DNA from: a virus
Length of the DNA: 64,000 nt
Virus record (IMG/VR): IMGVR_UViG_3300035670_000114
Span: 22,867-86,866 of that record
Strand: one strand, 5' to 3'
Shown here in pieces: positions 1 through 64,000 of the stretch (positions are counted from its first letter, which is position 1; every line of letters begins with the position of its first letter). The position numbers and the translations under genes are program-made. The notes below the pieces were generated by a model, which saw only the letters and a list, made by a program, of their open reading frames with translations, ran no database searches and was not told the origin of the DNA.

Positions 1-1
1 T

Positions 2-151
2 GTATTGGTTTTTGCCGTAGGCGGCTCGGCTGCGCTAGAGATTTCAAACGCCCGACTCTCCTGCTACTCCATCGGCGAGTCACTAAATCTAGCCCTGCTC
101 GACGCCAGGATAACCACCCTGATGCAAGCACTGTCCATTGCAATCCCATGA
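2..151 (+). CDS. C-terminal end of a phage tail/fibre-type protein (5' end outside window)
   Basis: An open frame runs from the window edge to a TGA at 149-151 and gives 49 residues ending in a YSIGESLNLALLDARIT-type stretch. I associate that ending with cyanophage tail-associated proteins. The frame has no start codon of its own, so the gene begins upstream of the window. It precedes two LamG-like genes on the same strand, which fits the 3' part of a tail/adhesin module. The functional label rests on the motif and neighbours only. Confidence 0.5.
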   Translation, partial: VLVFAVGGSAALEISNARLSCYSIGESLNLALLDARITTLMQALSIAIP

Positions 152-176
152 CACTAACCCATAGCACTACGAGGAA

Positions 177-899
177 ATGACGATCTACGTCCCCGGAAAG
201 CTGACGTTTCGGAAGCAGACCGTATCTGCAGATCCGTACTACAACAACGTCTCGCTGCTGCTTCACGGCGATGGTGTTAACGGCAGCACGACCATCGTGG
301 ATAGCAGCCCATCGCCCAAGATTGTCACTGCTGTAGGAAACGCGCAGATCGGCACTGCGCAAAGCAAGTTTGGTGGGGCAAGTATTGCGTTTGATGGTGC
401 GGGAGATTACTTGCAGTCGCCATCTAATTCAGGTTTTCAAATTGGTACAGGCGATTTCACCCTCGAAGCCTGGATACATCCTCTTGCGTTCGCAAGTGAG
501 CCTAATTTCAACGATTTCGGTTCTATTTTTGATTTTCGCACCGCAGGCGTTAGCCAAGTAAACATACTTTTGACATTTTTGGGTAGTTCTAATCTTGTTT
601 TTTTTGTAGATGGCCTAACTCGCATCACCGGAGCCGCAATATCCGTAAATCAATGGACACACGTTGCATTATGTAAATCAAGCGGAACCACCAGACTATT
701 TATTAACGGTGCGCAATCCGGGGTAAATTATTCAGACGCAAACAATTATACATCATCTGCATTCAGGATAGCAGGCAATGTCAGCGCGAATGCTTTTTTC
801 CACGGCTACATAGATGACGTAAGAATTACGAAAGGAATCGCCCGCTATCAATCGGCGTTCACCCCGCCCACCGCACCGTTCCCCGAGGTACTCGGATGA
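177..899 (+). CDS. LamG/concanavalin A-like domain protein, probable virion adhesin
   Basis: The protein has 240 aa. After about 20 residues it shows a LamG/laminin-G-like jelly roll: LLLHGDG, FGGASIAFDGAGDYL, FTLEAWIHP, QWTHVALCKSSGTTRLFINGAQ, and a closing GYIDDVRITKGIARY. This order is typical of phage tail proteins that bind surface glycans. The ATG is preceded by GAGGA. No signal peptide or membrane segment is seen. It follows another tail-type protein and precedes a second glycan-domain protein. Base composition is more AT-rich than the replication genes. The fold assignment is firm, the adhesin role is inferred. Confidence 0.8.
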   Translation: MTIYVPGKLTFRKQTVSADPYYNNVSLLLHGDGVNGSTTIVDSSPSPKIVTAVGNAQIGTAQSKFGGASIAFDGAGDYLQSPSNSGFQIGTGDFTLEAWIHPLAFASEPNFNDFGSIFDFRTAGVSQVNILLTFLGSSNLVFFVDGLTRITGAAISVNQWTHVALCKSSGTTRLFINGAQSGVNYSDANNYTSSAFRIAGNVSANAFFHGYIDDVRITKGIARYQSAFTPPTAPFPEVLG

Positions 900-933
900 C
901 CCCCACCCTAACCATTGCCACTACGAGGACGCC

Positions 934-1770
934 ATGAGCTGGATTATCACGCCGCAGCAGAAGCATCCGGTTTCACCATTCCTCCTTGACACTTATCCCG
1001 GCGCTGCTGCTGCATACAGCCTAAGACAGCTTCGCACAGGCGTTACAAATGTTGTCCGCGTACGTCGCAGTAGCGATAACGCAGAACTGGACTTCACGGC
1101 TGCGCAAGTCACTAATGGCACGCTAACTGGATGGGTTGGAGCTGGGAATAATGGGTTTGTGCGGACGTGGTATGACCAAAGCGGCAACGGAAGGGATGCT
1201 TCACAAACCACAACAAGCCAGCAGCCCGAAATTGTCTTAAATGGAGCGTTAATAACCGAAGGCTTAAAACCTGCCCTAAGTTTTAATGGAATCAGCCATT
1301 CATTCAACCATAATTATTCAATAACTACTGCCTCAACGATATTGGCCGTCGCCAAACTAACTGCTGTAGCAAGCTCAGTTGAGCCAATCTACGAAGCTAC
1401 AGCCCCAAATACATCTTTAAGAAATGGGATGATTGGTGACGCCAACAACTCTGGCCAATGGGGCACATATATGAATAGTTGGAAACTGTCAGGCTATTCG
1501 GCGCAAGGCACTCGCCGACTAATGATTAGCATTAGCGATGGCTTGACATCAGGAACAGTTCAAAACACTTTAGCCACAAACGGGGCAGTTACAACAGTTA
1601 CGGATACTGGACGCTATGCAGGTGACGCACTGGATAGGCGGTCAATTATGCGAACCTCACTCGATTTTACCCGAGGCGTTGTCCAAGAGATAATTGTATG
1701 GCCAACAGCGCAAACCTCAAGCAGGGTTGGGATTGAATCCAACATCAACGGCCACTACGCCATCTACTGA
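934..1770 (+). CDS. Arabinofuranosidase-/LamG-like tail protein
   Basis: The protein has 278 aa. Residues about 20-110 (YPGAAAAYSLRQLR, VVRVRRSSDN, TWYDQSGNGRDA) match the N-terminal part of the alpha-L-arabinofuranosidase B-like fold that recurs in phage tail and neck proteins. The remainder looks like a concanavalin A-like lectin domain (KPALSFNG, STILAVAKL, GVVQEIIVW). A GAGGAC sequence precedes the ATG. Virion surface binding is more likely than sugar hydrolysis, because no catalytic set could be confirmed by eye. Confidence 0.7.
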   Translation: MSWIITPQQKHPVSPFLLDTYPGAAAAYSLRQLRTGVTNVVRVRRSSDNAELDFTAAQVTNGTLTGWVGAGNNGFVRTWYDQSGNGRDASQTTTSQQPEIVLNGALITEGLKPALSFNGISHSFNHNYSITTASTILAVAKLTAVASSVEPIYEATAPNTSLRNGMIGDANNSGQWGTYMNSWKLSGYSAQGTRRLMISISDGLTSGTVQNTLATNGAVTTVTDTGRYAGDALDRRSIMRTSLDFTRGVVQEIIVWPTAQTSSRVGIESNINGHYAIY

Positions 1771-1868
1771 CACCTCCTAGTGTCCCCGTCTAAGGCGACC
1801 ACCTGACGCCAAGGAACCCTAGCTTGCGCCCGCCGCGTCGTGCGCCAAGCTTCCCTCGCCTCATACCG

Positions 1869-2423
1869 ATGTCCGCTCCAACCGTCCCGCCGGCCATCCG
1901 CGCCTCACTGCTCGCCCTGGCGCTCCCCCTGCTCGCCGGCGGCTCCTACGTCTGGATCAGTTGCGAGCGATTCGCCTCCAAGCCTGGCGAGTGCGCCCTG
2001 CAGTGGACTCAGGCCGCTGGCGTTATCAGCACCGGCGTCGGCTGGGTCCAAGGCTTCTGGCAACCCAACCAGGTGCTCCGCAAGCGCGAACAAGAGCTCC
2101 TGCTCACGCCTCCGCCGGTTGCCGCCGGCCCCGCGCCCGAGCCGCCCGCCTCGCCCTCCTTCTCGTTCTCGACGCAGCCCTACTCTCCGCCCTCTCTTTC
2201 GCTTACCCCTGTTCCACCCGCAAGCGACGACGTCTCCTGGTCCTTCCCGGAGCCAACCCCTCCCCCGGCGGCCGACACCTATTCGACCGACGAGCTGGAG
2301 GCCATGACCGTAGTCGAGCTGCGCGAACTCGGCCGCAGGCTTGAGCTGCGCCCCCTCCACTCGAACGCCAGAAAGGGCGAGCTTGTCGAGTGGATCGCCG
2401 GCCAGCCCAAGCTCGTCGACTGA
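1869..2423 (+). CDS. Membrane-anchored protein with Pro-rich linker and SAP/Rho_N-like C-terminus
   Basis: The protein has 184 aa from the ATG at 1869; an in-frame TTG at 1824 would add 15 residues. Residues about 10-35 form a hydrophobic segment (LLALALPLLAGGSYVWI), then comes a long Pro/Ser-rich linker. The end (LEAMTVVELRELGRRLEL...KGELVEWIAG) resembles the SAP/HeH/Rho_N helix-extended-loop-helix domain. A similar ending occurs in the gene at 3911, so the domain is repeated in this locus. Function is unknown. Confidence 0.6.
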   Translation: MSAPTVPPAIRASLLALALPLLAGGSYVWISCERFASKPGECALQWTQAAGVISTGVGWVQGFWQPNQVLRKREQELLLTPPPVAAGPAPEPPASPSFSFSTQPYSPPSLSLTPVPPASDDVSWSFPEPTPPPAADTYSTDELEAMTVVELRELGRRLELRPLHSNARKGELVEWIAGQPKLVD

Positions 2424-2472
2424 CGACTACGAGTGGGGTCGTGATAGGGTGTGAGCAGCACCCCAAGGCATC

Positions 2473-3333
2473 ATGACCCCAACCCTGCAGCAGACCTGGC
2501 ACCAGTTTCTGGAGGAGCGCAAGATCTCGCTGTCGCCCACCAGCGTGGTCACCGACTACACGCAGGTGACCAAGTGGCTTGCTCGCTGCCCCGTCCAGGA
2601 CCTCGAACAGGGCCGACGCATCTTGATCTGGATCCTCCAGCAGGAACCCGTCAAGTCGTCCCGCCGCGTCTGCATGTTTGTGCGCTCCATGTACAAGTGG
2701 GCCTCCTCGGAGGACGTCGGCATCCTGCAGCGCAATCCCGTCGGCAACTTCAAGATGCCCAAGGCCCCTCAGGGCAACGGGGAGATCGTCGTCATCAACA
2801 AACAGGAACTCAACCTGATCATGATCGCCCTGCGCGTCAAGTCTCACCACCGCAGCGTCGACTGGTCACTGTTTGCCGAATTCATGCTCCAGACCGGCAT
2901 GCGCACCGGCGAGGTACGCGCCCTTAAGTGGTCCGACATCCCGTCAGACGAGAACCGCATCCTGGTCCACAGCAACTACACCCTGACCCACGGCCACAAG
3001 CCCAGCACCAAAACCAACAAGCAGCGCTGGGTGCCGCTCAACGAGAGGTGTCTCGAAATCCTGCAGGAGCTCCCCCGCTCCAGCGAATACATCTTCCCCT
3101 GGAACCGTTACACCTTCCAGTCCTTCTTCCGCACCAAGGTCGACCAACTCCATCGCGCCGGCTTGATCAAGGGCCGCTATCGCCCCTACGACCTGCGCCA
3201 CGTCGCCATCAGTCGCTGGCTTGAAGCCGGCATCCCCGTCACGCAGGCCGCGTCGTGGGCCGGCAACACCAGCGAGGTCATCTGGAAGCACTACGCCAAC
3301 AGCACCCAAGACTACGCCATGCCCGTCCTGTAA
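2473..3333 (+). CDS. int: Tyrosine recombinase (phage integrase)
   Basis: The protein has 286 aa, a normal length for phage integrases. Residues about 1-90 form a SAM-like core-binding domain. The catalytic domain shows Arg in TGMRTGE, Lys in the STKTNKQRW beta-hairpin, the H-x-x-R pair in DLRHVAISRWLEAG, a His/Trp position in SWAGNTSEVIWKHY, and Tyr in KHYAN. All essential residues are therefore present. It would catalyse site-specific integration and excision, which points to a temperate lifestyle. No excisionase or convincing attP core was found beside it. Confidence 0.93.
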   Translation: MTPTLQQTWHQFLEERKISLSPTSVVTDYTQVTKWLARCPVQDLEQGRRILIWILQQEPVKSSRRVCMFVRSMYKWASSEDVGILQRNPVGNFKMPKAPQGNGEIVVINKQELNLIMIALRVKSHHRSVDWSLFAEFMLQTGMRTGEVRALKWSDIPSDENRILVHSNYTLTHGHKPSTKTNKQRWVPLNERCLEILQELPRSSEYIFPWNRYTFQSFFRTKVDQLHRAGLIKGRYRPYDLRHVAISRWLEAGIPVTQAASWAGNTSEVIWKHYANSTQDYAMPVL

Positions 3334-3422
3334 CTCGCCCCTACCGAGCTCCCTTTGGCAACCTAATGTGACGGCGCCAAACCTCTACGAGGCGCGTCTA
3401 CGTTCACCTCTGGAGACCCACA

Positions 3423-3827
3423 ATGGGAGCCCGCTCTACTTATCCGATTCGCGAGGCGTTTCATCTCGACGAAAACACCCGCATCACCACGACCGCCAAG
3501 GACCTGGGTGTTGACCTCGGCAACATCAAGACCATCCGCCTGATCGTCCTGGATGCCACCGTGGTGCAGGCGGCCGGCGGCGGCACCAACGCCACCATCC
3601 AACTGCAAGACGCCGACAACTCCGACGCCGTCTTCCACACCATCACCTCCGCCGACCTGGCCAACGTGGACGCCAATGGCGTGTACCTGGAGCACGTGCG
3701 CGGCGCCCTCTGGGAAGGCATCCGCAACGTGAAGTACGTCTACACCGCCGGCACCGCTGGCGGCGGCACCGCTGGCGCCATCTCCGGCTTCTCGGTGTAC
3801 GTGGACGCAGTGGAAGTCAACTACTGA
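3423..3827 (+). CDS. Small beta-rich virion-type protein, unknown
   Basis: The protein has 134 aa with many Gly/Ala/Thr/Val residues (VVQAAGGGTNATIQLQDADN, TAGTAGGGTAGAISGFSVYV). The composition and predicted beta content resemble small phage structural or decoration proteins, but I do not recognise a specific family. It stands alone between the integrase and a Rho-independent terminator at 3853, so it is probably its own transcription unit. Confidence 0.6.
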   Translation: MGARSTYPIREAFHLDENTRITTTAKDLGVDLGNIKTIRLIVLDATVVQAAGGGTNATIQLQDADNSDAVFHTITSADLANVDANGVYLEHVRGALWEGIRNVKYVYTAGTAGGGTAGAISGFSVYVDAVEVNY

Positions 3828-3852
3828 TCTCCCCACTCAAATCAGCCAACCA

Positions 3853-3878
3853 AGCCCCGGCCACCCGGGGCTCTTTTG
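3853..3878 (+). terminator. Rho-independent terminator
   Basis: An 8-bp perfect GC stem (AGCCCCGG / CCGGGGCT) with a CCAC loop is followed by CTTTTG, 26 nt after the stop codon of the preceding gene. Confidence 0.85.
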
Positions 3879-3910
3879 TGGAAACCTAAGTCACCGCACC
3901 CGCGCCTTCA

Positions 3911-4303
3911 ATGCACCTGCAGCCGTACCCCCAATACTTCCTCAAGGACGGTGAACGCCGTGCGGCCAACTACACCGTCGAGGCCCGCGAGCTGCTCGAA
4001 ACCGGCTGGGTCGCCGAGAAGAACGCCCTGATCGAGGCCCTCTCCTCCGCACCCACCACCGAACCCGCCCCCGAGCCCGAACCCGCTGAGCCGGCCGAGC
4101 CCGCCGAGCAAGTCGACGCCGACGTCGTCGAAGACGAAGACGCCGAGCCCGCGCCGATCGACGAGCGCATCGAGGACGCCGACGTCGTCGACTTCGCCGC
4201 CATGACCAGGCTCCAGCTCCTGGCCTACGCCGAGAAGCGCGGCGTTGACCTGCGCAACAACCTCTCGAAGGCCGAGCTGATCGAAGCCTGTCAAGCCCTC
4301 TGA
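3911..4303 (+). CDS. Acidic protein with C-terminal HeH/Rho_N-like domain
   Basis: The protein has 130 aa. The N-terminal 40 residues (QPYPQYFLKDGERR, ARELLETGWV) are followed by an acidic, Pro/Glu-rich linker. The C-terminal MTRLQLLAYAEKRGVDLRNN...KAELIEACQ is a typical HeH/SAP-like nucleic-acid or protein-binding element found in small phage virion proteins. Its stop codon overlaps the next start (TGATG). Confidence 0.65.
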   Translation: MHLQPYPQYFLKDGERRAANYTVEARELLETGWVAEKNALIEALSSAPTTEPAPEPEPAEPAEPAEQVDADVVEDEDAEPAPIDERIEDADVVDFAAMTRLQLLAYAEKRGVDLRNNLSKAELIEACQAL

Positions 4304-4485
4304 TGGAATTCGAGTACACCACAGGGCCCCGCTACCTGGAGGACGGCCGAAACCTCGACTCCGACGTCTCCGCCGTCCACCCGGTCGTAACCCGCCGCGA
4401 GATCAATCAGCCAGTGTCTGACGGCTCCCTCGGCGAACCCGGCTACGAACCAGGCCAGTTCAACAAGGACAACCTGCCCCTCTGA
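4303..4485 (+). CDS. Small hypothetical protein (60 aa)
   Basis: This is a 60-aa hydrophilic protein that begins within the stop codon of the preceding gene (TGATG), indicating translational coupling. It has no recognisable domain. It sits in a run of small, mostly basic proteins that may be minor virion components. Confidence 0.5.
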   Translation: MEFEYTTGPRYLEDGRNLDSDVSAVHPVVTRREINQPVSDGSLGEPGYEPGQFNKDNLPL

Positions 4486-4487
4486 CC

Positions 4488-4568
4488 ATGGCAATGAGCA
4501 AAATCGCCGCCTCGGCCCACGGCTCCACCAAGAAGAAGCCCGCCCCCAAGACGACCAAAGGCAAATGA
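4488..4568 (+). CDS. Very small Lys-rich peptide (26 aa)
   Basis: ATG at 4488 gives 26 residues with a Lys/Pro/Thr-rich C-terminal half (KKKPAPKTTKGK). Its last bases overlap the next start as ATGA, the coupling used throughout this genome, and it begins just after the previous stop. The spacing suggests a real gene, but the short length limits confidence. A second tiny basic protein lies at 23664. Confidence 0.45.
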   Translation: MAMSKIAASAHGSTKKKPAPKTTKGK

Positions 4569-4840
4569 CCATCAAGTACAGGGGCGAAACCTTCGAGGAC
4601 TACAACACGCCCAAGGCGACCCCGAATCACCCGACGAAGTCCCACGCCGTCTTGGCCCGAGAGAAGGGCAAAGTCAAGCTGATTCGCTTCGGCGAGCAGG
4701 GCGCTACCGGCTCGCCATACCGCAAGGGCGAGAGCAAGGCCGACACCCAGCGCCGCCGCGATTGGCTGAACAGGCACGAAGAGAACATCAAGAAAGGCAA
4801 GCTGTTCCCAGCCTGGTGGGCCAAGAAGGTCAAGTGGTAG
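4565..4840 (+). CDS. Small basic conserved phage protein
   Basis: The protein has 91 aa. The pattern GKVKLIRFGEQG...RRRDWLNRHEENIKKGK...WWAKKVKW belongs to a small family I associate with phages and cyanobacteria, of unknown role. It is coupled to the preceding peptide by an ATGA overlap. Confidence 0.65.
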   Translation: MTIKYRGETFEDYNTPKATPNHPTKSHAVLAREKGKVKLIRFGEQGATGSPYRKGESKADTQRRRDWLNRHEENIKKGKLFPAWWAKKVKW

Positions 4841-4882
4841 CCCCACACAAAGGCAGCCTACTGCATGTTGCGGTGACCTCCA

Positions 4883-5179
4883 ATGGCTGAGGCAAAACGA
4901 AAGAGATCAACCGCTGACTTCTACGCCAGCAACCCCGAGGCCTACGCCAAGAAGCTTCGCTACGACAAGAAGCGAAACGCCAAGCCCGACCGCAAGAAGT
5001 ACCGCGCCGAGCTCGCCCGCGAGCGTCGCGCACGCGGCATCATGGGCAAGGGCGGTCCAGACGTCAGCCACACCGCTGGCGGTGGCTTCAAGCTCGAAAA
5101 TCCCTCTCGCAACCGCGCCCGAAACGGCCACGGCAACAACGGCCGCCTCGCGCCAGGCAAGGGCACCAGGCGCTCCTGA
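4883..5179 (+). CDS. Highly basic small phage protein
   Basis: The protein has 98 aa and is very rich in Lys/Arg. It includes FYASNPEAYAKKLRYDKK, RGIMGKGGPDVSH and a closing NPSRNRARNG segment, resembling a small conserved phage family. The charge suggests DNA or virion association. No catalytic motif is visible. Confidence 0.6.
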   Translation: MAEAKRKRSTADFYASNPEAYAKKLRYDKKRNAKPDRKKYRAELARERRARGIMGKGGPDVSHTAGGGFKLENPSRNRARNGHGNNGRLAPGKGTRRS

Positions 5180-5246
5180 CCCAGTTGATCGACAGGCATC
5201 CTAGTTGGTAGCAAACGCCGAAGCGGAGCCCGGCCTGGTCAGCCCT

Positions 5247-5678
5247 ATGTCCAACGAGAATCCCGTCTTCGGCTCCGCTCCAGCCACCGAACAGGCTCAC
5301 GGCGTGCCATACGAACACCAGTCAATCTCGCCCGCCGACCTGTACCACAGACTCGGCAAGCTCGAAGGCCTGATGCAGGGCATGATGGGCAGCGTCGACT
5401 CCTTCGGGCAGGCGATCAAGGACATCCACGCACGCATCGACAGAGTCGAACAACGCCAGGGCATACTGGAAAAAAGCCAATCCCAGGAAGCCGGATCGGA
5501 CTCCGTCTTGCGCTCCATTTCCAAGGACTACGTCATCCCGATCGCAGCAATCGTCATCACCTGGTTCGCCGCCAAGTCAGGCACCGTGCCCTCCGAGCAC
5601 CACCCGAACAAGAGGTCGCAATACATCCTCGAAAGCAGACCCACGGCGATCATCACAACCCGCTCCACCATCTCGTGA
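5247..5678 (+). CDS. Coiled-coil plus single-membrane-segment protein, candidate holin or spanin-like
   Basis: The protein has 143 aa from the ATG at 5247. Residues about 32-80 are heptad-like (YHRLGKLEGLMQGMMGSV, IKDIHARIDRVEQRQGILE), followed by one hydrophobic segment (YVIPIAAIVITWFAAKSG) and a short polar tail. This resembles small phage lysis proteins of the XhlA type. It overlaps the lysin start by GTGA, so it is probably the membrane part of the lysis cassette. The role is inferred from context. Confidence 0.55.
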   Translation: MSNENPVFGSAPATEQAHGVPYEHQSISPADLYHRLGKLEGLMQGMMGSVDSFGQAIKDIHARIDRVEQRQGILEKSQSQEAGSDSVLRSISKDYVIPIAAIVITWFAAKSGTVPSEHHPNKRSQYILESRPTAIITTRSTIS

Positions 5679-6802
5679 ACCGCCAAACGATCTTCGATCT
5701 CGCCCAGCAAGCTGGCGCCAAGTTCCCTCAGCTCGTCGTAGCCCAATACATCCTCGAAAGCGGAGACGGCCAACACCTCAGCGGCAAATTCAACTACTTC
5801 GGCCTCAAGGGGCCTGGCACCCTCAAGACCACGGACGAATACTACAACGGAGTCAGGACAACCATTAAGGACCGCTTCAAGGACTTCTCGTCCCCGCAGG
5901 AAGCCGTCAACTACCTCGTCGAACGCTGGTACAAAAACTGGAAAGGCTACTCCGGCGTCAACAGAGCAAAGGCCCCCGAAGAGGCCGCCAACCTCCTGTA
6001 TTCGGAAGGATATGCTACTGACCCGAACTACGCCGCAAAGCTCATCAGGATCATGTCTCAGCTCCCCGCCCAGCAACCCGAGTACGCCAACATCCTGGAT
6101 GCGGCCAAGAACTACGAAGGCAAGCCCTGGCAGGACAAAGCCTTCTCCGACCTCGACGCCAGCCTGACCACCGAGCAGCGCAAGCTGTTCACCACCCTCT
6201 GGCGCCAGGGCCCACCCGCCACCGCCTCAAAACCCGCCGCCAGCAAGCCTTCTACCGGCAAGCCTTCGTTCCCACTCAAGGTCCCCTACTTCTACCAGCG
6301 CGACAGTAAGACGGGCCACGGCGAGCGCATGTGCTTCAGCAGCAGCATGGCGATGGCCATGGACTACCTCGACCCGTCGGCCATCGAGGGCGACGACGAC
6401 TCCTATCTGCGCGTCGTCTTCCGCTACGGCGACACCGTATCCTCCGATGCCCAGATCAAGGCCGCCAGGTCCCTGGGCTTCGACGCTCAGTTCCGCAACA
6501 ACCTGACGCAGGCCGACCTCCTGTCCCAGCTCGACAAAGGCATCCCGGTCCCCATCGGCGTGCTCCACAAGGGCAGCGTCAGCAACCCCACCGGCGGCGG
6601 CCACTGGATCTGCTTGACCGGCTACAACACTACCCACTTCTGGGTCTGCGACCCGTTCGGCGAAATGGACGTCGTCAACGGTGGCTACGTTCGCACCGGC
6701 AAGAATGACGGCAACCAGGTTCGCTACACACGCAAAAACCTGATGCGCCGCTGGCTGATTCAATCCAACAACGATGGCTGGGGGGTGATCTTCAAGAAAT
6801 GA
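5675..6802 (+). CDS. Two-domain endolysin: glucosaminidase plus C39-like peptidase
   Basis: The protein has 375 aa. Residues about 1-120 form a FlgJ/Acm-like N-acetylglucosaminidase domain (VAQYILESG, SGKFNYFGLKG, FKDFSSPQEAVNYLV). A Pro/Ala/Ser linker follows, then a Peptidase_C39_2-type papain-like domain with the Cys in RMCFSSSMAMAMDYL and the His in GGGHWICLTGYN followed by VCDPFGE. It would cut both glycan and peptide bonds of peptidoglycan. The start (GTG) overlaps the stop of the membrane protein, and its own end overlaps the next gene by ATGA. Confidence 0.82.
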   Translation: MNRQTIFDLAQQAGAKFPQLVVAQYILESGDGQHLSGKFNYFGLKGPGTLKTTDEYYNGVRTTIKDRFKDFSSPQEAVNYLVERWYKNWKGYSGVNRAKAPEEAANLLYSEGYATDPNYAAKLIRIMSQLPAQQPEYANILDAAKNYEGKPWQDKAFSDLDASLTTEQRKLFTTLWRQGPPATASKPAASKPSTGKPSFPLKVPYFYQRDSKTGHGERMCFSSSMAMAMDYLDPSAIEGDDDSYLRVVFRYGDTVSSDAQIKAARSLGFDAQFRNNLTQADLLSQLDKGIPVPIGVLHKGSVSNPTGGGHWICLTGYNTTHFWVCDPFGEMDVVNGGYVRTGKNDGNQVRYTRKNLMRRWLIQSNNDGWGVIFKK

Positions 6803-7020
6803 CACAAGTCATCCTCGATTATCTCCCGGGCTACATGTTCGACGGAGCCAGGGTCGTGTCAACCGGCTCTGCGCTACCCCCAACCCAACACATCAATCGC
6901 CGCAACGGCGAGATCATGTACTACGTCAGGCCTCTATTCGACGGCCAAACGAACGTCGGAATGTTCATCCGCCACAAGGGAATCGTCGACTCCATCAAGA
7001 ACAGGCTATCTTCGACCTAG
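6799..7020 (+). CDS. Small hypothetical protein after the lysin
   Basis: The protein has 73 aa and starts within the lysin stop codon (ATGA). No domain is recognised. Its 3' end overlaps the convergent minus-strand gene by 4 nt at 7017-7020, so the two operons meet here without a spacer. Confidence 0.55.
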   Translation: MTQVILDYLPGYMFDGARVVSTGSALPPTQHINRRNGEIMYYVRPLFDGQTNVGMFIRHKGIVDSIKNRLSST

Positions 7021-7439
7021 CCGTTGCTGCCGTAGTAGCTCAGCCCCGGAATGTTGCTAACAAGGCCGCCGAGGTACTCATGCACGCTATCTGCCTGCCA
7101 TCCACAGCGCAAGCATAGGCCATTGGCGATCTGATTGAACGCGATGGTGTGATACCTGGTCCACATTCCGCGTTGAACGGCGTCGTCACAAACCTGGCTA
7201 GCCGAGCGCAGGAGCGCCAGCTCGGTCATCTCGTGATACTGCAGACGCATGGCGGTACTGTGCTCGTACCGACGCTTGTCGATCAACTTCAGCGCAAATC
7301 CAGAAACGTAAGCCATGGCCACCGTCAGGCCATTCGACAACCCGGCAACCAGGTTGGCGACCGCAGTGCCTGCAGACACGTTGGCGGCAATCAGGCCACC
7401 GCTGGCCGTCAGGATAACGCCAAAGAGCCAATTCTTCAC
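7017..7439 (-). CDS. Membrane protein of the replication operon
   Basis: The protein has 140 aa. It has two N-terminal hydrophobic stretches (LFGVILTASGGLIAANV and AVANLVAGLSNGLTVAMAYVSGFAL), then a polar Cys-containing region. It overlaps the helicase stop by 4 nt (ATGA), so it is the last gene of the minus-strand operon. Function is unknown. Confidence 0.6.
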   Translation of the reverse strand: MKNWLFGVILTASGGLIAANVSAGTAVANLVAGLSNGLTVAMAYVSGFALKLIDKRRYEHSTAMRLQYHEMTELALLRSASQVCDDAVQRGMWTRYHTIAFNQIANGLCLRCGWQADSVHEYLGGLVSNIPGLSYYGSNG

Positions 7440-9220
7440 GAAATCGTTCTCCGTGCTTTCAGGATCAAAGAATGCTGAAGGGTGTCGTCCGACTTTAGGC
7501 TGCAGGTCTTGTAGTCGATCTGCACCACAGACTTGTCGACCATGCCACCCTCAAGCATTGTAAGGCGATCATCGAGGCCGGAGGAGTGCCAGATAACCTG
7601 ACCGTCCCGTGCCTTATTGTGCCAAACCTCGACCCTCTGGTTTGACGGTTCACCGACCACCTGCTTTTGCTTGCGCACCAACCACACGGCATGCGACACG
7701 TGGCTCAAGGCGTCGGTCCCCCTGATCTGGTCAGCGGTCGGCGGTGGCGGTGGTGCGTCCCCCCTGGTCCCGGCTTCGGCCTTCAGGCTTACCTGGTTCA
7801 TCTGTGCAGCAACAAATAGATCAACTCCAAGCTCCTTGGCCGCGCCAGTCAACTTGTAGGCCCTCTCCTCAAGCATCGAGGCATCGTTCGACGGCGCACC
7901 CTTATGCCTGGCAAGGCAATGAAAGTGGTCAAGAATCACCACCCGTAACTCAGGATTCTTCGCCTTCATCGACCGCATCGAGTTGATCGCCGCATCAACG
8001 CACGCGCCCCACGGCGCATCAACCAGTAACTTGCCGCCAATCGCCTGCAGCTCTCCGGCCAGCCTCCCCAGCAAGCTTGCAATTCCGGCCCTCCTCTCCT
8101 TCTCGGGATTCAACAACTCCACCACCGTGACGTACCCAAGTCCCTCCTGACTTGCGGTCCAGTGGTATCCCTGCCTGCCGAAGATCTTCCTGGTCAACGA
8201 CGCAAACAGCCTGGCCTCGACCGCCTTCAACCCCAGCTCCGCCGATATAAACCCAACCGTCAACCCACCGGCCGCCAGCGACGTGGCAATATGACACGCG
8301 CAAGCGGTCTTACCCGTCGAAGGCCGCGCCGCAAAGGTAAACAACCTCCCCTCTGCCGGCGCATTGATCTTCGGTCTACTGACGCCACCGCCAATATCCA
8401 GATCAATCGCGGGAAAGCCCGTCGACACTGGCCTCTCGATGTCTTCGGCAACCATGAGGCCGTCCACCCAGTTCTTCCTCTTGTTACCTGGCGACCCAAT
8501 AATCGAGTCGATTGCGCTGATCGCATGCCCCTGCGATCCAATGGCGCCACGAATCATGCCGACGCCCTCCATCGCCCGATGTTGGAGGAACTCCAGCGCC
8601 CGCTCAAGTTTCTCCTCGGCCTTGATATTTTGCGCCGCAACGTGCAGCGTCTCCGCATACAAGGAGCGAACCCTGTATTGCTTCAGCACATCCAGCGCCG
8701 TAGCCCACTCCGAGTTGCCGTCGCCATAGGACTCCATCAGCATGGGATCCGACAACTCGTAGATCGCCTTGTTGAAGTCCAGCACCGACACAAATCGACT
8801 GCTGTCCGACCTCATCGAATAGCTAGCAATCAGTGACTCCCTGGAAATCAACTGGCTGACATTTTGCCCCACAAAAGTCAGATCAATTTCATGCGATATG
8901 GCCCGAAACCGATAATCCGACCACAGGCTCATGGGCACCGACTGCCCGTGCCCAACTCCAAACGCACTCCTGAGCTCAGCCCACAACTCACGCGCCATGC
9001 CCGACGGACATGTCAGCACTCTGCTGAGAACGATTGCCTCCTGCTGGGTGGTGTCTTCTCGCTCGCGCACGCTCGTCGGCTGAAGCTTGTCGACGATCCG
9101 CGCAACCAGCACCGCCTGATCCAGGGCCTCGTGGTTACACGACGAAATGCGCCCATCCTTGACCTCAAGCAGGCCGAGCTCGGCGGCCCGCTGTATGTAG
9201 TGCGGCAGCTCAGCCTGCAT
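7436..9220 (-). CDS. DnaB-like replicative helicase
   Basis: The protein has 594 aa. The C-terminal half is a RecA-fold hexameric helicase: Walker A in ARPSTGKT, Walker B region VVILDHFHCLARH, FVAAQMNQVSLKAE, then RGTDALSHVSHAVWLV. The first part of the RecA-like domain (STGFPAIDLDIGGGV) matches DnaB/gp4-type proteins. The N-terminal 270 residues diverge from cellular DnaB. It would unwind DNA at the phage fork together with the primase at 21454, which lies in another operon. It overlaps the preceding initiator-like gene by 11 nt. Confidence 0.88.
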   Translation of the reverse strand: MQAELPHYIQRAAELGLLEVKDGRISSCNHEALDQAVLVARIVDKLQPTSVREREDTTQQEAIVLSRVLTCPSGMARELWAELRSAFGVGHGQSVPMSLWSDYRFRAISHEIDLTFVGQNVSQLISRESLIASYSMRSDSSRFVSVLDFNKAIYELSDPMLMESYGDGNSEWATALDVLKQYRVRSLYAETLHVAAQNIKAEEKLERALEFLQHRAMEGVGMIRGAIGSQGHAISAIDSIIGSPGNKRKNWVDGLMVAEDIERPVSTGFPAIDLDIGGGVSRPKINAPAEGRLFTFAARPSTGKTACACHIATSLAAGGLTVGFISAELGLKAVEARLFASLTRKIFGRQGYHWTASQEGLGYVTVVELLNPEKERRAGIASLLGRLAGELQAIGGKLLVDAPWGACVDAAINSMRSMKAKNPELRVVILDHFHCLARHKGAPSNDASMLEERAYKLTGAAKELGVDLFVAAQMNQVSLKAEAGTRGDAPPPPPTADQIRGTDALSHVSHAVWLVRKQKQVVGEPSNQRVEVWHNKARDGQVIWHSSGLDDRLTMLEGGMVDKSVVQIDYKTCSLKSDDTLQHSLILKARRTIS

Positions 9221-10220
9221 ACCCGACCTCGTCTGCGAAGGTCCAGTTTATCACTCGCGACTCTTCGGGCTCAGGCGTGCCAGTTGGCCAACGGTCCAAT
9301 CCGTACTTGAACCGGAACCGCGCCGGATCCAGTCCCGCCTCAACCAGATTGGTCTCTGTCCTGATCACGAATAGCTCCACGTCCCGGGTGATGGTCCCCT
9401 GCGACCAAGCCTGCTGGTAACTGTGCTGCGCATCCTCGTAGTCCGAGATCAGCTTCCTGACGGAGGGGTCGTACACGATGGTATCACTCCGATCCTCCTC
9501 CTTGGTCGGCTCGGCCGGGGAGTCGACGCCCGCGTTGAACAGGTTGTAGACGTTCGAGCGCTTGGTGTCGCTAGGCGTGCCAACCCCCGTGATGCTGTTC
9601 AGCGTCCTGCTTCTGTTCTGGTTGGACCAGAAGTCAGACGATTCCACGCCGGCCTTAATAACCGAGAAGAATTCCTCGTAGTCGTGCGCCTTGATACCAA
9701 GATCCTTCATGTGTATGTCGATTGCCCTCACCAACTGCATGCTAATCCGCCTGATCTTGGCGTAATCCTTGGGCCTGTACTTATTCCAGGCATCAGTAGC
9801 CTCCTGCAGGTAGTCGCGCTTGGCCCTCTGCACACCCAAGTCGCCACCAGTCTGCTCACCTTCGGTTACTGCGCTCTTGCACGCAATCATCTTGTCGTAC
9901 TCCTCTTCCACCCTCGCCTTGTCCCTCTTGAGCTTGTCGATAATCGGCGCAGGATCAGCCAACATCGGATGAGAATCCGGCCCACTAATGAAGCCGAGCT
10001 GCCTTAGCTCATCCATGCACCTAATCCTCGTTGAGCGATGTACCCCAACACAGCGATCAACAAAGGTTATGCCTCTAGTCTTGAACCCAACGTGATTCAG
10101 CAACGCCAAATAAATCACCCTAGAGGTTGGGTGCAATTCCTGGCAAAACAGGATGGCAATTGGGCACTTCACGTATGGCGTGCTGTCCCAATCTGACTCC
10201 TTTGAAACAGTGAAAGTCAT
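9210..10220 (-). CDS. Winged-helix replication initiator-like protein
   Basis: The protein has 336 aa. The N-terminal 70 residues look like a helix-turn-helix of phage replication initiators (PTSRVIYLALLNHV, GVHRSTRIRCMDELRQLGFI). A coiled, charged middle segment and an alpha-helical C-terminus follow. It is first in the minus-strand operon with the helicase, and its upstream region carries seven copies of a palindrome. The plausible role is origin binding and helicase loading, or autoregulation at those sites. The HTH is visible, the initiator role is inferred. Confidence 0.7.
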   Translation of the reverse strand: MTFTVSKESDWDSTPYVKCPIAILFCQELHPTSRVIYLALLNHVGFKTRGITFVDRCVGVHRSTRIRCMDELRQLGFISGPDSHPMLADPAPIIDKLKRDKARVEEEYDKMIACKSAVTEGEQTGGDLGVQRAKRDYLQEATDAWNKYRPKDYAKIRRISMQLVRAIDIHMKDLGIKAHDYEEFFSVIKAGVESSDFWSNQNRSRTLNSITGVGTPSDTKRSNVYNLFNAGVDSPAEPTKEEDRSDTIVYDPSVRKLISDYEDAQHSYQQAWSQGTITRDVELFVIRTETNLVEAGLDPARFRFKYGLDRWPTGTPEPEESRVINWTFADEVGYAG

Positions 10221-10684
10221 TAAACGCTTTTACAGAACAGGGGCGTATCCAGATCCTAGCACCGCCGAAATCAACCCGCCAGGCGGCTCGATCTGGTTGC
10301 ATTTTGCAACCGAGCACGTTGCATTTTGCAACAGGCATCCGAAAAAACGGTATCACCACGGCACCAAAGCCTGGCAAGCGGTTGCATTTTGCAACTACAC
10401 ACGTTGCATTTTGCAACCAAGGACGTTGCATTTTGCAACCACACACGTTGCATTTTGCAACAGCACCCCCTGCCGACCTGTTGCATTTTGCAACGTGATT
10501 AAGAGATCTCTGCTTAGAAAGCAATCTCTAAAGGGTTTCTTCCTCTAAGGCTGTTCCCCTTGAATACCAAACCACTACTAAGACCTCCTTCTAACGCGGG
10601 CATGCGCTCCGCGCCTTCTTGTCGAGGTAGTTGACCACACGGGGAAATCCGGCTAACCTTCAGACCGTGCCCCTTGCCCAGCCC
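10221..10684. promoter_or_regulatory. Divergent intergenic region: candidate replication origin/operator hub
   Basis: This 464-bp stretch has no supported gene and lies between the divergently transcribed initiator operon (minus) and the recombination operon (plus). It contains seven copies of a 15-bp palindrome at 10296-10494. An AT-richer tail with TTAAGAGATCTCT-type sequence follows. It could be a replication origin, a repressor operator array, or both. Confidence 0.6.
10296..10494. repeat. Seven phased copies of the palindrome GTTGCATTTTGCAAC
   Basis: Exact copies lie at 10296-10310, 10318-10332, 10381-10395, 10403-10417, 10425-10439, 10447-10461 and 10480-10494. Each is GTTGCA-TTT-TGCAAC, a 6-bp inverted repeat with a 3-bp centre. 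Start-to-start distances are 22, 63, 22, 22, 22 and 33 bp, close to whole helical turns, so bound dimers would line up on one face of the DNA. The neighbouring winged-helix protein is the obvious candidate ligand. Confidence 0.92.
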
Positions 10685-11020
10685 ATGGATCAAGCCCCGG
10701 AGGTCGACGCCGGCTACGACGAGGTCGGCAGGATCGTCGTCCCACCCGTGCTTGAGGGCATCAAGTCCCGCTCCTGGGCCTGCGAGCTGATCTCGCTAGC
10801 CGAACACGACCCCAACCAACTCGACGCATGGATCAAGCGCTACCGACGCGAAAACCGCGAGTCCCTGAAGGCCCAAGCACGCAAGCGCAAGCGCCGCGCC
10901 GCCAAGATCGAACGCCTCAAGGCCGAAGCCAACAAGCTCGTCGTCGAAGGACTACATCAAAACCTCGACTCCAGGGAACCACCAACCGCACGAAACCAAC
11001 GGCCTGGATGCTCGACGTGA
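10685..11020 (+). CDS. Basic protein with Arg/Lys-rich coiled C-terminal half
   Basis: The protein has 111 aa from the ATG at 10685. A TTG at 10631 would extend it by 18 residues of unlikely composition. Residues about 20-50 are globular (IVVPPVLEGIKSRSWACELI), followed by a strongly basic helix (RRENRESLKAQARKRKRRAA). This may be a nucleic-acid-binding or assembly factor. No family is recognised. It overlaps the next gene. Confidence 0.5.
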   Translation: MDQAPEVDAGYDEVGRIVVPPVLEGIKSRSWACELISLAEHDPNQLDAWIKRYRRENRESLKAQARKRKRRAAKIERLKAEANKLVVEGLHQNLDSREPPTARNQRPGCST

Positions 11021-11232
11021 CGGTGCCAAGTTGCCCAACCTTTGCGCCACTCGCCGTCGACGGCTCGCCCAACTACCGCGTTGCTGTTGCCCTCGACCGC
11101 AGCCCCGGCCCACTCGTCGGCGTGTGCTCCGAAGCCGGCCCCGAAGACTGCGCCGCCTGGGTCGCCGAGAATCCATCCTGGTTGCTCGACTTCGGACCCA
11201 GTCGCACCGCAAGGCACCAAACACACCGCTAA
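11008..11232 (+). CDS. Small hypothetical protein (74 aa)
   Basis: ATG at 11008 overlaps the 3' end of the previous gene. The sequence is compact (YRVAVALDRSPGPLVGVCSEAG, CAAWVAENPSWLLDF) and looks like a single small alpha/beta domain of unknown function. It lies just upstream of the annealing protein. Confidence 0.5.
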   Translation: MLDVTVPSCPTFAPLAVDGSPNYRVAVALDRSPGPLVGVCSEAGPEDCAAWVAENPSWLLDFGPSRTARHQTHR

Positions 11233-11266
11233 GCTTCAGGGCGGAACCCGAAAGACACCCACCCCA

Positions 11267-12028
11267 ATGCCGGAAGCCATCCCAAACCTTGCAGGAGTCG
11301 CCACCAAGGGCCTGGTTGAGTCCATCGGCAGCGGAAGCTACAAGGCCGACTACATCAACTGGTCCCGCACCATGAACCTCCTGCGGGACTACGCCCCGGG
11401 CTGGATGGCCGAGGCGGTGCCCACGACCGACGGCGCCCTCGTCCACCCGTCCTCGGGTCCTGGCGGCTACCTGCTGATCCGCTTCCGCCACGTCGACGGC
11501 ACCGTGACGCCATCCGTGCCCCAGGCGGTGATGGACCACAAAAACAAGGCGATTGCCCTCGACAACATCACGGCCCGCGACATCACCGACACCCACCGTC
11601 GCGGCTGCTGCCTGGCTGCAGCCTTCACCTTCGGCCTGGCCTACGAACTCTGGGCCAAGATGCCCCTGGAGGCCGCCGCACCGCCGATCCCCTCCGAAGA
11701 CGCCCCCGCCGACACCCAGCCCGCCACGCGCCCCACCCGCCGCGCCGCAGCTTCTGCGTTGGCCACCCCGGCACCCGCCACCAGCGCCGAGTCGCAGGCC
11801 GCCCCGACCACCGAGCAGCCACCGGCAGATGAAGCGATTAGCGACAAACAGCGCTTCATGGAGGCCGCCATCGAGAAGGGCCTCACGACGCACGCCATCG
11901 AGAGCCTGATCAGTCGCATCGGCTCCGACTTCCTCGGCGGCATCGAGAAGCTCAAGGAGAAGGACGCCGCCTGGGTGCGCAGCTACAACGAAGCCAGCGA
12001 CCCGGCCAACGACGCAAAAAAGTTCTAA
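11267..12028 (+). CDS. Single-strand annealing protein, Sak3/DUF1071 type
   Basis: The protein has 253 aa from the ATG at 11267; the longer in-frame extension is Pro/Ala-rich and unlikely to be coding. Residues about 20-130 match the DUF1071 pattern: YKADYINWSRTMNLLRDYAPGW, YLLIRFRHVDG, AVMDHKNKAIALDNITARDI, then CCLAAAFTFGLAYELWA. A low-complexity Pro/Ala linker and a helical tail follow. Such proteins promote annealing of complementary strands in phage recombination. The RecE-type exonuclease at 15364 and SSB at 12996 are its expected partners. Confidence 0.75.
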   Translation: MPEAIPNLAGVATKGLVESIGSGSYKADYINWSRTMNLLRDYAPGWMAEAVPTTDGALVHPSSGPGGYLLIRFRHVDGTVTPSVPQAVMDHKNKAIALDNITARDITDTHRRGCCLAAAFTFGLAYELWAKMPLEAAAPPIPSEDAPADTQPATRPTRRAAASALATPAPATSAESQAAPTTEQPPADEAISDKQRFMEAAIEKGLTTHAIESLISRIGSDFLGGIEKLKEKDAAWVRSYNEASDPANDAKKF

Positions 12029-12092
12029 CCTCAGCGTTCCCCAGGCTCCCGGTTGTCGTCGACACGGAGCCTGGCCCGCCCTGCATCGACTC

Positions 12093-12101
12093 TGCTAGTA
12101 T
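12093..12101 (+). promoter_or_regulatory. Extended -10-like motif upstream of the sigma factor
   Basis: TGCTAGTAT lies 50 nt before the sigma-factor ATG, farther than the usual 23-28 nt seen elsewhere in the window. Confidence 0.35.
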
Positions 12102-12150
12102 TGCCTTTGCTGCCGCCTTTGGTGGCGCCATTGTCCCTCCCGAGTAGTCG

Positions 12151-12987
12151 ATGCAGTCAAACCATCAGTCCGAGATCACCGCCTGGCTGAACGCCGCTGG
12201 TCGCTTCCCCTTGATCCCCCCGGAAGAGATCAACCTGATCGCCAGGCGCATCCAGGCGATGCCTGAGTCTCGTGCCCGCCGCAGGCTGATCAACAAGCTC
12301 GTAAGCCACAACCTGCGTCTCGTGGTCAGGCTGACCAAGACCTACATGCAGGGACACGGCCGCCACCGCTGGGGCAGCATCGAAACCCTCGACTTCCTAC
12401 AGGTCGGCGTCATGGGCTTGATCCGAGCCGCCGAAAAGTTTGACCCGGCTCGCGGCTACACCTTCTCGACGTACGCGGCCCACTGGATTCGCTCCACCAT
12501 AGGCCGTCACAACATCCGCACCATCACCCCCGTGTACGTGCCCGAATCCGCGTCACGACGGATGGTCTTCTTCGAGCGCAACGGACACATCAAGACCCGG
12601 GGCGGCAGCGGCCTGATGCCCGAGCGGCAGATCGACCAACTGATCGACAACATCCGCCTGGCCTACAGTTGCGTCTCGACCGACTATCGCATTGACCCGC
12701 GCACGACCATCGGCGAGCTAATCCCCGACACCAACACCTCCCACGGCACCAACGAGGTCTCCTACACCATCGAGGAGTCGCTTCGTGAGGCCGGCGTGGA
12801 TCCAATCGGTTGCCAGATCCTGATCCGCAACTACGTCATGAGCCAAAGCCTTCAGGTGATCGCCAAGGACCTCGACATGACCGTCGACCAGGTCAGGATC
12901 AAGAAGAAGAAAGCGATGAATGTCGCTCGCCGACACCCAGATGCCTTCCAGAACGCCTACACTGAGCTTGTACCAACAGCCCCATAG
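12151..12987 (+). CDS. Sigma-70 family RNA polymerase sigma factor
   Basis: The protein has 278 aa. Region 1.2/2 is clear: HNLRLVVRLTKTYM, LDFLQVGVMGLIRAAEKFDP, GYTFSTYAAHWIRSTIGRHN (the core-binding and -10-recognition helices). Region 3 follows (VYVPESASRRM). The C-terminus (QSLQVIAKDLDMTVDQVRIKKKKAM) resembles a region 4 helix-turn-helix. It is shorter than host RpoD and lacks an acidic region 1.1. A phage sigma would redirect host RNA polymerase to phage promoters. Confidence 0.85.
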   Translation: MQSNHQSEITAWLNAAGRFPLIPPEEINLIARRIQAMPESRARRRLINKLVSHNLRLVVRLTKTYMQGHGRHRWGSIETLDFLQVGVMGLIRAAEKFDPARGYTFSTYAAHWIRSTIGRHNIRTITPVYVPESASRRMVFFERNGHIKTRGGSGLMPERQIDQLIDNIRLAYSCVSTDYRIDPRTTIGELIPDTNTSHGTNEVSYTIEESLREAGVDPIGCQILIRNYVMSQSLQVIAKDLDMTVDQVRIKKKKAMNVARRHPDAFQNAYTELVPTAP

Positions 12988-12995
12988 GGGAACCG

Positions 12996-13349
12996 ATGGC
13001 CTCAATTTCAATCGCCGGCAAAGTCGTCTGCAAAGAAGGCACCGCACCGGTGGCACTCAAGACCTTCGACAACGGCGGCACGCTCGCCAAGTTCTCGGTG
13101 GTCGACAACGAATACTTCTACGTGAAGGAAGGCGACGACCGCGCCGGCCAGTTCTACGAGGTCGAAGTCAACGGCAAGGCCGCCGAGATCTTCGCCGAAC
13201 GACTCCTGCGTGGCGACCGCGTCGCGGTTCACGGCCAGCTCGTCCAGCGGGTCTACAACGACAAGACCTACCTGACCGTCAAGAACGCTCGCGTCACCTC
13301 CCTGGAGCCCCGACGCGACCAATCCGCTAATCAGGAAATCCCTTTCTGA
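12996..13349 (+). CDS. ssb: Single-stranded DNA-binding protein
   Basis: The protein has 117 aa. A single OB fold is readable (ISIAGKVVCKEG, LAKFSVVDNEYF, FYEVEVNGKAAEIFAERLLRGDRVAVHGQL, KTYLTVKNARVTSL). The tail ends in EIPF, the acidic-hydrophobic tip used by bacterial SSBs to recruit partners. The gene begins 9 nt after the sigma-factor stop and is followed by a strong terminator. Confidence 0.88.
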   Translation: MASISIAGKVVCKEGTAPVALKTFDNGGTLAKFSVVDNEYFYVKEGDDRAGQFYEVEVNGKAAEIFAERLLRGDRVAVHGQLVQRVYNDKTYLTVKNARVTSLEPRRDQSANQEIPF

Positions 13350-13374
13350 CACGCGGTTTTATCGCTTTCGCCCC

Positions 13375-13398
13375 GGCCCCGGTCGGGGCCTTTTCTTT
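13375..13398 (+). terminator. Rho-independent terminator after ssb
   Basis: GGCCCC/GGGGCC stem with a short GGTC-type loop followed by TTTTCTTT. Confidence 0.88.
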
Positions 13399-13405
13399 GG
13401 AGCCG

Positions 13406-13414
13406 TGCTACGCT
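13406..13414 (+). promoter_or_regulatory. Extended -10-like motif TGCTACGCT
   Basis: Lies directly after the ssb terminator and 25 nt before the ATG at 13439. Confidence 0.5.
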
Positions 13415-13438
13415 TGACGGGTCACCACACGGCTAGTC

Positions 13439-13789
13439 ATGCCCGAGTCACCCGAACTGATCATCAACGAAGAGGCCTTGGCCCTCCTGAAAACCTGGAA
13501 CGGAGCAAACCAGCTCGAAAACCAGGAAAAGCACACCGCACTGCAGGCCCTTGCCTACTGCCTTGGCCGCAACTACCGCGCCGCCGCCGAGGGAGCCAAG
13601 GACGGCGTCTTCACCTTGAGCTTCCGCGTCAAGTTTGACCGCAACGAGGTCCCGACTGCCATCAAGGCCGTCTCTCGCTGCTCAACCGTGTCGACGGCCG
13701 ACATCGACCTCACCTGCCCCTTCCCCGACAACGAAGACGACGCCAGCTCCGAGGCCCAGGCCAACGAAGGCACCCCTTCGCTTTTCTGA
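13439..13789 (+). CDS. Hypothetical protein of the recombination region
   Basis: The protein has 116 aa. A helical N-terminus (ELIINEEALALLKTWNGANQ, ALQALAYCLGRNYRAAAEGA) is followed by a beta-like half and an acidic C-terminal tail (FPDNEDDASSEAQANEG) ending in SLF. The acidic-hydrophobic tail superficially resembles that of SSB. No family is recognised. It has its own promoter-like motif. Confidence 0.6.
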   Translation: MPESPELIINEEALALLKTWNGANQLENQEKHTALQALAYCLGRNYRAAAEGAKDGVFTLSFRVKFDRNEVPTAIKAVSRCSTVSTADIDLTCPFPDNEDDASSEAQANEGTPSLF

Positions 13790-13856
13790 TCCACTAGCCA
13801 CCGGGCGACGTCCAACCGGTGTCGCCCACCACTTATTCATCCCCTAGATCAAAGCG

Positions 13857-14306
13857 ATGGAGCAAATCGACCCCTACGAGGTCGCCCCCAGTACCGTTGG
13901 CGCCCTCTTCGACGACGTGCCACGCCTGACCACGGCCCTCGTGCGACCGCACGTCATCGCCGGCCTGATTCACCGTGGCGCCATTCGCTATTCGGAAATA
14001 CTGGCCTCCATCACCCCATACTGCAGTGTCGAAGACCTGAAGGTCGGCAACTGGGATCCACTCGAAGGCGACTACTGCGACGACTGCACCCGTCTCGAAA
14101 GGCTGCTGGACGAGGTCCTCGGCGAATTCGTTGGCGCAGGACTGGTGCGCTACAACGAAGAGAAGGAACTCTGGGTCTTGACCGCCAAAGACATCCCCAA
14201 GGTCATCTCCTGGGTCTCAGTCCTTGGCGGCCGGATGCCCGATCACTTCCTCCTCTACCTCAGCCAACAGCAGACACTGCGCTACAAGCAGAATGATCAA
14301 GCGTAG
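13857..14306 (+). CDS. Hypothetical protein with winged-helix-like C-terminus
   Basis: The protein has 149 aa. The segment IHRGAIRYSEILASITPY...LERLLDEVLGEFVGAGLVRYNEEKELWVLT has the helix-helix-wing order of a winged helix. A CDDC pair (DYCDDCTRLE) could bind metal. It overlaps the next start by 14 nt. DNA binding is inferred from pattern only. Confidence 0.5.
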   Translation: MEQIDPYEVAPSTVGALFDDVPRLTTALVRPHVIAGLIHRGAIRYSEILASITPYCSVEDLKVGNWDPLEGDYCDDCTRLERLLDEVLGEFVGAGLVRYNEEKELWVLTAKDIPKVISWVSVLGGRMPDHFLLYLSQQQTLRYKQNDQA

Positions 14307-14532
14307 CCATGCCTCCAAGTCCACCAAACCAAGGGACCACGAACGGCTGGCCGCTCGACCGACGCCTGTTCGCATCTACGCACGCCACTCAAGCGTCGAG
14401 GTCTACCTTGGCTGCGGCTGGAAGAAGGGCAGCGTGATCTCAAGCGATCGGGACGGCTGCTCCGTCTGGCTCGGCTCGGAGCAGCGCATGACCCGCTGCT
14501 TCGACAACCGTAACATCCGTCCAGCCTCCTAA
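14293..14532 (+). CDS. Small basic hypothetical protein
   Basis: ATG at 14293 gives 79 aa. A basic N-terminus (IKRSHASKSTKPRDHERL) precedes a small beta-type segment (VEVYLGCGWKKGSVISSDRDGCSVWLG) suggestive of an SH3-like barrel. No assignment can be made. Confidence 0.55.
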   Translation: MIKRSHASKSTKPRDHERLAARPTPVRIYARHSSVEVYLGCGWKKGSVISSDRDGCSVWLGSEQRMTRCFDNRNIRPAS

Positions 14533-14550
14533 CGGCCAGCGCCAGCAATC

Positions 14551-14559
14551 TGCTAGACT
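14551..14559 (+). promoter_or_regulatory. Extended -10-like motif TGCTAGACT
   Basis: Lies 19 nt before the ATG at 14578. Confidence 0.45.
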
Positions 14560-14577
14560 CTATCCAAGCCTGCAACC

Positions 14578-14874
14578 ATGGAAGTATCACAAGCCAACAA
14601 ATTTGTCGGCCAAGACGTGATCATTCGCGTCATTGCCGGAATCGACTACGTCAGGGACATCCGTTGTCAAATCGTTTCACGAGAAGGCCGCAATCTTTAC
14701 ATTGACATCCTCGGCATGAAGGACTATATCTGGCTACCGGACGTCATCAGCATCACCCCAGACCCGAACCCTCCTGTCGAGCAATGGGACGGCACCGACG
14801 TCGAGCCAACCTTCCGCTTCACGTCCAATGGCGGCTCCACCACGCCGACAACTCCTTCCAGCCAGCAAGCCTGA
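14578..14874 (+). CDS. Small hypothetical protein
   Basis: The protein has 98 aa: an SH3-like beta pattern (FVGQDVIIRVIAGIDYVRDIRC, GRNLYIDILGMKDYIWLPDVISI) and a disordered Ser/Thr/Pro tail. It has its own promoter-like motif upstream. No family is recognised. Confidence 0.6.
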   Translation: MEVSQANKFVGQDVIIRVIAGIDYVRDIRCQIVSREGRNLYIDILGMKDYIWLPDVISITPDPNPPVEQWDGTDVEPTFRFTSNGGSTTPTTPSSQQA

Positions 14875-14920
14875 AGCCCGGCCCACTTAGACTCTGTGGT
14901 CCGCCAATAGAGTCACGGCC

Positions 14921-15352
14921 TTGAGTCCCACGCAAGCCGATCCAACCTTTCCGGGCGAGTCCTATGAGCTGCGCGTGCGAATGCCGCTGTGGTCCAAGCA
15001 GCGACCGAGGTTTACCCGCGCTGGCCATGCCTACAAGAACCCCGCCTACGACCAGGCCTTGAAGGACATGCGAAGCTCGCTGTCCGAGCTGTGGCCGTAC
15101 CCGCCGATCGACTACCCCATATCGGTCCACCTCCACCTTTGCGGCGAAGGCCGAGGCGACCTCGACAACATTGCTGGCTTCATCCTGGACGCCGCAGGCC
15201 CCGTCAGAGCCACCAAAAAGAAGGAGGCCCTCCCTGGCGTCTTGTGGGTCGACGACCGGGTGTCGATCATCAGCCACCTCTCGATTTCCTGGACAAAGGG
15301 CGAGAAGGCTGACTCCTGCTGGGATCTGCGAATCGTTAAACTGAGGCCCTGA
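14921..15352 (+). CDS. rusA: RusA-like Holliday junction resolvase
   Basis: The protein has 143 aa with a TTG start. RusA hallmarks are visible: KQRPRFTR near the N-terminus, then the acidic metal-binding motif GRGDLDNIAGFILDA and the later GVLWVDDRVS pair of aspartates. It would cut four-way junctions during phage recombination and replication. A TAGACT hexamer at 14888-14893 lies 28 nt before the start. It is followed 12 nt later by the exonuclease gene. Confidence 0.85.
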   Translation: MSPTQADPTFPGESYELRVRMPLWSKQRPRFTRAGHAYKNPAYDQALKDMRSSLSELWPYPPIDYPISVHLHLCGEGRGDLDNIAGFILDAAGPVRATKKKEALPGVLWVDDRVSIISHLSISWTKGEKADSCWDLRIVKLRP

Positions 15353-15363
15353 GCTACGTCGCC

Positions 15364-16245
15364 GTGTCCGCTTCGGTCAGCTACCTCCAGGCCGACCCCT
15401 CCTACCGGAAGGACCCTGGGCATGCGCAATCGAGTGTCAAGCACATCCTCAAGTCGCCAGCGCACTACCAGGCCGAGAAAAAGAAGAAGATCGCCCCAAC
15501 CCTGACGATGCAGATCGGCACCGGGGCCCACTGCCTAACGCTTGAGGGCAAGGAGCAATTCGAGAAAGACTTCGTCCTCAAGCCGGATGGCCTGAGCCTG
15601 GCGACCAGGGAAGGCAAGGCCTGGAAAGAAGAAAACAAGTCGAAGACGATACTCTCGCAAACGGACCAATACCAGTCCTGGGACGCCGTTCACGGCATGG
15701 CCGCCGCCCTGCAGGAGCTCGACTGGTTCGACCCATCTCAAGCCGACTACCGCAAATTCAACGAAGTCAGCCTGTACTGGCGCTCGGAGGGCCTCGACTG
15801 CAAGGCCCGCATAGACAGGCTGCTGCTGTCGGACACTCACGCAACCATTCTGGACGTCAAGAGTACCGACGGCGTCAAGATGGAGGACTTCAGGAAGAAG
15901 GTCATCGGTGACTTCAACTACATGTTTCAGGCCGCCTGGTACACCGACGGCGTCGAGCAATACTACAAGCTGCCGACAAACTTCATCTTCGTCGCCATCG
16001 AGCGAACCCCTCCCTACCAGATCGGCATCTTCGACATCAGCGACGAGATGATCGACGAGGGCTTCCGTCAGATCAGGCACGCCAGACGACTCCTGAAGCA
16101 CTGCCTCCAAACGAAAGACTGGGGGCGTCCTCCCATCGTCTCCGGCACCCTGGAGCTTCCGCCCTACTACCGTTCGCCACTGGGCGATGCTACACTTGGC
16201 TCGTCAATGGAAGCTCTCGAAGAGGCCTTCTCGATCCCCGCCTGA
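15364..16245 (+). CDS. RecE-type exonuclease (PD-(D/E)XK, DUF3799-like)
   Basis: The protein has 293 aa with a GTG start. The family layout is clear: HAQSSVKHILKSPAHYQA, QIGTGAHCLTLEG, EVSLYWRSEGLDCKARIDRLL, then the catalytic ATILDVKSTDGV (D...D-x-K) and FNYMFQAAWYTDGV (QxxxY). This is the RecE/Cas4-like nuclease fold. It would resect double-strand ends to feed the Sak3-like annealing protein, a RecET-like pair interrupted here by several genes. Confidence 0.87.
   Translation: MSASVSYLQADPSYRKDPGHAQSSVKHILKSPAHYQAEKKKKIAPTLTMQIGTGAHCLTLEGKEQFEKDFVLKPDGLSLATREGKAWKEENKSKTILSQTDQYQSWDAVHGMAAALQELDWFDPSQADYRKFNEVSLYWRSEGLDCKARIDRLLLSDTHATILDVKSTDGVKMEDFRKKVIGDFNYMFQAAWYTDGVEQYYKLPTNFIFVAIERTPPYQIGIFDISDEMIDEGFRQIRHARRLLKHCLQTKDWGRPPIVSGTLELPPYYRSPLGDATLGSSMEALEEAFSIPA
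16198..16206 (+). promoter_or_regulatory. Extended -10-like motif TGCTACACT
   Basis: Lies inside the 3' end of the exonuclease gene, 45 nt before the thyX start; spacing is longer than usual. Confidence 0.3.
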
Positions 16246-16250
16246 CCCAT

Positions 16251-17984
16251 ATGGTGCGACCGGCCACTAGAGACCCACGCTTCCGGGTCGACCTGATTTT
16301 CGCCACACCCAATCCCCAGCAGTGCATCTATGCCGCGATGCACCAGGACTACAGCGAAGGGTTCGTGGCGGCCGACCGCGCCGACTGGCCGGATGAGACC
16401 CGCGCCGGCGAAATCTGCGTGAAACGGCTGCTGGCCGGCGAGCGGGGCCACTACGGCTGCTACTCGGCCGACACCGAGGTCTTGACGGAAGCAGGCTGGA
16501 CTCCCTGGCCGGACGTGACGACGTCAACAATGCTTGCTGCCGTCGACATCAGCAGTGGCGCAGTCAACTTTGAAGTCCCAACCGCGATCCAGTGCATTCC
16601 CATCAAAGAAGGCGACAGCCTCTACAGTTTTGAATCCCAGCGTCTAAGCCTCGCCGTCACGCAAGATCACCGGATGGCCATATCCAGCCGCAAGTCGACC
16701 GGATGGAGCCAGTGGCGCTTCGAGCCAGCCTCTTCTGTAGCCGGCAAAGCTGTTCGCTACAGGCTTGCCGGAAATCTTAAGAAGCGCAGCATCCCCGACG
16801 ACTGTCCGCAAGGCGTTGATCTCGTCAGTCTATTCAAGGTCGCCGGCTTCTTCTTCGGCGATGGCTGCCGCAGCCAGTCAAAAGATCCTAAATGCCTCAG
16901 ATTCCGCTTGCGTCGCGCTCGTAAGATTGCTTACCTGAAGAGCTGCGGCTTCGCTGTCAAAGAAACGAAAGGCGATCGGTTTGTTCTCAGAGATGCAACC
17001 GTTTCCCGGTGGATCCACAAGCACTTCCAGGCTGAAGAGGGCAAGCGTGTGCCGTCCTTCATCATGTCTCTTCCTGAGGGCCTGTTTCAAGCATTCGCCG
17101 ATGGATTGAAAAACAGCGACGGCACAGCCAAGCGGCAAACGTGGGCATTTGACTCCGTGGAAAAGGCCGCCCTGGACGTCATTCAGGCCGCCTTCCACCT
17201 CAACAACCAGGCCGCCTCCTTAACGCTGAACAACTCGAACGAGGGAGACATCCACAAGAATCATAAGCCTTGCTGGCGCCTGCACGTCTCGTCTCGCGAG
17301 CCCTACGCCCGGGCTGAGGTCAATCAACAAGGACGCACTCGCGGAACCGAAAAGCTGATCCCGTACGAAGGCAACGTCTACTGCGCAACTGTCTCAACTG
17401 GAGCGCTCCTTGTACGTCGCAACAACAAGCCAGTGGTTTGTGGGAACTGCCTGGAACATCCCAGTATCACCTTGAACACTGGCTGGTTCCCCCATTCCGT
17501 TCTCCAGCAGGCACGAACCCACCGTGTGGGAATTTCGTTTGATTGTCAAAGTCTGAGATATACTGGAAAGCGTATATCTCAAGTCGCAAATGGAGAGCTA
17601 GATGCGGAAGAGGTATTTTACCTGCGACCAGTTGGCAGTTATAGCGACCGCAAAGGCAAGAAGTATTCCTACACCCAGCAACAGCGCGACATAGACCTTG
17701 CTTTATGCCGCAACGCCGCGAGGCGCTACGATGAACTCATCCAACTCGGATACGCCGAAGAGCACGCCCGTGGTATCCTGCCGTTCGACTATCGCCAGCA
17801 CTTCGTGGTGAGCTTCTCCCTGAGAGCCTTTCTGCATTTCCTGGACCTGCGTGCCAAGCTTGACGCCCAAGAAGAGATCCGCGCCCTCTGCGACCTGATG
17901 TGGCCTCACCTGCAGGCCTGGACACCAGAGATTGCCGCCTGGTACGAGTCCGCCCGCCTTCACAAGGCAAGGCTTGCGCCCTAG
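16251..17984 (+). CDS. thyX: Flavin-dependent thymidylate synthase ThyX interrupted by an intein
   Basis: The precursor has 577 aa. Residues 1-69 and 400-577 are the exteins. Together they make a 247-aa ThyX, a normal size. The ThyX signature is recognisable as ARTHRVGISFDCQSLRYTG, directly after the intein. The product converts dUMP to dTMP using methylenetetrahydrofolate, FAD and NADPH. Insertion is at GHYG/CLEHPS, close to the active site, as expected for inteins. The gene follows the exonuclease by 5 nt. Confidence 0.9.
   Translation: MVRPATRDPRFRVDLIFATPNPQQCIYAAMHQDYSEGFVAADRADWPDETRAGEICVKRLLAGERGHYGCYSADTEVLTEAGWTPWPDVTTSTMLAAVDISSGAVNFEVPTAIQCIPIKEGDSLYSFESQRLSLAVTQDHRMAISSRKSTGWSQWRFEPASSVAGKAVRYRLAGNLKKRSIPDDCPQGVDLVSLFKVAGFFFGDGCRSQSKDPKCLRFRLRRARKIAYLKSCGFAVKETKGDRFVLRDATVSRWIHKHFQAEEGKRVPSFIMSLPEGLFQAFADGLKNSDGTAKRQTWAFDSVEKAALDVIQAAFHLNNQAASLTLNNSNEGDIHKNHKPCWRLHVSSREPYARAEVNQQGRTRGTEKLIPYEGNVYCATVSTGALLVRRNNKPVVCGNCLEHPSITLNTGWFPHSVLQQARTHRVGISFDCQSLRYTGKRISQVANGELDAEEVFYLRPVGSYSDRKGKKYSYTQQQRDIDLALCRNAARRYDELIQLGYAEEHARGILPFDYRQHFVVSFSLRAFLHFLDLRAKLDAQEEIRALCDLMWPHLQAWTPEIAAWYESARLHKARLAP
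16458..17447 (+). mobile_element. Intein with LAGLIDADG-type homing endonuclease region inside thyX
   Basis: The element encodes 330 residues from Cys70 to Asn399 of the precursor. It starts with CYSADTEVLTEAGW (block A) and carries a block B-like LAVTQDHRMAIS (D-H rather than T-x-x-H). Two endonuclease-like blocks, VAGFFFGDG and FQAFADGL, suggest a DOD/LAGLIDADG domain. It ends VVCGN followed by Cys (the +1 extein residue). The penultimate residue is Gly instead of the usual His. Splicing competence is therefore plausible but untested. Confidence 0.85.
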
Positions 17985-18009
17985 ACTTCACCCAAGCTTG
18001 CTGATCCCC

Positions 18010-18585
18010 ATGGCCCCGAAGCTCGTTCTGTTCAACGGCCCCCGCCACTCCGGCAAGGACACCGCTGCAGCGAAGTGCGTCGAGCGCTTCAATGCGCTTC
18101 ACTTCAAGATGTCAGGTCCAATCAAGGCAGCCATCAAGGCCACCTTTTCGTTGACTAACGAAGACGTCGAGTACCTGGAGTCCATCAAGACCGAGCCCTG
18201 CGACCTCCTATTTGGCAAGAGCTACGTCGACGTCCAGATCACCTTCAGTGAAAAGTGGGGCAAGAAGCAGTTCGGCGAGCAGTTCTTCGGCAACCTGGCG
18301 GTGCGCCACGTCCGGCAACTGCTGGCAGATGATCAGCGCCCAAGCCCACTCGTGGTGTGCAGCGACTCCGGCTTCTCCCATGAAGCCAAACCGCTACTGA
18401 ACACCATCTTCGACGTCGAAGACGTCCTGCTTGTCAGACTCCATCGCCCCGACAAAAGCTTTGATGGCGACAGTCGCGGCTACATCAAGCTCGATGACGT
18501 TGCCACCATTGAGGTCTGCAACGATGGCGACATCGACCTGTTCCACAAGCGAATCGTCGACGTCGTCTCCGTATTCGCCGAGTAG
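18010..18585 (+). CDS. P-loop deoxynucleotide monophosphate kinase-like protein
   Basis: The protein has 191 aa from the ATG at 18010. It opens with LVLFNGPRHSGKDTAA, a Walker A of the dNMP-kinase/adenylate-kinase type. Later segments (LVVCSDSGFSHEA, DVLLVRLHRPDKSFDGDSRGY) fit the CORE and lid parts of such kinases. It would phosphorylate dNMPs in concert with ThyX, RNR and dCTP deaminase. A TAGACT hexamer lies exactly 23 nt before the ATG. Confidence 0.72.
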   Translation: MAPKLVLFNGPRHSGKDTAAAKCVERFNALHFKMSGPIKAAIKATFSLTNEDVEYLESIKTEPCDLLFGKSYVDVQITFSEKWGKKQFGEQFFGNLAVRHVRQLLADDQRPSPLVVCSDSGFSHEAKPLLNTIFDVEDVLLVRLHRPDKSFDGDSRGYIKLDDVATIEVCNDGDIDLFHKRIVDVVSVFAE

Positions 18586-18605
18586 CCGCGCAGGCGGCTT
18601 CTGTC

Positions 18606-18621
18606 GGCACAATAATGTGCC
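18606..18621. promoter_or_regulatory. 16-bp palindrome overlapping the terminase small subunit start
   Basis: GGCACA-ATAA-TGTGCC is a 6-bp inverted repeat with a 4-bp centre, and the candidate ATG lies within it. It could be an operator or a packaging-associated site. No other copy was noticed. Confidence 0.4.
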
Positions 18622-19253
18622 GAAACTCGCTGTGCCAGGTGGAATGGAAGGAAGCCAAGCCCCCAAAGCGCACGCCTGGCCCGATCTATAACTTCAGGCG
18701 CGGCTACAACCTGTCGAGCTCAGGTAGGCACGAGACCGCTGATCAGTACGCGGCCTTCCAGGTCTACCTGAAGCTCAACGGCAACAGAACCTTCATCGAC
18801 ACCGCCAAGCTCTCCGGCTACGACGACAGGACGATCGCACGATGGTGCAAGACGTTCTGCTGGGAGTCACGCGCCGCCAGGTGGGACAGGGACCAAATGG
18901 CGATCGTCTGGAAAGAAGCCGAGGCCCTCAAGCGCAACGCACACAAGGAAGCCATCGTCGAGTTCCGCGACGCGGCACAGCGTCAGGCCGAGATGATGTC
19001 GAAGGTCTCCGAGGACCTCGTGGGCCTGCTCAGCAACCGCATCGAAAAGGCCATCGAGAAGAAGGAAGACATCCCCATGGGGATGGTCGCCGGACTCCTG
19101 AAGGCGGCCTCTAGCGTCTCCGAACAATCCCGTCAAGCTTGGGCCAACTCCCTGGGCGTGAACGAACTTCTGTCCGTCGTCGACTCCGACATCCAGCAGG
19201 TGCGGGTTGACGACGTCACCCACGACCCGTACGAATTCGAGATCGAGGAATAA
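18615..19253 (+). CDS. terS: Terminase small subunit
   Basis: The protein has 212 aa. Residues about 45-80 form a helix-turn-helix (NRTFIDTAKLSGYDDRTIARWCKTF), followed by an amphipathic oligomerisation helix region (KRNAHKEAIVEFRDAAQRQAEMM) and an acidic C-terminus. It lies 6 nt upstream of the large subunit. It would recognise phage DNA for packaging. The true start may be the GTG at 18639, because the ATG sits in a palindrome. Confidence 0.75.
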   Translation: MCRNSLCQVEWKEAKPPKRTPGPIYNFRRGYNLSSSGRHETADQYAAFQVYLKLNGNRTFIDTAKLSGYDDRTIARWCKTFCWESRAARWDRDQMAIVWKEAEALKRNAHKEAIVEFRDAAQRQAEMMSKVSEDLVGLLSNRIEKAIEKKEDIPMGMVAGLLKAASSVSEQSRQAWANSLGVNELLSVVDSDIQQVRVDDVTHDPYEFEIEE

Positions 19254-19259
19254 CCATTC

Positions 19260-20789
19260 ATGGTCAGAAGAATTGGCGACGACTTCCTGGGTCACGCCGC
19301 CAGTCAACTCGATCTCGTCCGAGAGGCCAAGGCCAAGAGGGAGTACGAAAGCGAGAACGGCAAGGAGGTCATCTTCCACCGGTTCATCAAGCAGATCAAC
19401 CCCAACTACCGCTTCTACAGGTTCCACGGCGAGCTCGTCAAGCAACTGCAGCTCGTCATCAGTGGCCAATGCAAGAGGCTCATCGTCAGCACGCACCCCA
19501 GGATCGGCAAGAGCCTGCTCTCCTCTAAGCTCCTGCCTGCCGCCTACCTGCTCGCGCATCCAGAGCGCTACGTCGCCATCTGCTCCTACAGCGCCGAGCT
19601 GGCCGAGGGCTTTTCCAAGGACGCCAGAGAATACTACGAGCAGGCCGGCGGCCGACTGGACCCCAGCAGCAAATCCGTCAACCAGTGGGGCACAACTGGC
19701 GGCGGCGGCTGCTGGGCGGCAGGCATCGGTGGCTCCGTGGTGGGCCGCTCAGCAAGCCTGATCATCGCCGACGACACCATCAAGGGCAGACAGGAGGCCG
19801 ACAGCGAGGCCGCCATGGACAAGCTCTGGGGCTTCTACCAGGGCTCTCTCTATACCCGCCTCGAACCCGGGGGCGCCGTCGTGGTGGTGGCCACCCGCTG
19901 GACCGAGCTCGACCTGACCGGTCGCCTGCTGGAGTTGGAGGCCTCCGTCCCCGAAAGCCAGCGAGAAAACTGGACAATCATCGACTGGCCGGCAATCAGC
20001 GAGGACTCCGGCGATCGACCACCACTGCCGCAGCACTGCAACATCGTCAAAGACTGGCGAGAGGAACCCGGCCTGCCGCTGTGCCCTCAACGCTATGGCG
20101 TCGAAGACCTGGAGCGGATCCGTCACGTCGTCGGCGTCAGGGAGTGGTCGTCACAATACCAGCAACGGCCGGCGCCAATCGGCGGCAACATGTTCAACCC
20201 CGAGTGGTGGCAATACTACGAGTCGAGGGATACCCTGCCGACCATGGATCGCGTCATCATGAGCGTCGACTGCACCTTCACCGACAACAATGATTCCGAC
20301 TACGTGGTAGCAACCGTCGTCGGGCAGTGCGCGACGAAGTTCTACGTCATCGACATGCTGCGCCGCAAGACCGACATCGTCGGCACCATCTCGATGATCA
20401 TCTCGATGCTGCAGGAGCACTCCATCGACGGCACCATCATCGAGTTGGCCGCCAACGGATACGCCGTCTACCAGATGATGAAGACTCGCATCCCCGGCCT
20501 GATCGGCTACAAGACCGGCAACAGGCGCAAGGACGACCCCAGTCGCTTGGCAGCTATCGTGCCGTTAGTTGAAGCTGGCGACGTCTACCTGCCAGAAAAC
20601 GTGTCCTGGCTCGACACATTCATCAACGAATTCAGCCTCTTCCCGGCGGCCAGGAACGACGACATTTGCGACAGCATCTCCATGGCAATCAACTACATGA
20701 GTCAGCGCACTCCGCCACAAATTACTCCCGTACACTGGGGGCGCTCGTCCGCGCTTCCGAGCCCAGTGGAGCGCAACATGCCCTGGTAA
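19260..20789 (+). CDS. terL: Terminase large subunit
   Basis: The protein has 509 aa. ATPase part: the adenine-binding/Walker A-like region RLIVSTHPRIGKSLLSS, Walker B-type SASLIIADDTIKG, and VVVATRWTELDLTGRLL (motif III). Nuclease part: an RNase H-like core beginning RVIMSVDCTFTDNNDSDYVVA and IIELAANGYAVYQMM. The order and size fit the Terminase_6/gp17-like family. It translocates and cuts phage DNA during head filling. Confidence 0.92.
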   Translation: MVRRIGDDFLGHAASQLDLVREAKAKREYESENGKEVIFHRFIKQINPNYRFYRFHGELVKQLQLVISGQCKRLIVSTHPRIGKSLLSSKLLPAAYLLAHPERYVAICSYSAELAEGFSKDAREYYEQAGGRLDPSSKSVNQWGTTGGGGCWAAGIGGSVVGRSASLIIADDTIKGRQEADSEAAMDKLWGFYQGSLYTRLEPGGAVVVVATRWTELDLTGRLLELEASVPESQRENWTIIDWPAISEDSGDRPPLPQHCNIVKDWREEPGLPLCPQRYGVEDLERIRHVVGVREWSSQYQQRPAPIGGNMFNPEWWQYYESRDTLPTMDRVIMSVDCTFTDNNDSDYVVATVVGQCATKFYVIDMLRRKTDIVGTISMIISMLQEHSIDGTIIELAANGYAVYQMMKTRIPGLIGYKTGNRRKDDPSRLAAIVPLVEAGDVYLPENVSWLDTFINEFSLFPAARNDDICDSISMAINYMSQRTPPQITPVHWGRSSALPSPVERNMPW

Positions 20790-20790
20790 G

Positions 20791-21429
20791 ATGAGACGGA
20801 TCACGAAATTCCAGCTCACACCCGAGCAACGGGATCTCGCGGAGCGCAACATGGATCTAGCCAGGCACCAAGCCTGGATCTACAAGCGCAAAACCGGCAT
20901 CGAGTACAAGGTGCTCGAAAGCGAAGCCTTCCTGGGCCTTTGCCAGGCTGCCGCCAAGTACGACATCAATCGCCTGCACGAGCAAACTGGCCAACCTCTC
21001 AAGTTCTCGTCCCTGGCGGTCCCCTATATCAGGGGCAGTATCCTGCATTACATCAGGGACAAGACGTACGCCATGCGTCTGACCTACGAAACCAGGGACA
21101 TCTGGACGCGAGGCAAGCGCTACCTATATGCCGGCTTCACCGACCTGGAGGTCTGTGAGCTCCTTGGCATCGAGCTGTCGAAGTGGCAGGAGGCCAAGTC
21201 TGCCTGCTCGGGTCCTCCCCTTGAGCTCGCCGACCACGCCACGCCCTCCGAGCCCCTTGAGCCCGACGAGGTCGACAACCTGACCATCTTCCGTCAGGAT
21301 GCCGCCGAACTCCTCTCCAAGCTGACGCCAGCCACGCGGCAGCGCCTGGATCGCTTCATGGAGGCCCGGGCCAGTGACGTGCCCAAGACCGTCATCAACG
21401 AGTTGCGGCAACTGGTCTTCGGGGGCTAG
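20791..21429 (+). CDS. Second sigma-70-like factor (divergent)
   Basis: The protein has 212 aa. Residues about 10-100 resemble sigma region 2: DLARHQAWIYK, EAFLGLCQAAAKYD, LKFSSLAVPYIRGSILHYIRDK. Residues about 115-135 have an HTH-like look (GFTDLEVCELLGIELSKWQEA), possibly region 3 or 4. It begins 2 nt after terL, a late-gene context. It might drive late transcription or be an anti-sigma-like decoy. Function is inferred. Confidence 0.68.
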   Translation: MRRITKFQLTPEQRDLAERNMDLARHQAWIYKRKTGIEYKVLESEAFLGLCQAAAKYDINRLHEQTGQPLKFSSLAVPYIRGSILHYIRDKTYAMRLTYETRDIWTRGKRYLYAGFTDLEVCELLGIELSKWQEAKSACSGPPLELADHATPSEPLEPDEVDNLTIFRQDAAELLSKLTPATRQRLDRFMEARASDVPKTVINELRQLVFGG

Positions 21430-21453
21430 ACTGCGGCCAGTCGCCCAAACCGA

Positions 21454-23037
21454 TTGGCAATCAGGGACAGCACCGTTGAGCAGGTGCGCCAGGTGCCCGT
21501 CACGCAGGTACTCAAAAACGAAGGCATCGAGATGAAGCGTGTCGGCCGCGAGGCCGTCACCTTGTGTCCCTGGCACAACGACTCCAACCCATCTCTGACG
21601 CTCAACGACGACAAGAATATCTGCTTCTGCTTCGCCTGCGGCGGCGGCAGTGACGCCATCGCCTACATCCAGCAATATCACAGCCTCAGCTTTTCTGATG
21701 CCGTCGCACGCATCGCCGAGAAGAACGGCATCGACGTCCTGTTCGACGACCTCGATCCCGCCGAAGCCCTGCGGGCCGCCGAAGAGCGCCGCAGGCGACA
21801 GGAGGCCATCGACAAGCAGCAGGACGCCTTCCGAAGCGGCATACAGTCGAGGCACGGTATCGACGCCCGCGCCTGGCTGCTTTCTCGCGGCATCAGACCC
21901 GAAACCTGCCGAGAATTCGGCATCGGTTGGGCCCGGGACGGCCGCTTTGCCCGCCGCGTCACGGTGCCAATCCATGACCACAGGGGCTCCCTGGTCGGCT
22001 TCACCGGCAGGACAATCGACGACGTCACCGACGAAAACAGGAAGTACGTCAACTCGTCATCGAGCGACCTCTTCCAGAAGGGCGCACTCGTCTACAACGA
22101 ACACAAGGCAATCCGCGCCGCCAGGTCAAACGGCTTCCTGGTGTTCGTCGAGGGTCACTTCGACGTCATTCAGATGTGGCAGTACGGGATACCGAACACC
22201 GTTGCCATCCAGGGCACCGCAGCGCCCATGCTGCAGTCCATCAAGAGGTTGTCGAGGTACTGCAAGCGCTTTGTGCTCTGCTACGACGGCGACAGCGGCG
22301 GCCGAAAGGCCATCCAGAACTTCGTGGACGTCTGCGGCCTAATGGCCTGTAAGGGTGAAGTCAGCATCACGGTTGCCAGCCTTCCTGAAGGCAGCGACCC
22401 CGACGACTGCATCAGAAACAACGTCGACCTGCACGGCATCATCGAGTCGGCTCCGCAGTGGCTCGACTGGCAGATCGACAACTGGCTGAATGAAGTCGAC
22501 AGGTCCGACACCCACCGCTTCTCGCAGATCGAGACCGCCATCCGCAAGCTCGTCGAGTCGATCACGTCCCCGGCCCTCCGGCAGCACTACATCGACAAGG
22601 CCTCCAAGGTGCTCACCGACAACCAGAAGTCGGCCGTCAGGCTGGCCCAGAAGTGGCGCCAGGACCTGCCAGCCATTCGCGTGTCGGCGCAATGGGAAAA
22701 GCCGGATCCGGCGTGGACCCGCCACCAGGTGGAGAAGCGTGCAATTCGCGCCTACATCCACGTCCCCGAGTGCCGCGAGAGGCTGGCGCCCCTGATGCAT
22801 CACCTGCAGACGCCCTCCTTCTCGTGGCTGTGGGGTCGCATCCAAGAGCTCGAACGGCTCACCGAAAACCTCGACTCGCACTTACTTATGTCGGTGTTGG
22901 TCGTGGCAGAGCCGCAGTACCTCAGGACCCTGCGCCCGATTGTCGTGCCAACCATTGAGGTCTCGATGGACGACGGAACCTACTCCCATATCGAGCGTAC
23001 AATGTCAAGCACGCTTGCGATGGACCTTCGACTGTGA
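21454..23037 (+). CDS. DNA primase, DnaG type
   Basis: The protein has 527 aa with a TTG start. The N-terminal CHC2 zinc finger reads CPWHNDSNPSLTL...ICFCFACGGGSDAIAYIQ. The TOPRIM catalytic region shows FLVFVEGHFDVIQMW and RFVLCYDGDSGGRKAIQ, including the conserved acidic residues. The C-terminal part probably contacts the helicase. It synthesises RNA primers with the DnaB-like helicase encoded on the opposite strand. It overlaps the glutaredoxin start by GTGA. Confidence 0.92.
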   Translation: MAIRDSTVEQVRQVPVTQVLKNEGIEMKRVGREAVTLCPWHNDSNPSLTLNDDKNICFCFACGGGSDAIAYIQQYHSLSFSDAVARIAEKNGIDVLFDDLDPAEALRAAEERRRRQEAIDKQQDAFRSGIQSRHGIDARAWLLSRGIRPETCREFGIGWARDGRFARRVTVPIHDHRGSLVGFTGRTIDDVTDENRKYVNSSSSDLFQKGALVYNEHKAIRAARSNGFLVFVEGHFDVIQMWQYGIPNTVAIQGTAAPMLQSIKRLSRYCKRFVLCYDGDSGGRKAIQNFVDVCGLMACKGEVSITVASLPEGSDPDDCIRNNVDLHGIIESAPQWLDWQIDNWLNEVDRSDTHRFSQIETAIRKLVESITSPALRQHYIDKASKVLTDNQKSAVRLAQKWRQDLPAIRVSAQWEKPDPAWTRHQVEKRAIRAYIHVPECRERLAPLMHHLQTPSFSWLWGRIQELERLTENLDSHLLMSVLVVAEPQYLRTLRPIVVPTIEVSMDDGTYSHIERTMSSTLAMDLRL

Positions 23038-23252
23038 CGCCCTTCTACGTCATTCACGTCATCCCCGACTGCCCCTGGTGTACTAGGGCTAAGGCGCTAC
23101 TGGAGGCCTACTCGCTGGACTACTCGACGACCTCCGAGCCCTGCGACGAGTGGCCGACTTGGCCGGCAATCTACCTTACCACCGAAAACACCAAGGAGCT
23201 AATCGGCGGCTATGACCAACTGTGCTCCCACCTGTCGTCGCGGAACGCTTGA
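23034..23252 (+). CDS. Glutaredoxin
   Basis: The protein has 72 aa, with FYVIHVIPDCPWCTRAKALL and the redox motif CPWC. The TWPAIYLT segment supplies the cis-proline-type element and IGGYDQL the GG motif. It is the probable electron donor for the class II RNR encoded about 1 kb downstream. The GTG start overlaps the primase stop. Confidence 0.87.
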   Translation: MTPFYVIHVIPDCPWCTRAKALLEAYSLDYSTTSEPCDEWPTWPAIYLTTENTKELIGGYDQLCSHLSSRNA

Positions 23253-23388
23253 GTCCTACCAGGACGCCGTCGACAGCCTGACGATGTTCGCGGCATCGCA
23301 TCCCGAGTGGCGCCGCCCACTGGAGGACATCGTCCTCTACGTCGAAACTCTTCGACCTGGCGCAATCCTTCACGAACCAGGCCTCTAG
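23212..23388 (+). CDS. Small hypothetical protein overlapping the glutaredoxin end
   Basis: ATG at 23212 gives 58 aa (ESYQDAVDSLTMFAASHPEW, EDIVLYVETLRPG). It overlaps the glutaredoxin by 41 nt; an ATG at 23282 would remove the overlap. It lies in an otherwise empty 180-bp gap. Confidence is modest. Confidence 0.4.
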   Translation: MTNCAPTCRRGTLESYQDAVDSLTMFAASHPEWRRPLEDIVLYVETLRPGAILHEPGL

Positions 23389-23401
23389 CAAAGGCACCCT
23401 A

Positions 23402-23410
23402 TGCTACTGT
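23402..23410 (+). promoter_or_regulatory. Extended -10-like motif TGCTACTGT
   Basis: Lies 22 nt before the ATG at 23432, supporting that start over an upstream GTG. Confidence 0.45.
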
Positions 23411-23431
23411 GCTCGGGTGCCGGATTCTTTT

Positions 23432-23692
23432 ATGATCGACCCGATGAGCCTGAGCCTCGCTCAAAAGTTTGAGCTTGAGCGTTCGCTGCGAGCCATTGAC
23501 GAGGCCAGGGACATCGAGGAGCTCCGCCGCTTGGCGAAACAGCTCGCTCATTCCTGGTTCTCCCAGAAGGCAGCCACTCAGTGGATGATGAAGCAAACGC
23601 TTGGAGCACCTCCAACCGTCTGCGCAAGTGCTACCATGACGACTGCCACCCACCCTCATTCAAATGAAGCAGACCACCAAGAAGACGCTTAA
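23432..23692 (+). CDS. Small helical protein, cyanobacterial-type
   Basis: The protein has 86 aa from the ATG at 23432. The first 55 residues are almost entirely helical (LAQKFELERSLRAIDEARDI, EELRRLAKQLAHSWFSQKAA). The length and two-helix pattern recall small cyanobacterial regulators such as NblA, but the match is only in style and I do not claim homology. It overlaps the next tiny gene by 29 nt. Confidence 0.5.
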   Translation: MIDPMSLSLAQKFELERSLRAIDEARDIEELRRLAKQLAHSWFSQKAATQWMMKQTLGAPPTVCASATMTTATHPHSNEADHQEDA

Positions 23693-23801
23693 CGGTGCCT
23701 CCGTCCAGATCTCGCCTGGTCGCAAGAAGACCCGCCAAGGTAACGGCCTCAACTCGAAGCCACGTGGCACCCGCAAGCTAAAGGTGGGGCAAGGTGGCTG
23801 A
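23664..23801 (+). CDS. Tiny highly basic protein (45 aa)
   Basis: ATG at 23664 gives 45 residues with repeated Lys/Arg clusters (KQTTKKTLNG, PGRKKTRQGN, KPRGTRKLKV). It overlaps both neighbours slightly, as usual in this genome. Basic proteins of this type could bind nucleic acid. Compare the 26-aa peptide at 4488. Confidence 0.5.
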   Translation: MKQTTKKTLNGASVQISPGRKKTRQGNGLNSKPRGTRKLKVGQGG

Positions 23802-24093
23802 GGTCGTTACGTCGCAACAAGTCCACCGATCAACTTCAGTTCTCCTGAGGATGTTTGAGGAGCTTCGTTACGACGAAGCATGCCTCTTTTTGCACAATCT
23901 GCATACCCATCACCTCGAAGAGTGGCTTCAGGTCAAGAGAATCCTTCTTGACATGAGGCTGAGAACGAGCCCAACACTCATTGCGACCCTGATCGACTGC
24001 TCCTCCAGGAAGGACCTGTCCTCCTGCGATCCGGTCGTGCCGGGTCTTTTCCTCTACTCCAGAGACCGCGAACCAGGCGAGCTGCTGGATTGA
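23794..24093 (+). CDS. Small hypothetical protein
   Basis: The protein has 99 aa with a GTG start overlapping the previous stop region by 8 nt. The N-terminal half is helical (LLRMFEELRYDEACLFLHNL, EEWLQVKRILLDMRL). No domain is recognised. It lies directly before the RNR gene. Confidence 0.55.
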   Translation: MAEVVTSQQVHRSTSVLLRMFEELRYDEACLFLHNLHTHHLEEWLQVKRILLDMRLRTSPTLIATLIDCSSRKDLSSCDPVVPGLFLYSRDREPGELLD

Positions 24094-24112
24094 TCTTATC
24101 CCTCCATACCTA

Positions 24113-26488
24113 ATGTCTGAATTTCGCGATTCGGCCCCTTCCGCGTCCGCTGTTTTTTACAGAAGCTACTCCCGCCGGAGGCCCGACGGCCGTCGTGAGT
24201 CCTTCTCGGAAGCCGTCACCAGGACGGTCACCGACCTCGCCCAAATTGGCGGCCTGAGCCAGGAGCAGTTCAACCTCTGCCTCGACATGGCGCTGAATCA
24301 GCACACGCTGCCCAGCGGTCGTGCCATGTGGGTCGCCGGCACCGAGTGGAGCAAGAAGCCGCAAAACTTCCCCGGCTACTACAACTGTTGCTCACTCCAG
24401 GTCGGCGACCCCTCGATCTTCGGCCTGCTAATGGAGCTGGCCATGATGGGTGTCGGCACCGGCGCCGTCCTGGAGCAACATGTCGTCGACAAGTTGCCGA
24501 TCGTCACGGCCTCCATCAACGTCGTCAACGTCTTCGAGAATCCCGGCAAGTCCGGCGGCCAGGAGCTCACCACCCTGACGCTGGAGCGCGACGACGCCGA
24601 CGAGGCCGCCCTGCGCCTGACCGTCGGCGACTCGCGGGAGGGCTGGGCCAGTGCCTACCAATACCTGATCCAACTGGCCTACCGTAACCTCTACGACCCC
24701 GATCTGTTTTCCAAGGAGGTCTACGACTTTGCGTCTGCCAGCAACAAGCTTGACGTCATCCTTGACCTCACACAGGTTCGCCAGGCCGGCGAAAGACTCA
24801 AGGGCTTCGGTGGCGTCGCAAACCCCGTCAGACTGAGGGCCTCCCTGGAAAACGCAGCCAAGCTGCTGTCCAAGGCCCGGGGGCGCCGCCTCGCACCGAT
24901 TGAGTGTTGCCTGTTGATCGACGAGGCCGCTAGTGCCGTGGTTGCCGGAAACGTGCGTCGCTCGGCGGGCATGAAGCAGTTCTCGTCTGACGACGTCGAG
25001 GCCGCATCCGCCAAGGAGGGCCTCTACCGCCAGTCGGAAGACGGCTCGTGGTCCGTCGACCCGGAGCGCGAGGCCCTGCGGATGTCCAACCACACCCTCT
25101 GCTTCCACCGCAAGCCAACCCTGGACGAGGTCACGGCGTCCGTCACCAAGCAGTTCTACAGCGGCGAAGGCGCCATTCAGTATGTCCCCGAGGCCATCGC
25201 TCGCGCCAACGCCGACCTGCTGACGACCCCTCGCCTGAAGCAGCGTTTCCTCGACACCTACGTCACCGCAGGCCCCTACCTCGCCCGCGAGCTGCTGTGC
25301 GACCTGGCCATGGCTGCAGGCCTGCCGTCCGACGAGCGCATCCTGGATCACCGCATCTCGCGCTACGGCCTCAACCCCTGTGGCGAGATCCTGATTCGCG
25401 ACAACCTCTGCAACCTGGCGGAAGTCAACGTCAACACAATCGACCCCAGCAACGTCTCCCTGCAGCGGCGTGCCTTCTATGCCGCCGGCCTGCAGGTTGC
25501 CTCCCTCCTGCAGCACAAGTTCGTACCCGAGCCACTGGCCTACAGCAGGCGCGTCGACCCGATCGTCGGCGTCGGCCTGACTGGCGGCTTTGACTTCATG
25601 GTCCACGCCCTTGGCGCCGACTGGCTGGAGTGGATGATGCGCGGTCGCCCGACCGGGGCCCGTTATCGTCGCTACACGGACGTCGAGCGCGACTTCCTCG
25701 TGGCCTGGAGGAACTACGCCGAGGCCGGCGTCAAGGACTACTGCCGCGAACACGGCATCGAGGCACCCAACCGCTTCACCGACCTCCAGCCCAGTGGCTC
25801 CAAGAGCCTGCTGACCGGCGCCTCTCCTGGCTGGCATCCGCCGAAGGCTCAGCGATTCATTCGCCGCATCACCTTTGGCCGCAACGATCCGTTGGTGGCC
25901 GCCCTGCGCGACTACGGCTACTCCGTCATTCCCGCCCAGAGCGCTCGCGACGAGAGCGGTAACCTGCTCGACGACATCGCGGATCCCCGGGTCACCGAGG
26001 TGCTGGTCGAGATCCCAACCGAGGTCAGTTGGGCGAACCTGCCTGGCTGCGATCAGCACGACCTGTCTCGCCTGCCGGTCGAGGCCCAGTGGGGCTTCTA
26101 CATGCAGTTCCAGAACCACTACACCACCCACAACACGTCCGCCACAATCGAATTCCGGCAAGACGAGATCCCGGCGCTTTCGCGTCTGATCTACGACAAC
26201 ATCCAAGCTGACGGCGGCTACATCTCGGCCGCTCTGCTCGCCCGATTCGACGCCAACGAGACGTTCCCTCGCCTCCCCTTTGAGCCAATCTCGAAGCAGA
26301 CCTACGACTCCATGATGCTCCAGATCAAGGCGTATCGCTCGACGCTGGCGCCAGGCACCACCGTGCTTGACCTACTGGAGCAATACGACCACCCCGATCA
26401 CATCCTGGCTCCGCAAGATTCGGCCTGCGCCTCTGCAGCCTGCATCGCTCGGGCCGACAAGGACGAATCACTGGGCATCGGCGCCTGA
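24113..26488 (+). CDS. nrdJ: Adenosylcobalamin-dependent (class II) ribonucleotide reductase, monomeric type
   Basis: The protein has 791 aa. Landmarks in order: LPSGRAMWVAGTEW, YYNCCS (first redox cysteine region), MMGVGTGAVLEQ, then the active-site loop LNPCGEILIRDNLCNLAEVN with the thiyl-radical Cys and Glu, VGVGLTGGFDFM, and a C-terminal Cys pair (DSACASAAC) for re-reduction. It converts ribonucleotides to deoxyribonucleotides without oxygen or iron but needs B12 from the host. It fits the nearby glutaredoxin, ThyX and Dcd. A terminator follows. Confidence 0.93.
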   Translation: MSEFRDSAPSASAVFYRSYSRRRPDGRRESFSEAVTRTVTDLAQIGGLSQEQFNLCLDMALNQHTLPSGRAMWVAGTEWSKKPQNFPGYYNCCSLQVGDPSIFGLLMELAMMGVGTGAVLEQHVVDKLPIVTASINVVNVFENPGKSGGQELTTLTLERDDADEAALRLTVGDSREGWASAYQYLIQLAYRNLYDPDLFSKEVYDFASASNKLDVILDLTQVRQAGERLKGFGGVANPVRLRASLENAAKLLSKARGRRLAPIECCLLIDEAASAVVAGNVRRSAGMKQFSSDDVEAASAKEGLYRQSEDGSWSVDPEREALRMSNHTLCFHRKPTLDEVTASVTKQFYSGEGAIQYVPEAIARANADLLTTPRLKQRFLDTYVTAGPYLARELLCDLAMAAGLPSDERILDHRISRYGLNPCGEILIRDNLCNLAEVNVNTIDPSNVSLQRRAFYAAGLQVASLLQHKFVPEPLAYSRRVDPIVGVGLTGGFDFMVHALGADWLEWMMRGRPTGARYRRYTDVERDFLVAWRNYAEAGVKDYCREHGIEAPNRFTDLQPSGSKSLLTGASPGWHPPKAQRFIRRITFGRNDPLVAALRDYGYSVIPAQSARDESGNLLDDIADPRVTEVLVEIPTEVSWANLPGCDQHDLSRLPVEAQWGFYMQFQNHYTTHNTSATIEFRQDEIPALSRLIYDNIQADGGYISAALLARFDANETFPRLPFEPISKQTYDSMMLQIKAYRSTLAPGTTVLDLLEQYDHPDHILAPQDSACASAACIARADKDESLGIGA

Positions 26489-26505
26489 CGCCCGCCGCAA
26501 CTCCT

Positions 26506-26534
26506 GGCCACCTCTCCGGGGTGGCCTTTGTTTT
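26506..26534 (+). terminator. Rho-independent terminator after the RNR gene
   Basis: GGCCACC/GGTGGCC stem, 7-nt loop, followed by TTTGTTTT. Confidence 0.88.
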
Positions 26535-26570
26535 GGCCCCTAAACTTTCCACTGGGACTCGTAACTCGCC

Positions 26571-26990
26571 ATGCCAAGGAAGGAGCGCGAATACCGCGCC
26601 GAGTCGCACGACCACTACTGCCACGAGGTCCGCGAAAGGCTCTACCACTGGGAGCGCGACTGCATGGGCATGTATCTTTGCCACAAGGTCGAATTCAGGG
26701 AGAGGATCCTACTGATCGAAAGGATTCAATCCTCCTGGAATCGCCTGGCAAAGGCCCGCAAGCTTCACACCGGCACCGGCTTCTACCTGAACAAGGAGCA
26801 GTATGACGCCGCCGTGGAGAAGATGCTAGAGTCTGGGGCGAATCAGTCAACAGACGGCCATGCTTCTCTCGGACCAGCAGATCGCGCAAAGGGCAGCGGG
26901 GGGGATGATAACCCCGTGGGTGCCGAGTCTGATCCGCCAAGTAGAAGACCCTACAGGCCAATGCTGCAAGGTCTTAAGCTACGGTCTTAG
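26571..26990 (+). CDS. Hypothetical protein overlapping dcd
   Basis: The protein has 139 aa. The first 90 residues are coherent (YRAESHDHYCHEVRERLYHWER, FRERILLIERIQSSWNRLAKARK) and rich in charged and aromatic residues. The last 43 overlap the dcd gene in another frame and have low-complexity composition. The promoter-like motif for dcd lies inside it. Confidence 0.5.
   Translation: MPRKEREYRAESHDHYCHEVRERLYHWERDCMGMYLCHKVEFRERILLIERIQSSWNRLAKARKLHTGTGFYLNKEQYDAAVEKMLESGANQSTDGHASLGPADRAKGSGGDDNPVGAESDPPSRRPYRPMLQGLKLRS
26824..26832 (+). promoter_or_regulatory. Extended -10-like motif TGCTAGAGT
   Basis: Lies 28 nt before the dcd ATG. Confidence 0.5.
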
Positions 26991-27456
26991 CTCCTACGGC
27001 TACGACCTGCGTCTGTCTGGTCGACAGTTCCTGGTGTTCCGTCACGTCCCCGGAACTGTCATGAACCCCAAGCGGTTCAATCCTGCAAACCTGGAGCCCG
27101 TCCCGTTGCATCGAGACGAAGACGGCGAGTTCTTCATCCTGCCAGCCCACTCCTATGGACTGGGTGTAGCACTGGAGAGGCTCAAGATCCCCAGCAACAT
27201 AACCGTGATCTGTCTAGGCAAGAGCACCTACGCTCGCCTGGGGATCATCGCCAACACCACACCAGGCGAGGCCGGATGGGAGGGCCACCTGACCCTTGAA
27301 TTCAGCAACTCCAGCAGCGCCGACTGCAGGCTGTACGTCAACGAGGGAATCGCCCAGGCGCTCTTCTGCGAGGGCCAGCCCTGCTTGACGTCGTACGAGG
27401 ATCGCAACGGCAAGTACCAGGGGCAGTCTGAGGAGGTAACGCTGCCCAAGGTGTAG
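26860..27456 (+). CDS. dcd: dCTP deaminase
   Basis: The protein has 198 aa. The Dcd/dUTPase fold is plain: LSDQQIAQRA at the start, LSSYGYDLRL, LPAHSYGLGVALERL, CLGKSTYARLGI and TPGEAGWEGHLTLEFSN, then YVNEGIAQALFCEG. The catalytic Glu lies in the GWEGHLTLE segment. It deaminates dCTP to dUTP (some members also hydrolyse dUTP), feeding dUMP to ThyX. Confidence 0.93.
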   Translation: MLLSDQQIAQRAAGGMITPWVPSLIRQVEDPTGQCCKVLSYGLSSYGYDLRLSGRQFLVFRHVPGTVMNPKRFNPANLEPVPLHRDEDGEFFILPAHSYGLGVALERLKIPSNITVICLGKSTYARLGIIANTTPGEAGWEGHLTLEFSNSSSADCRLYVNEGIAQALFCEGQPCLTSYEDRNGKYQGQSEEVTLPKV

Positions 27457-27514
27457 CCGTCAGCTAACTTGCCGGCAGACTAAACGAGGCCGCAAGTGAC
27501 GGCCCCAAGCTGGC

Positions 27515-28978
27515 ATGGACATCACGCATCCGACGAACGATCCGGCGCTGGTCAGTTACCACCGCCCAGAGCTGATGTCCCTGTTGAGTGGACTTGAGCT
27601 TGCCCTCGATTGCTGGAGCCTGCTAAGCACCGCCTCCCGTGGCTCTGAAAAGAGCAAGTATCTCCCCAAGGAGCCAGGCGAGCCCACCTCTGCCTACAAG
27701 AGCCGCCTTCACCGCTCGACCTACACGCCAATCTTCCGCGATAGCGTCAGGGCGTACGCCGGCCTCTTGAGCCGGTTTCAACTCATCGACCCTCCACCAA
27801 GTCTACTGGAGTCACAGCACGACGTCGACCTGCGCGGATCGAGTATCCACGGCTTCTCAAGTCGATGCGATGAACTCGCCATCAGGGATGCCGGCGTCTA
27901 CGTGATGGTCGACATGCCCCCGGCTGGCGGCACCAACAACTTCGTCGACGAGCTCGCCGAAGGCCGCAGGCCCTATTGCATGATTGTGGAGCGCAAGGAC
28001 GTCATTAACTGGTCGCTTCGCTACGTCAACGGCAGGGAGGTCCTCGAAAGGGTGACGGTCCGGCAACTGCGTGCCATCTCCAACTCTGACGGCTACGGCT
28101 CAACGCTTGAACCCGTCTACCTCGTAATGAGGCCCGGGTCCGTCGAGGTCTTCCGCGTCGAGAAGAGCCAGTCGGGCTGGAGAAATGTCTCCCTTGGCCC
28201 ACCGATTCAAACCAGTCTGGACTACATTCCGATTCGCTGGTACGGCCTATCGACGTCGTCCTTTGCCCAGGGCGAGCTCGCCATGAACGGCCTCGCAGAG
28301 ATGAGCATCCAGCACTTTCAGATGCGATCTGACCTGCAGGAGCTGCTGCACAAGTGCGCCATGCCGGTCCCCGTCCGAAAGGGCGCTCCGGTTGGTTCTG
28401 ATGGGCGGTCTGCGCCAATGATTATTGGCTCCAACAGCGGCATGGATCTACCCGAAAACGGCGAGTTCCTCTTTGCCGAGCCAACCGGTCGTAGTATCGA
28501 GCGCCATCAAGCCGAAATCGCCCACCTTGAGGCCTTGATGGACAGGTCTGGTCTCAACTTCCTCTACGGCGCCAACGTCAAGACGGCAACCGAGGCATCC
28601 CTTCGCGCATCCCAGATCAGCAGTCAGGTGAACTCGCTGATCAGAAACAAGGTCGCCACCATGACATGGCTTTTCCGCGTCTGGGCCGAATACGCTGGTG
28701 AGACCGATAAGTTGACGTCGGAGTCGGGCATCCAGGTCAACGACTCGCTCATCAACCGACCCATCGACCCCAGTGGTATCGCCCAAATGATCAACCTCCA
28801 CAAAGCTAGGCTATCGAGCAAGAGGGTCGTGCTTGAGGAGCTGCAGCGCGGCGGCGTGCTTGATCCCGACATGAATATCGACGACGAACTCAAGAGAATT
28901 GCCAAGGAGGAGCGCGAAGAGTCCTCGCCGCCAGGCGTCGCGCCTCAGCTCCAAGACCCCTCTACCGTGAGGCCGTAA
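27515..28978 (+). CDS. Portal protein, DUF4055 type
   Basis: The protein has 487 aa. The N-terminal segment (YLPKEPGEPTSAYKSRLHRS, IFRDSVRAYAGLLSRFQL) is the DUF4055 signature. The middle and C-terminal parts (MSIQHFQMRSDLQELLHKC, ASLRASQISSQVNSLIRNKV) match the stem and clip region of portal proteins. It forms the head vertex through which terminase packs DNA. Unusually, no head protease or capsid gene follows. Confidence 0.8.
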   Translation: MDITHPTNDPALVSYHRPELMSLLSGLELALDCWSLLSTASRGSEKSKYLPKEPGEPTSAYKSRLHRSTYTPIFRDSVRAYAGLLSRFQLIDPPPSLLESQHDVDLRGSSIHGFSSRCDELAIRDAGVYVMVDMPPAGGTNNFVDELAEGRRPYCMIVERKDVINWSLRYVNGREVLERVTVRQLRAISNSDGYGSTLEPVYLVMRPGSVEVFRVEKSQSGWRNVSLGPPIQTSLDYIPIRWYGLSTSSFAQGELAMNGLAEMSIQHFQMRSDLQELLHKCAMPVPVRKGAPVGSDGRSAPMIIGSNSGMDLPENGEFLFAEPTGRSIERHQAEIAHLEALMDRSGLNFLYGANVKTATEASLRASQISSQVNSLIRNKVATMTWLFRVWAEYAGETDKLTSESGIQVNDSLINRPIDPSGIAQMINLHKARLSSKRVVLEELQRGGVLDPDMNIDDELKRIAKEEREESSPPGVAPQLQDPSTVRP

Positions 28979-29190
28979 TGATCGTCGCCCGCTTCGAGTT
29001 CAAGGAGTCGTGCAGCGACTACTTCTGCCCCGGCCCCAACCAGACCGTCATCGAGATCCTCTTCGAGAGCCCCGAGGCCCTGGTTTCTACGGCCGAGGGG
29101 TTTGGCCCTAACCTGTCCAACTGCTTGGCCCTGGTCAATGGTAAGGTGTGTGACTTGAGAGAGATTTCGGGTCTCAGTGCATCCCCTTGA
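28978..29190 (+). CDS. Small hypothetical protein after the portal gene
   Basis: The protein has 70 aa; its ATG overlaps the portal stop codon. Pattern: beta-rich (MIVARFEFKESC, TVIEILFESPEALV) with two Cys near the N-terminus. No family is recognised. Confidence 0.55.
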   Translation: MIVARFEFKESCSDYFCPGPNQTVIEILFESPEALVSTAEGFGPNLSNCLALVNGKVCDLREISGLSASP

Positions 29191-29536
29191 GCACGGCGAC
29201 TGCCTCTCGTCACCCGGCGGCGGCTTCGTCTATCGCATCGTGGCCCCCTGCTGTCGTCTCTTCGACCGCGAAGAGTTGCCGTGGCCCTGCTGCTCTCTGA
29301 CTTGGAGGGGAAAGCAGCCAAGCTGGAATCGGGTGGGGCGCAGACTCGTGGCCGACCTTGCTTCCTCAAGGTGCCCGAGCTATGTTGTTGAGGCTCGCGA
29401 CAGATGGGGACACCAGTGGACGCAGATTCTGACCGTCTACAATCACAGGTTGACTCCAGAGGAGCGGCAGTGGTGGGTCACCAAGAAGCCACTGGCCGGG
29501 GAGTGGCCGGAGCCCCCCTCGCAAGCCGGCCAATAA
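29177..29536 (+). CDS. Hypothetical Cys/Trp-rich protein
   Basis: The protein has 119 aa with a GTG start, overlapping the previous gene by 14 nt. Cys pairs (APCCRLF, PWPCCSLTWRG) could bind metal. The C-terminal half is Trp-rich (RWGHQWTQILTVYN, RQWWVTKKPLAGEWPEPP). No assignment can be made. Confidence 0.5.
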   Translation: MHPLEHGDCLSSPGGGFVYRIVAPCCRLFDREELPWPCCSLTWRGKQPSWNRVGRRLVADLASSRCPSYVVEARDRWGHQWTQILTVYNHRLTPEERQWWVTKKPLAGEWPEPPSQAGQ

Positions 29537-29652
29537 GGGGCATCAACTGGCCTGCCATTTTCAGTTTGAGACCCGAGCTGACGCCACCCGGCTACGCCGA
29601 GGTCGCGGCCATCATGAGGGCCAAGAGGAACCCCGCCCACCCCGGCGCCTAG
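29503..29652 (+). CDS. Possible 49-aa protein
   Basis: A GTG at 29503 opens a 49-aa frame (PIRGINWPAIFSLRPEL, PPGYAEVAAIMRAKRNP) that overlaps the previous gene by 34 nt. The C-terminal half looks protein-like. The start is uncertain. Confidence 0.3.
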   Translation: MAGAPLASRPIRGINWPAIFSLRPELTPPGYAEVAAIMRAKRNPAHPGA

Positions 29653-29679
29653 GTACCTATTGCTTCATGGCGCCTGAGC

Positions 29680-29688
29680 TGCTACGAT
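29680..29688 (+). promoter_or_regulatory. Promoter-like motif TGCTACGAT with TTGCTT 17 bp upstream
   Basis: Lies exactly 23 nt before the ATG at 29711. A TTGCTT hexamer at about 29660 has a 17-bp spacing to TACGAT, giving a plausible -35 element. Confidence 0.6.
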
Positions 29689-29710
29689 CTTTTGGCAACT
29701 GGAGCACTCC

Positions 29711-30211
29711 ATGAAGGACTACAAGACCAGATCAAACCGACCCCTCACCGAATTCGCCTGCGACGGCTTCGACAGGTTCGCCGAAAGCGGACGCTCCCTG
29801 CCGTACAAAAGGGTCAACGGCAACACGACCATCGAAGTCCTGCCCGAGGACACGGTCAACGGCGACAGATGCAGTGTCTTTGTCGTCTCGCTGTTCGGCA
29901 GCCCAATCTTCGAGGCCAGGAAGACCTCCGACGGCATCGACTCACTCAAGATTGCCTTCACCGACTTCTTCGACGTCTGGGGTCAGCCGACCACCACAAC
30001 GGCCGAACGCCTCAATGGCCTGCTCGATCGCGCCGGGAACCACGAGGTAATCCCGAAAAACGTGCGAGTCTTCCGCTGCAAGGCCCCGGAAGCGTCTCTT
30101 ACCTACATCGGTAGAGGCGAGGAGCGGGTGGCGGTTGGCCGTCAATATGTCAAGGCCGTTGCGATTCAGCCCGACCCGAACGACCTCAAGCTCCTCCACT
30201 CCCCGGTCTGA
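29711..30211 (+). CDS. Hypothetical protein
   Basis: The protein has 166 aa of mixed alpha/beta pattern (TTIEVLPEDTVNGDRCSVFVVSL, GSPIFEARKTSDGI, SLTYIGRGEERVAVGRQYVKA). No family is recognised. It is preceded by one of the best promoter-like motifs in the window. Confidence 0.6.
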   Translation: MKDYKTRSNRPLTEFACDGFDRFAESGRSLPYKRVNGNTTIEVLPEDTVNGDRCSVFVVSLFGSPIFEARKTSDGIDSLKIAFTDFFDVWGQPTTTTAERLNGLLDRAGNHEVIPKNVRVFRCKAPEASLTYIGRGEERVAVGRQYVKAVAIQPDPNDLKLLHSPV

Positions 30212-30212
30212 C

Positions 30213-30383
30213 ATGCAAATGAGACGCAAACCAAAGCAGTACCTGGTCGACTTCGCCGACGGCTCCAGCGAGCTGGTGCCAGCCTATTACCTGTCACACG
30301 CCAGGGCTGTTGCGGCTCACCTGTATCCATCTCGATCCATCAAATCCATCTCCTTGGCCACACAAAGGCCTCCTGGAGAATGA
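30213..30383 (+). CDS. Small hypothetical protein (56 aa)
   Basis: ATG at 30213, two bases after the previous stop. Sequence: basic start (MQMRRKPKQYLVDFADGSSE), then PAYYLSHARAVAAHLYPSRS. It is a small alpha/beta element of unknown role, probably co-transcribed with the upstream gene. Confidence 0.5.
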   Translation: MQMRRKPKQYLVDFADGSSELVPAYYLSHARAVAAHLYPSRSIKSISLATQRPPGE

Positions 30384-30399
30384 AGCGGCAGACTACTTC

Positions 30400-30408
30400 T
30401 GCTATAAT
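30400..30408 (+). promoter_or_regulatory. Promoter-like motif TGCTATAAT
   Basis: Near-consensus extended -10 upstream of the RlpA-like gene. Confidence 0.6.
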
Positions 30409-30500
30409 CTAGCAACGAGTCTCATTTGAGCGAGGCTTCCGATCATTTCCGGCGGTTGACGTTGACCGGCTTCAGCGTCGTCGAGTTCTCTACCTCCCTC

Positions 30501-30956
30501 ATGCTCTCGAAAAAACTTCTGACCATCTTGGCCGCTATCGCGGTGGCTCCGTCTCAAGCCTTGGCGATTCAGCCAGACCTCAACTTCCCCAAACCTTTCC
30601 AGCTCAGTCCCGGCCCACACCTGCATCAGTGGACCCCACCTGGAGCAAGAGACTTCAACTCGTCTGCGCTGGTAGCCTCGGTTGCTTCCTGGTACGGCCC
30701 CGGCTTTCATGGCAGACTCACCGCCAACGGCGAGGTCTACAACTCTTGGGCAATGACCGCCGCCCACCCCTCGCTACCGTTCGGCACATTGGTCCGTGTC
30801 ACCAATCGCAACAACGGCCGAGCTGTAGTCGTTCGCATCAACGACAGAGGTCCCTTCTACGGAGGCAGAGCCATTGATCTGTCACAGGCCGCCGCCGCCG
30901 CCATCGGCATGACCGCCACCGGCGTGGCGCCGGTAAGCATTCAGGTGCTTCGATAG
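30501..30956 (+). CDS. RlpA-like septal-ring lytic transglycosylase family protein (secreted)
   Basis: The protein has 151 aa from the ATG at 30501, chosen because a signal peptide starts there ([21 protein letters not shown]). An in-frame TTG at 30426 is possible. The double-psi beta-barrel of RlpA is clear: [67 protein letters not shown]. The catalytic Asp (INDRGPF) is present. The product may trim denuded peptidoglycan during entry or lysis. It is an accessory gene, perhaps host-derived. Confidence 0.85.
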
Positions 30957-30970
30957 GGCGACTTACAACA

Positions 30971-30987
30971 GTTGCAACTGTTGCAAC
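30971..30987. promoter_or_regulatory. Operator-like inverted repeat GTTGCAACTGTTGCAAC
   Basis: It has the same arms (GTTGCA ... TGCAAC) as the seven-copy array at 10.3-10.5 kb, but with a 5-bp instead of 3-bp centre. It lies just upstream of TGCTACATT (31001-31009), where a repressor would block RNA polymerase. Confidence 0.5.
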
Positions 30988-31000
30988 AATTGCGATTGGC

Positions 31001-31009
31001 TGCTACATT
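31001..31009 (+). promoter_or_regulatory. Extended -10-like motif TGCTACATT
   Basis: Lies 23 nt before the GTG at 31032 and immediately downstream of the GTTGCA/TGCAAC inverted repeat. Confidence 0.5.
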
Positions 31010-31031
31010 TGAGGATGTGGCAGCCTTTCGC

Positions 31032-31559
31032 GTGTCCATCAAAATTTTTCTGACTCAGGCGCAGCTTCAGCGTGCAGAGTCTGAAGCCGCAAGACGTCAG
31101 TCCTTCAACGCTGCGCGGGGAATGCGAGGTCGAAACGGTGCCCCGTCACTCGGCGCGAAGGCGATGGAGATGCACCGCATCGGCTGCATCGGCGAGATGG
31201 CGGTCGCCGCCCACCTGGGCCTTGACGAATCCATCTACTCCGACGTCAGCCCCAACAGGAAAAGAACCGACCTACCGGGGCGCATCGAGGTCAAGACTCG
31301 CGCCAAGCACCACTACGACCTGCTCGTGCAGCTCGACGACAGCGCCGACAAACTCTACGTCTTGGTCACGTACGAGGCGGGCGAGGCTCGCCTGGCTGGC
31401 TGGATCGACGGCTCAGAGGTGTCAAGCAAGGGGTCGGTGGTCGAATACGTCAGGGGACGCCCATGTCGAGCCGTGCGTCAATCAAGCCTGAACGACCCGA
31501 CCTTGTTGATCGCCGAGGTTCAGGCTAGGCTTAGCAAGGAACACTCTGGCGATTCCTGA
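31032..31559 (+). CDS. PD-(D/E)XK nuclease-like protein
   Basis: The protein has 175 aa from the GTG at 31032; in-frame TTG and GTG codons further upstream (30972, 31017) are alternatives. The core reads IGCIGEMAVAAHLGL, then RTDLPGRIEVKTRAK, where Asp...Glu-x-Lys fits a restriction-endonuclease-type active site. LLVQLDDSADKLYVLVTYE supplies the next strands. It resembles small phage or selfish-element nucleases of unknown target. The spacing to the promoter-like motif (23 nt) decided the start. Confidence 0.65.
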   Translation: MSIKIFLTQAQLQRAESEAARRQSFNAARGMRGRNGAPSLGAKAMEMHRIGCIGEMAVAAHLGLDESIYSDVSPNRKRTDLPGRIEVKTRAKHHYDLLVQLDDSADKLYVLVTYEAGEARLAGWIDGSEVSSKGSVVEYVRGRPCRAVRQSSLNDPTLLIAEVQARLSKEHSGDS

Positions 31560-31574
31560 TTCGCCGTCTCACCG

Positions 31575-31823
31575 ATGGACGAAAGACGCACCTGGAACAC
31601 CCCGGCCAGGGAGCCCTGGAACACCAAGATTCATTCGTTGCTCAACACGATAGACCTCCACACCAGGCTGCATTTACAGGCTAGCAACAGCGTTGACGCC
31701 GAGTTTCATGCTAGGATGGCCGAGAGCCTTAGGTCGTACGTTTCTGACCTCAAAACCTGGATTCATGCTCAGGAGCGCTTACCGAACCGTCTTGAGGCCT
31801 TAAAACATGACACCCACGCCTGA
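31575..31823 (+). CDS. Small hypothetical protein
   Basis: The protein has 82 aa, mostly helical (TKIHSLLNTIDLHTRLHLQA, ARMAESLRSYVSDLKTWIHA). It overlaps the next gene by 17 nt. No domain is recognised. Confidence 0.5.
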   Translation: MDERRTWNTPAREPWNTKIHSLLNTIDLHTRLHLQASNSVDAEFHARMAESLRSYVSDLKTWIHAQERLPNRLEALKHDTHA

Positions 31824-32037
31824 AGATGCTTACAAAGAGCTGACAGAGCTCTATCGGAGTACGAATTTATGCGCTCCGCCTAGTCGCGAAGCGTTGCTGA
31901 GGTGGGCTGTTCACGCTGAAGAGTGGGCCACTGTCATGATTTCTCACTATGGCTGGACTTATCGTCGCGCTGAAAAAGTGGTCAACCGCTGCCGCGTGCT
32001 CCAGCCTTTGGCCCAACAGCACCAGCTACCAGGCTAG
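31807..32037 (+). CDS. Small hypothetical protein
   Basis: The protein has 76 aa of helical pattern (EDAYKELTELYRSTNLC, REALLRWAVHAEEWATVMI). Its stop overlaps the convergent minus-strand gene by 4 nt at 32034-32037. Confidence 0.5.
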   Translation: MTPTPEDAYKELTELYRSTNLCAPPSREALLRWAVHAEEWATVMISHYGWTYRRAEKVVNRCRVLQPLAQQHQLPG

Positions 32038-32315
32038 CCGTTTTGCCCAGGATGCCCTTGCAGGTACTTGGCAGCGCTGGTGATTGAGTGCGACCTCATC
32101 GGCGCGGTGTCGCTGGTGCCTTCCGAGATCCTGACGTCGTGAGCTCCACCCCTTTCCTCGAAGAAGACGTCGTACCCCTTCTTTTGTGCCAAGTCGATCA
32201 ACTGGCGGGTGCTGCCATAATGCTTGGCTCTACTATGTATGTACAGCTTCGGCCTGCTGGTGTAGAGCAGGGAGAACGGATTGCTCGACATCGCTGCTTT
32301 CCTGATGCTTTCCAC
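32034..32315 (-). CDS. Small hypothetical protein (minus strand)
   Basis: The protein has up to 93 aa (an ATG at 32291 gives 85). The core KLYIHSRAKHYGSTRQLIDLAQKKGYDVFFEERGGAHDV has an HicA-like alpha/beta look (short basic helix, then VFFEERGGAHD), without a HicB neighbour. The assignment is tentative. It heads into a convergent plus-strand gene. Confidence 0.5.
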   Translation of the reverse strand: MESIRKAAMSSNPFSLLYTSRPKLYIHSRAKHYGSTRQLIDLAQKKGYDVFFEERGGAHDVRISEGTSDTAPMRSHSITSAAKYLQGHPGQNG

Positions 32316-32329
32316 AGTCTAGCCGTCGA

Positions 32330-32476
32330 TCAAGCCTTCTTACGTCTCTTCTTCTTGGCCTTGGAAGCCTGACTGAGGGCTATGGCCACCGCTTGACCCT
32401 GCGACCTGCCCTCCTTCATCAACTTCTGAATGTTACTGGACACGGTTTTCTTGCCGTATCCTTTCTTGAGCGGCAT
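32330..32476 (-). CDS. DUF6496-type small basic protein (48 aa)
   Basis: ATG complement at 32474-32476, stop at 32330-32332. The sequence [20 protein letters not shown], then [19 protein letters not shown] and a Lys/Arg tail, matches the DUF6496 pattern common in phage genomes. Function is unknown. Confidence 0.75.
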
Positions 32477-32523
32477 CGCAGTCACCCGGCTTCTACTATG
32501 ATTCCCGATAAGCGGCTTTTATC

Positions 32524-32745
32524 ATGATTCCAACTGACGACCAGGATTCCCTCGACCATGCGATGCTGATGCTTTTCACGGCGAGGTGGTCAATACCGAC
32601 CGCAGCGGCGCACCTCAGCATGAAAGCAACCGAGGAATCCTGGAGCCAACTCAAGGCACTATTCGCCGAATACTGCAAAATTCACGGCACGACCTACAAA
32701 GAAGAGCACCCCGGGAAGGATTCAAACCTTCGACCATCGGATTAG
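32524..32745 (+). CDS. Small hypothetical protein with 3' end antisense to a tRNA gene
   Basis: The protein has 73 aa (SLDHAMLMLFTARWSIPTAA, EESWSQLKALFAEYCKIHG). A TACTAT hexamer lies 24 nt before the ATG. Its last 13 codons run over the tRNA-Arg gene on the other strand, so the true protein may end differently or be spurious. Confidence 0.4.
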   Translation: MIPTDDQDSLDHAMLMLFTARWSIPTAAAHLSMKATEESWSQLKALFAEYCKIHGTTYKEEHPGKDSNLRPSD

Positions 32746-32779
32746 AAGTCCGTTGCTCTGTTCGCTGAGCTACCGGGGC
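32707..32779 (-). tRNA. tRNA-Arg (anticodon UCU)
   Basis: The 73-nt cloverleaf reads on the minus strand: 7-bp acceptor GCCCCGG/CCGGGGT (last pair G-U), D stem GCTC/GAGC, anticodon loop CTTCTAA, T stem GAAGG/CCTTC. The T loop is TTTGAAT, with U instead of the usual C at position 56. The first anticodon-stem pair is A-A. CCA is not encoded. UCU reads AGA/AGG codons, which could be rare in a GC-rich host. Confidence 0.9.
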
Positions 32780-32805
32780 GATTGCCTCTTGGCCATCAGA
32801 TTCTA

Positions 32806-33339
32806 CTACATTTGGCCGGGAAGCGTGTACACCAGCCTTTGCTTGATGAAGTCCAGGCTGACCGGAGCAAACCCATGGTTTTCGACGCAGGCATTAAAGT
32901 ACCTGCCGTCTGGTACGCCATCAGCCAAGACCTGACCGCGATGTAGGTGGCCATGCACGTTTGCCCGATAACTTGGCCTTGCGAGGCAGTCGGGATGGAC
33001 TGGAAAGTGCGAAAAGACGAGGCCATCCCTGTAGAAGCATCCACGCACGTCCTCGAAATACTTGCAATACTCCTTCAGTTCGTAGATGTCATGATTACCC
33101 CTCGCCAAAACCTTTCGGCCATTCAATCTCGACAGTATATCCAATCCCTTGCGCGAAAACGATACGTCGCCGAGATGGTAAACTCGATCGCGTGGAGACA
33201 CAACCGAGTTCCACTGCTCGACGATAAATTCATTCATCTCTTCGACCGAATCAAATGGTCTTAGCTTCAAATTGTTGTCCTTAGCTTCCACAATTCGCGT
33301 GTGATGGAAGTGTGTGTCTGATGTGACGAACGTCGTCAT
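32806..33339 (-). CDS. Calcineurin-like metallophosphoesterase
   Basis: The protein has 177 aa. All metal motifs are present in order: SDTHFHH, YHLGDVSF, GNHD, FSHFPVH, VHGHLH. It belongs to the small phage/bacterial MPE family with unknown physiological substrate (phosphodiesters or nucleotides). It lies on the minus strand next to the tRNA gene. Confidence 0.9.
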   Translation of the reverse strand: MTTFVTSDTHFHHTRIVEAKDNNLKLRPFDSVEEMNEFIVEQWNSVVSPRDRVYHLGDVSFSRKGLDILSRLNGRKVLARGNHDIYELKEYCKYFEDVRGCFYRDGLVFSHFPVHPDCLARPSYRANVHGHLHRGQVLADGVPDGRYFNACVENHGFAPVSLDFIKQRLVYTLPGQM

Positions 33340-33392
33340 GGTTGGCTTGCGAGTAAGGTCGAGTGTAGCACGCCGTCCAGTGCGGCGGCCTC

Positions 33393-33629
33393 TTGTCTTA
33401 CCGCTTGCGCGGTGTTACCATCGCAAGACACGCCGCGAAGACCTTGATCAGCGAAGCGCCGATTCAAGCACTGCCCAAACTGTACGATTACGTCATTCAC
33501 GGCCTAATCGACGGCAAGTCGGCAACAGGCTTACTGGTTGACCACAGCAGGGATGCCGCCATACTGACAGCCAACGAGCTCTGGCCCGACATGCAGATCG
33601 TTCGAGTCGAACTCGAAGGCGACTGGTGA
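33393..33629 (+). CDS. Small hypothetical protein
   Basis: The protein has 78 aa with a TTG start (or GTG at 33414). The latter half is coherent (ALPKLYDYVIHGLIDGKSATGLLVDHSRDAAILTANELWPD). No domain is recognised. The start is uncertain. Confidence 0.45.
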   Translation: MSYRLRGVTIARHAAKTLISEAPIQALPKLYDYVIHGLIDGKSATGLLVDHSRDAAILTANELWPDMQIVRVELEGDW

Positions 33630-33636
33630 CCCGGAC

Positions 33637-33822
33637 TCAATTCCCTCCGGCCTCCTCTCGCCCCATGGCCTCAAGCATGCGCTTCATCGCTAGCCTATCG
33701 GCCATGGCGTCCTCCTTCCAGTGCTCCGGCAGGTCAAGCGACTCCCAGGCCTTCTTTCTCGCCAGGTCCCGCCTCTGTTGAACAGAAAGCCGATTCGCCT
33801 TGTATCCGGTTTTCGCCGTCAC
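33637..33822 (-). CDS. Small basic protein (minus strand)
   Basis: The protein has 61 aa (YKANRLSVQQRRDLARKKAW, WKEDAMADRLAMKRMLEAMG). Helical and charged. It ends 8 nt from the convergent gene at 33629. It lies downstream of the hairpin at 33878. Confidence 0.5.
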   Translation of the reverse strand: MTAKTGYKANRLSVQQRRDLARKKAWESLDLPEHWKEDAMADRLAMKRMLEAMGREEAGGN

Positions 33823-33877
33823 GCGAGCTGGTCGTCTCGGCTTATGATTCCATCTCTACTCGTTTGTACGCACAAAA

Positions 33878-33903
33878 GCCGCCAGTACCGAAGTATTGGC
33901 GGC
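33878..33903. terminator. Bidirectional hairpin terminator
   Basis: An 11-bp stem (GCCGCCAGTAC / GTATTGGCGGC, one G-T pair) with a CGAA tetraloop. On the plus strand it is followed by CTCCTTGTTTTT, on the minus strand by TTTTG. Confidence 0.75.
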
Positions 33904-33934
33904 CTCCTTGTTTTTGCCAATACACGTCAATACG

Positions 33935-34144
33935 TCAGGCCCTGGCTCTGTAGCTCGGCGGATTTTTGCCCTCCATCACTACAATTCTCCTGTTTTTGAC
34001 CAGGAAAGAGATGCTTTTTGCCTGCCTCTCCAGGATCATTCGACTTGTGGACTCCCCTTGGAGGTGCCATCGCGGGTTGTCGCAGGGCAGGATGTCCGAC
34101 ATCCACAAGGTAAAGGCCGGCGATCGGTCAAGCGTTGCCGCCAT
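33935..34144 (-). CDS. Small basic protein (minus strand, 69 aa)
   Basis: ATG at 34144 gives 69 aa: LDRSPAFTLWMSDILPCDN, RMILERQAKSISFLVKNRRI, then VVMEGKNPPSYRARA. An alternative ATG at 34168 adds 8 residues. The hairpin at 33878 would terminate it. No family is recognised. Confidence 0.5.
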   Translation of the reverse strand: MAATLDRSPAFTLWMSDILPCDNPRWHLQGESTSRMILERQAKSISFLVKNRRIVVMEGKNPPSYRARA

Positions 34145-34268
34145 GAAGAAGACCTCAAACTGAGCCAAAGCCTAGCATGCCGTCAACCTGGTCGCCGTTG
34201 CATCGCTTGACACAACTCCCACTTACCAACGGGCGTACACTTGCGGTACTGCACACAAGGCTTCAGTC
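34145..34268. other. Intergenic region with -10-like TACACT
   Basis: No gene is supported. A TACACT hexamer at 34236-34241 lies 28 nt before the next GTG start, matching the window-wide spacing rule. Confidence 0.4.
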
Positions 34269-35192
34269 GTGAGCGAGGTCGTAGTCAAGGGCAACTGGTT
34301 CGAGCAGGATGGCGACCGCCTGCTGCTTGGCGGCTCTCACACCTGGAACAACGTGGTCTCAATGGGTGGAGTCCAGGCGCCTCTTGGCATCGGCAACGTC
34401 GAAAGGCTCTGGACCTACGAGGCGCGAGCGGTCAACACCGACTACGGCGCCCCCTGGGACACCGACGACATCAAGCGTGCCTCGCCGATCCCCTGGCGCT
34501 CAAGCAAGAAAGGCTTCGACCTCTCCTCGGTCAGCGAGGCCTACCTCACCAGGTTGAAGCAGGTCGTCAAGAGGGCTGCCCGAGCGGGCAAGATCGCCAT
34601 CGTCAACCTCTTCGAGGGCTCCCTGGCCTCCAGGAGCTGGAAATACCACGCCTTCAACCCATCCAACAACATCCAGCGCATCGGGCCCGCCGCCGCAAAC
34701 CTGGTTCACACCCGTGGACCTTGGAACAGTTATCAGTTTCGATACGCCAAGGCAGTTGTCAGGGCCTTGCGAGAGCAGGACAACGTCATCTTTGAGACCG
34801 GCAACGAGTTCCAAGGTCGGGCCTCGTCGATTCCGTTCGCCAGGGCCCTCATCAACAAGGTCTCGGGTTGGACCGACAAGCCGATTGGCGCCAGTCATAT
34901 TCCATCCACCCACTGGGGCTGGATGCGGTCGACGGGCGCCGACTGGTTTGCCCCGCAGACACCCTCTTCGATCAGGCCGGATCTCCCTGGCCCCGTGATC
35001 TGGGACGACGACCACCACTCCCCAGGCAGAAGCGTACCCCAGCAACTCCTGGATGCCCGCAGGGTTGGCATGATTCCGATCCTGATGGACTCCTACCGCA
35101 ACTCTGTGCTGTCGTTCCCGTCCTTGCGTGCCGAGCGAGACGCCATAACTGGCCTGCCACTGAGTCGACTCAATTTCAAGAAGTCTCCCTAA
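34269..35192 (+). CDS. Glycoside hydrolase-like TIM-barrel protein
   Basis: The protein has 307 aa with a GTG start. It opens with a small strand pair (NWFEQDGDRLLLGGSHTWNNV). It then shows barrel-like blocks: YLTRLKQVVKRAARAGKIAIVNLFEG, AKAVVRALREQDNVIFETGNEFQGR (candidate acid/base Glu after Asn), and GPVIWDDDHHSPGR near the C-terminus. The N-E pair and order resemble GH5/clan A-type enzymes. It may be a depolymerase or lysogenic-conversion factor. No signal peptide. Fold call is moderately secure. Confidence 0.6.
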   Translation: MSEVVVKGNWFEQDGDRLLLGGSHTWNNVVSMGGVQAPLGIGNVERLWTYEARAVNTDYGAPWDTDDIKRASPIPWRSSKKGFDLSSVSEAYLTRLKQVVKRAARAGKIAIVNLFEGSLASRSWKYHAFNPSNNIQRIGPAAANLVHTRGPWNSYQFRYAKAVVRALREQDNVIFETGNEFQGRASSIPFARALINKVSGWTDKPIGASHIPSTHWGWMRSTGADWFAPQTPSSIRPDLPGPVIWDDDHHSPGRSVPQQLLDARRVGMIPILMDSYRNSVLSFPSLRAERDAITGLPLSRLNFKKSP

Positions 35193-35194
35193 GG

Positions 35195-35203
35195 TGCTAG
35201 AAT
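35195..35203 (+). promoter_or_regulatory. Extended -10-like motif TGCTAGAAT
   Basis: Lies 25 nt before the ATG at 35228. Confidence 0.5.
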
Positions 35204-35227
35204 CGACAAAGCCCTCCACCTGGGACC

Positions 35228-35428
35228 ATGTCGAAGGTCAGAACACCCACCCTGTACGGAATCCGTGTAGCCTGGCGAACCACTGGGCACGAAAACGGCT
35301 TCTTTGTATTCCCTGCCACCGACCCTCCGGTCGTTGGCGACCTGCTGCAACGCGGCACCGGTGAAGCCGTTCTCCGGGTATCCGACGTCAAGGCCGATGC
35401 ACTGTCTTTGGTTGTGAGCCGCGCCTAA
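35228..35428 (+). CDS. Small hypothetical protein (66 aa)
   Basis: Beta-rich small protein (YGIRVAWRTTGHENGFFVFPA, VVGDLLQRGTGEAVLRVSDV). No domain is recognised. It lies 5 nt upstream of the first HxD...H paralog. Confidence 0.5.
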   Translation: MSKVRTPTLYGIRVAWRTTGHENGFFVFPATDPPVVGDLLQRGTGEAVLRVSDVKADALSLVVSRA

Positions 35429-35433
35429 TTAGC

Positions 35434-35898
35434 ATGCTTCAGCGTCCCCTGCTACTGGGATCCTCGGACCCGGACCCCGTTCTACCGTCCGTTCACTCCC
35501 TCGCGGGGGACCGAGTCCCCGTCGCCGGTGAAATTGATCCAATAGGCCTGCATCCGGGGCTCGAACCCGGCGCGACGATGATGAGGATCATGAGGCGACT
35601 GGGAATGAGCAGGCGTCTCTGTCACTGTTATTCAGATTTTTCCTTACTGGCTCTCAATGGATCCGTTGGCCTTCACGATGACCCTGGACTCGGCTTAATC
35701 CTCAACTGGATTGTTGTTGACATCAGCCCGAGCAACATGGAGCCAGAAATAATAACCATTTCACCGAAGAATACGCAGCAAAAATACAACTTACAACTTG
35801 CCGTGGGGGACATCTTTCTGTTCGATGCCGACCAGCCTCATGCCTGGGTATCGAACGGCGAATCCATCCTCGTCCAGGTATCCGTTGACTGCAAGTAA
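35434..35898 (+). CDS. Jelly-roll HxD...H protein, 2OG-Fe(II) oxygenase-like paralog 1
   Basis: The protein has 154 aa. The C-terminal two-thirds aligns by eye with the proteins at 36895 and 63706: SVGLHDDPGLGLILNWIVVD, then LAVGDIFLFDADQPHAWVSN. The H-x-D and distal His fit the iron facial triad of 2-oxoglutarate oxygenases or cupin-type dioxygenases. The N-terminal 50 residues are less conserved. Chemistry and substrate are unknown. No trailing Arg for 2OG is evident in this copy. Confidence 0.55.
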   Translation: MLQRPLLLGSSDPDPVLPSVHSLAGDRVPVAGEIDPIGLHPGLEPGATMMRIMRRLGMSRRLCHCYSDFSLLALNGSVGLHDDPGLGLILNWIVVDISPSNMEPEIITISPKNTQQKYNLQLAVGDIFLFDADQPHAWVSNGESILVQVSVDCK

Positions 35899-35905
35899 CC
35901 AGCCC

Positions 35906-36496
35906 ATGAAAACCAGATTGAGCGGCAACAAGATCTACGCCGGAATCGGCGCCCGAAAGACGCCGCCAGAGATACTCTCAACCATTGAGACGTTCTCCGC
36001 CGTCATGGCCGCCGCCGGCTGGCGCCTAAGAAGCGGCGGGGCCGAGGGCGCCGACGAATCCTTCCTCAAGGGCGCCGACTACCTGCCCTTGCAGCGAGCG
36101 ATCTACCTCCCCGGCGCATCCTTCAACGGCAAGACCGCCGGCTCGGGTGGCTGTCACGACGCCACCAAGCTACCTGGCTGGAGCAAGGCCCTCGAAACCG
36201 TTGACCGCTATCACCCTCGTCCATCCGGCCTTTCCCCCTTTGCTAGGAAGCTGATGGCGAGAAACGCCATGCAGATCCTCGGCCCGTCCCTTGATTCGCC
36301 AGCAAACCTAGTGGTGGCCTGGACCCTCTGGGGGCAGGTCGTTGGCGGAACCGGCCAAGCCCTTCGTATCGCCATCGCCCACGGCATCCCCATCCTCAAC
36401 CTCGGACTACCAAAGGACCTTGAACGGGTGGAGGCAATCATCTCGGCCTGGGCCAAGAAGGTCGCCTCGCTCAGCGACCCAAAACAGACGCGATAG
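35906..36496 (+). CDS. DprA/SLOG-like Rossmann protein
   Basis: The protein has 196 aa from the ATG at 35906. The start KIYAGIGARKTPPEILSTIE and GWRLRSGGAEGADESFLKGA give the nucleotide-binding G-S/G-G-A-x-G-x-D element of the DprA/LOG superfamily. Later blocks are NLVVAWTLWGQVVGGTGQALRIA and HGIPILNL. Phage members are of unknown role, perhaps binding ssDNA or nucleotide signals. It follows the paralog gene by 7 nt. Confidence 0.72.
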   Translation: MKTRLSGNKIYAGIGARKTPPEILSTIETFSAVMAAAGWRLRSGGAEGADESFLKGADYLPLQRAIYLPGASFNGKTAGSGGCHDATKLPGWSKALETVDRYHPRPSGLSPFARKLMARNAMQILGPSLDSPANLVVAWTLWGQVVGGTGQALRIAIAHGIPILNLGLPKDLERVEAIISAWAKKVASLSDPKQTR

Positions 36497-36894
36497 GCCC
36501 CCTCGAACCCCGACCAAAGTCCACCGTCCCCTCCTTGTACGCCAAGCGCCCCAGAGGCCGACTCCCGCTCCCCGACCACGGCCGAAACACTCGCGCCATC
36601 GGCGAGTCGATTTGAGAGCGGGCAAGGGAAACGGGTTCCTCCCTTCCCCACCTACCCACCTCCAGCTATCTAGCTCCTGTAGATTGCTAGTCTACTGTTC
36701 ATATATCTTCTTTTATATATAAGAACTATCTACCTATAAAACCTACTTTGGTAAAGGGGGTAGTCTGAAGGGGGAAACCCCTTTGTTGCCGAATTCCGGC
36801 ATTTCGGGGTAGTGACCCTAGTGGTAGCAAGGCTTTTCGGCGATTGCCCTTGTCAATCGCCCGTGCTAGAGTTCGCCAAGCAACCGCCCCACTG
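36497..36894. other. Long intergenic region with AT-rich island and hairpins
   Basis: About 400 bp without a supported gene. From roughly 36655 to 36750 the sequence turns very AT-rich (CATATATC, TTTTATATATAAG) in an otherwise GC-rich genome. An AAGGGG-GAAA-CCCCTT hairpin at about 36767-36785 and TGCCG-AATT-CCGGCA follow. It could be a promoter/UP region or a replication element. Confidence 0.5.
36864..36872 (+). promoter_or_regulatory. Promoter-like motif TGCTAGAGT with TTGCCC upstream
   Basis: Lies exactly 23 nt before the ATG at 36895; TTGCCC about 17 bp upstream may serve as -35. Confidence 0.6.
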
Positions 36895-37440
36895 ATGCCG
36901 ACCCCGCTTGCCCACCACCTGCCACCACCACTGCAGGATGTACTTACCGAGCATCGAGAAGACATCGAAATCAAGGCCACCACCTACTTTCGGCGACCCG
37001 GAACTCTCTTGTCTTTGGATCACGCTTTTGTAGGCCCAAGTTTAGGAGAATGCTCTATACCGTTAGACTCGCAAATGTCACGCATATTTACTGGATTACT
37101 GGGCGCCCACGGCTATCGTTTGCGTAACTCAAGGCACATCATGCACAGTGGAGTCGCTATAATTGAAACAAGGCTAAATGTGCTTCCGCACGTCGACGCT
37201 GGCTTCGGCCTGACTGCCGCCTGGTTCATCGGCGCCATGTCGTCGACCGGAGACTGCATGCCATCATGGCTTCGGGACGGCTTCGCTGCCCTGGTCACGA
37301 AGAGCGGATACCTCAAGCTCTGTCCCGGCGACCTTTTCTTCTTCAACGCCAACAGGGAGCATGCGTGGATGTGCAACCATTACGCCTATCTCCTCGTGGC
37401 TCCCGTTACAAAGATTGACAGGTACGCCAGCCACGGCTAA
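36895..37440 (+). CDS. Jelly-roll HxD...H protein, 2OG-Fe(II) oxygenase-like paralog 2
   Basis: The protein has 181 aa from the ATG at 36895. The shared core is NVLPHVDAGFGLTAAWFIGA, then LKLCPGDLFFFNANREHAWMC, followed by Lys (VTKID), which could bind 2-oxoglutarate's carboxylate. The N-terminal 80 residues include a strand-rich segment (LLSLDHAFVGPSLGECSIPL). It is the most complete of three paralogs. Substrate unknown; DNA base or small-molecule oxidation are both possible. Confidence 0.58.
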   Translation: MPTPLAHHLPPPLQDVLTEHREDIEIKATTYFRRPGTLLSLDHAFVGPSLGECSIPLDSQMSRIFTGLLGAHGYRLRNSRHIMHSGVAIIETRLNVLPHVDAGFGLTAAWFIGAMSSTGDCMPSWLRDGFAALVTKSGYLKLCPGDLFFFNANREHAWMCNHYAYLLVAPVTKIDRYASHG

Positions 37441-37464
37441 GCTGCCGCAACCCACTCGCCCCCC

Positions 37465-37746
37465 ATGTTCAAGTTTCAAGTCGGAACGATCGAGGACGCC
37501 TTCGTCTACGTGTGCGACTGCAACCTGGCCACCGTTGCTGATCTGGCTGGAAAGAGGTCCAGGACGAAGCATGAGTACGAAAGGCAGATCCAGATTGCTC
37601 AAACGGCGATCAACTGGATGCGCAGCTTTGGCGTCCGACCTTCTGGCAGGTCTTCCGATGTCCTGCAGGATTTCGGCGGCTCCGTCAAGAAGTGGGCTAG
37701 CCAGTGGGATGTGCTATCATCGGACAAGTCACAATCCTCCACATGA
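37465..37746 (+). CDS. Small hypothetical protein
   Basis: The protein has 93 aa (FKFQVGTIEDAFVYVCDCNL, KRSRTKHEYERQIQIAQTAI, DVLQDFGGSVKKWASQWDVL). No domain is recognised. It overlaps the next gene by 4 nt (ATGA). Confidence 0.55.
   Translation: MFKFQVGTIEDAFVYVCDCNLATVADLAGKRSRTKHEYERQIQIAQTAINWMRSFGVRPSGRSSDVLQDFGGSVKKWASQWDVLSSDKSQSST
37712..37720 (+). promoter_or_regulatory. Extended -10-like motif TGCTATCAT
   Basis: Lies inside the 3' end of the previous gene and exactly 23 nt before the ATG at 37743. Confidence 0.5.
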
Positions 37747-38084
37747 GCCAGTTATCCGAAATGAGCTCCCCGATCGCCCCAATGATTTTACACGCCTCCG
37801 ACCCAGAGTTCTCCCGGCTTTACCCGTACGGAGCGAACGTCCACGACCGATTCGGTCGAAGGCTGCCTCAAGTGGTGTGGTGTAATCCCTTAACTGGTGA
37901 GGTTGATAGGGTTTGGATAACCCGAAATCCTCTTTTGCTCTTACCGAGTCTTCTTGGCTTACGGCTCAAGCCAAGGTCTTTCATGGGCTGGTATGAGTAT
38001 CAGGTTTCCCATCGCCATGGTTTCTGGCCTGCCCCTTTGACTATTACACCGCGAACTTGCGACGAGGCTGCCAGGGGCTGTTGA
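37743..38084 (+). CDS. Hypothetical protein, paired with the next gene
   Basis: The protein has 113 aa from the ATG at 37743. A central segment (YGANVHDRFGRRLPQVVWCN, TGEVDRVWITRNPL) is strand-rich. No family is recognised. Its stop overlaps the next start as TTGA. Confidence 0.55.
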   Translation: MSQLSEMSSPIAPMILHASDPEFSRLYPYGANVHDRFGRRLPQVVWCNPLTGEVDRVWITRNPLLLLPSLLGLRLKPRSFMGWYEYQVSHRHGFWPAPLTITPRTCDEAARGC

Positions 38085-38341
38085 CGGTGGATCCCCTGCC
38101 TGAGCGCCTGTTTCGTTGCCTGCAAGCCTTGAAACAGCGATTCCCTGTGACCATCTCCTCCGACCACGGCCGAATCGGACCCTTCTGGTGGGTCAACGGC
38201 GTCACCAGTAGTTCCATCCTGCGAAATGCCGTGTATGATGGATCTGTTCACACTGTCTGGCGCCCTGGTGTCTCCGGGTGGGGCAACCCCCTCGGCCGCA
38301 CCTTCCGGTGGCGGACCATCAACACTAACCAAGAGGTCTAA
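38081..38341 (+). CDS. Hypothetical protein (86 aa)
   Basis: The TTG at 38081 was chosen because it overlaps the previous stop (TTGA), matching the coupling elsewhere. Sequence: PERLFRCLQALKQRFPVTIS, GPFWWVNGVTSSSILRNAVY. Its stop overlaps the next ATG (TAATG). Function is unknown. Confidence 0.5.
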   Translation: MTVDPLPERLFRCLQALKQRFPVTISSDHGRIGPFWWVNGVTSSSILRNAVYDGSVHTVWRPGVSGWGNPLGRTFRWRTINTNQEV

Positions 38342-38616
38342 TGGCTGTAACTGGTTTACCTGATCAAGTGGAACTGGCCGCACTTCTTGAGTCTTCAAGA
38401 AATCGCGAGCCTATTGAGCTGATGCAATTCCGCGCAAAGCCGTGTGATGACTGTGCAGTTGTTTGTGGGTTTTATCTTGACTATAGTGAAGCGCTAAGAC
38501 TGGCACCACGAAACGAGCAACTCATTCTATCGCGTCAGTGGTTTTGTCATCAAACACCAAGGCTTGCGTGTCGTGGTAATGCCGACAATCTCAAACTGAT
38601 TAACAAGGAGAGCTAG
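38341..38616 (+). CDS. Small hypothetical protein at the start of the low-GC operon
   Basis: The protein has 91 aa with several Cys (KPCDDCAVVCGFYLDY, RQWFCHQTPRLACRGN). Codon choice and base composition are visibly more AT-rich than upstream. The preceding gene's stop overlaps its ATG. Cys spacing suggests metal binding, unproven. Confidence 0.55.
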   Translation: MAVTGLPDQVELAALLESSRNREPIELMQFRAKPCDDCAVVCGFYLDYSEALRLAPRNEQLILSRQWFCHQTPRLACRGNADNLKLINKES

Positions 38617-38621
38617 GACCA

Positions 38622-38927
38622 ATGAGCACCGATTTCAAAATTGAGCCTCCGTGGCAAGAAGAGGGAGGAAGAGTCAACATACCATCCAGGTACACCGTTG
38701 TCGCCGAGCTGCCGTGCATCACATGGGGGTGGGAGCTTGATCGCTACTATTGGATTCTCAAGGACCAAAATGGCGCTTTGGTCCTTGGGGGATCTGATCA
38801 TGGACGTTTTTGTGTCGCCAATACTGATTCGCTGAGGGAGCAAATCAGTACCTTGTCTGGCTACATCGAAGCCACTAAATCAGCGCTGCAATTGCTTGAG
38901 TCCTCTGATGGAGAACTAAGACCATGA
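38622..38927 (+). CDS. Small hypothetical protein
   Basis: The protein has 101 aa with AAGGAG upstream of the ATG, a clear Shine-Dalgarno. Middle part is beta-like (VAELPCITWGWELDRYYWIL, ALVLGGSDHGRFCVANTD), tail helical. It is coupled to the next gene (ATGA). Confidence 0.6.
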   Translation: MSTDFKIEPPWQEEGGRVNIPSRYTVVAELPCITWGWELDRYYWILKDQNGALVLGGSDHGRFCVANTDSLREQISTLSGYIEATKSALQLLESSDGELRP

Positions 38928-39184
38928 ACAATTCGCGTTATCCCTACACCTACGCCTGCGATTTTATCCGCATGGCTGGGCCAGTCAGCTCGGACGGCGT
39001 TGTCCTTTCCCGCTCTGACGCATCCCAAATTCGTCAACACATCGCCAATGCTCTTGGTATGGACGACCATGAGCTGGCTTGTAAGCTGGCTGATGCTGAG
39101 CTTGCTAGGGAAAACGATCCAGAAGCCCTGAAGCAGCAAACAGATCGACTCCTGGCTGCTATGCGACTCGGATTCGCCTCGTAG
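38924..39184 (+). CDS. Small hypothetical protein
   Basis: The protein has 86 aa (YTYACDFIRMAGPVSSDGVVLS, SQIRQHIANALGMDDHELACKL). Helical C-terminal half. Coupled to the preceding gene by ATGA. Function unknown. Confidence 0.55.
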   Translation: MNNSRYPYTYACDFIRMAGPVSSDGVVLSRSDASQIRQHIANALGMDDHELACKLADAELARENDPEALKQQTDRLLAAMRLGFAS

Positions 39185-39194
39185 TGACCGCCTA

Positions 39195-39446
39195 ATGACT
39201 GAACTTTCACCAGCAGCATTAAAAGTCCGCGAAGCCGCCGAAAGGGAAACGGACCTTGATTTTCGGTATGCGTCACAGATTGCCGCCGCCATCATCGAAG
39301 CGCTGGCGAATCAGGTGGTGCCGACAAACTTGCTCGGACCTCCGGAGAACGCTGCTGCGGCACAGCGCGAGATCACGCGAGCAAGCATCCTCGACATTGC
39401 CGCCGAACTGCGCGGCACCGCGATTCCTGAAACCCGGACACGTTGA
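39195..39446 (+). CDS. Small hypothetical protein
   Basis: The protein has 83 aa, helical (LKVREAAERETDLDFRYAS, AAAIIEALANQVV, REITRASILDIAAELRG). Its stop overlaps the next ATG (TGATG). Function unknown. Confidence 0.55.
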   Translation: MTELSPAALKVREAAERETDLDFRYASQIAAAIIEALANQVVPTNLLGPPENAAAAQREITRASILDIAAELRGTAIPETRTR

Positions 39447-39667
39447 TGACTGAAAACGCCAACCTGTTCCGAACGATGGACGCAAGGGCGTGGGCTGCTG
39501 AGTTCATGCGAGTCACGGGCGGCACTGTCGACGAGCCAACTATGGCCTCCTGGTTCGCTAATGCGATCATGTGCGGTTGGGATCATCACTACTGGCAGTC
39601 CGAGGAATACAGGCAAACGATCGCTCGTGTGCTACCATTGGATGGTCCCGCAGGCGAAGGAGGTTGA
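39446..39667 (+). CDS. Small phage protein with ARAWAAEFMRVTGG/WFANAIMCGWD motif
   Basis: The protein has 73 aa from the ATG at 39446 (TGATG coupling). The pattern DARAWAAEFMRVTGG...PTMASWFANAIMCGWDHHYW is one I associate with small phage proteins of unknown function. An AAGGAGG follows in its 3' end, serving the next gene. Confidence 0.6.
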   Translation: MTENANLFRTMDARAWAAEFMRVTGGTVDEPTMASWFANAIMCGWDHHYWQSEEYRQTIARVLPLDGPAGEGG

Positions 39668-39673
39668 TTCTCC

Positions 39674-39931
39674 GTGAAAATCTACTGCTTGTTTGCCCAG
39701 CAAAGATGTCACTACCAGAACGAATACGCCCCTGACCTGAGGGCCGCTATTGACGAGTATGGCAATAGCGACAATCCACGTTACCTTGATAACGAGGAAG
39801 AAAAGCTGCGCAAGGACAGCACCATCGCGTTCTGGAGGCGCATCATCATTGAAATTGATGACGCTGAGTTCGACCGACTGTTCCATCCCTCTTCAGACGT
39901 GCTCAAACCGATCAGTGTCAACCACTCTTAA
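39674..39931 (+). CDS. Small hypothetical protein
   Basis: The protein has 85 aa with a GTG start after a strong AAGGAGG. N-terminal CLFAQQRCHYQNEYAPDLRA, then acidic helices. No domain is recognised. Confidence 0.55.
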   Translation: MKIYCLFAQQRCHYQNEYAPDLRAAIDEYGNSDNPRYLDNEEEKLRKDSTIAFWRRIIIEIDDAEFDRLFHPSSDVLKPISVNHS

Positions 39932-39947
39932 AAGAAAAAAGACATCA

Positions 39948-40466
39948 ATGACTCAACTCCTGATTACTCCACCTATTGCGCCTTGCGCAAAATGCGGTGC
40001 GCAGGCCAAATGTGTTGATTGGTTTTACCGGGACCTGTGGCGTGTCATGTGTGACAATAATCACACATCGACCGAGGAATGCGCTACCCCGCATCGGGCA
40101 ATCTGTAAATGGAACAACAGGCAAGCCGAGTACGCAGGGCTAAAGACAGCTTCTGCCACAAGTGAAGGAGTCGCTAGTTACCCCATGAAAGAACAAGTCA
40201 CCATCTACTGCACCAAGTACGCCTTGACACGAGGCATTTTCCAATTGACTGGCCATTTATTGGAAAACGGCAAGTATTTTAGCGAGGATGCCGGCACTGG
40301 AATTGGCATTTTTTTGAACAGCAAAGAGTTCTGTTTCACAGAAGAGGAGGCCGTGTCCCAGTTCGAGCAAAAGAAGGCGGCAAAAATCGCCTCGGCTCGC
40401 GAGCAGCTCGCAAAACTGGAGGCGACTCAGCCAGTTTTCAATGATTCCCCAGGAGGGGTACGCTAA
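39948..40466 (+). CDS. Lar-like zinc-ribbon protein with extra C-terminal domain
   Basis: The protein has 172 aa from the ATG at 39948. The N-terminal 60 residues follow the Lar/restriction-alleviation pattern: PCAKCGAQAKCVDW, VMCDNNH, then HRAICKWNNRQ. The second half (QVTIYCTKYALTRGIFQLTG, FCFTEEEAVSQFEQKKAAKI) is a separate small domain with a terminal helix. Lar proteins modulate type I restriction in some phages and bacteria. One Cys pair is incomplete (C-D-N-N), so zinc binding is uncertain. Confidence 0.6.
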   Translation: MTQLLITPPIAPCAKCGAQAKCVDWFYRDLWRVMCDNNHTSTEECATPHRAICKWNNRQAEYAGLKTASATSEGVASYPMKEQVTIYCTKYALTRGIFQLTGHLLENGKYFSEDAGTGIGIFLNSKEFCFTEEEAVSQFEQKKAAKIASAREQLAKLEATQPVFNDSPGGVR

Positions 40467-40888
40467 TGGCTGAGGTCATCCTAAATGGCGGCAACCCGCT
40501 AAAAGACTGTCCAACCGACTGGGCCGAAGCCAGCAGATGGGAGGCCGAGGTGAATGGCGGGAATCAGGCATTTGAAGCCCCAATCTGGAAATGGGACTGC
40601 GGTTTTAAGCTTGACTTTGACGGACCACTGCTTCGCTTTAGTAGTCGCTTTTACCCTCCCAAGACTCATTATGGCAGCACCTGGAGTGGAACCTTGAGTG
40701 TTATCGTGCTCGGCCAAGAAATTGAAAAAAAGAACTTTGAATGTGAAACACTCGATGTACTCCGCACTCAGGTCGAAGCATTTAAGGACTCTTACGCACA
40801 AAAACTTGTCAGGGTTTTATCCCCTACCGAGGAGAGCATCGCTGTCGAACTGGATTGCGCTTCCACTACCACGAACGACCACCACTAA
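40466..40888 (+). CDS. Hypothetical protein
   Basis: The protein has 140 aa with an upstream GGAGGGG and a TAATG overlap. Beta-rich core (IWKWDCGFKLDFDGPLLRFSS, GSTWSGTLSVIVLGQEIEKK), then a helix (CETLDVLRTQVEAFKDSYAQ). No family is recognised. Confidence 0.55.
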   Translation: MAEVILNGGNPLKDCPTDWAEASRWEAEVNGGNQAFEAPIWKWDCGFKLDFDGPLLRFSSRFYPPKTHYGSTWSGTLSVIVLGQEIEKKNFECETLDVLRTQVEAFKDSYAQKLVRVLSPTEESIAVELDCASTTTNDHH

Positions 40889-40893
40889 TCACT

Positions 40894-41397
40894 ATGGCAA
40901 ACGCATCAACCGACACGTTTCGCTCTCTGTGCGCTGAACTAGCAAAGACCCTGGCCGAACACCAGCGCCAGTTAGAGGAGTTGTATCACCCTGACAACCC
41001 AAAGGCCGCTTGGCTAGACGCGGCCGCCCGACTGCTCGACCGCGCTGAGGTCGCCCTGGCCCAGTCCGAGTCAAGGGGGCCGGTAAGTCAAGAGCTACTG
41101 GATGCGTGGGAAGAATGCAAAAGCGCTGAGCCAGACCCGTCATTTCCCAAGCCGATTGTCTTCGCTCGCGCTATCCTCGCCCGCTTTGGCCACTTAACCA
41201 TCAAACCAGTACCTATCAGCGAGGGGCTACCGAAGGCCAAAGACTGCGATACACGCGGCTGGTGCTGGGTGCTGTACGGCCCCTATGCCACGTGGACGTT
41301 GGAGCCACCCCTGGACAGCAACCGGCAACCTTGCGGCTGGTCCCACTGGCTCCCCGCTACCGCCCTGCCACTGCCAGCAAGTCAGGAGGATCAATAA
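40894..41397 (+). CDS. Protein with DUF551-like C-terminal domain (copy 1)
   Basis: The protein has 167 aa from the ATG at 40894. A helical N-terminus is followed by the recurrent block ILARFGHLTIKPVPISEG, KAKDCDTRGWCWVLYG, SHWLPATALPLPA. The last part matches DUF551 (WLP-ALPLP type). Related C-termini occur at 44146, 44772 and 45730. Function of the family is unknown. Confidence 0.6.
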   Translation: MANASTDTFRSLCAELAKTLAEHQRQLEELYHPDNPKAAWLDAAARLLDRAEVALAQSESRGPVSQELLDAWEECKSAEPDPSFPKPIVFARAILARFGHLTIKPVPISEGLPKAKDCDTRGWCWVLYGPYATWTLEPPLDSNRQPCGWSHWLPATALPLPASQEDQ

Positions 41398-41399
41398 GC

Positions 41400-41651
41400 A
41401 TGGACTGCATATTTGATAATCCAATCACTTTCCAACGAGAGGTATGGGTAGATGGCAAGAAAACATGCTGGATTTCTGCGCAATTGATTGACCAAAGAGA
41501 CACCCGTTGGCGCGATCGGCTGCCTCGTGGCCCGGAAATCGAACGCCTATGGGTAGAATCGTTTTCTCCCAGAAAGTGTGACGGAGATCCAGCCGCCATG
41601 GAAGCACTAGCGACAAACAGCACAGCTAAACCCACTGGAGGAACACGCTAA
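41400..41651 (+). CDS. Small hypothetical protein
   Basis: The protein has 83 aa (FQREVWVDGKKTCWISAQLI, RGPEIERLWVESFSPRKCDG). The ATG is preceded by AGGAGG. Ends with a TAATG overlap to the next gene. Function unknown. Confidence 0.55.
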   Translation: MDCIFDNPITFQREVWVDGKKTCWISAQLIDQRDTRWRDRLPRGPEIERLWVESFSPRKCDGDPAAMEALATNSTAKPTGGTR

Positions 41652-42082
41652 TGGCCAAAACACTTTCAATACCTGCTGCACGCTTTTACCAGTCTCCGCC
41701 CTATGCTCGAATTCAGCTTGACGCGGACTCAGATGCGCTTTGCTTTATTGTCTCCAATGCCGAGGTATTCCGGCTGACTTCAGACGGAATGGAACACAAG
41801 GGGCAAGTTGTGTACGATGCCGGTGTTGCTTATCAAGAGGTCACTGCCTTCTTCGCTGCCGCAAGAAAAGCAATGAGAGAGATGACAAGGGCGGAGCTGA
41901 ATCAACGGTTTGACCAGTGGTGGTATCACGAAGGTAGTGGAATGCCTCCACTACCCGAAGAGGATCAGGAGGCGCACGTCCATCGCGTCAGCCAGATCGC
42001 CTGGCGTAACGGCGCCTATGTCGTGAGGCAGGGTCGTTCGACTGCCGAGCCGGCGCCCACTCCTTGCGGCGAGGAGGCCTAA
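41651..42082 (+). CDS. Hypothetical protein
   Basis: The protein has 143 aa with GGAGG upstream. N-terminal beta part (YARIQLDADSDALCFIVSNA), helical middle (FFAAARKAMREMTRAELNQR). No domain is recognised. Confidence 0.55.
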   Translation: MAKTLSIPAARFYQSPPYARIQLDADSDALCFIVSNAEVFRLTSDGMEHKGQVVYDAGVAYQEVTAFFAAARKAMREMTRAELNQRFDQWWYHEGSGMPPLPEEDQEAHVHRVSQIAWRNGAYVVRQGRSTAEPAPTPCGEEA

Positions 42083-42282
42083 TGAGCGTCTATCAAACAA
42101 ATCTCTGGGTTTGCGAAGTGTGTGGCAAGCATTCGGTTGCGGCTAACGAGGTTAGCCCCTATAGTGATCCTGTTGTTTTCCCACCTGAAGGCGAGAAATG
42201 GGACTACGTCGGCGAGCCGCTGCACGAGAAGCTGGCTTGCCCCGAATGCGTTGATAGGGTAAACTGTAAGCCCCTTACGTGA
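42082..42282 (+). CDS. Small zinc-ribbon-like protein
   Basis: The protein has 66 aa from the ATG at 42082 (TAATG overlap, GAGG upstream). Two Cys pairs, VCEVCGK and LACPECVDRVNC, could form a zinc ribbon. Confidence 0.55.
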   Translation: MSVYQTNLWVCEVCGKHSVAANEVSPYSDPVVFPPEGEKWDYVGEPLHEKLACPECVDRVNCKPLT

Positions 42283-42288
42283 AGACCT

Positions 42289-42807
42289 ATGACCAGGCAA
42301 CATTCCGCTGTCCCGCCGCAAAAGCTGGTAGACGAGTGGACTTCTTTGGCTAATGAAGAAGATGGCGCTGAGGTTTGGACTAAGTTTGCTACCTGGGCCT
42401 CTCAATGGGGCGCCGACCAAGAACTGGAGGCGTGCTGTGCCTGGGTTGACGAGAACACCGAGGGACTCCAGGCAGAATGCGCTGCAGCTTCGCTCCGCTC
42501 CGCTCGTCGCCCAGAACCAGCGAGCCTCAAGCAGGAAGCGCTGATTGCGTCGGCTGACCTCTCCCCCGTCGCCCAAGCCGCTTGGACTGCCTACCTCGAC
42601 CAGTCAGGGATTGATGAAACCCCTGCAGATCTTCCCGCTCTAGCCGCCGCCTTGCGAGCTATTGCTGGATCCGTTCCCCGGGTCAACCGGGGAGGCAAGT
42701 ATTATGCTGCCGGATTTCACGATGGGATTGCTTTTTCTTGTCAATTCTTGCGCGGACTAGCATCTGAGCTGGACCGTGCCTCCGCTGCCACAAATGAGGA
42801 GAACTGA
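42289..42807 (+). CDS. Hypothetical protein
   Basis: The protein has 172 aa (LVDEWTSLANEEDGAEVWTK, ELEACCAWVDENTEGLQAEC, AAALRAIAGSVPRVNRGGKY). The N-terminal DEWTSLAN...EVWTKFATWASQWGAD pattern resembles that in the gene at 48198, suggesting a shared small helical family. Confidence 0.5.
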   Translation: MTRQHSAVPPQKLVDEWTSLANEEDGAEVWTKFATWASQWGADQELEACCAWVDENTEGLQAECAAASLRSARRPEPASLKQEALIASADLSPVAQAAWTAYLDQSGIDETPADLPALAAALRAIAGSVPRVNRGGKYYAAGFHDGIAFSCQFLRGLASELDRASAATNEEN

Positions 42808-42812
42808 TCGCC

Positions 42813-42989
42813 ATGACTGTTGAGGACAGATTTACAGGCCGACTTTATGACAAACTTAGTGACTTGCTCCCTAGCCCAAATGGCAGCACCTGTGATTACT
42901 GTGGGCATTTCATAATAGACAGATGCCCCATGTGTGGGGCTCCACAATGCTGCCCTAGGTGCTGTAGAGAGGAGAACTACGATGCCTGA
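42813..42989 (+). CDS. Cys-rich mini-protein (58 aa)
   Basis: ATG at 42813 after GAGGAGA. The C-terminal 35 residues carry TCDYCGHF, DRCPMCGAPQCCPRCC, four CxxC-type pairs that could bind two zinc ions. It overlaps the next start. Confidence 0.6.
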   Translation: MTVEDRFTGRLYDKLSDLLPSPNGSTCDYCGHFIIDRCPMCGAPQCCPRCCREENYDA

Positions 42990-43209
42990 GTTTGAAAAGC
43001 TGCCAAACGGTTTTTACTGGATCAGCACCAAAAGTTATCCAGATGAACGCAGCCTAGTTCGGCTTTACACAAATCCAGGCACCGCGCAAAGGGGTGTTGG
43101 CTTCGGCATCTGGGATGGCTGTGCATTCGTACCGCTAAGTGACTTGATCGAAGATGCGGTTTTGGCGCCTGCGCTGTTGTCCGAAAGCAACACAAGTGAC
43201 CACCACTAA
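42982..43209 (+). CDS. Small hypothetical protein
   Basis: The protein has 75 aa from the ATG at 42982, which has AGAGGAGAA upstream and overlaps the previous stop. Pattern: FYWISTKSYPDERSLVRLYT, GFGIWDGCAFVPLSDLIED. Ends in SDHH. Function unknown. Confidence 0.55.
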   Translation: MPEFEKLPNGFYWISTKSYPDERSLVRLYTNPGTAQRGVGFGIWDGCAFVPLSDLIEDAVLAPALLSESNTSDHH

Positions 43210-43373
43210 TGGCTAACCTTCGCGCCGAACTTGAGCAAGCAGCTAGAGAGCTGGAGCTTGCGGAAAACGCATTGCTCTGTTCATCGTTCCACAACAGTGC
43301 AGCCCGAGCGAAATCCGCCGCCCATCGGATCCGTGCTATCCTCACCAAACCCACCACCGCAGAGATTCCGTGA
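43209..43373 (+). CDS. Small helical protein (54 aa)
   Basis: ATG at 43209 overlaps the previous stop (TAATG). One long helix pair: LRAELEQAARELELAENALL, AARAKSAAHRIRAILTKP. It ends in GTGA overlap with the next gene. Confidence 0.5.
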   Translation: MANLRAELEQAARELELAENALLCSSFHNSAARAKSAAHRIRAILTKPTTAEIP

Positions 43374-43687
43374 CCAACCTTGATGACCATGCCGAGCTCC
43401 TGGTCGAAGAGTTCGAGGAAGGCGAAAGTGTTCGTCAGGGCATTGCTCGTGTGCTGACGCGCATCACCGAAACCCTTGACAGCTACATCGACGAGGACGA
43501 GTCTGACCACGTCGTCAGGATCTCGGTTCTACAGGGCTTGATCGAAAAGCTTTCGGCTCCATCTCTTCTTGAGCGAGCTCTGGCGGGTGACCGCGCTGCT
43601 GCCCGTGAATTTCTCCAGCAGCTCGGAATGATCGACGCCGATGGCCAACTCGTAGCACCATATCGCCCCGAGGACCTCAAGGACTAG
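43370..43687 (+). CDS. Small acidic hypothetical protein
   Basis: The protein has 105 aa with a GTG start overlapping the previous stop. A TGCTATCCT motif at 43334-43342 lies 28 nt before it. Helical, acidic (ELLVEEFEEGESVRQGIARVL, TLDSYIDEDESDHVV). It is the last gene of the low-GC operon; its base composition is already back to the GC-rich type. Confidence 0.55.
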   Translation: MTNLDDHAELLVEEFEEGESVRQGIARVLTRITETLDSYIDEDESDHVVRISVLQGLIEKLSAPSLLERALAGDRAAAREFLQQLGMIDADGQLVAPYRPEDLKD

Positions 43688-43736
43688 GCGAACCGCGAGG
43701 TCTCTAGCCCCCTTGGTCCAAGGCGCTCACCCGCCG

Positions 43737-43745
43737 TGATATGAT
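43737..43745 (+). promoter_or_regulatory. Extended -10-like motif TGATATGAT
   Basis: Lies 24 nt before the ATG at 43769. Confidence 0.5.
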
Positions 43746-43768
43746 CATCCGATGCCCACCCAGCGACG

Positions 43769-44149
43769 ATGATCAATCCCTACGAGTCTTTGTGCAACTA
43801 CGACCCCAGGAACCCGGACTACGCCTGGCGAATGGATTGCTACGAAAAGGACGAAGTGCCCACCAAGGGGTCCGACTGCGCTTGCGACAACTGCTTTTAC
43901 GGCCGCACCAGTTTGGCCGAAAAGATCATCCGCCTTCGCGAGGGCCCTCCACACGACTTGGCTCAGATCGCTGATCAGGCTCTTTCGCATCTTGCATCCG
44001 CCGCCGCCAGCTCGATGGACACCACCGAGGCCGAGTCGATCATCCGCCGTGCCTTGTCTGTGGTAGCATGTGGTGAGGCCCGCAAGCCCGGGGATAATCC
44101 TCCGGCTGCGACTCCCGCGTCATCCGTCGCCAACACCCAGTCACCATGA
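43769..44149 (+). CDS. Hypothetical protein with Cys cluster
   Basis: The protein has 126 aa. SLCNYD, DCYEKDEVPTKGSDCACDNC could bind a metal. The C-terminal half is helical, then disordered. Coupled to the next gene by ATGA. Confidence 0.55.
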   Translation: MINPYESLCNYDPRNPDYAWRMDCYEKDEVPTKGSDCACDNCFYGRTSLAEKIIRLREGPPHDLAQIADQALSHLASAAASSMDTTEAESIIRRALSVVACGEARKPGDNPPAATPASSVANTQSP

Positions 44150-44775
44150 GCAGCACCAAGGACACCGCGCCTCAGCAAGCCTTTGTGACACACCCAAAAC
44201 CCCCGCTCGGACTAACGCCCCGCCACCTTGTTGACGAGCACCGTTTGGCCGACATAGACGCTGCGCTTGAGCGCTATAGCCGCGCCGGCATGGCTCCGCC
44301 TCATGAGTGGCTAGTCGAAAGGCGCTCCTTGTGTGAAAGCCTGCGGCAGCGTCGCCTCAGCGATGTCATCCCCACTCAACCTGAGCCCAAGGAACCGACA
44401 GACGAAGACCTGCGGCAGTTCCTGCGCAATCAGGATCGGATCCGATTTGAACAGGAGTCCCCGTTTGGCTCGTCTGACTACGACGGCAGTAAAGCGAGGG
44501 CAGCCCGTGTTGCAGACATTCGCGCCGCCTTGGCCCGCTGGGGCCGCCCCGCCATCAAGCCGGTGCCGGTAGGCGAAGGGATGCCGGGACCGGAGAATGT
44601 AAACGACGATGGTGAAGTATGGGTCGAAGAGCCCGCATACGATTATCCGTTGGCTGACACTGGCGATTACGACACCGAGCCCGGCAGATGGGTGCTAAGG
44701 CCGCTCTCGTCCTTTGACAAGCGCAACAACCGACGCTGGCTCCCCCACCACGCCCTTCCGCTTCCTATCAAATGA
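44146..44775 (+). CDS. Protein with DUF551-like C-terminal domain (copy 2)
   Basis: The protein has 209 aa. Helical N-terminal region, then ALARWGRPAIKPVPVGEGMP, and a WLPHHALPLP end. The central DCD/CW motif of copies 1 and 3 is replaced by DDGEVWVEEP. ATGA overlaps on both sides place it in a five-gene coupled operon. Confidence 0.58.
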   Translation: MSSTKDTAPQQAFVTHPKPPLGLTPRHLVDEHRLADIDAALERYSRAGMAPPHEWLVERRSLCESLRQRRLSDVIPTQPEPKEPTDEDLRQFLRNQDRIRFEQESPFGSSDYDGSKARAARVADIRAALARWGRPAIKPVPVGEGMPGPENVNDDGEVWVEEPAYDYPLADTGDYDTEPGRWVLRPLSSFDKRNNRRWLPHHALPLPIK

Positions 44776-45431
44776 CAGAGCTAATCACACGCCTCCCGGC
44801 ATTGGCAGAGAGAGCCGTAGACAAGGCACTGATATATGACTGCAGCGATCCTGAAGACCGCTACATCTACCGCGAACTGCAGGAGCTGCGCGAGCTGGTG
44901 CAGCAGCGGGCGGATGGGCCGACGGATGAAAAGATACTGATGACGTATCAGTATGCGGTATCTTCCAAGGTGGAAAGCATTGTTCAATCCACAGGCGGCT
45001 ATCAAGGAACATTGCGTGAACACGCAGCAGTGACATTGGCCGGCCTTCATGCCGTCCTTGCTCGGTGGGGCTGCTCCGCCATCGAGCCAGTGCCGGAGGG
45101 GCCGACGGATATGGACATAGAAGATCTGATGCGGCAGCACACCAGTAACCTTGGCGATAACCTGATTGGTGTTGCCACTCAAGATGTGCCTGCACTCATT
45201 CGCGCTGCCCTCTCTCACTGGGGTCGCCCCGCCATCGAGCCGGTGCCGCTGAGCGAGGGGCCACCCAAGGCGAAAGACTGCGACGCGGAGGGAAGGTGCT
45301 ATATCTGGGACTGGCTGTCATGCGAGTGGAGGGCCATTGAAGCTCTTAACAAGCCGTTGGATGGATGGGGTACGACGTGGTGGCTGCCCTTCCACGCCCT
45401 GCCGGCTCCCGCCAGTCAGGAGGTATCATGA
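44772..45431 (+). CDS. Protein with two ARWGxxAIEPVP repeats and DUF551-like end (copy 3)
   Basis: The protein has 219 aa. The segment VLARWGCSAIEPVPEGPTD recurs as ALSHWGRPAIEPVPLSEGPP within the same protein, so an internal duplication is likely. KAKDCDAEGRCYIWDW and WWLPFHALPAPA finish the DUF551-like domain. Coupled on both sides by ATGA. Confidence 0.6.
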   Translation: MTELITRLPALAERAVDKALIYDCSDPEDRYIYRELQELRELVQQRADGPTDEKILMTYQYAVSSKVESIVQSTGGYQGTLREHAAVTLAGLHAVLARWGCSAIEPVPEGPTDMDIEDLMRQHTSNLGDNLIGVATQDVPALIRAALSHWGRPAIEPVPLSEGPPKAKDCDAEGRCYIWDWLSCEWRAIEALNKPLDGWGTTWWLPFHALPAPASQEVS

Positions 45432-45727
45432 CCGAGCCCAGAAATGCGCTTCATGAGCTATTGCCTGACTGGGCTATTGGTCTCACTGATAGGTATTGCG
45501 TCGGTGCTCAGCTTTCTACCAGGGATGGACGCATAGTTGGTAATGCCGTGATTACTTGCAATCGTTTCCCTTGTCCCTCGCCCTGGGAGGTTGTAACCGA
45601 TGCGGGCAACATCATGAGGTTAGATGAAGATGAATTGAATGAGCTATATTGGCCACCGAAATACATCATGGCAGTCAATACATCGCCTGGCGTTCGCGCC
45701 AGGGCTACCCGAGACCCCGGATTTTGA
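45428..45727 (+). CDS. Hypothetical protein
   Basis: The protein has 99 aa from the ATG at 45428 (CAGGAGG upstream, ATGA overlap). Pattern: LLPDWAIGLTDRYCVGAQLS, NAVITCNRFPCPSPWEVVTD. Function unknown. Confidence 0.55.
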   Translation: MTEPRNALHELLPDWAIGLTDRYCVGAQLSTRDGRIVGNAVITCNRFPCPSPWEVVTDAGNIMRLDEDELNELYWPPKYIMAVNTSPGVRARATRDPGF

Positions 45728-45729
45728 CT

Positions 45730-46053
45730 ATGACTAAGCTGAACTGGCCAACAGACGAAGAACTGCTGGAGTTGGCCCAGGAATTGGACGACGTGCCGGT
45801 TCGCGCTCCATTCGCTTTTGCCCGCGCCGTCCTCGCCCGCTTCATGCCGTCCGCCGCTGCCCCAGTCTCCGTAGCCGATCGGCTACCCGACCCGATAGAC
45901 TGCACCTACCGAAACGGCGACCACTGGTGCTGGGGGCAGGAGCGCAGTGTGCTGACTGGTCATGGAGCCGCTCGCTGGACCCTCATGCGGATCAGCCGCA
46001 TTGAGGAAGAAGCCGTAGCATGGCTTCCTCACTACGCCCTCCCACTTCCATGA
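45730..46053 (+). CDS. Protein with DUF551-like C-terminal domain (copy 4)
   Basis: The protein has 107 aa from the ATG at 45730. Short helical N-terminus (TDEELLELAQELDD), then AVLARFMPSAAAPVSVADRLP, HWCWGQERS and AWLPHYALPLP. It is the most compact member of the family. Overlaps the next gene by ATGA. Confidence 0.58.
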   Translation: MTKLNWPTDEELLELAQELDDVPVRAPFAFARAVLARFMPSAAAPVSVADRLPDPIDCTYRNGDHWCWGQERSVLTGHGAARWTLMRISRIEEEAVAWLPHYALPLP

Positions 46054-46499
46054 CGAAAACCCTCAACGGCAAACGCTGGTGGACGATTGGAGTGCCATTG
46101 CGCAGCGGCGTGTGGGCCGATCAGTGTGACGGCCTGCGTGCGGCCTGGCGTGGCCCCGACCTTGCGGGTCAGGAGTTCCCTGTCTTGAGCGTTGTCGTCT
46201 ACCCTCCCGCGACTCGTCCAGCCAGTCAACGCATCGTCGGCCTCCTCGAATCCCTGCCGACTGCCGGTCTGCGCCTCTACTCGTCTGGCCTGCCTCCTAG
46301 CCCCGGGACGACGCCCTCTACCCTCGCGGCTACCCGCATCCGCAAATTCATCGACGAGTGTCGCAAGATGCGTGGCCTTGACCCGCAATGCGTTTACCGT
46401 GTTCATGCTGGCGACAGCGAGAGGGAGGCCTCGATTACGATTGACGACCTTGAGGAGCTGACCTTGTGTGTCTTGTCGGCTCAGGGGAAATGCGCGTGA
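46050..46499 (+). CDS. Hypothetical protein
   Basis: The protein has 149 aa from the ATG at 46050. Alpha/beta pattern (EFPVLSVVVYPPATRPASQR, AATRIRKFIDECRKMRGLDP). Last gene of the coupled group. No family is recognised. Confidence 0.55.
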   Translation: MTKTLNGKRWWTIGVPLRSGVWADQCDGLRAAWRGPDLAGQEFPVLSVVVYPPATRPASQRIVGLLESLPTAGLRLYSSGLPPSPGTTPSTLAATRIRKFIDECRKMRGLDPQCVYRVHAGDSEREASITIDDLEELTLCVLSAQGKCA

Positions 46500-46562
46500 T
46501 AATCGTTCTCAGTCGGCACTAGCCGTCACCTTGCATTACATCCACCTCACCCACCACCACCA

Positions 46563-46769
46563 ATGACCCGCCGCAACCTCGGTCCCCGCACCTCCGCCCT
46601 GGTAGGCCACCTGTTCACCAATGCAGTCGTCTTCCTCTGCGGAGGCATCTTCTTCCAGAACATCAGGCTAATCATCCCCTCCGCTGGCCTTGGGTACCAA
46701 CCAAGCTGGTTTGCCTTGGCGGCCTCCGTCGCCTACGCCGCCTACCATGTCAATCGCACCAGGCCCTAG
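46563..46769 (+). CDS. Small membrane protein
   Basis: The protein has 68 aa with two hydrophobic segments (HLFTNAVVFLCGGIFFQN and WFALAASVAYAAYHV). Possibly inner-membrane or superinfection-exclusion type; no family match. Confidence 0.55.
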   Translation: MTRRNLGPRTSALVGHLFTNAVVFLCGGIFFQNIRLIIPSAGLGYQPSWFALAASVAYAAYHVNRTRP

Positions 46770-46786
46770 CGGTTTCTGCCGAGCCG

Positions 46787-46795
46787 TGTTATCGT
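46787..46795 (+). promoter_or_regulatory. Extended -10-like motif TGTTATCGT
   Basis: Lies exactly 23 nt before the ATG at 46818. Confidence 0.5.
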
Positions 46796-46817
46796 TGCCG
46801 CAGCCTCCACTCTTTCC

Positions 46818-46997
46818 ATGAGCCCAACGATCCAGCAGGTCAGGCTTGAAAAAAGCTTGCTAGGTACCGCTATCGGCGGCCTGCTCAACGAATTTCATGC
46901 CAGAAACGGTTGCAGCGTGCCTCAGGTAAGGGTCCAGCTTTTCAAGACACTCGATGGCTCGTGCCGTCACGTCGTTGAAGTCGAAATCGAGCTGTAG
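46818..46997 (+). CDS. Small hypothetical protein (59 aa)
   Basis: ATG at 46818, stop at 46995. Alpha/beta miniature (VRLEKSLLGTAIGGLLNEFH, VPQVRVQLFKTLDGSCRHVV). The promoter-like motif 23 nt upstream supports it. Confidence 0.55.
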   Translation: MSPTIQQVRLEKSLLGTAIGGLLNEFHARNGCSVPQVRVQLFKTLDGSCRHVVEVEIEL

Positions 46998-47034
46998 CTC
47001 GCCCAATCACACTAGCTCACGTCCTCCCCACTCC

Positions 47035-47292
47035 ATGCAGGACTACTCCGCCCTCGACGACGCCATCTGCCGCTTCCTGGAAGCCAACGACGGCCATCCG
47101 ACCAACAACAGCGCCCTCTGCGAGATCGCTGGCAAATACGCGCCAAGCAATGTCGCCTGGCGATTGGTCGATCGCCGCATGCAAGCCATGAAGAAGTCCG
47201 GTCGGATTGCTTTTGTCGGCAGGGGGCGCAACAACCCATCCGGCCGAAGCCATGGCTGGATTGTCCGTCAACCTGGATTTACCAATGACTAG
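47035..47292 (+). CDS. Small winged-helix-like protein
   Basis: The protein has 85 aa from the ATG at 47035. YSALDDAICRFLEANDGHPT, VAWRLVDRRMQAMKKSGRIA, then FVGRGRNNPSGRSHGWIV fits helix-helix-wing. A DNA-binding regulator is possible. It overlaps the next gene by 8 nt. Confidence 0.55.
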   Translation: MQDYSALDDAICRFLEANDGHPTNNSALCEIAGKYAPSNVAWRLVDRRMQAMKKSGRIAFVGRGRNNPSGRSHGWIVRQPGFTND

Positions 47293-47830
47293 TACGACGC
47301 GCAAGATAAAGCGCGGAGCCTCGTGGTACAACCTTGGGCTTGCCCTCTGTTCATCTTTCTGCGTATCCTCCCCCTCGTGCCGGTTCAACACGGGCACCGG
47401 CCTCCGCCTTTGTTGCTCCCCTCCTGTTCCTCCGGTCATGCCTTGGGCTCCCACCGCCGCAGGCCACTTCTGTCTTGAATGTGTCTTGGATGTGCTTCTG
47501 GGGCTCAGTCCTGTAAGACATCTGCCGTGGTGTTTCCAGTTCGACTCAACGCCGCAGGGGTTCAGTTTCTGGTGGGACATTGCAGGTGGCAGGAAAGATT
47601 TCGACTGCGCTCGCCCGATCCTGCTGCATTGGGTCAGGCAAGCCTTCATCGAGTCACGCGCCGAGCGACGAGTGTTCCGCGATCTATGTGAAGACGTCCT
47701 TCGCTATTACCACGGCGAAGCCCCTTACGACTTCAGGTCGCTCAACCCGTACGATAGAGACAACGCACGCCACGACGCCTGGTCTGATATATCTCAGCGC
47801 CTGTCGTCTGCCCTGAAGGACTTTCCGTGA
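47285..47830 (+). CDS. Protein with one FGE C-terminal-like module plus Cys/Trp-rich domain
   Basis: The protein has 181 aa from the ATG at 47285. Residues about 7-43 are KIKRGASWYNLGLALC...TGTGLRLCC, the RGxSW...GxRLxC module otherwise found at 56.8-60.8 kb. A second domain follows (HFCLECVLDVLLGLSPVRHL, FSFWWDIAGGRKDFDCARPI) and a charged helical tail. The module is only about 35 residues, too short to be an FGE enzyme. Overlaps both neighbours. Confidence 0.6.
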   Translation: MTSTTRKIKRGASWYNLGLALCSSFCVSSPSCRFNTGTGLRLCCSPPVPPVMPWAPTAAGHFCLECVLDVLLGLSPVRHLPWCFQFDSTPQGFSFWWDIAGGRKDFDCARPILLHWVRQAFIESRAERRVFRDLCEDVLRYYHGEAPYDFRSLNPYDRDNARHDAWSDISQRLSSALKDFP

Positions 47831-48033
47831 CCCTCCACCTATCAAGAGCCGACCGCATCTCCGTCGCGAAAGCCAAGGCAGTTCGATGTCGGATGCGAAC
47901 CCGCTCCTACAGACGCTATCGTTCGGCACTCGATGCCTTCGTTGCTGGCCTAAAGGCCGATGGCGTCTGGGAATCACTTCGTTCGGCCTACGTCTTCATG
48001 GGGCCCACTCAACCCGGCACGCTGCTCAAGTGA
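47827..48033 (+). CDS. Small basic hypothetical protein
   Basis: The protein has 68 aa with GTG start in GTGA overlap. Basic N-terminus (ADRISVAKAKAVRCRMRTRS), C-terminal helix (WESLRSAYVFMG). Function unknown. Confidence 0.5.
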   Translation: MTLHLSRADRISVAKAKAVRCRMRTRSYRRYRSALDAFVAGLKADGVWESLRSAYVFMGPTQPGTLLK

Positions 48034-48164
48034 ACCCGCTCCTCCTGCTCTGCTGGCCACTCTATGCGGCTCTCGGGGTTGGCCTGATCCTTGGCGCCCT
48101 GCTCGGAACACGCCTGGCCTACCTCGCAATACGTGACCTGATGGACCACCGGCCGGATCCGTGA
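48030..48164 (+). CDS. Single-pass membrane peptide (44 aa)
   Basis: GTG at 48030 overlaps the previous stop (GTGA). One hydrophobic segment, LLLLCWPLYAALGVGLILGA, followed by a polar tail. Likely real because of coupling and composition. Confidence 0.5.
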   Translation: MNPLLLLCWPLYAALGVGLILGALLGTRLAYLAIRDLMDHRPDP

Positions 48165-48170
48165 TACCCT
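48162..48170 (+). promoter_or_regulatory. Extended -10-like motif TGATACCCT
   Basis: Overlaps the previous stop codon and lies 28 nt before the ATG at 48198. Confidence 0.5.
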
Positions 48171-48197
48171 AGGTGGAGTTCACGCCGCATTCACCAA

Positions 48198-48662
48198 ATG
48201 TCCAGCGCAGACCACTTCGAGTTCGAGTACAACTCCATTAAGGTGCCTTATCCGTCCTCTGACCAGCTCAAGGGCTGGATTGCTAGTATTCACCGTTTCC
48301 ATCAACCGCCAAACGACATTCAAGTAGCTCAGCACGTTTCCCGCCTGACTGTCCAATTAGCTACTCCACTGATCGCCGACCAAGAGCTTCAATTTTGCTG
48401 CGAAGAAATCGAGAACCTTGAAGGCGTCAGCGTTGCCGAAAACTTGCACGCCTATCGCCGACCGACAGTAAGGAATCACGCAGACTCAGCCCTCGCCGTT
48501 CTAGCAGGGCTTGACGCTAACGAAGACCAGAAGCTAGTGATCTCGCGTGCCATTCATGCGCTGCGCCAAGCCGCCGAAACTCGGCAAAGGGTCCCCAGTT
48601 GCACTTTTAATGAGTCTCGCGTAAACTTTGGCTGCCCGCCCTTGGGCTCCACACCCTTCTAG
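48198..48662 (+). CDS. Hypothetical protein
   Basis: The protein has 154 aa, helical (SDQLKGWIASIHRFHQPPND, VAQHVSRLTVQLATPLIADQ, LQFCCEEIENLEGVSVAENL). The WI...HV...QLATPLIADQELQFCCEEI layout parallels the gene at 42289. Function unknown. Confidence 0.55.
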   Translation: MSSADHFEFEYNSIKVPYPSSDQLKGWIASIHRFHQPPNDIQVAQHVSRLTVQLATPLIADQELQFCCEEIENLEGVSVAENLHAYRRPTVRNHADSALAVLAGLDANEDQKLVISRAIHALRQAAETRQRVPSCTFNESRVNFGCPPLGSTPF

Positions 48663-48666
48663 CACC

Positions 48667-49248
48667 ATGTCAACCCTTTACGGCCCACTGCACCAGATTC
48701 AACGCGAAGCCGGTTACCTTCGCTTCCCGTTGCCCGACCTGTCAACTTGCACCGAGCCCGAGCTCCTTGCGCTGGCCCGCGACTTTCAGGAACGAGTATT
48801 GCTTATCCATACCCCGGCGATGGCCATGGTGGAGATTGCGGTGGCAGAGCTTGAGTCAGCTCCTACCGGCACCTACGACCTGAAAGCCACCACCGCCACC
48901 CTGCCCGAGCCTGACGCGACTGTGTATCGCAGCGTACAGGCATGGCGCGAGGATCTCTACGCGGGCGATCTGTTCCGCGTCATTGACGCCGGCCTAGGCG
49001 CTGGCGGCTGGCGTTCGCCCACCATGCGGCAGAAGTACGCGATGGCGATCTTTGATGCCCTCACCTACAGCGGCTGGCGCGGTGGCGGCAGCCTGTGCCG
49101 CGTCCTCACCGAGGCGTTGCCGATTCAGCCGGTACCCGAGGCTAACTACTCGCTCCCGCGTGGGTGGTTCTGCAGCAGCCAATTCAAGGCTCACGCCAGA
49201 AGGCTTCGCCCGCAATACCTGCAGATAGCCGCGCAGGTTCTGGCTTGA
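48667..49248 (+). CDS. Hypothetical protein
   Basis: The protein has 193 aa from the ATG at 48667. N-terminal helical (TEPELLALARDFQERVLLIH), central alpha/beta, C-terminal basic (AHARRLRPQYLQIAAQVL). No family is recognised. Confidence 0.55.
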   Translation: MSTLYGPLHQIQREAGYLRFPLPDLSTCTEPELLALARDFQERVLLIHTPAMAMVEIAVAELESAPTGTYDLKATTATLPEPDATVYRSVQAWREDLYAGDLFRVIDAGLGAGGWRSPTMRQKYAMAIFDALTYSGWRGGGSLCRVLTEALPIQPVPEANYSLPRGWFCSSQFKAHARRLRPQYLQIAAQVLA

Positions 49249-49300
49249 CGCCACGGCCCGCCGGAGCCCATCCTGCGCCCCATCCCATCGCATCTCACCC

Positions 49301-49741
49301 ATGAACAGCGTACGTGAGGCAAACGTCTCGGATTGGAGTCATATCGAAAACGGCTCCTTGATTAACGCTAAGACACCTTACTCTCTGTATCGTGCGCTGG
49401 TCGAGCTTCGCGCCCGCGTCGAAGCGCTGGAGGCGGCTAATCAATCGTGGAGCAAAAAGGCAAGCAGGCTTGCTGAAGTCGCTAAGAGTGTGTCTACAAA
49501 AGTGGCGGCCGTGGACAGGCTCCGTGCTCCTGCCGTCGAGCCCCGGTCTGAGGGGTTAGTGAAGATAGTTGCTGATGTGTTTCTGAGTGCGAGGTTCACC
49601 GCCGATGACTCAGTTGGTGCCCGCGCCGTGCTCCGTCAAATTGCCATCAACGCTCGGGCGCGAGATCTTGACGGTAAAGCCCGCCTGGTGACATGGGCGG
49701 GCGTCGCTCAGTGGCTTGAGCAGGAGGCCGACAATGGTTGA
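49301..49741 (+). CDS. Coiled-coil hypothetical protein
   Basis: The protein has 146 aa. Residues about 28-60 predict a coiled coil (LYRALVELRARVEALEAANQ), and the C-terminus is helical (VGARAVLRQIAINARARDLD). It overlaps the next gene by 8 nt. Confidence 0.55.
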   Translation: MNSVREANVSDWSHIENGSLINAKTPYSLYRALVELRARVEALEAANQSWSKKASRLAEVAKSVSTKVAAVDRLRAPAVEPRSEGLVKIVADVFLSARFTADDSVGARAVLRQIAINARARDLDGKARLVTWAGVAQWLEQEADNG

Positions 49742-50003
49742 ACTGGCTATCGCATTTGTCGCTGGCTTCGCGGTAAGGGTGATGATTCACCTCCTGGTTC
49801 GCGGGCGGAAGCGTTACCACTGCGATAGCAATGGGCTGCTCATTCCTCCACCCGATGTTGCAGCAGCAATCAATCGACGGCTGGATCGGGACATCGCTGC
49901 TGAGCTTGATCGACGTCGGCAGCAGCGCAAAGCTACCACACAGCCTTCCCGGGCCCTTGACCCTCTGTCATCCCTGGTTGACGAAATAACAGAGGTCGAG
50001 TAG
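49734..50003 (+). CDS. Small membrane protein
   Basis: The protein has 89 aa from the ATG at 49734 (CAGGAGG upstream). One hydrophobic segment (LAIAFVAGFAVRVMIHLLV), then a basic cytoplasmic helix (INRRLDRDIAAELDRRRQQR). Confidence 0.55.
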   Translation: MVELAIAFVAGFAVRVMIHLLVRGRKRYHCDSNGLLIPPPDVAAAINRRLDRDIAAELDRRRQQRKATTQPSRALDPLSSLVDEITEVE

Positions 50004-50052
50004 GCTCGTAGCTGTGCATATCACCCCACCCCCATCCCAACACAGCACTCCA

Positions 50053-50469
50053 ATGCAATTCGACAACATCAGCGTGGGCGACGAAGTCCTTATTCGATCA
50101 ACATCTTGCTCTATTGGATGGGGTATTGTTGAGTTTCCGGGTGAACTGAAGAGTGTCCAGAAGGTCACCCCGACTCAGTTTGTCGCGGGAGACATTCGCT
50201 TTCGTAAAAGCGGCCTCGAAATAGGGTCCTGCCGTAGGAGGGCGCTACCTGTCACGCCCGAACTACGGCAAAAGGTGGTCACCGCTTCGGCCCTGATAGC
50301 CGCCGACAATCGAGTTCATGGCTTGCTCAAAGTCACGGAAGACAGGCTTAACGCATTCAGGGGCGGGGTACGTCGCGACCCCAAGACCCACGACCAAGCA
50401 CTAGCCACCCTGCAGCAAATCTCCGACCAACTCGAAGCCATCGCCAAACTGCTTCCCCCTTCTCCATGA
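50053..50469 (+). CDS. Hypothetical protein
   Basis: The protein has 138 aa from the ATG at 50053; a GTG at 50014 is possible. N-terminal strand-rich (VGDEVLIRSTSCSIGWGIVE), C-terminal helical (QALATLQQISDQLEAIAKLL). ATGA overlap with the next gene. Confidence 0.55.
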   Translation: MQFDNISVGDEVLIRSTSCSIGWGIVEFPGELKSVQKVTPTQFVAGDIRFRKSGLEIGSCRRRALPVTPELRQKVVTASALIAADNRVHGLLKVTEDRLNAFRGGVRRDPKTHDQALATLQQISDQLEAIAKLLPPSP

Positions 50470-50933
50470 CCGCCAGTCCCACCTACACGGCCACATTTAA
50501 CCGCAACCAACTGCGCGTGATCATGCAGGCCCTTGACGCCTACCAGCGCCTGCAGATGGGGCAGATCGACGAGCTGGCGACCGTGCTGCCCGTCAAGCAT
50601 GGCGCCGACTGGAGTCGGGTGCATGGAGCCATCGAAGCCTTTGGGCGAGCCGTGGCCCCCTCACTCATCAGCGAAGTCGGCACCGGGGGTCGCTTCCTGG
50701 GCGTTGGTCGGGAGGGACTGCCAGCCGACAACGCAGTCGCCTACGACATCCGCCGCGTCATCGAGCACCACCTCGCCTGGGAGCGAGCCGTCGAGCAGGG
50801 CCTGGTCGAAAGCGTGGACTCGCCACGTGATTTCTCTGCTATGATGACCGTCGACTACGACCGTCCGGCCCACTACGGCTCCGAGCCGCTGCCGACGATC
50901 GCCCGCAACCAATCGCTACCCAACAAGCCGTGA
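50466..50933 (+). CDS. Conserved phage-type hypothetical protein
   Basis: The protein has 155 aa. FNRNQLRVIMQALDAYQRLQMGQIDELATVL and a C-terminal block (AYDIRRVIEHHLAWERAVEQ) resemble a helical phage family of unknown function. Coupled both sides (ATGA, GTGA). Confidence 0.58.
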   Translation: MTASPTYTATFNRNQLRVIMQALDAYQRLQMGQIDELATVLPVKHGADWSRVHGAIEAFGRAVAPSLISEVGTGGRFLGVGREGLPADNAVAYDIRRVIEHHLAWERAVEQGLVESVDSPRDFSAMMTVDYDRPAHYGSEPLPTIARNQSLPNKP

Positions 50934-51679
50934 CGACGCAACCCCTGGCTCGCGAACTTGACCAGATCGACCTGCCCAAGTGGGCCATTTGCGACGTCGA
51001 CGGCCCTTCGGTGACGCCCGTGCAGGCGAACGAGATCCTGGTTCGCACCAGGCCCGTGTACATCGACAGCAATGATAAGTCGTTTGCAAACGAAGTCGAC
51101 GCCATCTACTACCGTGCCCACCCGCTGGGCCGTCAATTCAAGGGCGAGTGGTGGCGTGACACCAGTAACTTCCAGGACATCCAGGCCTACCACGAGGCCA
51201 TGGGCCTACTGGACATTTACCACCTCGCCAACCACAGGGAGTGCTCCGCCTACATCGGCGGCCCGCATGGCTGGTGCGACTGGGATGGACGGATCCATCA
51301 GCGCGAAATCCGCGTTGGCAAGTGGCCTAACGTGAGCGAGGTCTACGACGATTGGCGTCAGGTGGCCGAGGCCTTCCCCTGGCTTTCGTTGGAGTGCCGC
51401 CTGATGGGGCACGACAGAGAGGACCCCGAGGATCCCGACGTGGAGATCCCGCAGATCGCGGTTGTCTTCGAGGTTGCTGGCGGCGAGGTGCGGGCCCGTC
51501 GCCCCGAGCAGGCTGACCACGACAAGGTGCAGGCTTCCCCAGACATTGACATCGACGCTTTTGTAGCAAGACTTGCCGGCGGCCCATGGCTTGAGCGTGG
51601 CGTGACGTTGTCCCGCTGGAGCGAAGCCTGCCTGCAGGTTGCCGACAAGATGGTCGCCCTTAACACCGGGAAGCCCTAG
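50930..51679 (+). CDS. Hypothetical protein (249 aa)
   Basis: GTG start overlaps the previous stop. Regions: WAICDVDGPSVTPVQANEI, then ECSAYIGGPHGWCDWDGRIH (Cys/Trp-rich), WRQVAEAFPWLSLECRLMGH and a terminal helix. It may be a tandem of two small alpha/beta units. No catalytic motif or family is recognised. Confidence 0.55.
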   Translation: MTTQPLARELDQIDLPKWAICDVDGPSVTPVQANEILVRTRPVYIDSNDKSFANEVDAIYYRAHPLGRQFKGEWWRDTSNFQDIQAYHEAMGLLDIYHLANHRECSAYIGGPHGWCDWDGRIHQREIRVGKWPNVSEVYDDWRQVAEAFPWLSLECRLMGHDREDPEDPDVEIPQIAVVFEVAGGEVRARRPEQADHDKVQASPDIDIDAFVARLAGGPWLERGVTLSRWSEACLQVADKMVALNTGKP

Positions 51680-51712
51680 GGTCAGGAACACTCACCCAAC
51701 CGAGTCCGTCCC

Positions 51713-51859
51713 ATGCCTTCAGAGCTCTCCGTCGACGCCGCCATCGTAATCCTCCTGCTACCCGCTATCGTCACGGTGCTGCTCGGCGTTCGCGCCATGG
51801 TGCTCGACCTGGCCGACGACGGCCTGCGTCAGGCCACCCAAAGCCACCGCCGCCGCTAA
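51713..51859 (+). CDS. Single-pass membrane peptide (48 aa)
   Basis: ATG at 51713, stop TAA at 51857-51859. Hydrophobic segment AAIVILLLPAIVTVLLGV followed by a polar, basic tail. Compare the peptide at 48030. Confidence 0.5.
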   Translation: MPSELSVDAAIVILLLPAIVTVLLGVRAMVLDLADDGLRQATQSHRRR

Positions 51860-51880
51860 CCCCCCACACCCGCCAAACCC

Positions 51881-52240
51881 ATGCCCAGATCCATCGAGCA
51901 TCCCGAAACCACGCTGGTGTACGACTACCAGGCGAAGACCGTGGAGCTCTACACGACGTCGCGTTCGGCGTGGCTGCGGGCCATCGAGAGGAACCCGCAG
52001 TACCTCAAGGCCGAGGAGCTCAAGCCTGGCTACCGCCTGGAGTACGACCTGGCGGAATTCCGCTCGCCCGAGTCGGCACTACGTCGCCGGCCCGGTGGGC
52101 TGGAGATCAAGCTGCAGCACATGACCGAACGGGAGCTTGAGATCCGAGAGGCGACGCTGGAGCGCCTACGTCTCAGGCCGCTGGAGGGCAACCCGGCGAA
52201 TCAGGCTCCCAGGAAGCCTGCCGCGCAACCTTGCGGCTAG
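51881..52240 (+). CDS. Small phage-type protein
   Basis: The protein has 119 aa. N-terminal TTLVYDYQAKTVELYTTSRSAW, RNPQYLKAEELKPGYRLEYD is an alpha/beta pattern I associate with cyanophage small proteins. C-terminal basic helix. Function unknown. Confidence 0.55.
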   Translation: MPRSIEHPETTLVYDYQAKTVELYTTSRSAWLRAIERNPQYLKAEELKPGYRLEYDLAEFRSPESALRRRPGGLEIKLQHMTERELEIREATLERLRLRPLEGNPANQAPRKPAAQPCG

Positions 52241-52282
52241 CGCCCGCCTGCTCTACACTGGTGGCACACTCGACCGCCTCCA

Positions 52283-52768
52283 ATGACGAGCAACCCGCAG
52301 GCTGAGTCCAATCCGCACGACTACGCCTGGCCGACGCTGCACGACTACCGCGAGGCCGGTGGCGGCCAGTCTGGCGATGGCGTCGACCCCTTTGCGCTTG
52401 GATGGACGCTGGCTCGCATGACGAATGCCGACCTGCAGGTTCTCGCCGACGAGGACAAGGAGGGCGACTCCGAACCGCCTGACGACAAGCCGACGGCACA
52501 CTCCCTGCTGGTGCGGGCCCGCGATCGACTGCTGCGTAAGGATGGCGTCACGCGAGAGTCGGCCGACACCGAGCTCGGCATGCTGCTCGACCACTTCCTG
52601 CGGACCAACAACTGCTGGATGGATGAAGGCGACGCCGCTGTGCCCTCGACCTGCGTGCTGGACGACGGGCGTCCCGAAGACTGCCTGGTTGCCTCGATGC
52701 TTGTCTCCCGGGGCGAGAGCAAGGGGGCCTGCCCCTACTGGAATGCGGGGCAACCCATCAAGCCTTAA
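52283..52768 (+). CDS. Hypothetical protein
   Basis: The protein has 161 aa, acidic. A TACACT hexamer lies 25 nt before the ATG. Regions: PFALGWTLARMTNADLQVLA, ESADTELGMLLDHFLRTNNC, STCVLDDGRPEDCLVASMLV. No domain is recognised. Confidence 0.55.
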   Translation: MTSNPQAESNPHDYAWPTLHDYREAGGGQSGDGVDPFALGWTLARMTNADLQVLADEDKEGDSEPPDDKPTAHSLLVRARDRLLRKDGVTRESADTELGMLLDHFLRTNNCWMDEGDAAVPSTCVLDDGRPEDCLVASMLVSRGESKGACPYWNAGQPIKP

Positions 52769-52854
52769 CTGGCGCAAGGTGAGGTTATCGACACCCGAGG
52801 TTGACCACATTTCGCTGCGGGCCTACCCTTGTGGTGTTGCTTCACCCCTTCCTG

Positions 52855-53088
52855 ATGGATTCCTTTGACCTGCTGCCCTCGCTGCTGACGGCGCATCTCC
52901 TCATGAGCAGCATGGGCGGCGGCCTGTCGCTCGCCTTGCGGGACTACCCCCTGGTGCTGATCTGGTTGATCGTCGCCGTCTCGGGCGCCGTCTTCCTGGT
53001 GACCACTGCGGTCTCCTGGCTGCTAGTGTGGGCAGCGGCGGTGTGCGTCGTGCTTTGGGCCGCGTCCAAGTACAGCACGCCCGACTAG
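52855..53088 (+). CDS. Membrane protein (77 aa)
   Basis: ATG at 52855; a TTG at 52801 would extend it. Two hydrophobic segments (VLIWLIVAVSGAVFLVT and WLLVWAAAVCVVLWAA). Role unknown. Confidence 0.5.
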   Translation: MDSFDLLPSLLTAHLLMSSMGGGLSLALRDYPLVLIWLIVAVSGAVFLVTTAVSWLLVWAAAVCVVLWAASKYSTPD

Positions 53089-53117
53089 GTGTTACCACCC
53101 TCTACAACAACTCCACC

Positions 53118-53267
53118 GTGGCCTTCATCCTCCCATCCTTGTCGATCAACCTGCTCCGCCGCCAGCCTGCTACGCGCAAGCATCACGACACCAGTGGCCT
53201 GATTTCGCGCATCGAGATTCGCGATGGCGGCACCGCTGTCGTGCGGCCGGCGACCACCAATGCCTGA
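53118..53267 (+). CDS. Small hypothetical protein (49 aa)
   Basis: GTG at 53118 gives a 49-aa basic protein (FILPSLSINLLRRQPATRKH, SRIEIRDGGTAVVRPATT). It overlaps the next ATG by 8 nt. Start and reality uncertain. Confidence 0.35.
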   Translation: MAFILPSLSINLLRRQPATRKHHDTSGLISRIEIRDGGTAVVRPATTNA

Positions 53268-53508
53268 CACTCGACCAACGCTCCCCGCCGACGTGCCGCG
53301 TTGCTCTGGCGTGGGCTACGAGGAGGACGGCGAGCGCTACTGGCGCGAAGGCTGCTACGAGTGCTTGCGGCGGGTTGGACCGGAGGACTTCGGCAGCTAC
53401 ACCATGATGTCGCCGCCGTCCATTGTCGTCTTCTTTTGCGAAGGCCTGATCGAGGCATCCGACCTTGATGCTACAATTCGTCCGTTCCCGCAACCACCTA
53501 CCAAATGA
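53260..53508 (+). CDS. Small Cys-containing protein
   Basis: The protein has 82 aa from the ATG at 53260. Cys in CSGVGYEEDGERYWREGCYEC are spaced for metal binding. ATGA overlap with the next gene. Confidence 0.5.
   Translation: MPDTRPTLPADVPRCSGVGYEEDGERYWREGCYECLRRVGPEDFGSYTMMSPPSIVVFFCEGLIEASDLDATIRPFPQPPTK
53469..53477 (+). promoter_or_regulatory. Promoter-like motif TGCTACAAT
   Basis: Lies 28 nt before the ATG at 53505; close to the sigma-70 extended -10 consensus. Confidence 0.6.
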
Positions 53509-54026
53509 AGTTGACGCCCGTCCATGTTCGCCTTGACGATGACAAGGCTTACTTGATCAATGCTTGCCAGGTTTTACGCGAAGAGGTCGGCGACAAACCT
53601 TGGTATTACTGCCATGGACACCCAAGTTGGCGCGAAGAGGACAATCGGCGTGTCTGGTTCCTGGAGCCGCCGACGTCTAGTGACGCCAATGATAATGGTT
53701 TCGTGTACGCCGCCGACGACCGTGAGCAGATCCTTCGGCTTGCTGGCCTGGATCCGGCCGCCGCATCCGTCGAGCCCGCCGCCCCTCCGCACAGCCTCTC
53801 GGATCTCTGCGACCTCTTAAACCACCTTCGCGACAAAGTTGGCCACACCAAGGCGAAGCAAACGAAACTGTCGTTTCTGGCGCAATTCGACGAGGGCGAC
53901 TTCAAGGAATGCAGTCTTATGGACGTGAGGTTTGCGAACAACCAAAGCCCCCTGCCTGGCGAAAGCCTGATCTACATCGAGGCGCCCGTTCCGGCGGTGG
54001 TGCTGGTTGTCGACTGCAAGCCTTGA
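53505..54026 (+). CDS. Hypothetical protein
   Basis: The protein has 173 aa. N-terminal half is strand-rich (HVRLDDDKAYLINACQVLRE, RVWFLEPPTSSDANDNGFVY). C-terminal half: LLNHLRDKVGHTKAKQTKLS, PGESLIYIEAPVPAVVLVVD. No family is recognised. Confidence 0.55.
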   Translation: MKLTPVHVRLDDDKAYLINACQVLREEVGDKPWYYCHGHPSWREEDNRRVWFLEPPTSSDANDNGFVYAADDREQILRLAGLDPAAASVEPAAPPHSLSDLCDLLNHLRDKVGHTKAKQTKLSFLAQFDEGDFKECSLMDVRFANNQSPLPGESLIYIEAPVPAVVLVVDCKP

Positions 54027-54063
54027 AACGACTCCCCTGCCCCCTCGCCCACCTATTCGACTA

Positions 54064-54327
54064 ATGGCCAACACACGCCTGCCAGCCCTCATGTACAGCC
54101 CGGGGCCAGACGAGGATGCGCAGTCGCCTGAGCGCATCTTGTCGTTGCTGGGTGTTTCGTGTTCGCGGAACATCAGGTTGGCACAAGGTGGCGCCTGGCT
54201 CTTTGTCGACTGCTGCTTTGTGCCCTCGCCGTTGCCAGCGAGGTGCGCCCTCGTTGGCGCCCAGCAGGCGGAAGTCATCCTCACCCACGCCGAGCGCCAC
54301 CAGTCGCCGACTTCCACCGCCGCCTGA
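54064..54327 (+). CDS. Small hypothetical protein
   Basis: The protein has 87 aa from the ATG at 54064 (LPALMYSPGPDEDAQSPERI, GGAWLFVDCCFVPSPLPARC). Last gene before the strong hairpin at 54353. Confidence 0.5.
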   Translation: MANTRLPALMYSPGPDEDAQSPERILSLLGVSCSRNIRLAQGGAWLFVDCCFVPSPLPARCALVGAQQAEVILTHAERHQSPTSTAA

Positions 54328-54346
54328 CGGCAGCCCCGCTCCAGGG

Positions 54347-54355
54347 TGCTAGGAT
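54347..54355 (+). promoter_or_regulatory. Extended -10-like motif TGCTAGGAT overlapping a terminator stem
   Basis: Lies 42 nt before the ATG at 54397; its last three bases form the start of the hairpin stem at 54353-54390. Confidence 0.5.
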
Positions 54356-54396
54356 CACGGGTACGGGCTCAAACCCGCTCACCCGTGATCTTTTTT
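54353..54396 (+). terminator. Terminator-like hairpin directly before the 661-aa gene
   Basis: A 10-bp perfect stem (GATCACGGGT / ACCCGTGATC) encloses an inner CGGG/CCCG hairpin and is followed by TTTTTT, then the ATG. Transcripts from upstream would form it. Transcripts starting at the embedded promoter would lack most of its 5' arm. Confidence 0.8.
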
Positions 54397-56382
54397 ATGC
54401 CTGACTTCCTGCCATTCGCCGAAGCCGTCAACCGCCGGCTCAAGGAGCTGACCGAGTTGCCGGGGCCCTCCAGGTTGCTTCGCGTCGATGCGCCGAACCT
54501 GTTCGACACCTACCTGGCGGCCTTCCCCGAGGGCACGAACCCCATCTTTCGCGAGCGCACTCACCACGACTGCAACTGCTGCAAGCAGTTCATCCGCAAC
54601 CTGGGGTGCGTGGTGGTGATTCGGGACCACCGGATTCACACCATCTGGGAGTCCCTAGGTGAGCTGCCGGAGCCCTACGGCGAGGTCGCCAGGGTGATGG
54701 ACATCGCCGTGCGGTGGAGCCCGATCTTGGGGGCCTACTACAGCAAGGAGGCCAGCTTCGGCAAGCGCAGCACCATCGAGGTGCCGCAGGATGCGACGCT
54801 GCCGACCATCACGTGGAACCACTTCTGGGGGGACGTGCCGGCGACGTCGGTTTGCTGCAACCCGGGCGAGAAGATCGGCAGGGCGGCCGACGCCTTCCAG
54901 GTACTGCGGCGGGGGCTGCAGCAGATCAAGTTGGAGCACCTCGACCTGGTGTTGGACCTGATCGACAACAACAACCTGTATCGGGGGCAGGAGCATCGGC
55001 AGGCGGTGCAGGGCTTCCGCGACCTGCTGCAGGCCTGGGTGGCGCTCGGGGGCGTCTACGAGGTCGACCTCTTTGCGTGGGAGCACGTCTTCTCGCCTCA
55101 CGCCTGCTTCCGCAACACGGTGATCGGGACCCTGCTGGTTGACCTGGCGGAGGGCCTTGAGGAGGAAATCGCCGTGCGTCGCTACGAATCCAAGGTGGCG
55201 CCCACGAACTACAAGCGGACGTCGGCCGTCATCACGCAGTCGATGGTGCAGCGGGCCGTTCAGCAGATCGAGCTACTGGGGCTCAAGGATGCTATTAACA
55301 GGCGATTTGCGCGTCCTGCGGACGTCAGCGTCAACGATGCCCTGTTTGTCGACAGAAGCATTGCCGGGGCCTTCAAGGACGGAATCACGTCCCTGCTGCA
55401 GGAGGAGGCGAAGCCGCCGAAGCTGGGGCAGCCGGAGAACATCACCATTGACGAATTCCTGGCCAAGAATCCCAAGCGGGTGGAGGTCGTACTGGAGCGC
55501 CCGCAGTTGAGCAACTTCGTCAGCCTGACGGCACCCGTGGACCCGGGTAGCGGCGTCCTGTTCCAGTGGGACAACGGCTTCGCGTGGAGCTACGACGGCG
55601 ACGTGGCGGACTCCATCAAGGAGCGGGTCGCCAAGGCTGGCGGCAACGTGGTGGACGCCAAGCTGCGGGTTTCGCTGGCGTGGAACAACTTCGACGACCT
55701 CGACATCCACTGCTTCGACCCCCGGGGGCTCCACATCTACTACGGAAACAAGCTTGACGTGCTTGACGTCGACATGAATGCCGGCCACGGCACCACCCGC
55801 GAGCCGGTCGAGAACCTCAGTTGGCGGGAGCCCGAGGATGGCGTCTACAAGATTGTGGTCAACCAGTTCTGTAAGCGGGAGAACGTCGACTTCGGCTTCC
55901 GGCTTCAGGTTGAGTCGAGCGGCGTTGTCCACGAGTTCGCCTACCCGCTGGCGGTAGCTGGGGAGGTGCCGTGCCTGCTGCTTACCGTCAGCGGTGGGCT
56001 GGTCACCGACCTGCAGGTGCTGACGCCAGCCATCGCCGGTGGCGTACTACATGGCGAGAAGTGGGGGATTCGGACCAGGTTGCCGGTGCGCGTCAACATG
56101 ATCACCCGGTCGCCCAACCACTGGGATGGTGCCGGCGGCAAGGGGAACCTGCATTGGTTCTTCTTCTTGGATGGTTGCCGCAACCCGGAGCCAACCCGGG
56201 GCATCTACAACGAATTCCTGCGCACCGACCTGCTGCCGCATCGGAAGGTGTTCGAGGTGCTTGGCGCCAAGACCAAGTGTGAGCCCACGGAGGAACAGCT
56301 TTCTGGGGTTGGCTTCTCGTCGGCCAGGGGTGATACAGTGGTCGCGGTGGCCGACCGCCGGCCGTACCGCATTCATTTCTGA
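54397..56382 (+). CDS. Large phage protein with Cys/His N-terminal motif and C-terminal DUF2135 (YfaP-like) domain
   Basis: The protein has 661 aa from the ATG at 54397. N-terminal: FRERTHHDCNCCKQFIRNLG, a Cys/His motif I associate with large phage proteins. Central 250 residues are helical. Residues about 425-530 are DUF2135-like: LRVSLAWNNFDDLDIHCFDP, GLHIYYGNK, LDVDMNAGHG, DGVYKIVVNQF. The C-terminus ends with a HWFFFLDGC block. Together with the next gene it resembles a conserved pair of unknown function. It is the largest protein of this half of the window and may act in virion or host takeover. Confidence 0.65.
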   Translation: MPDFLPFAEAVNRRLKELTELPGPSRLLRVDAPNLFDTYLAAFPEGTNPIFRERTHHDCNCCKQFIRNLGCVVVIRDHRIHTIWESLGELPEPYGEVARVMDIAVRWSPILGAYYSKEASFGKRSTIEVPQDATLPTITWNHFWGDVPATSVCCNPGEKIGRAADAFQVLRRGLQQIKLEHLDLVLDLIDNNNLYRGQEHRQAVQGFRDLLQAWVALGGVYEVDLFAWEHVFSPHACFRNTVIGTLLVDLAEGLEEEIAVRRYESKVAPTNYKRTSAVITQSMVQRAVQQIELLGLKDAINRRFARPADVSVNDALFVDRSIAGAFKDGITSLLQEEAKPPKLGQPENITIDEFLAKNPKRVEVVLERPQLSNFVSLTAPVDPGSGVLFQWDNGFAWSYDGDVADSIKERVAKAGGNVVDAKLRVSLAWNNFDDLDIHCFDPRGLHIYYGNKLDVLDVDMNAGHGTTREPVENLSWREPEDGVYKIVVNQFCKRENVDFGFRLQVESSGVVHEFAYPLAVAGEVPCLLLTVSGGLVTDLQVLTPAIAGGVLHGEKWGIRTRLPVRVNMITRSPNHWDGAGGKGNLHWFFFLDGCRNPEPTRGIYNEFLRTDLLPHRKVFEVLGAKTKCEPTEEQLSGVGFSSARGDTVVAVADRRPYRIHF

Positions 56383-56390
56383 GGTGCTCC

Positions 56391-56801
56391 ATGTCGCAAT
56401 CGCAAGACCTTTTCTTGGAGGCCACGCGCCTTCACCTTCGCTTTCCGTCGTCCCGTGGTGAGCTGACCACCGAAGATCTGTGGGACGTGCCCCTGCGGGC
56501 GCCGGGTCGTGACTTCAGCCTTGACTTCATCGCCAGGGAGCTGCATCAGCAACTCACCCAGGCTGGGCAGCCTTCCTTCGTGGACGACGAGAGTCCGGCG
56601 ACTGGCCGGCTTTCGCTGCAGCTTGAGGTCGTCAAGGCCGTCATTGCCGTCAAGAAGGAGGCCCAGACGGCGAAAGAGCGGCAGGCCGAGTTGGAGGCTC
56701 GTCGTCGACTGCTCAAGCAGGCCGTCAAGGCCAAGGAGGAGGAGTCGCTGACGGCGATGTCCCTGGCGCAGCTCAGGGAGGAGCTAGAGCGTCTGTCCTG
56801 A
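56391..56801 (+). CDS. Helical partner protein of the 661-aa gene
   Basis: The protein has 136 aa. Pattern LFLEATRLHLRFPSSRGELT, TEDLWDVPL, then long helices (VVKAVIAVKKEAQTAKERQA) and a closing MSLAQLREELERL occurs in a small conserved phage family. Start lies 8 nt after the previous stop; its stop overlaps the next ATG (TGATG). Confidence 0.65.
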   Translation: MSQSQDLFLEATRLHLRFPSSRGELTTEDLWDVPLRAPGRDFSLDFIARELHQQLTQAGQPSFVDDESPATGRLSLQLEVVKAVIAVKKEAQTAKERQAELEARRRLLKQAVKAKEEESLTAMSLAQLREELERLS

Positions 56802-57667
56802 TGGAGCACTCGCATGCGTCAAGGCTTGCCTTTGCCAGCCTGCTTGGTTGGCCGGAGGCGGACCGCTACCCGGCGCTGCGAGGTGGGGCCTGCTGCAGGA
56901 GTGCGCACCGTGGTCGTTCGACCGCTCGCGCACTTCACTCTTCGAAGTTGGCGTATGGCTGCATAGGGTTTCGCCTCTTCGCCACGTGCTACAGTCCATG
57001 TTGTCTTTCGCAAATCGCTTCTATGTCCACCACCACGCAAACCTGGGCCAAGGTTGGGCGCCAGTTGACCGTTGCGCTGCCCGACGGCGTTGAGCTCGTC
57101 CTCCTGGAGATTCCTGCCGGCGAATTCCTGATGGGTTCGCCCGACAACGAGCCGGGGCGATACGCCGACGAGGGGCCGCAGCACAAGGTCGTCATCGACA
57201 AGCCCTTCTACCTGGGCGAGACGGAGGTGACGCAACGGCAATGGCGCTCGATTGCGGCGCTGCCCAAGGTCAAGATCGACCTCAAGCCCGACCCCTCCCA
57301 CTTCAAGGGTGACGACCTGCCGGTCGAATCCATCAACTGGCACGAAAGCCAGGAGGCCGCCGCCCGTGTAGCCGCCTACACCGGCCTGGGCTTCGGCCTG
57401 CCGTCTGAGGCCAAGTGGGAGTACGCCTGTCGGGCGGGTACCACGACCCGCTACTACACGGGTGACACCATTACGAGCAACGACGCCAACTTCGACGACT
57501 CGGCCAATGGCGGGGTCTACCGAGCCAAGACCACGCCGGTTAAGACCTTCAAGCCCAACCCCTGGGGCCTGTACGACATGCACGGGAACCTGTGGGAGTG
57601 GTGTGACGACGACTGGCATCCGAACTACAACGGGGCGCCGACTGACGGCAGCTCCTGGCGCGACTGA
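56801..57667 (+). CDS. FGE/SUMF1-like protein lacking its C-terminal part, with an N-terminal FGE-type module
   Basis: The frame encodes 288 aa. The first 74 residues hold YPALRGGACCRSAHRG...GCIGFRLFATC, a C-terminal-type FGE module. From the internal ATG at 57023 (214 aa) it is a classical FGE start: LLEIPAGEFLMGSPDNE, FYLGETEVTQRQW, PVESINWHES, FGLPSEAKWEYACRAGT, NPWGLYDMHGNLWEW. It stops at DGSSWRD, just where RVLRGGSW...GFR should follow. TGCTACAGT lies 28 nt before the internal ATG, so a separate shorter product is likely. The catalytic C-terminal Cys region is absent from its normal place. Confidence 0.7.
   Translation: MEHSHASRLAFASLLGWPEADRYPALRGGACCRSAHRGRSTARALHSSKLAYGCIGFRLFATCYSPCCLSQIASMSTTTQTWAKVGRQLTVALPDGVELVLLEIPAGEFLMGSPDNEPGRYADEGPQHKVVIDKPFYLGETEVTQRQWRSIAALPKVKIDLKPDPSHFKGDDLPVESINWHESQEAAARVAAYTGLGFGLPSEAKWEYACRAGTTTRYYTGDTITSNDANFDDSANGGVYRAKTTPVKTFKPNPWGLYDMHGNLWEWCDDDWHPNYNGAPTDGSSWRD
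56987..56995 (+). promoter_or_regulatory. Extended -10-like motif TGCTACAGT inside the frame
   Basis: Lies 28 nt before the internal ATG at 57023 of the FGE-like gene. Confidence 0.5.
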
Positions 57668-57703
57668 TCGGATTCGGCAGCGCCAAGCACGCCAACTGCT
57701 GCT

Positions 57704-57747
57704 CGGCGATTCCCGGGGCAACTCTCCCGGGGTCGCCGTTTAGTTTT
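57704..57747 (+). terminator. Strong terminator after the truncated FGE gene
   Basis: CGGCGA/TCGCCG outer stem extended by a CCCGGGG-type inner stem, then TTTAGTTTT. Confidence 0.8.
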
Positions 57748-57807
57748 GCTGAAGTGATGCGGGCCCAGTCCTGTCGCGCTTCGTGATTCCACCCCGAACT
57801 TTTCCGC
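57748..57807. other. Short spacer before the module array genes
   Basis: No gene and no clear promoter hexamer at the usual spacing is seen. Transcription of the following module genes may rely on readthrough or an unrecognised promoter. Confidence 0.3.
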
Positions 57808-58164
57808 ATGACTTCCTCTGATTCCGAGGCGTCACAGCCTCTTAACGTTGACTTCCGTCTGACCTGGGTTGCGCCGGCTGCTGGCTACAAGAAGTTGAGG
57901 CCGTTGCGTGGTGGTCCCTGGACGGATAGCCCCAGGTATTGCAGGTCGGCCCAGCGTCCTCCTCTGGGGGTCGGTAGCGCTTACAGCTTTATCGGTGTTC
58001 GCTTGGCCTGCCTTGAGCCGGCTACCGGTGAGGAGGGATGCAGATTGTTGCGCGGCGGCTCCTGGTACGACGACCCCAGGGACTGCCGCTCGGCCTATCG
58101 CGGCCACTACGAGCCCGACGACGCCATCAACGATGTCGGCTTCCGCGTGGCCTGCCTCCCCTAG
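57808..58164 (+). CDS. Double FGE C-terminal-module protein
   Basis: The protein has 118 aa. Module 1: LRGGPWTDSPRYCRSAQR...IGVRLAC. Module 2: LLRGGSWYDDPRDCRSAYRG...NDVGFRVAC. Module 2 is close to the canonical FGE end and could complete the fold of the truncated core encoded upstream. No other domain is present. Confidence 0.72.
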   Translation: MTSSDSEASQPLNVDFRLTWVAPAAGYKKLRPLRGGPWTDSPRYCRSAQRPPLGVGSAYSFIGVRLACLEPATGEEGCRLLRGGSWYDDPRDCRSAYRGHYEPDDAINDVGFRVACLP

Positions 58165-58219
58165 GACCTTTCTCTCGACCCTTGAGCCCTCACTCCTTTG
58201 GCCTAATCCGCTGCTTCTG

Positions 58220-58408
58220 ATGACTGATCAAACCTGGCATCACGTCGGCACCTGGCGGTGTCCTCACTGTGGGACCGAGCAGGAGGCCGTGGTTGCGCAC
58301 ACTAGGCCCGACTGGACGCCGATCGGCAACTGCTGCCGGTGCCATCGCTCGCTGGCGGGTGACCCAAGTGAAGACAGGGTCTTGACATCCGGCGATGGAC
58401 GGGGCTAG
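58220..58408 (+). CDS. Small zinc-ribbon protein (62 aa)
   Basis: ATG at 58220. Cys pairs in TWRCPHCGTEQEAVV and GNCCRCHRSLAGD form a likely zinc ribbon. Lies between two module genes. Confidence 0.6.
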   Translation: MTDQTWHHVGTWRCPHCGTEQEAVVAHTRPDWTPIGNCCRCHRSLAGDPSEDRVLTSGDGRG

Positions 58409-58435
58409 GGTTGCGTGGTGTTTCTGGAGAATTCC

Positions 58436-58879
58436 ATGGCGACGAGTGGCTGCATTTGGATCGACAAGCACCTTGTCAACCTGGACTCAATTGCTTTCAT
58501 ACGATCTCCTTTTGCGGTTTGCACGGGGCGATATGAGTACGTTCAGACGCCCTTTCCGCATTACGTGAACTTCTACATGAGCAGGGTCGGGTTTCAGCTT
58601 GCTGGGGTCGAGCATGGGATTTACTGTGACTCCGACTCGTATCGAGGTCCCCGGTTGACCGATCAGGCAAGGTCTACGTTCAGGAAGGCCGATCGGGAAG
58701 TGGTCGTCAACCTGCTGACCGAATGGGCCCTTGAGGAGGTGAATGCCAAAAGGCAGTCCTCAATGCTGTTCCGTCGTGTGGCGATGGAGCGCTGGGGACT
58801 GGCTTCGTCGCAGGTGCCATTCGAGGTGCCATCCGTTGAACAGGTTCTTGAGGCTAGCCTGCAGGAGGTGCTGAAGTGA
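58436..58879 (+). CDS. Hypothetical protein
   Basis: The protein has 147 aa from the ATG at 58436; a GTG at 58415 is possible. N-terminal strand-rich (SGCIWIDKHLVNLDSIAFIR, YVNFYMSRVGFQLAGVEHGI), C-terminal helical. GTGA overlap with the next gene. Confidence 0.55.
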   Translation: MATSGCIWIDKHLVNLDSIAFIRSPFAVCTGRYEYVQTPFPHYVNFYMSRVGFQLAGVEHGIYCDSDSYRGPRLTDQARSTFRKADREVVVNLLTEWALEEVNAKRQSSMLFRRVAMERWGLASSQVPFEVPSVEQVLEASLQEVLK

Positions 58880-59559
58880 GTTTTGTTTCGCGACGCGGTG
58901 CAAGCTGGTGGTCCACTGGTCCCCGTGTAGGTGGTTCTCCCCGTTGTATGGGCAATACCCCCGATACGCGTGCCTTTACCGGCCTCCGCCTCTATTGCGC
59001 CCCCTTAGCCGAAGAGCACCCCACCCCTGGTATCATCCCCCATCAGACCAATGCCCAGGGGGCCGTGGTTGGCGGCGGTTGGGCCAACCCCCTCGTCCAT
59101 TGCCGCTCGACCTCCCGTCACGGGCCACAGCAGTCATCGAAGCGCTGTACCCGGGGCTTCCGCCTCTATTGCTCCTCAATCTCCGACCAGCGCCATGACT
59201 ACGCCGACCTACTGGAGGTGGCGATCGAATGCACCCGCGCCGAGAGGGCGGTGGAGCTGGCTGACCTCAAGAAAAGGCTCGCGGCGCTTGATGCCTGCGG
59301 CGACAAGGTGAGTGCGGCGGCGTTTGGCTACCTGTTTGCTCGCAAGGAGCTGCTGCGTGGTGCGTCCTCGCTAGAGGAGGCCATGGAGTCGGAAGAGCTG
59401 AACCCCTGGAAGGCGCGGGTAATTGACGCACTAGTCGTCAACTTCTTGCTGAACGAGGAGAACGAGCGCGATCCGAAGCTGGCCTTGCGTGACATCGCCG
59501 AGTTCGAGCAACTGGTGGCCAGGGATCCCGTCTTGAATCCGAGGCCCGAAGCCGACTAG
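58876..59559 (+). CDS. Double FGE-module protein with helical C-terminus
   Basis: The protein has 227 aa with a GTG start. Module 1: SRRGASWWSTGP...FTGLRLYC. Module 2: VVGGGWANPLVHCRSTSR...TRGFRLYC. Residues about 110-227 are helical (YADLLEVAIECTRAERAVEL, LALRDIAEFEQLVARDPVLN). Modules have drifted far from FGE but keep both ends. Confidence 0.68.
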   Translation: MSFVSRRGASWWSTGPRVGGSPRCMGNTPDTRAFTGLRLYCAPLAEEHPTPGIIPHQTNAQGAVVGGGWANPLVHCRSTSRHGPQQSSKRCTRGFRLYCSSISDQRHDYADLLEVAIECTRAERAVELADLKKRLAALDACGDKVSAAAFGYLFARKELLRGASSLEEAMESEELNPWKARVIDALVVNFLLNEENERDPKLALRDIAEFEQLVARDPVLNPRPEAD

Positions 59560-59594
59560 CTCCAGTAATCCCTCGTCCACTTACCTCCGATCAA

Positions 59595-60794
59595 ATGACT
59601 TCGTTTCTTGATGCGCTGAAGAAGGTCAGGCTGCCTTGGTTTTCGTCAATCGGCAACGGCAATCCTGGTCCGGTTGAGTCTACTGACCTGCAGGGGGCTT
59701 CATTTATCATGCGCGGCGGCTCCTGGATCGACTACCCCGGGGAATGCCGCTTAGCCGAACGTGCCCACGGCAGGCCTGACCTCGCTGACGACCTTGTCGG
59801 CTTTCGTCTTTTCTGCTCCCCCCTCCCTGATCGGCCCAAGATCGCGCCCCCGCCTGTAATGCGCGGCAGCTCTTGGCCTGATTTCCCCGTGGTTTGTCGC
59901 TCGGCCTACCGCGACTACGACGTACTTGACGGTGTCGACGACCTTGTCGGCCTCCGCCTCTCCTGCTCCTACCCACTTGATCGCCTGAAGAAGACAAGCC
60001 GTTCTGTTGTGCGTGGTTCCGACTGGGCTCAGGCCATTGCGAGACGCCGCTCGACTTACCGCCTCTTCAGCGGTTCCGCTAACACCAGCGACACCATCGG
60101 CCTCCGCCTCTCCTGCTCCTATCCGTCTAATCTCCCCAAGGCCGCAGTCTCCCTTGTCTCGCGTGGCAGCTCTTGGCTCAGCGCCCCCGGGCGTTGCTGT
60201 TCAGCCTTCCGCAACAACGACACATCCGACTGCGTCGACCACCTTATCGGCCTCCGCCTCTCCTGCTCCTCCCTCCCCGCTCAACCAATGGCCGCCAACT
60301 CGCCCAGCCTGTCGAATTCACCCGACAATCCGACCGCCGATTCACCTGATTCGTCGAACTTACTCAGTGAATCGTTTCTCAAGGAGGCGTCGCTGGACGA
60401 TATTTGTCATCTTGCGCAGACGCCGGTTAACTGTTTCCTCTCGGATTCCGGCAGAGCGATACTCTATTCCGCCTTCAAGTGGTCGAATTCACCACAAGGA
60501 TCGGGCTACTGGGCCAAACTGTCTACGCTTCGGCGACCCTTCACCCGGTCCGACAAGGTGATCCTGCTCGACTGGATCAAGCAAATCGAAGCCAGGGAGG
60601 CGCAGCAGGCCGCCGATACCACGCCTCAACCAAGCGCCACCACCCCACGAACACTCCAACCCACCCCAACCCCCACCCGCCAACAGGCCGCCGACGCCCT
60701 GCTTGACCTGGCGCTGGCGTGCGACCCCAAGAGTCCACAGGCTCGTGATGCGCTGCGGGTGCTGCAGGCTGTGGTGGAGTCGTTACCCAAATAA
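59595..60794 (+). CDS. Tandem array of four FGE C-terminal-like modules
   Basis: The protein has 399 aa. Residues about 37-230 contain four modules of about 49-51 aa: MRGGSWIDYPGECRLAER...VGFRLFC, MRGSSWPDFPVVCRSAYR...VGLRLSC, VRGSDWAQ...IGLRLSC, SRGSSWLSAPGRCCSAFR...IGLRLSC. Each is linked by a short Pro/Leu-rich segment (PLPDRPK, YPLDRLKK, YPSNLPKA, SLPAQPMA). A Ser/Pro-rich spacer and a C-terminal helical domain (FLKEASLDDICHLAQTPVNC, DKVILLDWIKQIEAREAQQA) follow. The end sequence GGCCTCCGCCTCTCCTGCTC is nearly identical in repeats 2-4, while middles vary strongly. Confidence 0.75.
   Translation: MTSFLDALKKVRLPWFSSIGNGNPGPVESTDLQGASFIMRGGSWIDYPGECRLAERAHGRPDLADDLVGFRLFCSPLPDRPKIAPPPVMRGSSWPDFPVVCRSAYRDYDVLDGVDDLVGLRLSCSYPLDRLKKTSRSVVRGSDWAQAIARRRSTYRLFSGSANTSDTIGLRLSCSYPSNLPKAAVSLVSRGSSWLSAPGRCCSAFRNNDTSDCVDHLIGLRLSCSSLPAQPMAANSPSLSNSPDNPTADSPDSSNLLSESFLKEASLDDICHLAQTPVNCFLSDSGRAILYSAFKWSNSPQGSGYWAKLSTLRRPFTRSDKVILLDWIKQIEAREAQQAADTTPQPSATTPRTLQPTPTPTRQQAADALLDLALACDPKSPQARDALRVLQAVVESLPK
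59703..60275 (+). repeat. Four tandem ~150-bp FGE-module repeats
   Basis: Four units with conserved GCGTGGCAGCTCTTGG-like starts and GGCCTCCGCCTCTCCTGCTC ends and divergent centres, inside the 399-aa gene. Confidence 0.75.
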
Positions 60795-60808
60795 CCCTCA
60801 GGTTATTT
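60789..60808. terminator. Hairpin between convergent genes
   Basis: An 8-bp perfect stem AAATAACC/GGTTATTT with a CTCA loop overlaps both stop codons, working as a shared bidirectional hairpin. Confidence 0.55.
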
Positions 60809-60961
60809 GTCGCTGGTGTGGAGCCAGTCGGGGAGCCAGGGCCAGCGGGTGTCGGCTTGCTTGAGGAGCCAGCGGCCGACGCGGATGGCGATGGGCTCGT
60901 AGATGGTCTTGAAGATCACCAGGGCGACGAAGGCATCGAGGCTAATGTGCAGATCTTGCAC
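60803..60961 (-). CDS. Small membrane-associated-type protein (52 aa, minus strand)
   Basis: GTG at 60961 gives 52 aa: ISLDAFVALVIFKTIYEPIA, GRWLLKQADTRWPWLPDWLH. The hydrophobic first half and aromatic tail look like a real small phage protein. It lies in an otherwise gene-free 240-bp stretch and converges on the module array gene. No ribosome-binding site is seen. Confidence 0.55.
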   Translation of the reverse strand: MQDLHISLDAFVALVIFKTIYEPIAIRVGRWLLKQADTRWPWLPDWLHTSDK

Positions 60962-61001
60962 AGGTTGATCGCGGGTTCTTTAGCGTTCCGAGCGTTGCCG
61001 C

Positions 61002-61010
61002 TGGTAAGAT
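61002..61010 (+). promoter_or_regulatory. Extended -10-like motif TGGTAAGAT
   Basis: Lies exactly 23 nt before the ATG at 61033, supporting that start over ATG 61009. Confidence 0.5.
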
Positions 61011-61032
61011 GGATGCAGTTCGACGGCTCGGG

Positions 61033-61731
61033 ATGACCGAACTTGTTTTGATTGTTGACACCGAGACGACCGGGTTGAACCCGGAGGAAGGCTTCTGCAT
61101 TGAGCTGGGGGCCATTCTGTTTTCGGTGCGGCATCGGCGGACGGTCGCCCAGGTGTCGGTGTTGATGCCGTGCTTCGAGAATCCGGCCGAGCCCATTAAC
61201 GGGATCTCGGCGGCTCTGTCGAGGGTGGCCGATACGGCGCTCGTTGATGCCGGTATCGCTGCCTTCAACAGGATGCTGGAGCAGGCGGACGTGCTGCTGG
61301 CGCATAATGCCGAGTTCGACAGTAAGTGGTTTGGGGTTGGGGCGCTGCCGCCGGTCCACAAGCCGTGGGTGTGCAGCATGTCGGACATCCCGTGGCCGAA
61401 GGAGCTGGGGCTCAAGGGTCGGCCGTCGGTGACGGCGCTGGCGCTGGCGCATGGGGTGCCGGTGTGGGCGGCTCACCGGGCGCTCACCGATTGCATCTAC
61501 CTGGCGCAGGTACTGGAGCGGCGGAACGACCTGGAGGAGCTGCTGGAGGCCGCGATGCAGCCCAGGCAGTGGTATGCGGCGCTGGTGAGCTACGACGACC
61601 GGCAGCTTGCGAAGGATGCCGGCTTCTCGTGGGATGGGCAGCGGAAGCTGTGGTTGCGGCGCATGAGCGAGGCCGAGACGGCGGCCCTGGGGTTCAAGGT
61701 GCGGGCGGTTGAGGCAGGGGGTAAGCAGTGA
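61033..61731 (+). CDS. DnaQ-like DEDDh 3'-5' exonuclease with C-terminal extra domain
   Basis: The protein has 232 aa from the ATG at 61033. Exo I: LVLIVDTETTGLNPEEGF. Exo II: LLAHNAEFDSKWF. Exo III: AAHRALTDCIYLAQVL with the catalytic His and Asp. A C-terminal element (YDDRQLAKDAGFSWDGQRKLW) resembles DUF5710. It could proofread or degrade host DNA. No polymerase gene was recognised nearby. Confidence 0.85.
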   Translation: MTELVLIVDTETTGLNPEEGFCIELGAILFSVRHRRTVAQVSVLMPCFENPAEPINGISAALSRVADTALVDAGIAAFNRMLEQADVLLAHNAEFDSKWFGVGALPPVHKPWVCSMSDIPWPKELGLKGRPSVTALALAHGVPVWAAHRALTDCIYLAQVLERRNDLEELLEAAMQPRQWYAALVSYDDRQLAKDAGFSWDGQRKLWLRRMSEAETAALGFKVRAVEAGGKQ

Positions 61732-61882
61732 TGGGGTTAGAAATGGGTGGCCTTTGTTTTTGTGTAAATTATCGGAGAGTTATGGCCTGGCCTGGGGTTT
61801 CGGGGAATTATGATTATTTCGGGGGTAATATGGGGGTGATTGCAGGTATGAAGGGGGTTGTTGAGTTTGGGGGGAATGGGGT
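61732..61882 (+). other. G-rich non-coding tract
   Basis: About 150 bp after the exonuclease contain roughly ten runs of three to six G on the plus strand separated by short T/A-rich segments, with almost no C. Such a sequence can form G-quadruplexes. No gene is seen within it. Confidence 0.7.
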
Positions 61883-62128
61883 ATGAGGTGGGGGGTCGGG
61901 CCGCTAACCATCATTCTATATCTTTCCGTAATTTATGCCGTTTTTACGGATCACCTAAACCTAACACAAGCCTTCCTGATAATCCTCGGCTTCCTCCTGC
62001 AGCGAATTATCGCGCTGCTGACCCAGATCCAGGCAATTTCGGCCGAAATCCTGCTGATCTGCATGGAAGACGACGAAATTCCCGGCGAAGACGACGACGA
62101 CGAGCCTTTTGTCCTCCCCGTACCGTAG
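61883..62128 (+). CDS. Small membrane protein with acidic tail
   Basis: The protein has 81 aa. Two hydrophobic segments (PLTIILYLSVIYAVFT and QAFLIILGFLLQRIIALL), then a strongly acidic tail (CMEDDEIPGEDDDDEPF). Base composition here is AT-richer than the neighbours. Role unknown. Confidence 0.6.
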   Translation: MRWGVGPLTIILYLSVIYAVFTDHLNLTQAFLIILGFLLQRIIALLTQIQAISAEILLICMEDDEIPGEDDDDEPFVLPVP

Positions 62129-62164
62129 AATCGACTAGAAATCAGCTTTTCGCCCCTCCTCCGC

Positions 62165-62587
62165 ATGCCCTTCTTCCCCAAAGGAGTCTCCCTCGACCCC
62201 AAAACTGGCGCCAATTCCAAGTGCCGGCTCTTCCTCGCCCTCTTTAAGGACGGCCGCCTGACTCGCGGCAACGTCCAAGCCGCCGCTTACGACGGAAGCT
62301 CCGTCTGGTTCGACACCCAGCACCGCTTCGGCCCCCTGAAATTCAACACCCGGACGCGACTTCCGGCCTGCCTGAACGACTCGAAGTTTGAGAGCGACGC
62401 CTACTTCATCTCAAGGGATCCCAGGGAGGTCGAGGAGTGGGCCAACCGCAGACTCAGGGCCATCCGCGACGCCCTCCAGCTATCTCAGACCCGGGCCATT
62501 GTCCGCCTGCAGCTCGCCGACAAGCTCCTCAAGGAATCCGACGACCTGCTGGCCGGCTCCTTTGACGACGAAGGTGGCGCCTGCTAG
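62165..62587 (+). CDS. Hypothetical protein
   Basis: The protein has 140 aa. Pattern: KCRLFLALFKDGRLTRGNVQ, WANRRLRAIRDALQLSQTRA. The final stop overlaps the next promoter-like motif. No family is recognised. Confidence 0.55.
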   Translation: MPFFPKGVSLDPKTGANSKCRLFLALFKDGRLTRGNVQAAAYDGSSVWFDTQHRFGPLKFNTRTRLPACLNDSKFESDAYFISRDPREVEEWANRRLRAIRDALQLSQTRAIVRLQLADKLLKESDDLLAGSFDDEGGAC

Positions 62588-62590
62588 GAT
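62582..62590 (+). promoter_or_regulatory. Promoter-like motif TGCTAGGAT
   Basis: Overlaps the previous stop codon and lies exactly 23 nt before the ATG at 62613. Confidence 0.55.
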
Positions 62591-62612
62591 CATCGAGCAA
62601 CCGCAATTCGAC

Positions 62613-62864
62613 ATGTCTTCCGAAACCGCTACCTCCCAAGCGTCCTCCTTCCCCAACGGCTACATCGCCTTCTACCGGGACCTCCAAGCGCTGATTGACC
62701 GCCACGAGACCCTGCCCGTGGCGCTGATCAACGCGGCCTTGCATCAGGCGATCTTCTCCCACTGCTTCCGCCTCTCCCTGGAGGAGCTCGCCGGGGACGC
62801 CGTCCTCGTCGAAGGCTCCGAGGAACCCGAAACCTACGCCCCGGAGGACGAGCTCACCACCTGA
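62613..62864 (+). CDS. Small hypothetical protein
   Basis: The protein has 83 aa from the ATG at 62613 (YIAFYRDLQALIDRHETLPV, LINAALHQAIFSHCFRLSLE). Helical with an acidic tail. Function unknown. Confidence 0.58.
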   Translation: MSSETATSQASSFPNGYIAFYRDLQALIDRHETLPVALINAALHQAIFSHCFRLSLEELAGDAVLVEGSEEPETYAPEDELTT

Positions 62865-62890
62865 AGGCCTTTACTGCAACCAGAAACACC

Positions 62891-62912
62891 AGGGCGGGTC
62901 ACTCCGCCCTTT
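62891..62912. terminator. Bidirectional hairpin between convergent genes
   Basis: AGGGCGG/CCGCCCT stem with a 6-nt loop, followed by TTTCTG on the plus strand. The minus-strand gene's stop codon lies in the loop. Confidence 0.55.
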
Positions 62913-63279
62913 CTGCTGAACCCTTGACCTGGGCCCTGACCTCCGCGTAGACCTCGGGCCTGTCGACGTGGATCGACTTAGGCCCCGTGTAGGCGTGCCC
63001 TTGGTTGAGGTGCCCCGCAATCATAATTGCAATCCGGTAGCCACTGGTCCGGCTCGCCCAATACTGACTATATATATGGATGTCCACCACGTTGGCGCCG
63101 ATCTTGGCCTCGTAGGTGCCGCGTTCCCTTGACCGCCTGACCTTGTAGCCGTAAACGACGGCGATCCCCTTGTCCCACCCGTCTTCAAGCGGCGGAAAGT
63201 GAACGCCGTAGCCGTCTACCCTATCGCTGTTGAAGCAGCCTTCGTACTTGTATGGCTCCTCGGTTGGTGGCAGATACAT
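62899..63279 (-). CDS. Hypothetical protein (minus strand)
   Basis: The protein has 126 aa from the ATG at 63279. Pattern: YLPPTEEPYKYEGCFNSDRV, KGIAVVYGYKVRRSRERGTY, then VVDIHIYSQYWASRTSGYRI. Strand-rich. No family is recognised. The 154 bp upstream hold no gene. Confidence 0.55.
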   Translation of the reverse strand: MYLPPTEEPYKYEGCFNSDRVDGYGVHFPPLEDGWDKGIAVVYGYKVRRSRERGTYEAKIGANVVDIHIYSQYWASRTSGYRIAIMIAGHLNQGHAYTGPKSIHVDRPEVYAEVRAQVKGSAERAE

Positions 63280-63433
63280 GTTCTGAAGCTCCCCTCGGGT
63301 CCCGCCCTGGCTGCGGGTGCTCAAGGATTCCTTGCGTGAGTCTCGTGCGTTCGGTCGAGCAGGCATCCGGGTCCAGGGAGATCTTCCCAAGGGTAGCTGT
63401 CGATTTGAACCCGCGACCGACCCATGGCGCCGC

Positions 63434-63706
63434 TCAACCCTCGGGGCTTAAGTGGGCTACCACCTTGTCGATTATGTATTGCGGCACGACCGGCGGCTTT
63501 GGCGCCCACCGTGTCTTCGATTTCCTCCAGGCCTGCGCACGAGGATCCCATTGAGCGATCCGATTAAGCAGCGTCCGCCGCCCGTTGCTGCGGTAGAAGC
63601 GCACCATGTTGGGATCGCCACTGAAGATCGGATCCTGGGTGACGAGCCACCCGACCCCTGGCGTGTTCGCGTTCGTGCGCGAGTCGTAGATGACGTGCGA
63701 CAACAT
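63434..63706 (-). CDS. Hypothetical protein (minus strand)
   Basis: The protein has 90 aa (HVIYDSRTNANTPGVGWLVT, MVRFYRSNGRRTLLNRIAQW). Basic, alpha/beta. Its ATG overlaps the stop of the upstream paralog by one base (TGATG), so the two are coupled. Confidence 0.55.
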   Translation of the reverse strand: MLSHVIYDSRTNANTPGVGWLVTQDPIFSGDPNMVRFYRSNGRRTLLNRIAQWDPRAQAWRKSKTRWAPKPPVVPQYIIDKVVAHLSPEG

Positions 63707-64000
63707 CAGCGCTTCCCCTTGCTAATCCGTGAAACAGTAATCGACACAGCGTAGGCAGTTTGATTGCAGATCCAGGAATGCGTCCGATCGGAGTCGAACA
63801 CCACGACGTCACCAATCACGAGGCTCACGTCCTCTCTCCGGGTGGCCAAGCAAGGAAGGTCACCTATCGTTTCGCCTGGGCTGATGTTGTGCTTGAGTGT
63901 GTTGAATCGTATTGGCTGGAGTCCGATCAACCAAAATGCCGACAAGCCAAAGCCGTCATCAATATGCGGCCCGATGCTGCCTCTGACCACCATCAACTGG
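63706..64000 (-). CDS. Jelly-roll HxD...H protein, 2OG-Fe(II) oxygenase-like paralog 3 (5' end outside window)
   Basis: At least 96 residues are visible. IGPHIDDGFGLSAFWLIGLQ carries the H-x-D and LVIGDVVVFDSDRTHSWICN the distal His, followed by VSR, where Arg could contact 2-oxoglutarate. It aligns with the gene at 36895, whose N-terminal 80-90 residues have no counterpart here because the window ends. The start is therefore outside the window. Confidence 0.6.
   Translation of the reverse strand, partial: QLMVVRGSIGPHIDDGFGLSAFWLIGLQPIRFNTLKHNISPGETIGDLPCLATRREDVSLVIGDVVVFDSDRTHSWICNQTAYAVSITVSRISKGKR

Follow-up and report, generated by a model that had tools for sequence, protein, structure and literature searches.

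Detached FGE-type lectin modules in phage genes as probable targets of cyanobacterial diversity-generating retroelements

Short modules repeated in four neighbouring genes of a phage of freshwater cyanobacteria are identified by sequence comparison as variable repeats (VRs) of diversity-generating retroelements (DGRs), corresponding to the C-terminal variable segment of formylglycine-generating-enzyme (FGE)-type C-type-lectin proteins of freshwater Synechococcus/Cyanobium. The reading that we favour, and regard as fairly probable, is that VRs of such a protein from the freshwater Synechococcus/Cyanobium DGR world are used detached by phages and diversified in trans. The VRs described so far are C-terminal parts of lectin-fold proteins, with the reverse transcriptase in the same genome, whereas here they are detached cassettes across phages in which a search for the enzyme gave no match. 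Should phage genes indeed be diversified by host DGRs, a hypermutation machine that has been proposed to act in bacterial immunity would be used by its target, and the phage proteins may offer a lectin scaffold, split or permuted by nature, whose variable tips can be exchanged. The open-access literature surveyed contained no description of VRs in tandem, split or permuted form, nor of phage genes as targets of a host DGR; an earlier note, made from the DNA letters, had likewise known of no described system with tandem free modules, and none was found.

The window, the whole stretch of 64,000 nucleotides analysed here, runs from base 22867 to base 86866, the last of a linear virus record. The terminase of this phage is 57-60% identical to those of the Synechococcus siphoviruses S-CBS2 and S-CRES1-3 and of related IMG/VR contigs, and the phage also encodes a portal, a primase, a ribonucleotide reductase and a tape-measure gene; no sister sequence of the phage itself was found. 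The module motif (RGxSW...CRSA-R...GFRLxC) is present in ORFs 56801-57667, 57808-58164, 58876-59559 and 59595-60794 in one, two, two and four copies, respectively, so that the nine copies counted in the earlier note are real. Six of them are clear (m2, m3, m6-m9), m5 is moderate, and m1 and m4 are degenerate. A tenth, weak module, m10, which the earlier note does not list, was found at about 47.3 kb (Table 1). The four modules of ORF 59595 are spaced by an exact 150-nt period, an array missed by the tandem repeat finder. Codon periodicity is weaker in m1 and m4/m5 than in the other modules, making their coding status less sure; m1 scores 11.8 bits, and periodicity in its ORF is strong from 57023 on. 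An inverted repeat seen by eye after the FGE core (~57,690-57,730) had suggested an intrinsic terminator, and the terminator scan listed none there. Elsewhere in the window (42919-43206), a 91-aa ORF matches a host-only VR profile weakly (12.5 bits), probably by chance.

Table 1. Module genes of the window and the ORF between them; all positions are those of the window.
Feature	Position	Strand	Content
m10 gene	47285..47830	+	m10 (47309-47425), degenerate; then a paralogue of C-terminal domain 1
Permuted FGE-like ORF	56801..57667	+	m1 (56873-56980) in frame; then FGE core (~57023-57664)
Two-module gene	57808..58164	+	m2 (57898-58017); m3 (58042-58161); PF03781 210-254/255
ORF of 154 aa	58415..58879	+	between module genes; overlaps start of m4/m5 gene; no family found
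m4/m5 gene	58876..59559	+	m4 (58888-59010), weak; m5 (59065-59178); C-terminal domain 2 (~59200-59559)
Four-module gene	59595..60794	+	m6 (59706-59822); m7 (59856-59975); m8 (60006-60125); m9 (60156-60272); then C-terminal domain 1 (~60339-60791; WSNSPQGSGYW...VVESLPK)

That the modules are the C-terminal segment of the FGE/C-type-lectin fold, as had been proposed from the sequence, is borne out by Pfam family PF03781 (FGE-sulfatase), whose profile matches the two-module ORF 57808 at positions 210-254 of 255 (3.5e-9). A missing relation to FGE/SUMF1 would have told against this assignment, and the relation was found. The same profile matches ORF 56801 (1.6e-39) only at positions 6-208, and this ORF therefore lacks the C-terminal segment; its FGE core stops at the VR boundary (...NGAPTDGSSWRD*). 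Core and module thus divide the domain between different genes, and no single protein matches it whole. When the profile contained host VRs only, it detected m3 (1.9e-18), m6 (5e-14), m2 (4e-10), m7 (1e-9) and m9 (5e-5), with m8 borderline and m1 and m4 weak; m5 became clear only if phage modules were included. With mixed phage and host profiles the clear modules scored 62-75 bits and m8, now also clear, 24 bits, compared with a maximum of 13.4 bits in 100 shuffles of the 54.0-61.5 kb region. The modules carry RGGSW......C with one cysteine, and not the cysteine pair of the FGE enzyme; by its positions in human FGE, the catalytic-site pair lies in the C-terminal segment. Since only one of the two catalytic-site cysteines is kept, enzyme activity is not expected. 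The description of the modules as free holds in so far as they are detached from the end of the FGE core; it goes too far in that the modules form N-terminal fusions with other domains or with the truncated core.

Structure prediction, which the earlier note had suggested, gave a confident FGE-fold core for the permuted protein when 36 sequences were used and alignment rows consisting of a VR only, which were misplaced, were left out; a shallower alignment of 11 sequences yielded a mean pLDDT of 54.7. The module was placed no further than its GFRV strand (residues 34-38), and that weakly (pLDDT 55-73), the first 30 residues having pLDDT below 50 and the variable part being without a model. As a prediction, the structure neither proves nor excludes docking of the module on the core. 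The best PDB match of the predicted core (Foldseek) was PvdO (3e-12), followed by Treponema TvpA. The core is a clear member of the PF03781 FGE/SUMF1 and PvdO family, from which it differs in being without the C-terminal segment.

The clearest DGR variable repeat of the window is m3. Compared with a template-like copy in the phage contig G315, it mismatches at 10 of 25 template adenines and at 4 of 92 other bases (p=2e-5), in agreement with the DGR signature that the earlier note had suspected, and each of the 15 A of m3 is matched by an A in that copy. Judged from the aligned bases, this direction of the differences, in which every A of m3 is a template A, is the mark of copying from template to VR. 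The A-bias has the same direction against four host templates (p=3e-4 to 4e-3); m3 is closer to host templates than to host VRs, and its mismatches cluster at template adenines. In this sense m3 is an almost fresh VR copy. When scored in the same manner, the other window modules also show the excess at A, accompanied by drift elsewhere: m2 and m5-m9 differ at 18-42% of non-adenine sites and are therefore not fresh copies. Summed over eight modules, template AAN codons are changed at positions 1, 2 and 3 in 61, 46 and 29 of 80 cases, while the respective numbers at other codons are 61, 42 and 70 of 184; the third position of AAN codons changes at the same rate as elsewhere and the first two far more. 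In the old modules, part of this excess may stem from selection on these codons, either relaxed or diversifying.

The drift bears on an explanation in which 3' ends of host DGR targets were picked up, duplicated by recombination and left to drift, with nothing diversified or used. In line with such a fossil capture, m3 retains, past its VR, the 3' tail of a host target gene, which is interrupted by a premature stop (LP*DLSLDP), m1, m4 and m10 are degenerate, codon periodicity is weak in m1 and m4/m5, non-A divergence rises to 40% or more, and modules are absent from the S-CBS2-type relatives examined. The constant codons of the modules speak against it, having a pS of 0.51 versus a pN of 0.34.

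Further evidence on this question comes from other phages. Scanning IMG/VR with a DNA pattern yielded 21 stretches, unlike protein searches of IMG/VR with the four-module gene and with domain 2, which gave no matches. A match in contig G012 was due to chance. Free or N-terminal modules were found in G315, G318, G316/G331, G322/G324 and G333. Besides the window phage, at least five further phage groups have detached modules, which lie in open frames. The FGE cores of these phages also end at the VR boundary; two modules precede the core in L168 and L166, one does in L161/L217, L159 and L218, and none in L216, where a two-module gene follows directly. The layout of ORF 56801-57667 is common to five homologous phage ORFs, and the order of this ORF and the two-module gene 57808-58164 is also that of L216 and L217. 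Homologues of the four-module gene (L164:201-1079, three modules, E 1e-24) and of the m4/m5 gene (L164:1019-1705, one module, E 9e-14) are present in G315. Those terminases that could be identified in the module phages share only about 32% identity with the terminase of the window phage, so the module system spans distinct phage lineages. This recurrence in at least five groups, C-terminal domains that are homologous between phages, and DGR signatures that look recent make it improbable that the modules are simply left-over DGR targets, an option that the earlier note had listed. The open frames of the detached layout, the differing module counts beside homologous C-terminal domains and near-perfect template matches in G318 and G333 likewise make a drifting fossil capture unlikely. 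In several other IMG/VR contigs (L165, L163, L160, L174, L176), an extra out-of-frame VR was observed before the in-frame C-terminal VR of FGE genes; the two copies lie 124-130 nt apart, and the core reads the first in another open frame.

The template matches just mentioned concern three free modules of G333 and G318, which agree with host template L091 at 70-71 of 73 non-A bases and differ from it at 12-18 of 26 A (p down to 6e-11); homology to host DNA is limited to the VR. Pairs of related phages point in the same direction. In L166/L168 the VR differs at 58 of 222 positions and the surroundings at 170 of 2394 (p=4e-16), and in L157/L171 VR differences amount to 15-16% versus 4-6% in the surroundings. 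The differences between related-phage VRs concentrate at AAN positions 1-2, the adenine positions of the template. The pair G316/G331, 98.4% alike over 5 kb, differs most in the module before the FGE core and in the upstream module genes. The module before the core differs at 26 of 111 positions plus indels, many of them not at template A, and its replacement looks more like cassette exchange. The six free modules of this pair are identical, as is the DNA around them, which permits no inference on their stability. Such an exchange would suit a cassette archive, a silent store from which recombination moves variable tips into FGE genes as in the gene conversion of antigenic variation, and so would the tandem arrays and the tandem out-of-frame VRs ahead of in-frame VRs in other contigs. 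We consider this quite unlikely, as the modules are in frame on genes with C-terminal domains of their own, needless for a silent store, and no free module was found as an exact donor.

For the preferred reading, diversification in trans, the relevant enzyme and template would be those of the host. Cyanobium sp. Cruz CV13-4-11 (L037) and Synechococcus sp. Tobar12-5m-g (L090, which belongs to the genome of L034) each combine an RVT_1 reverse transcriptase, a template and FGE VRs in one locus. The templates are AAC-rich (N-rich translation, RGGSWNNNPRNCRSAYRNNN...), and the FGE proteins there end in the variable segment. Among 12 genomes of the Cyanobium/Synechococcus family, the host modules examined were N-rich templates, ends of FGE cores, or fragments of FGE genes interrupted by a frame break or the end of a contig, and no detached variable modules were seen. 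One host FGE-VR protein is fused to a TIR domain. The stretches L037:7899-9117 and L090:419-1627 contain complete-looking DGRs of freshwater Cyanobium and Synechococcus; DGRs have been reported as absent from Synechococcus in the genome set of PMC7517822.

Within the phages, a search with the RVT_1 profile, which gives the host DGR enzymes about 57-61 bits, covered 21 records of more than 1 Mb together. No match was obtained at E<=10 in the 86.9-kb record, with controls positive, and none in the 20 module-bearing IMG/VR contigs; record and contigs are all linear and may be incomplete. The 86.9-kb record also holds no AAC-rich module copy that could be a template repeat. Hence, neither part of the reverse transcriptase and template repeat that the earlier note had proposed to look for in phages was found there, and templates of the matching type are located in host genomes. 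A complete DGR of the phage's own, located in a part absent from the assembly, would accord with the possible incompleteness of the linear record and with the unmutated template-like copy in G315. This copy lies within a module ORF and does not adjoin a reverse transcriptase, and RVT_1 is missing from every one of the 21 records, so we hold such an element to be highly improbable. An unmutated template-like module copy was observed at L215:3831-3953, inside a two-module phage ORF with no reverse transcriptase nearby.

The first strand of a C-type-lectin fold lies next to the last. A detached VR may therefore complete the lectin fold from the N-terminus of the core, as a circular permutation, or from a separate polypeptide, and in either position one core could serve several exchangeable variable tips. 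During infection, the host DGR enzyme and template RNA would rewrite the phage VRs in trans by mutagenic retrohoming onto the VR homology, and the phage would gain diversity without carrying the machine. Within one genome, DGR targets remote from the reverse transcriptase are known (PMC7517822; PMC10907252). A role as antigen sensors in defence systems has been put forward for DGR-diversified proteins in PMC10907252, where it is stated to be untested. Speculatively, the phage modules might be soluble decoys or partners that disturb the DGR-diversified sensors of the host, some of them TIR-fused FGE-VR proteins, or else binders of varying phage or host ligands. It is an equally tentative thought that phages without a reverse transcriptase parasitise the host DGR, and that their split or permuted lectins with exchangeable tips act against hypervariable host sensors.

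An alternative use is virion display, with the modules as variable tips of receptor-binding proteins; this is the known role of phage DGR targets (Bordetella phage BPP-1, PMC7517822) and would suit the C-type-lectin fold. The surroundings of the locus render it very unlikely: the module genes are flanked by phrog_1735/phrog_2018 genes and a DnaQ-like exonuclease gene, small unknown genes lie around them, the tape-measure gene is distant in record coordinates, and no part of the locus matches any tail family.

Bordetella phage Mtd is a DGR-diversified protein with a C-type-lectin fold. So is Treponema denticola TvpA (PDB 2y3c), which of the solved structures is the best match to the two-module protein (E 6e-4). 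Unlike the window modules, both are single complete domains with a C-terminal VR and a DGR in the same genome. Among the closest known systems are also the cyanobacterial DGR targets with a C-type-lectin/FGE VR (Vallota-Eastman 2020, PMC7517822; PNAS 2024, PMC10907252), which share the VR, the type of template and the adenine-directed variation. In these targets the VR forms the 3' end of a complete lectin gene and the reverse transcriptase is in the same genome, whereas in the window phage the core ends before the VR, the modules are detached, repeated and N-terminal or arrayed, and the phage records are without a detected reverse transcriptase. The phrog_18508 genes of Microcystis phages (LMM01 gp062) encode an FGE core that has about 50% identity to the one in the window; in contrast, these phage genes are complete, with the C-terminal segment attached. 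Between the Microcystis phages LMM01 and MaMV-DH01 (L010:4980-5780, L011:4980-5780), the FGE gene differs at 35 of 690 positions in the core and at 22 of 111 in the last segment, as if the latter were hypervariable.
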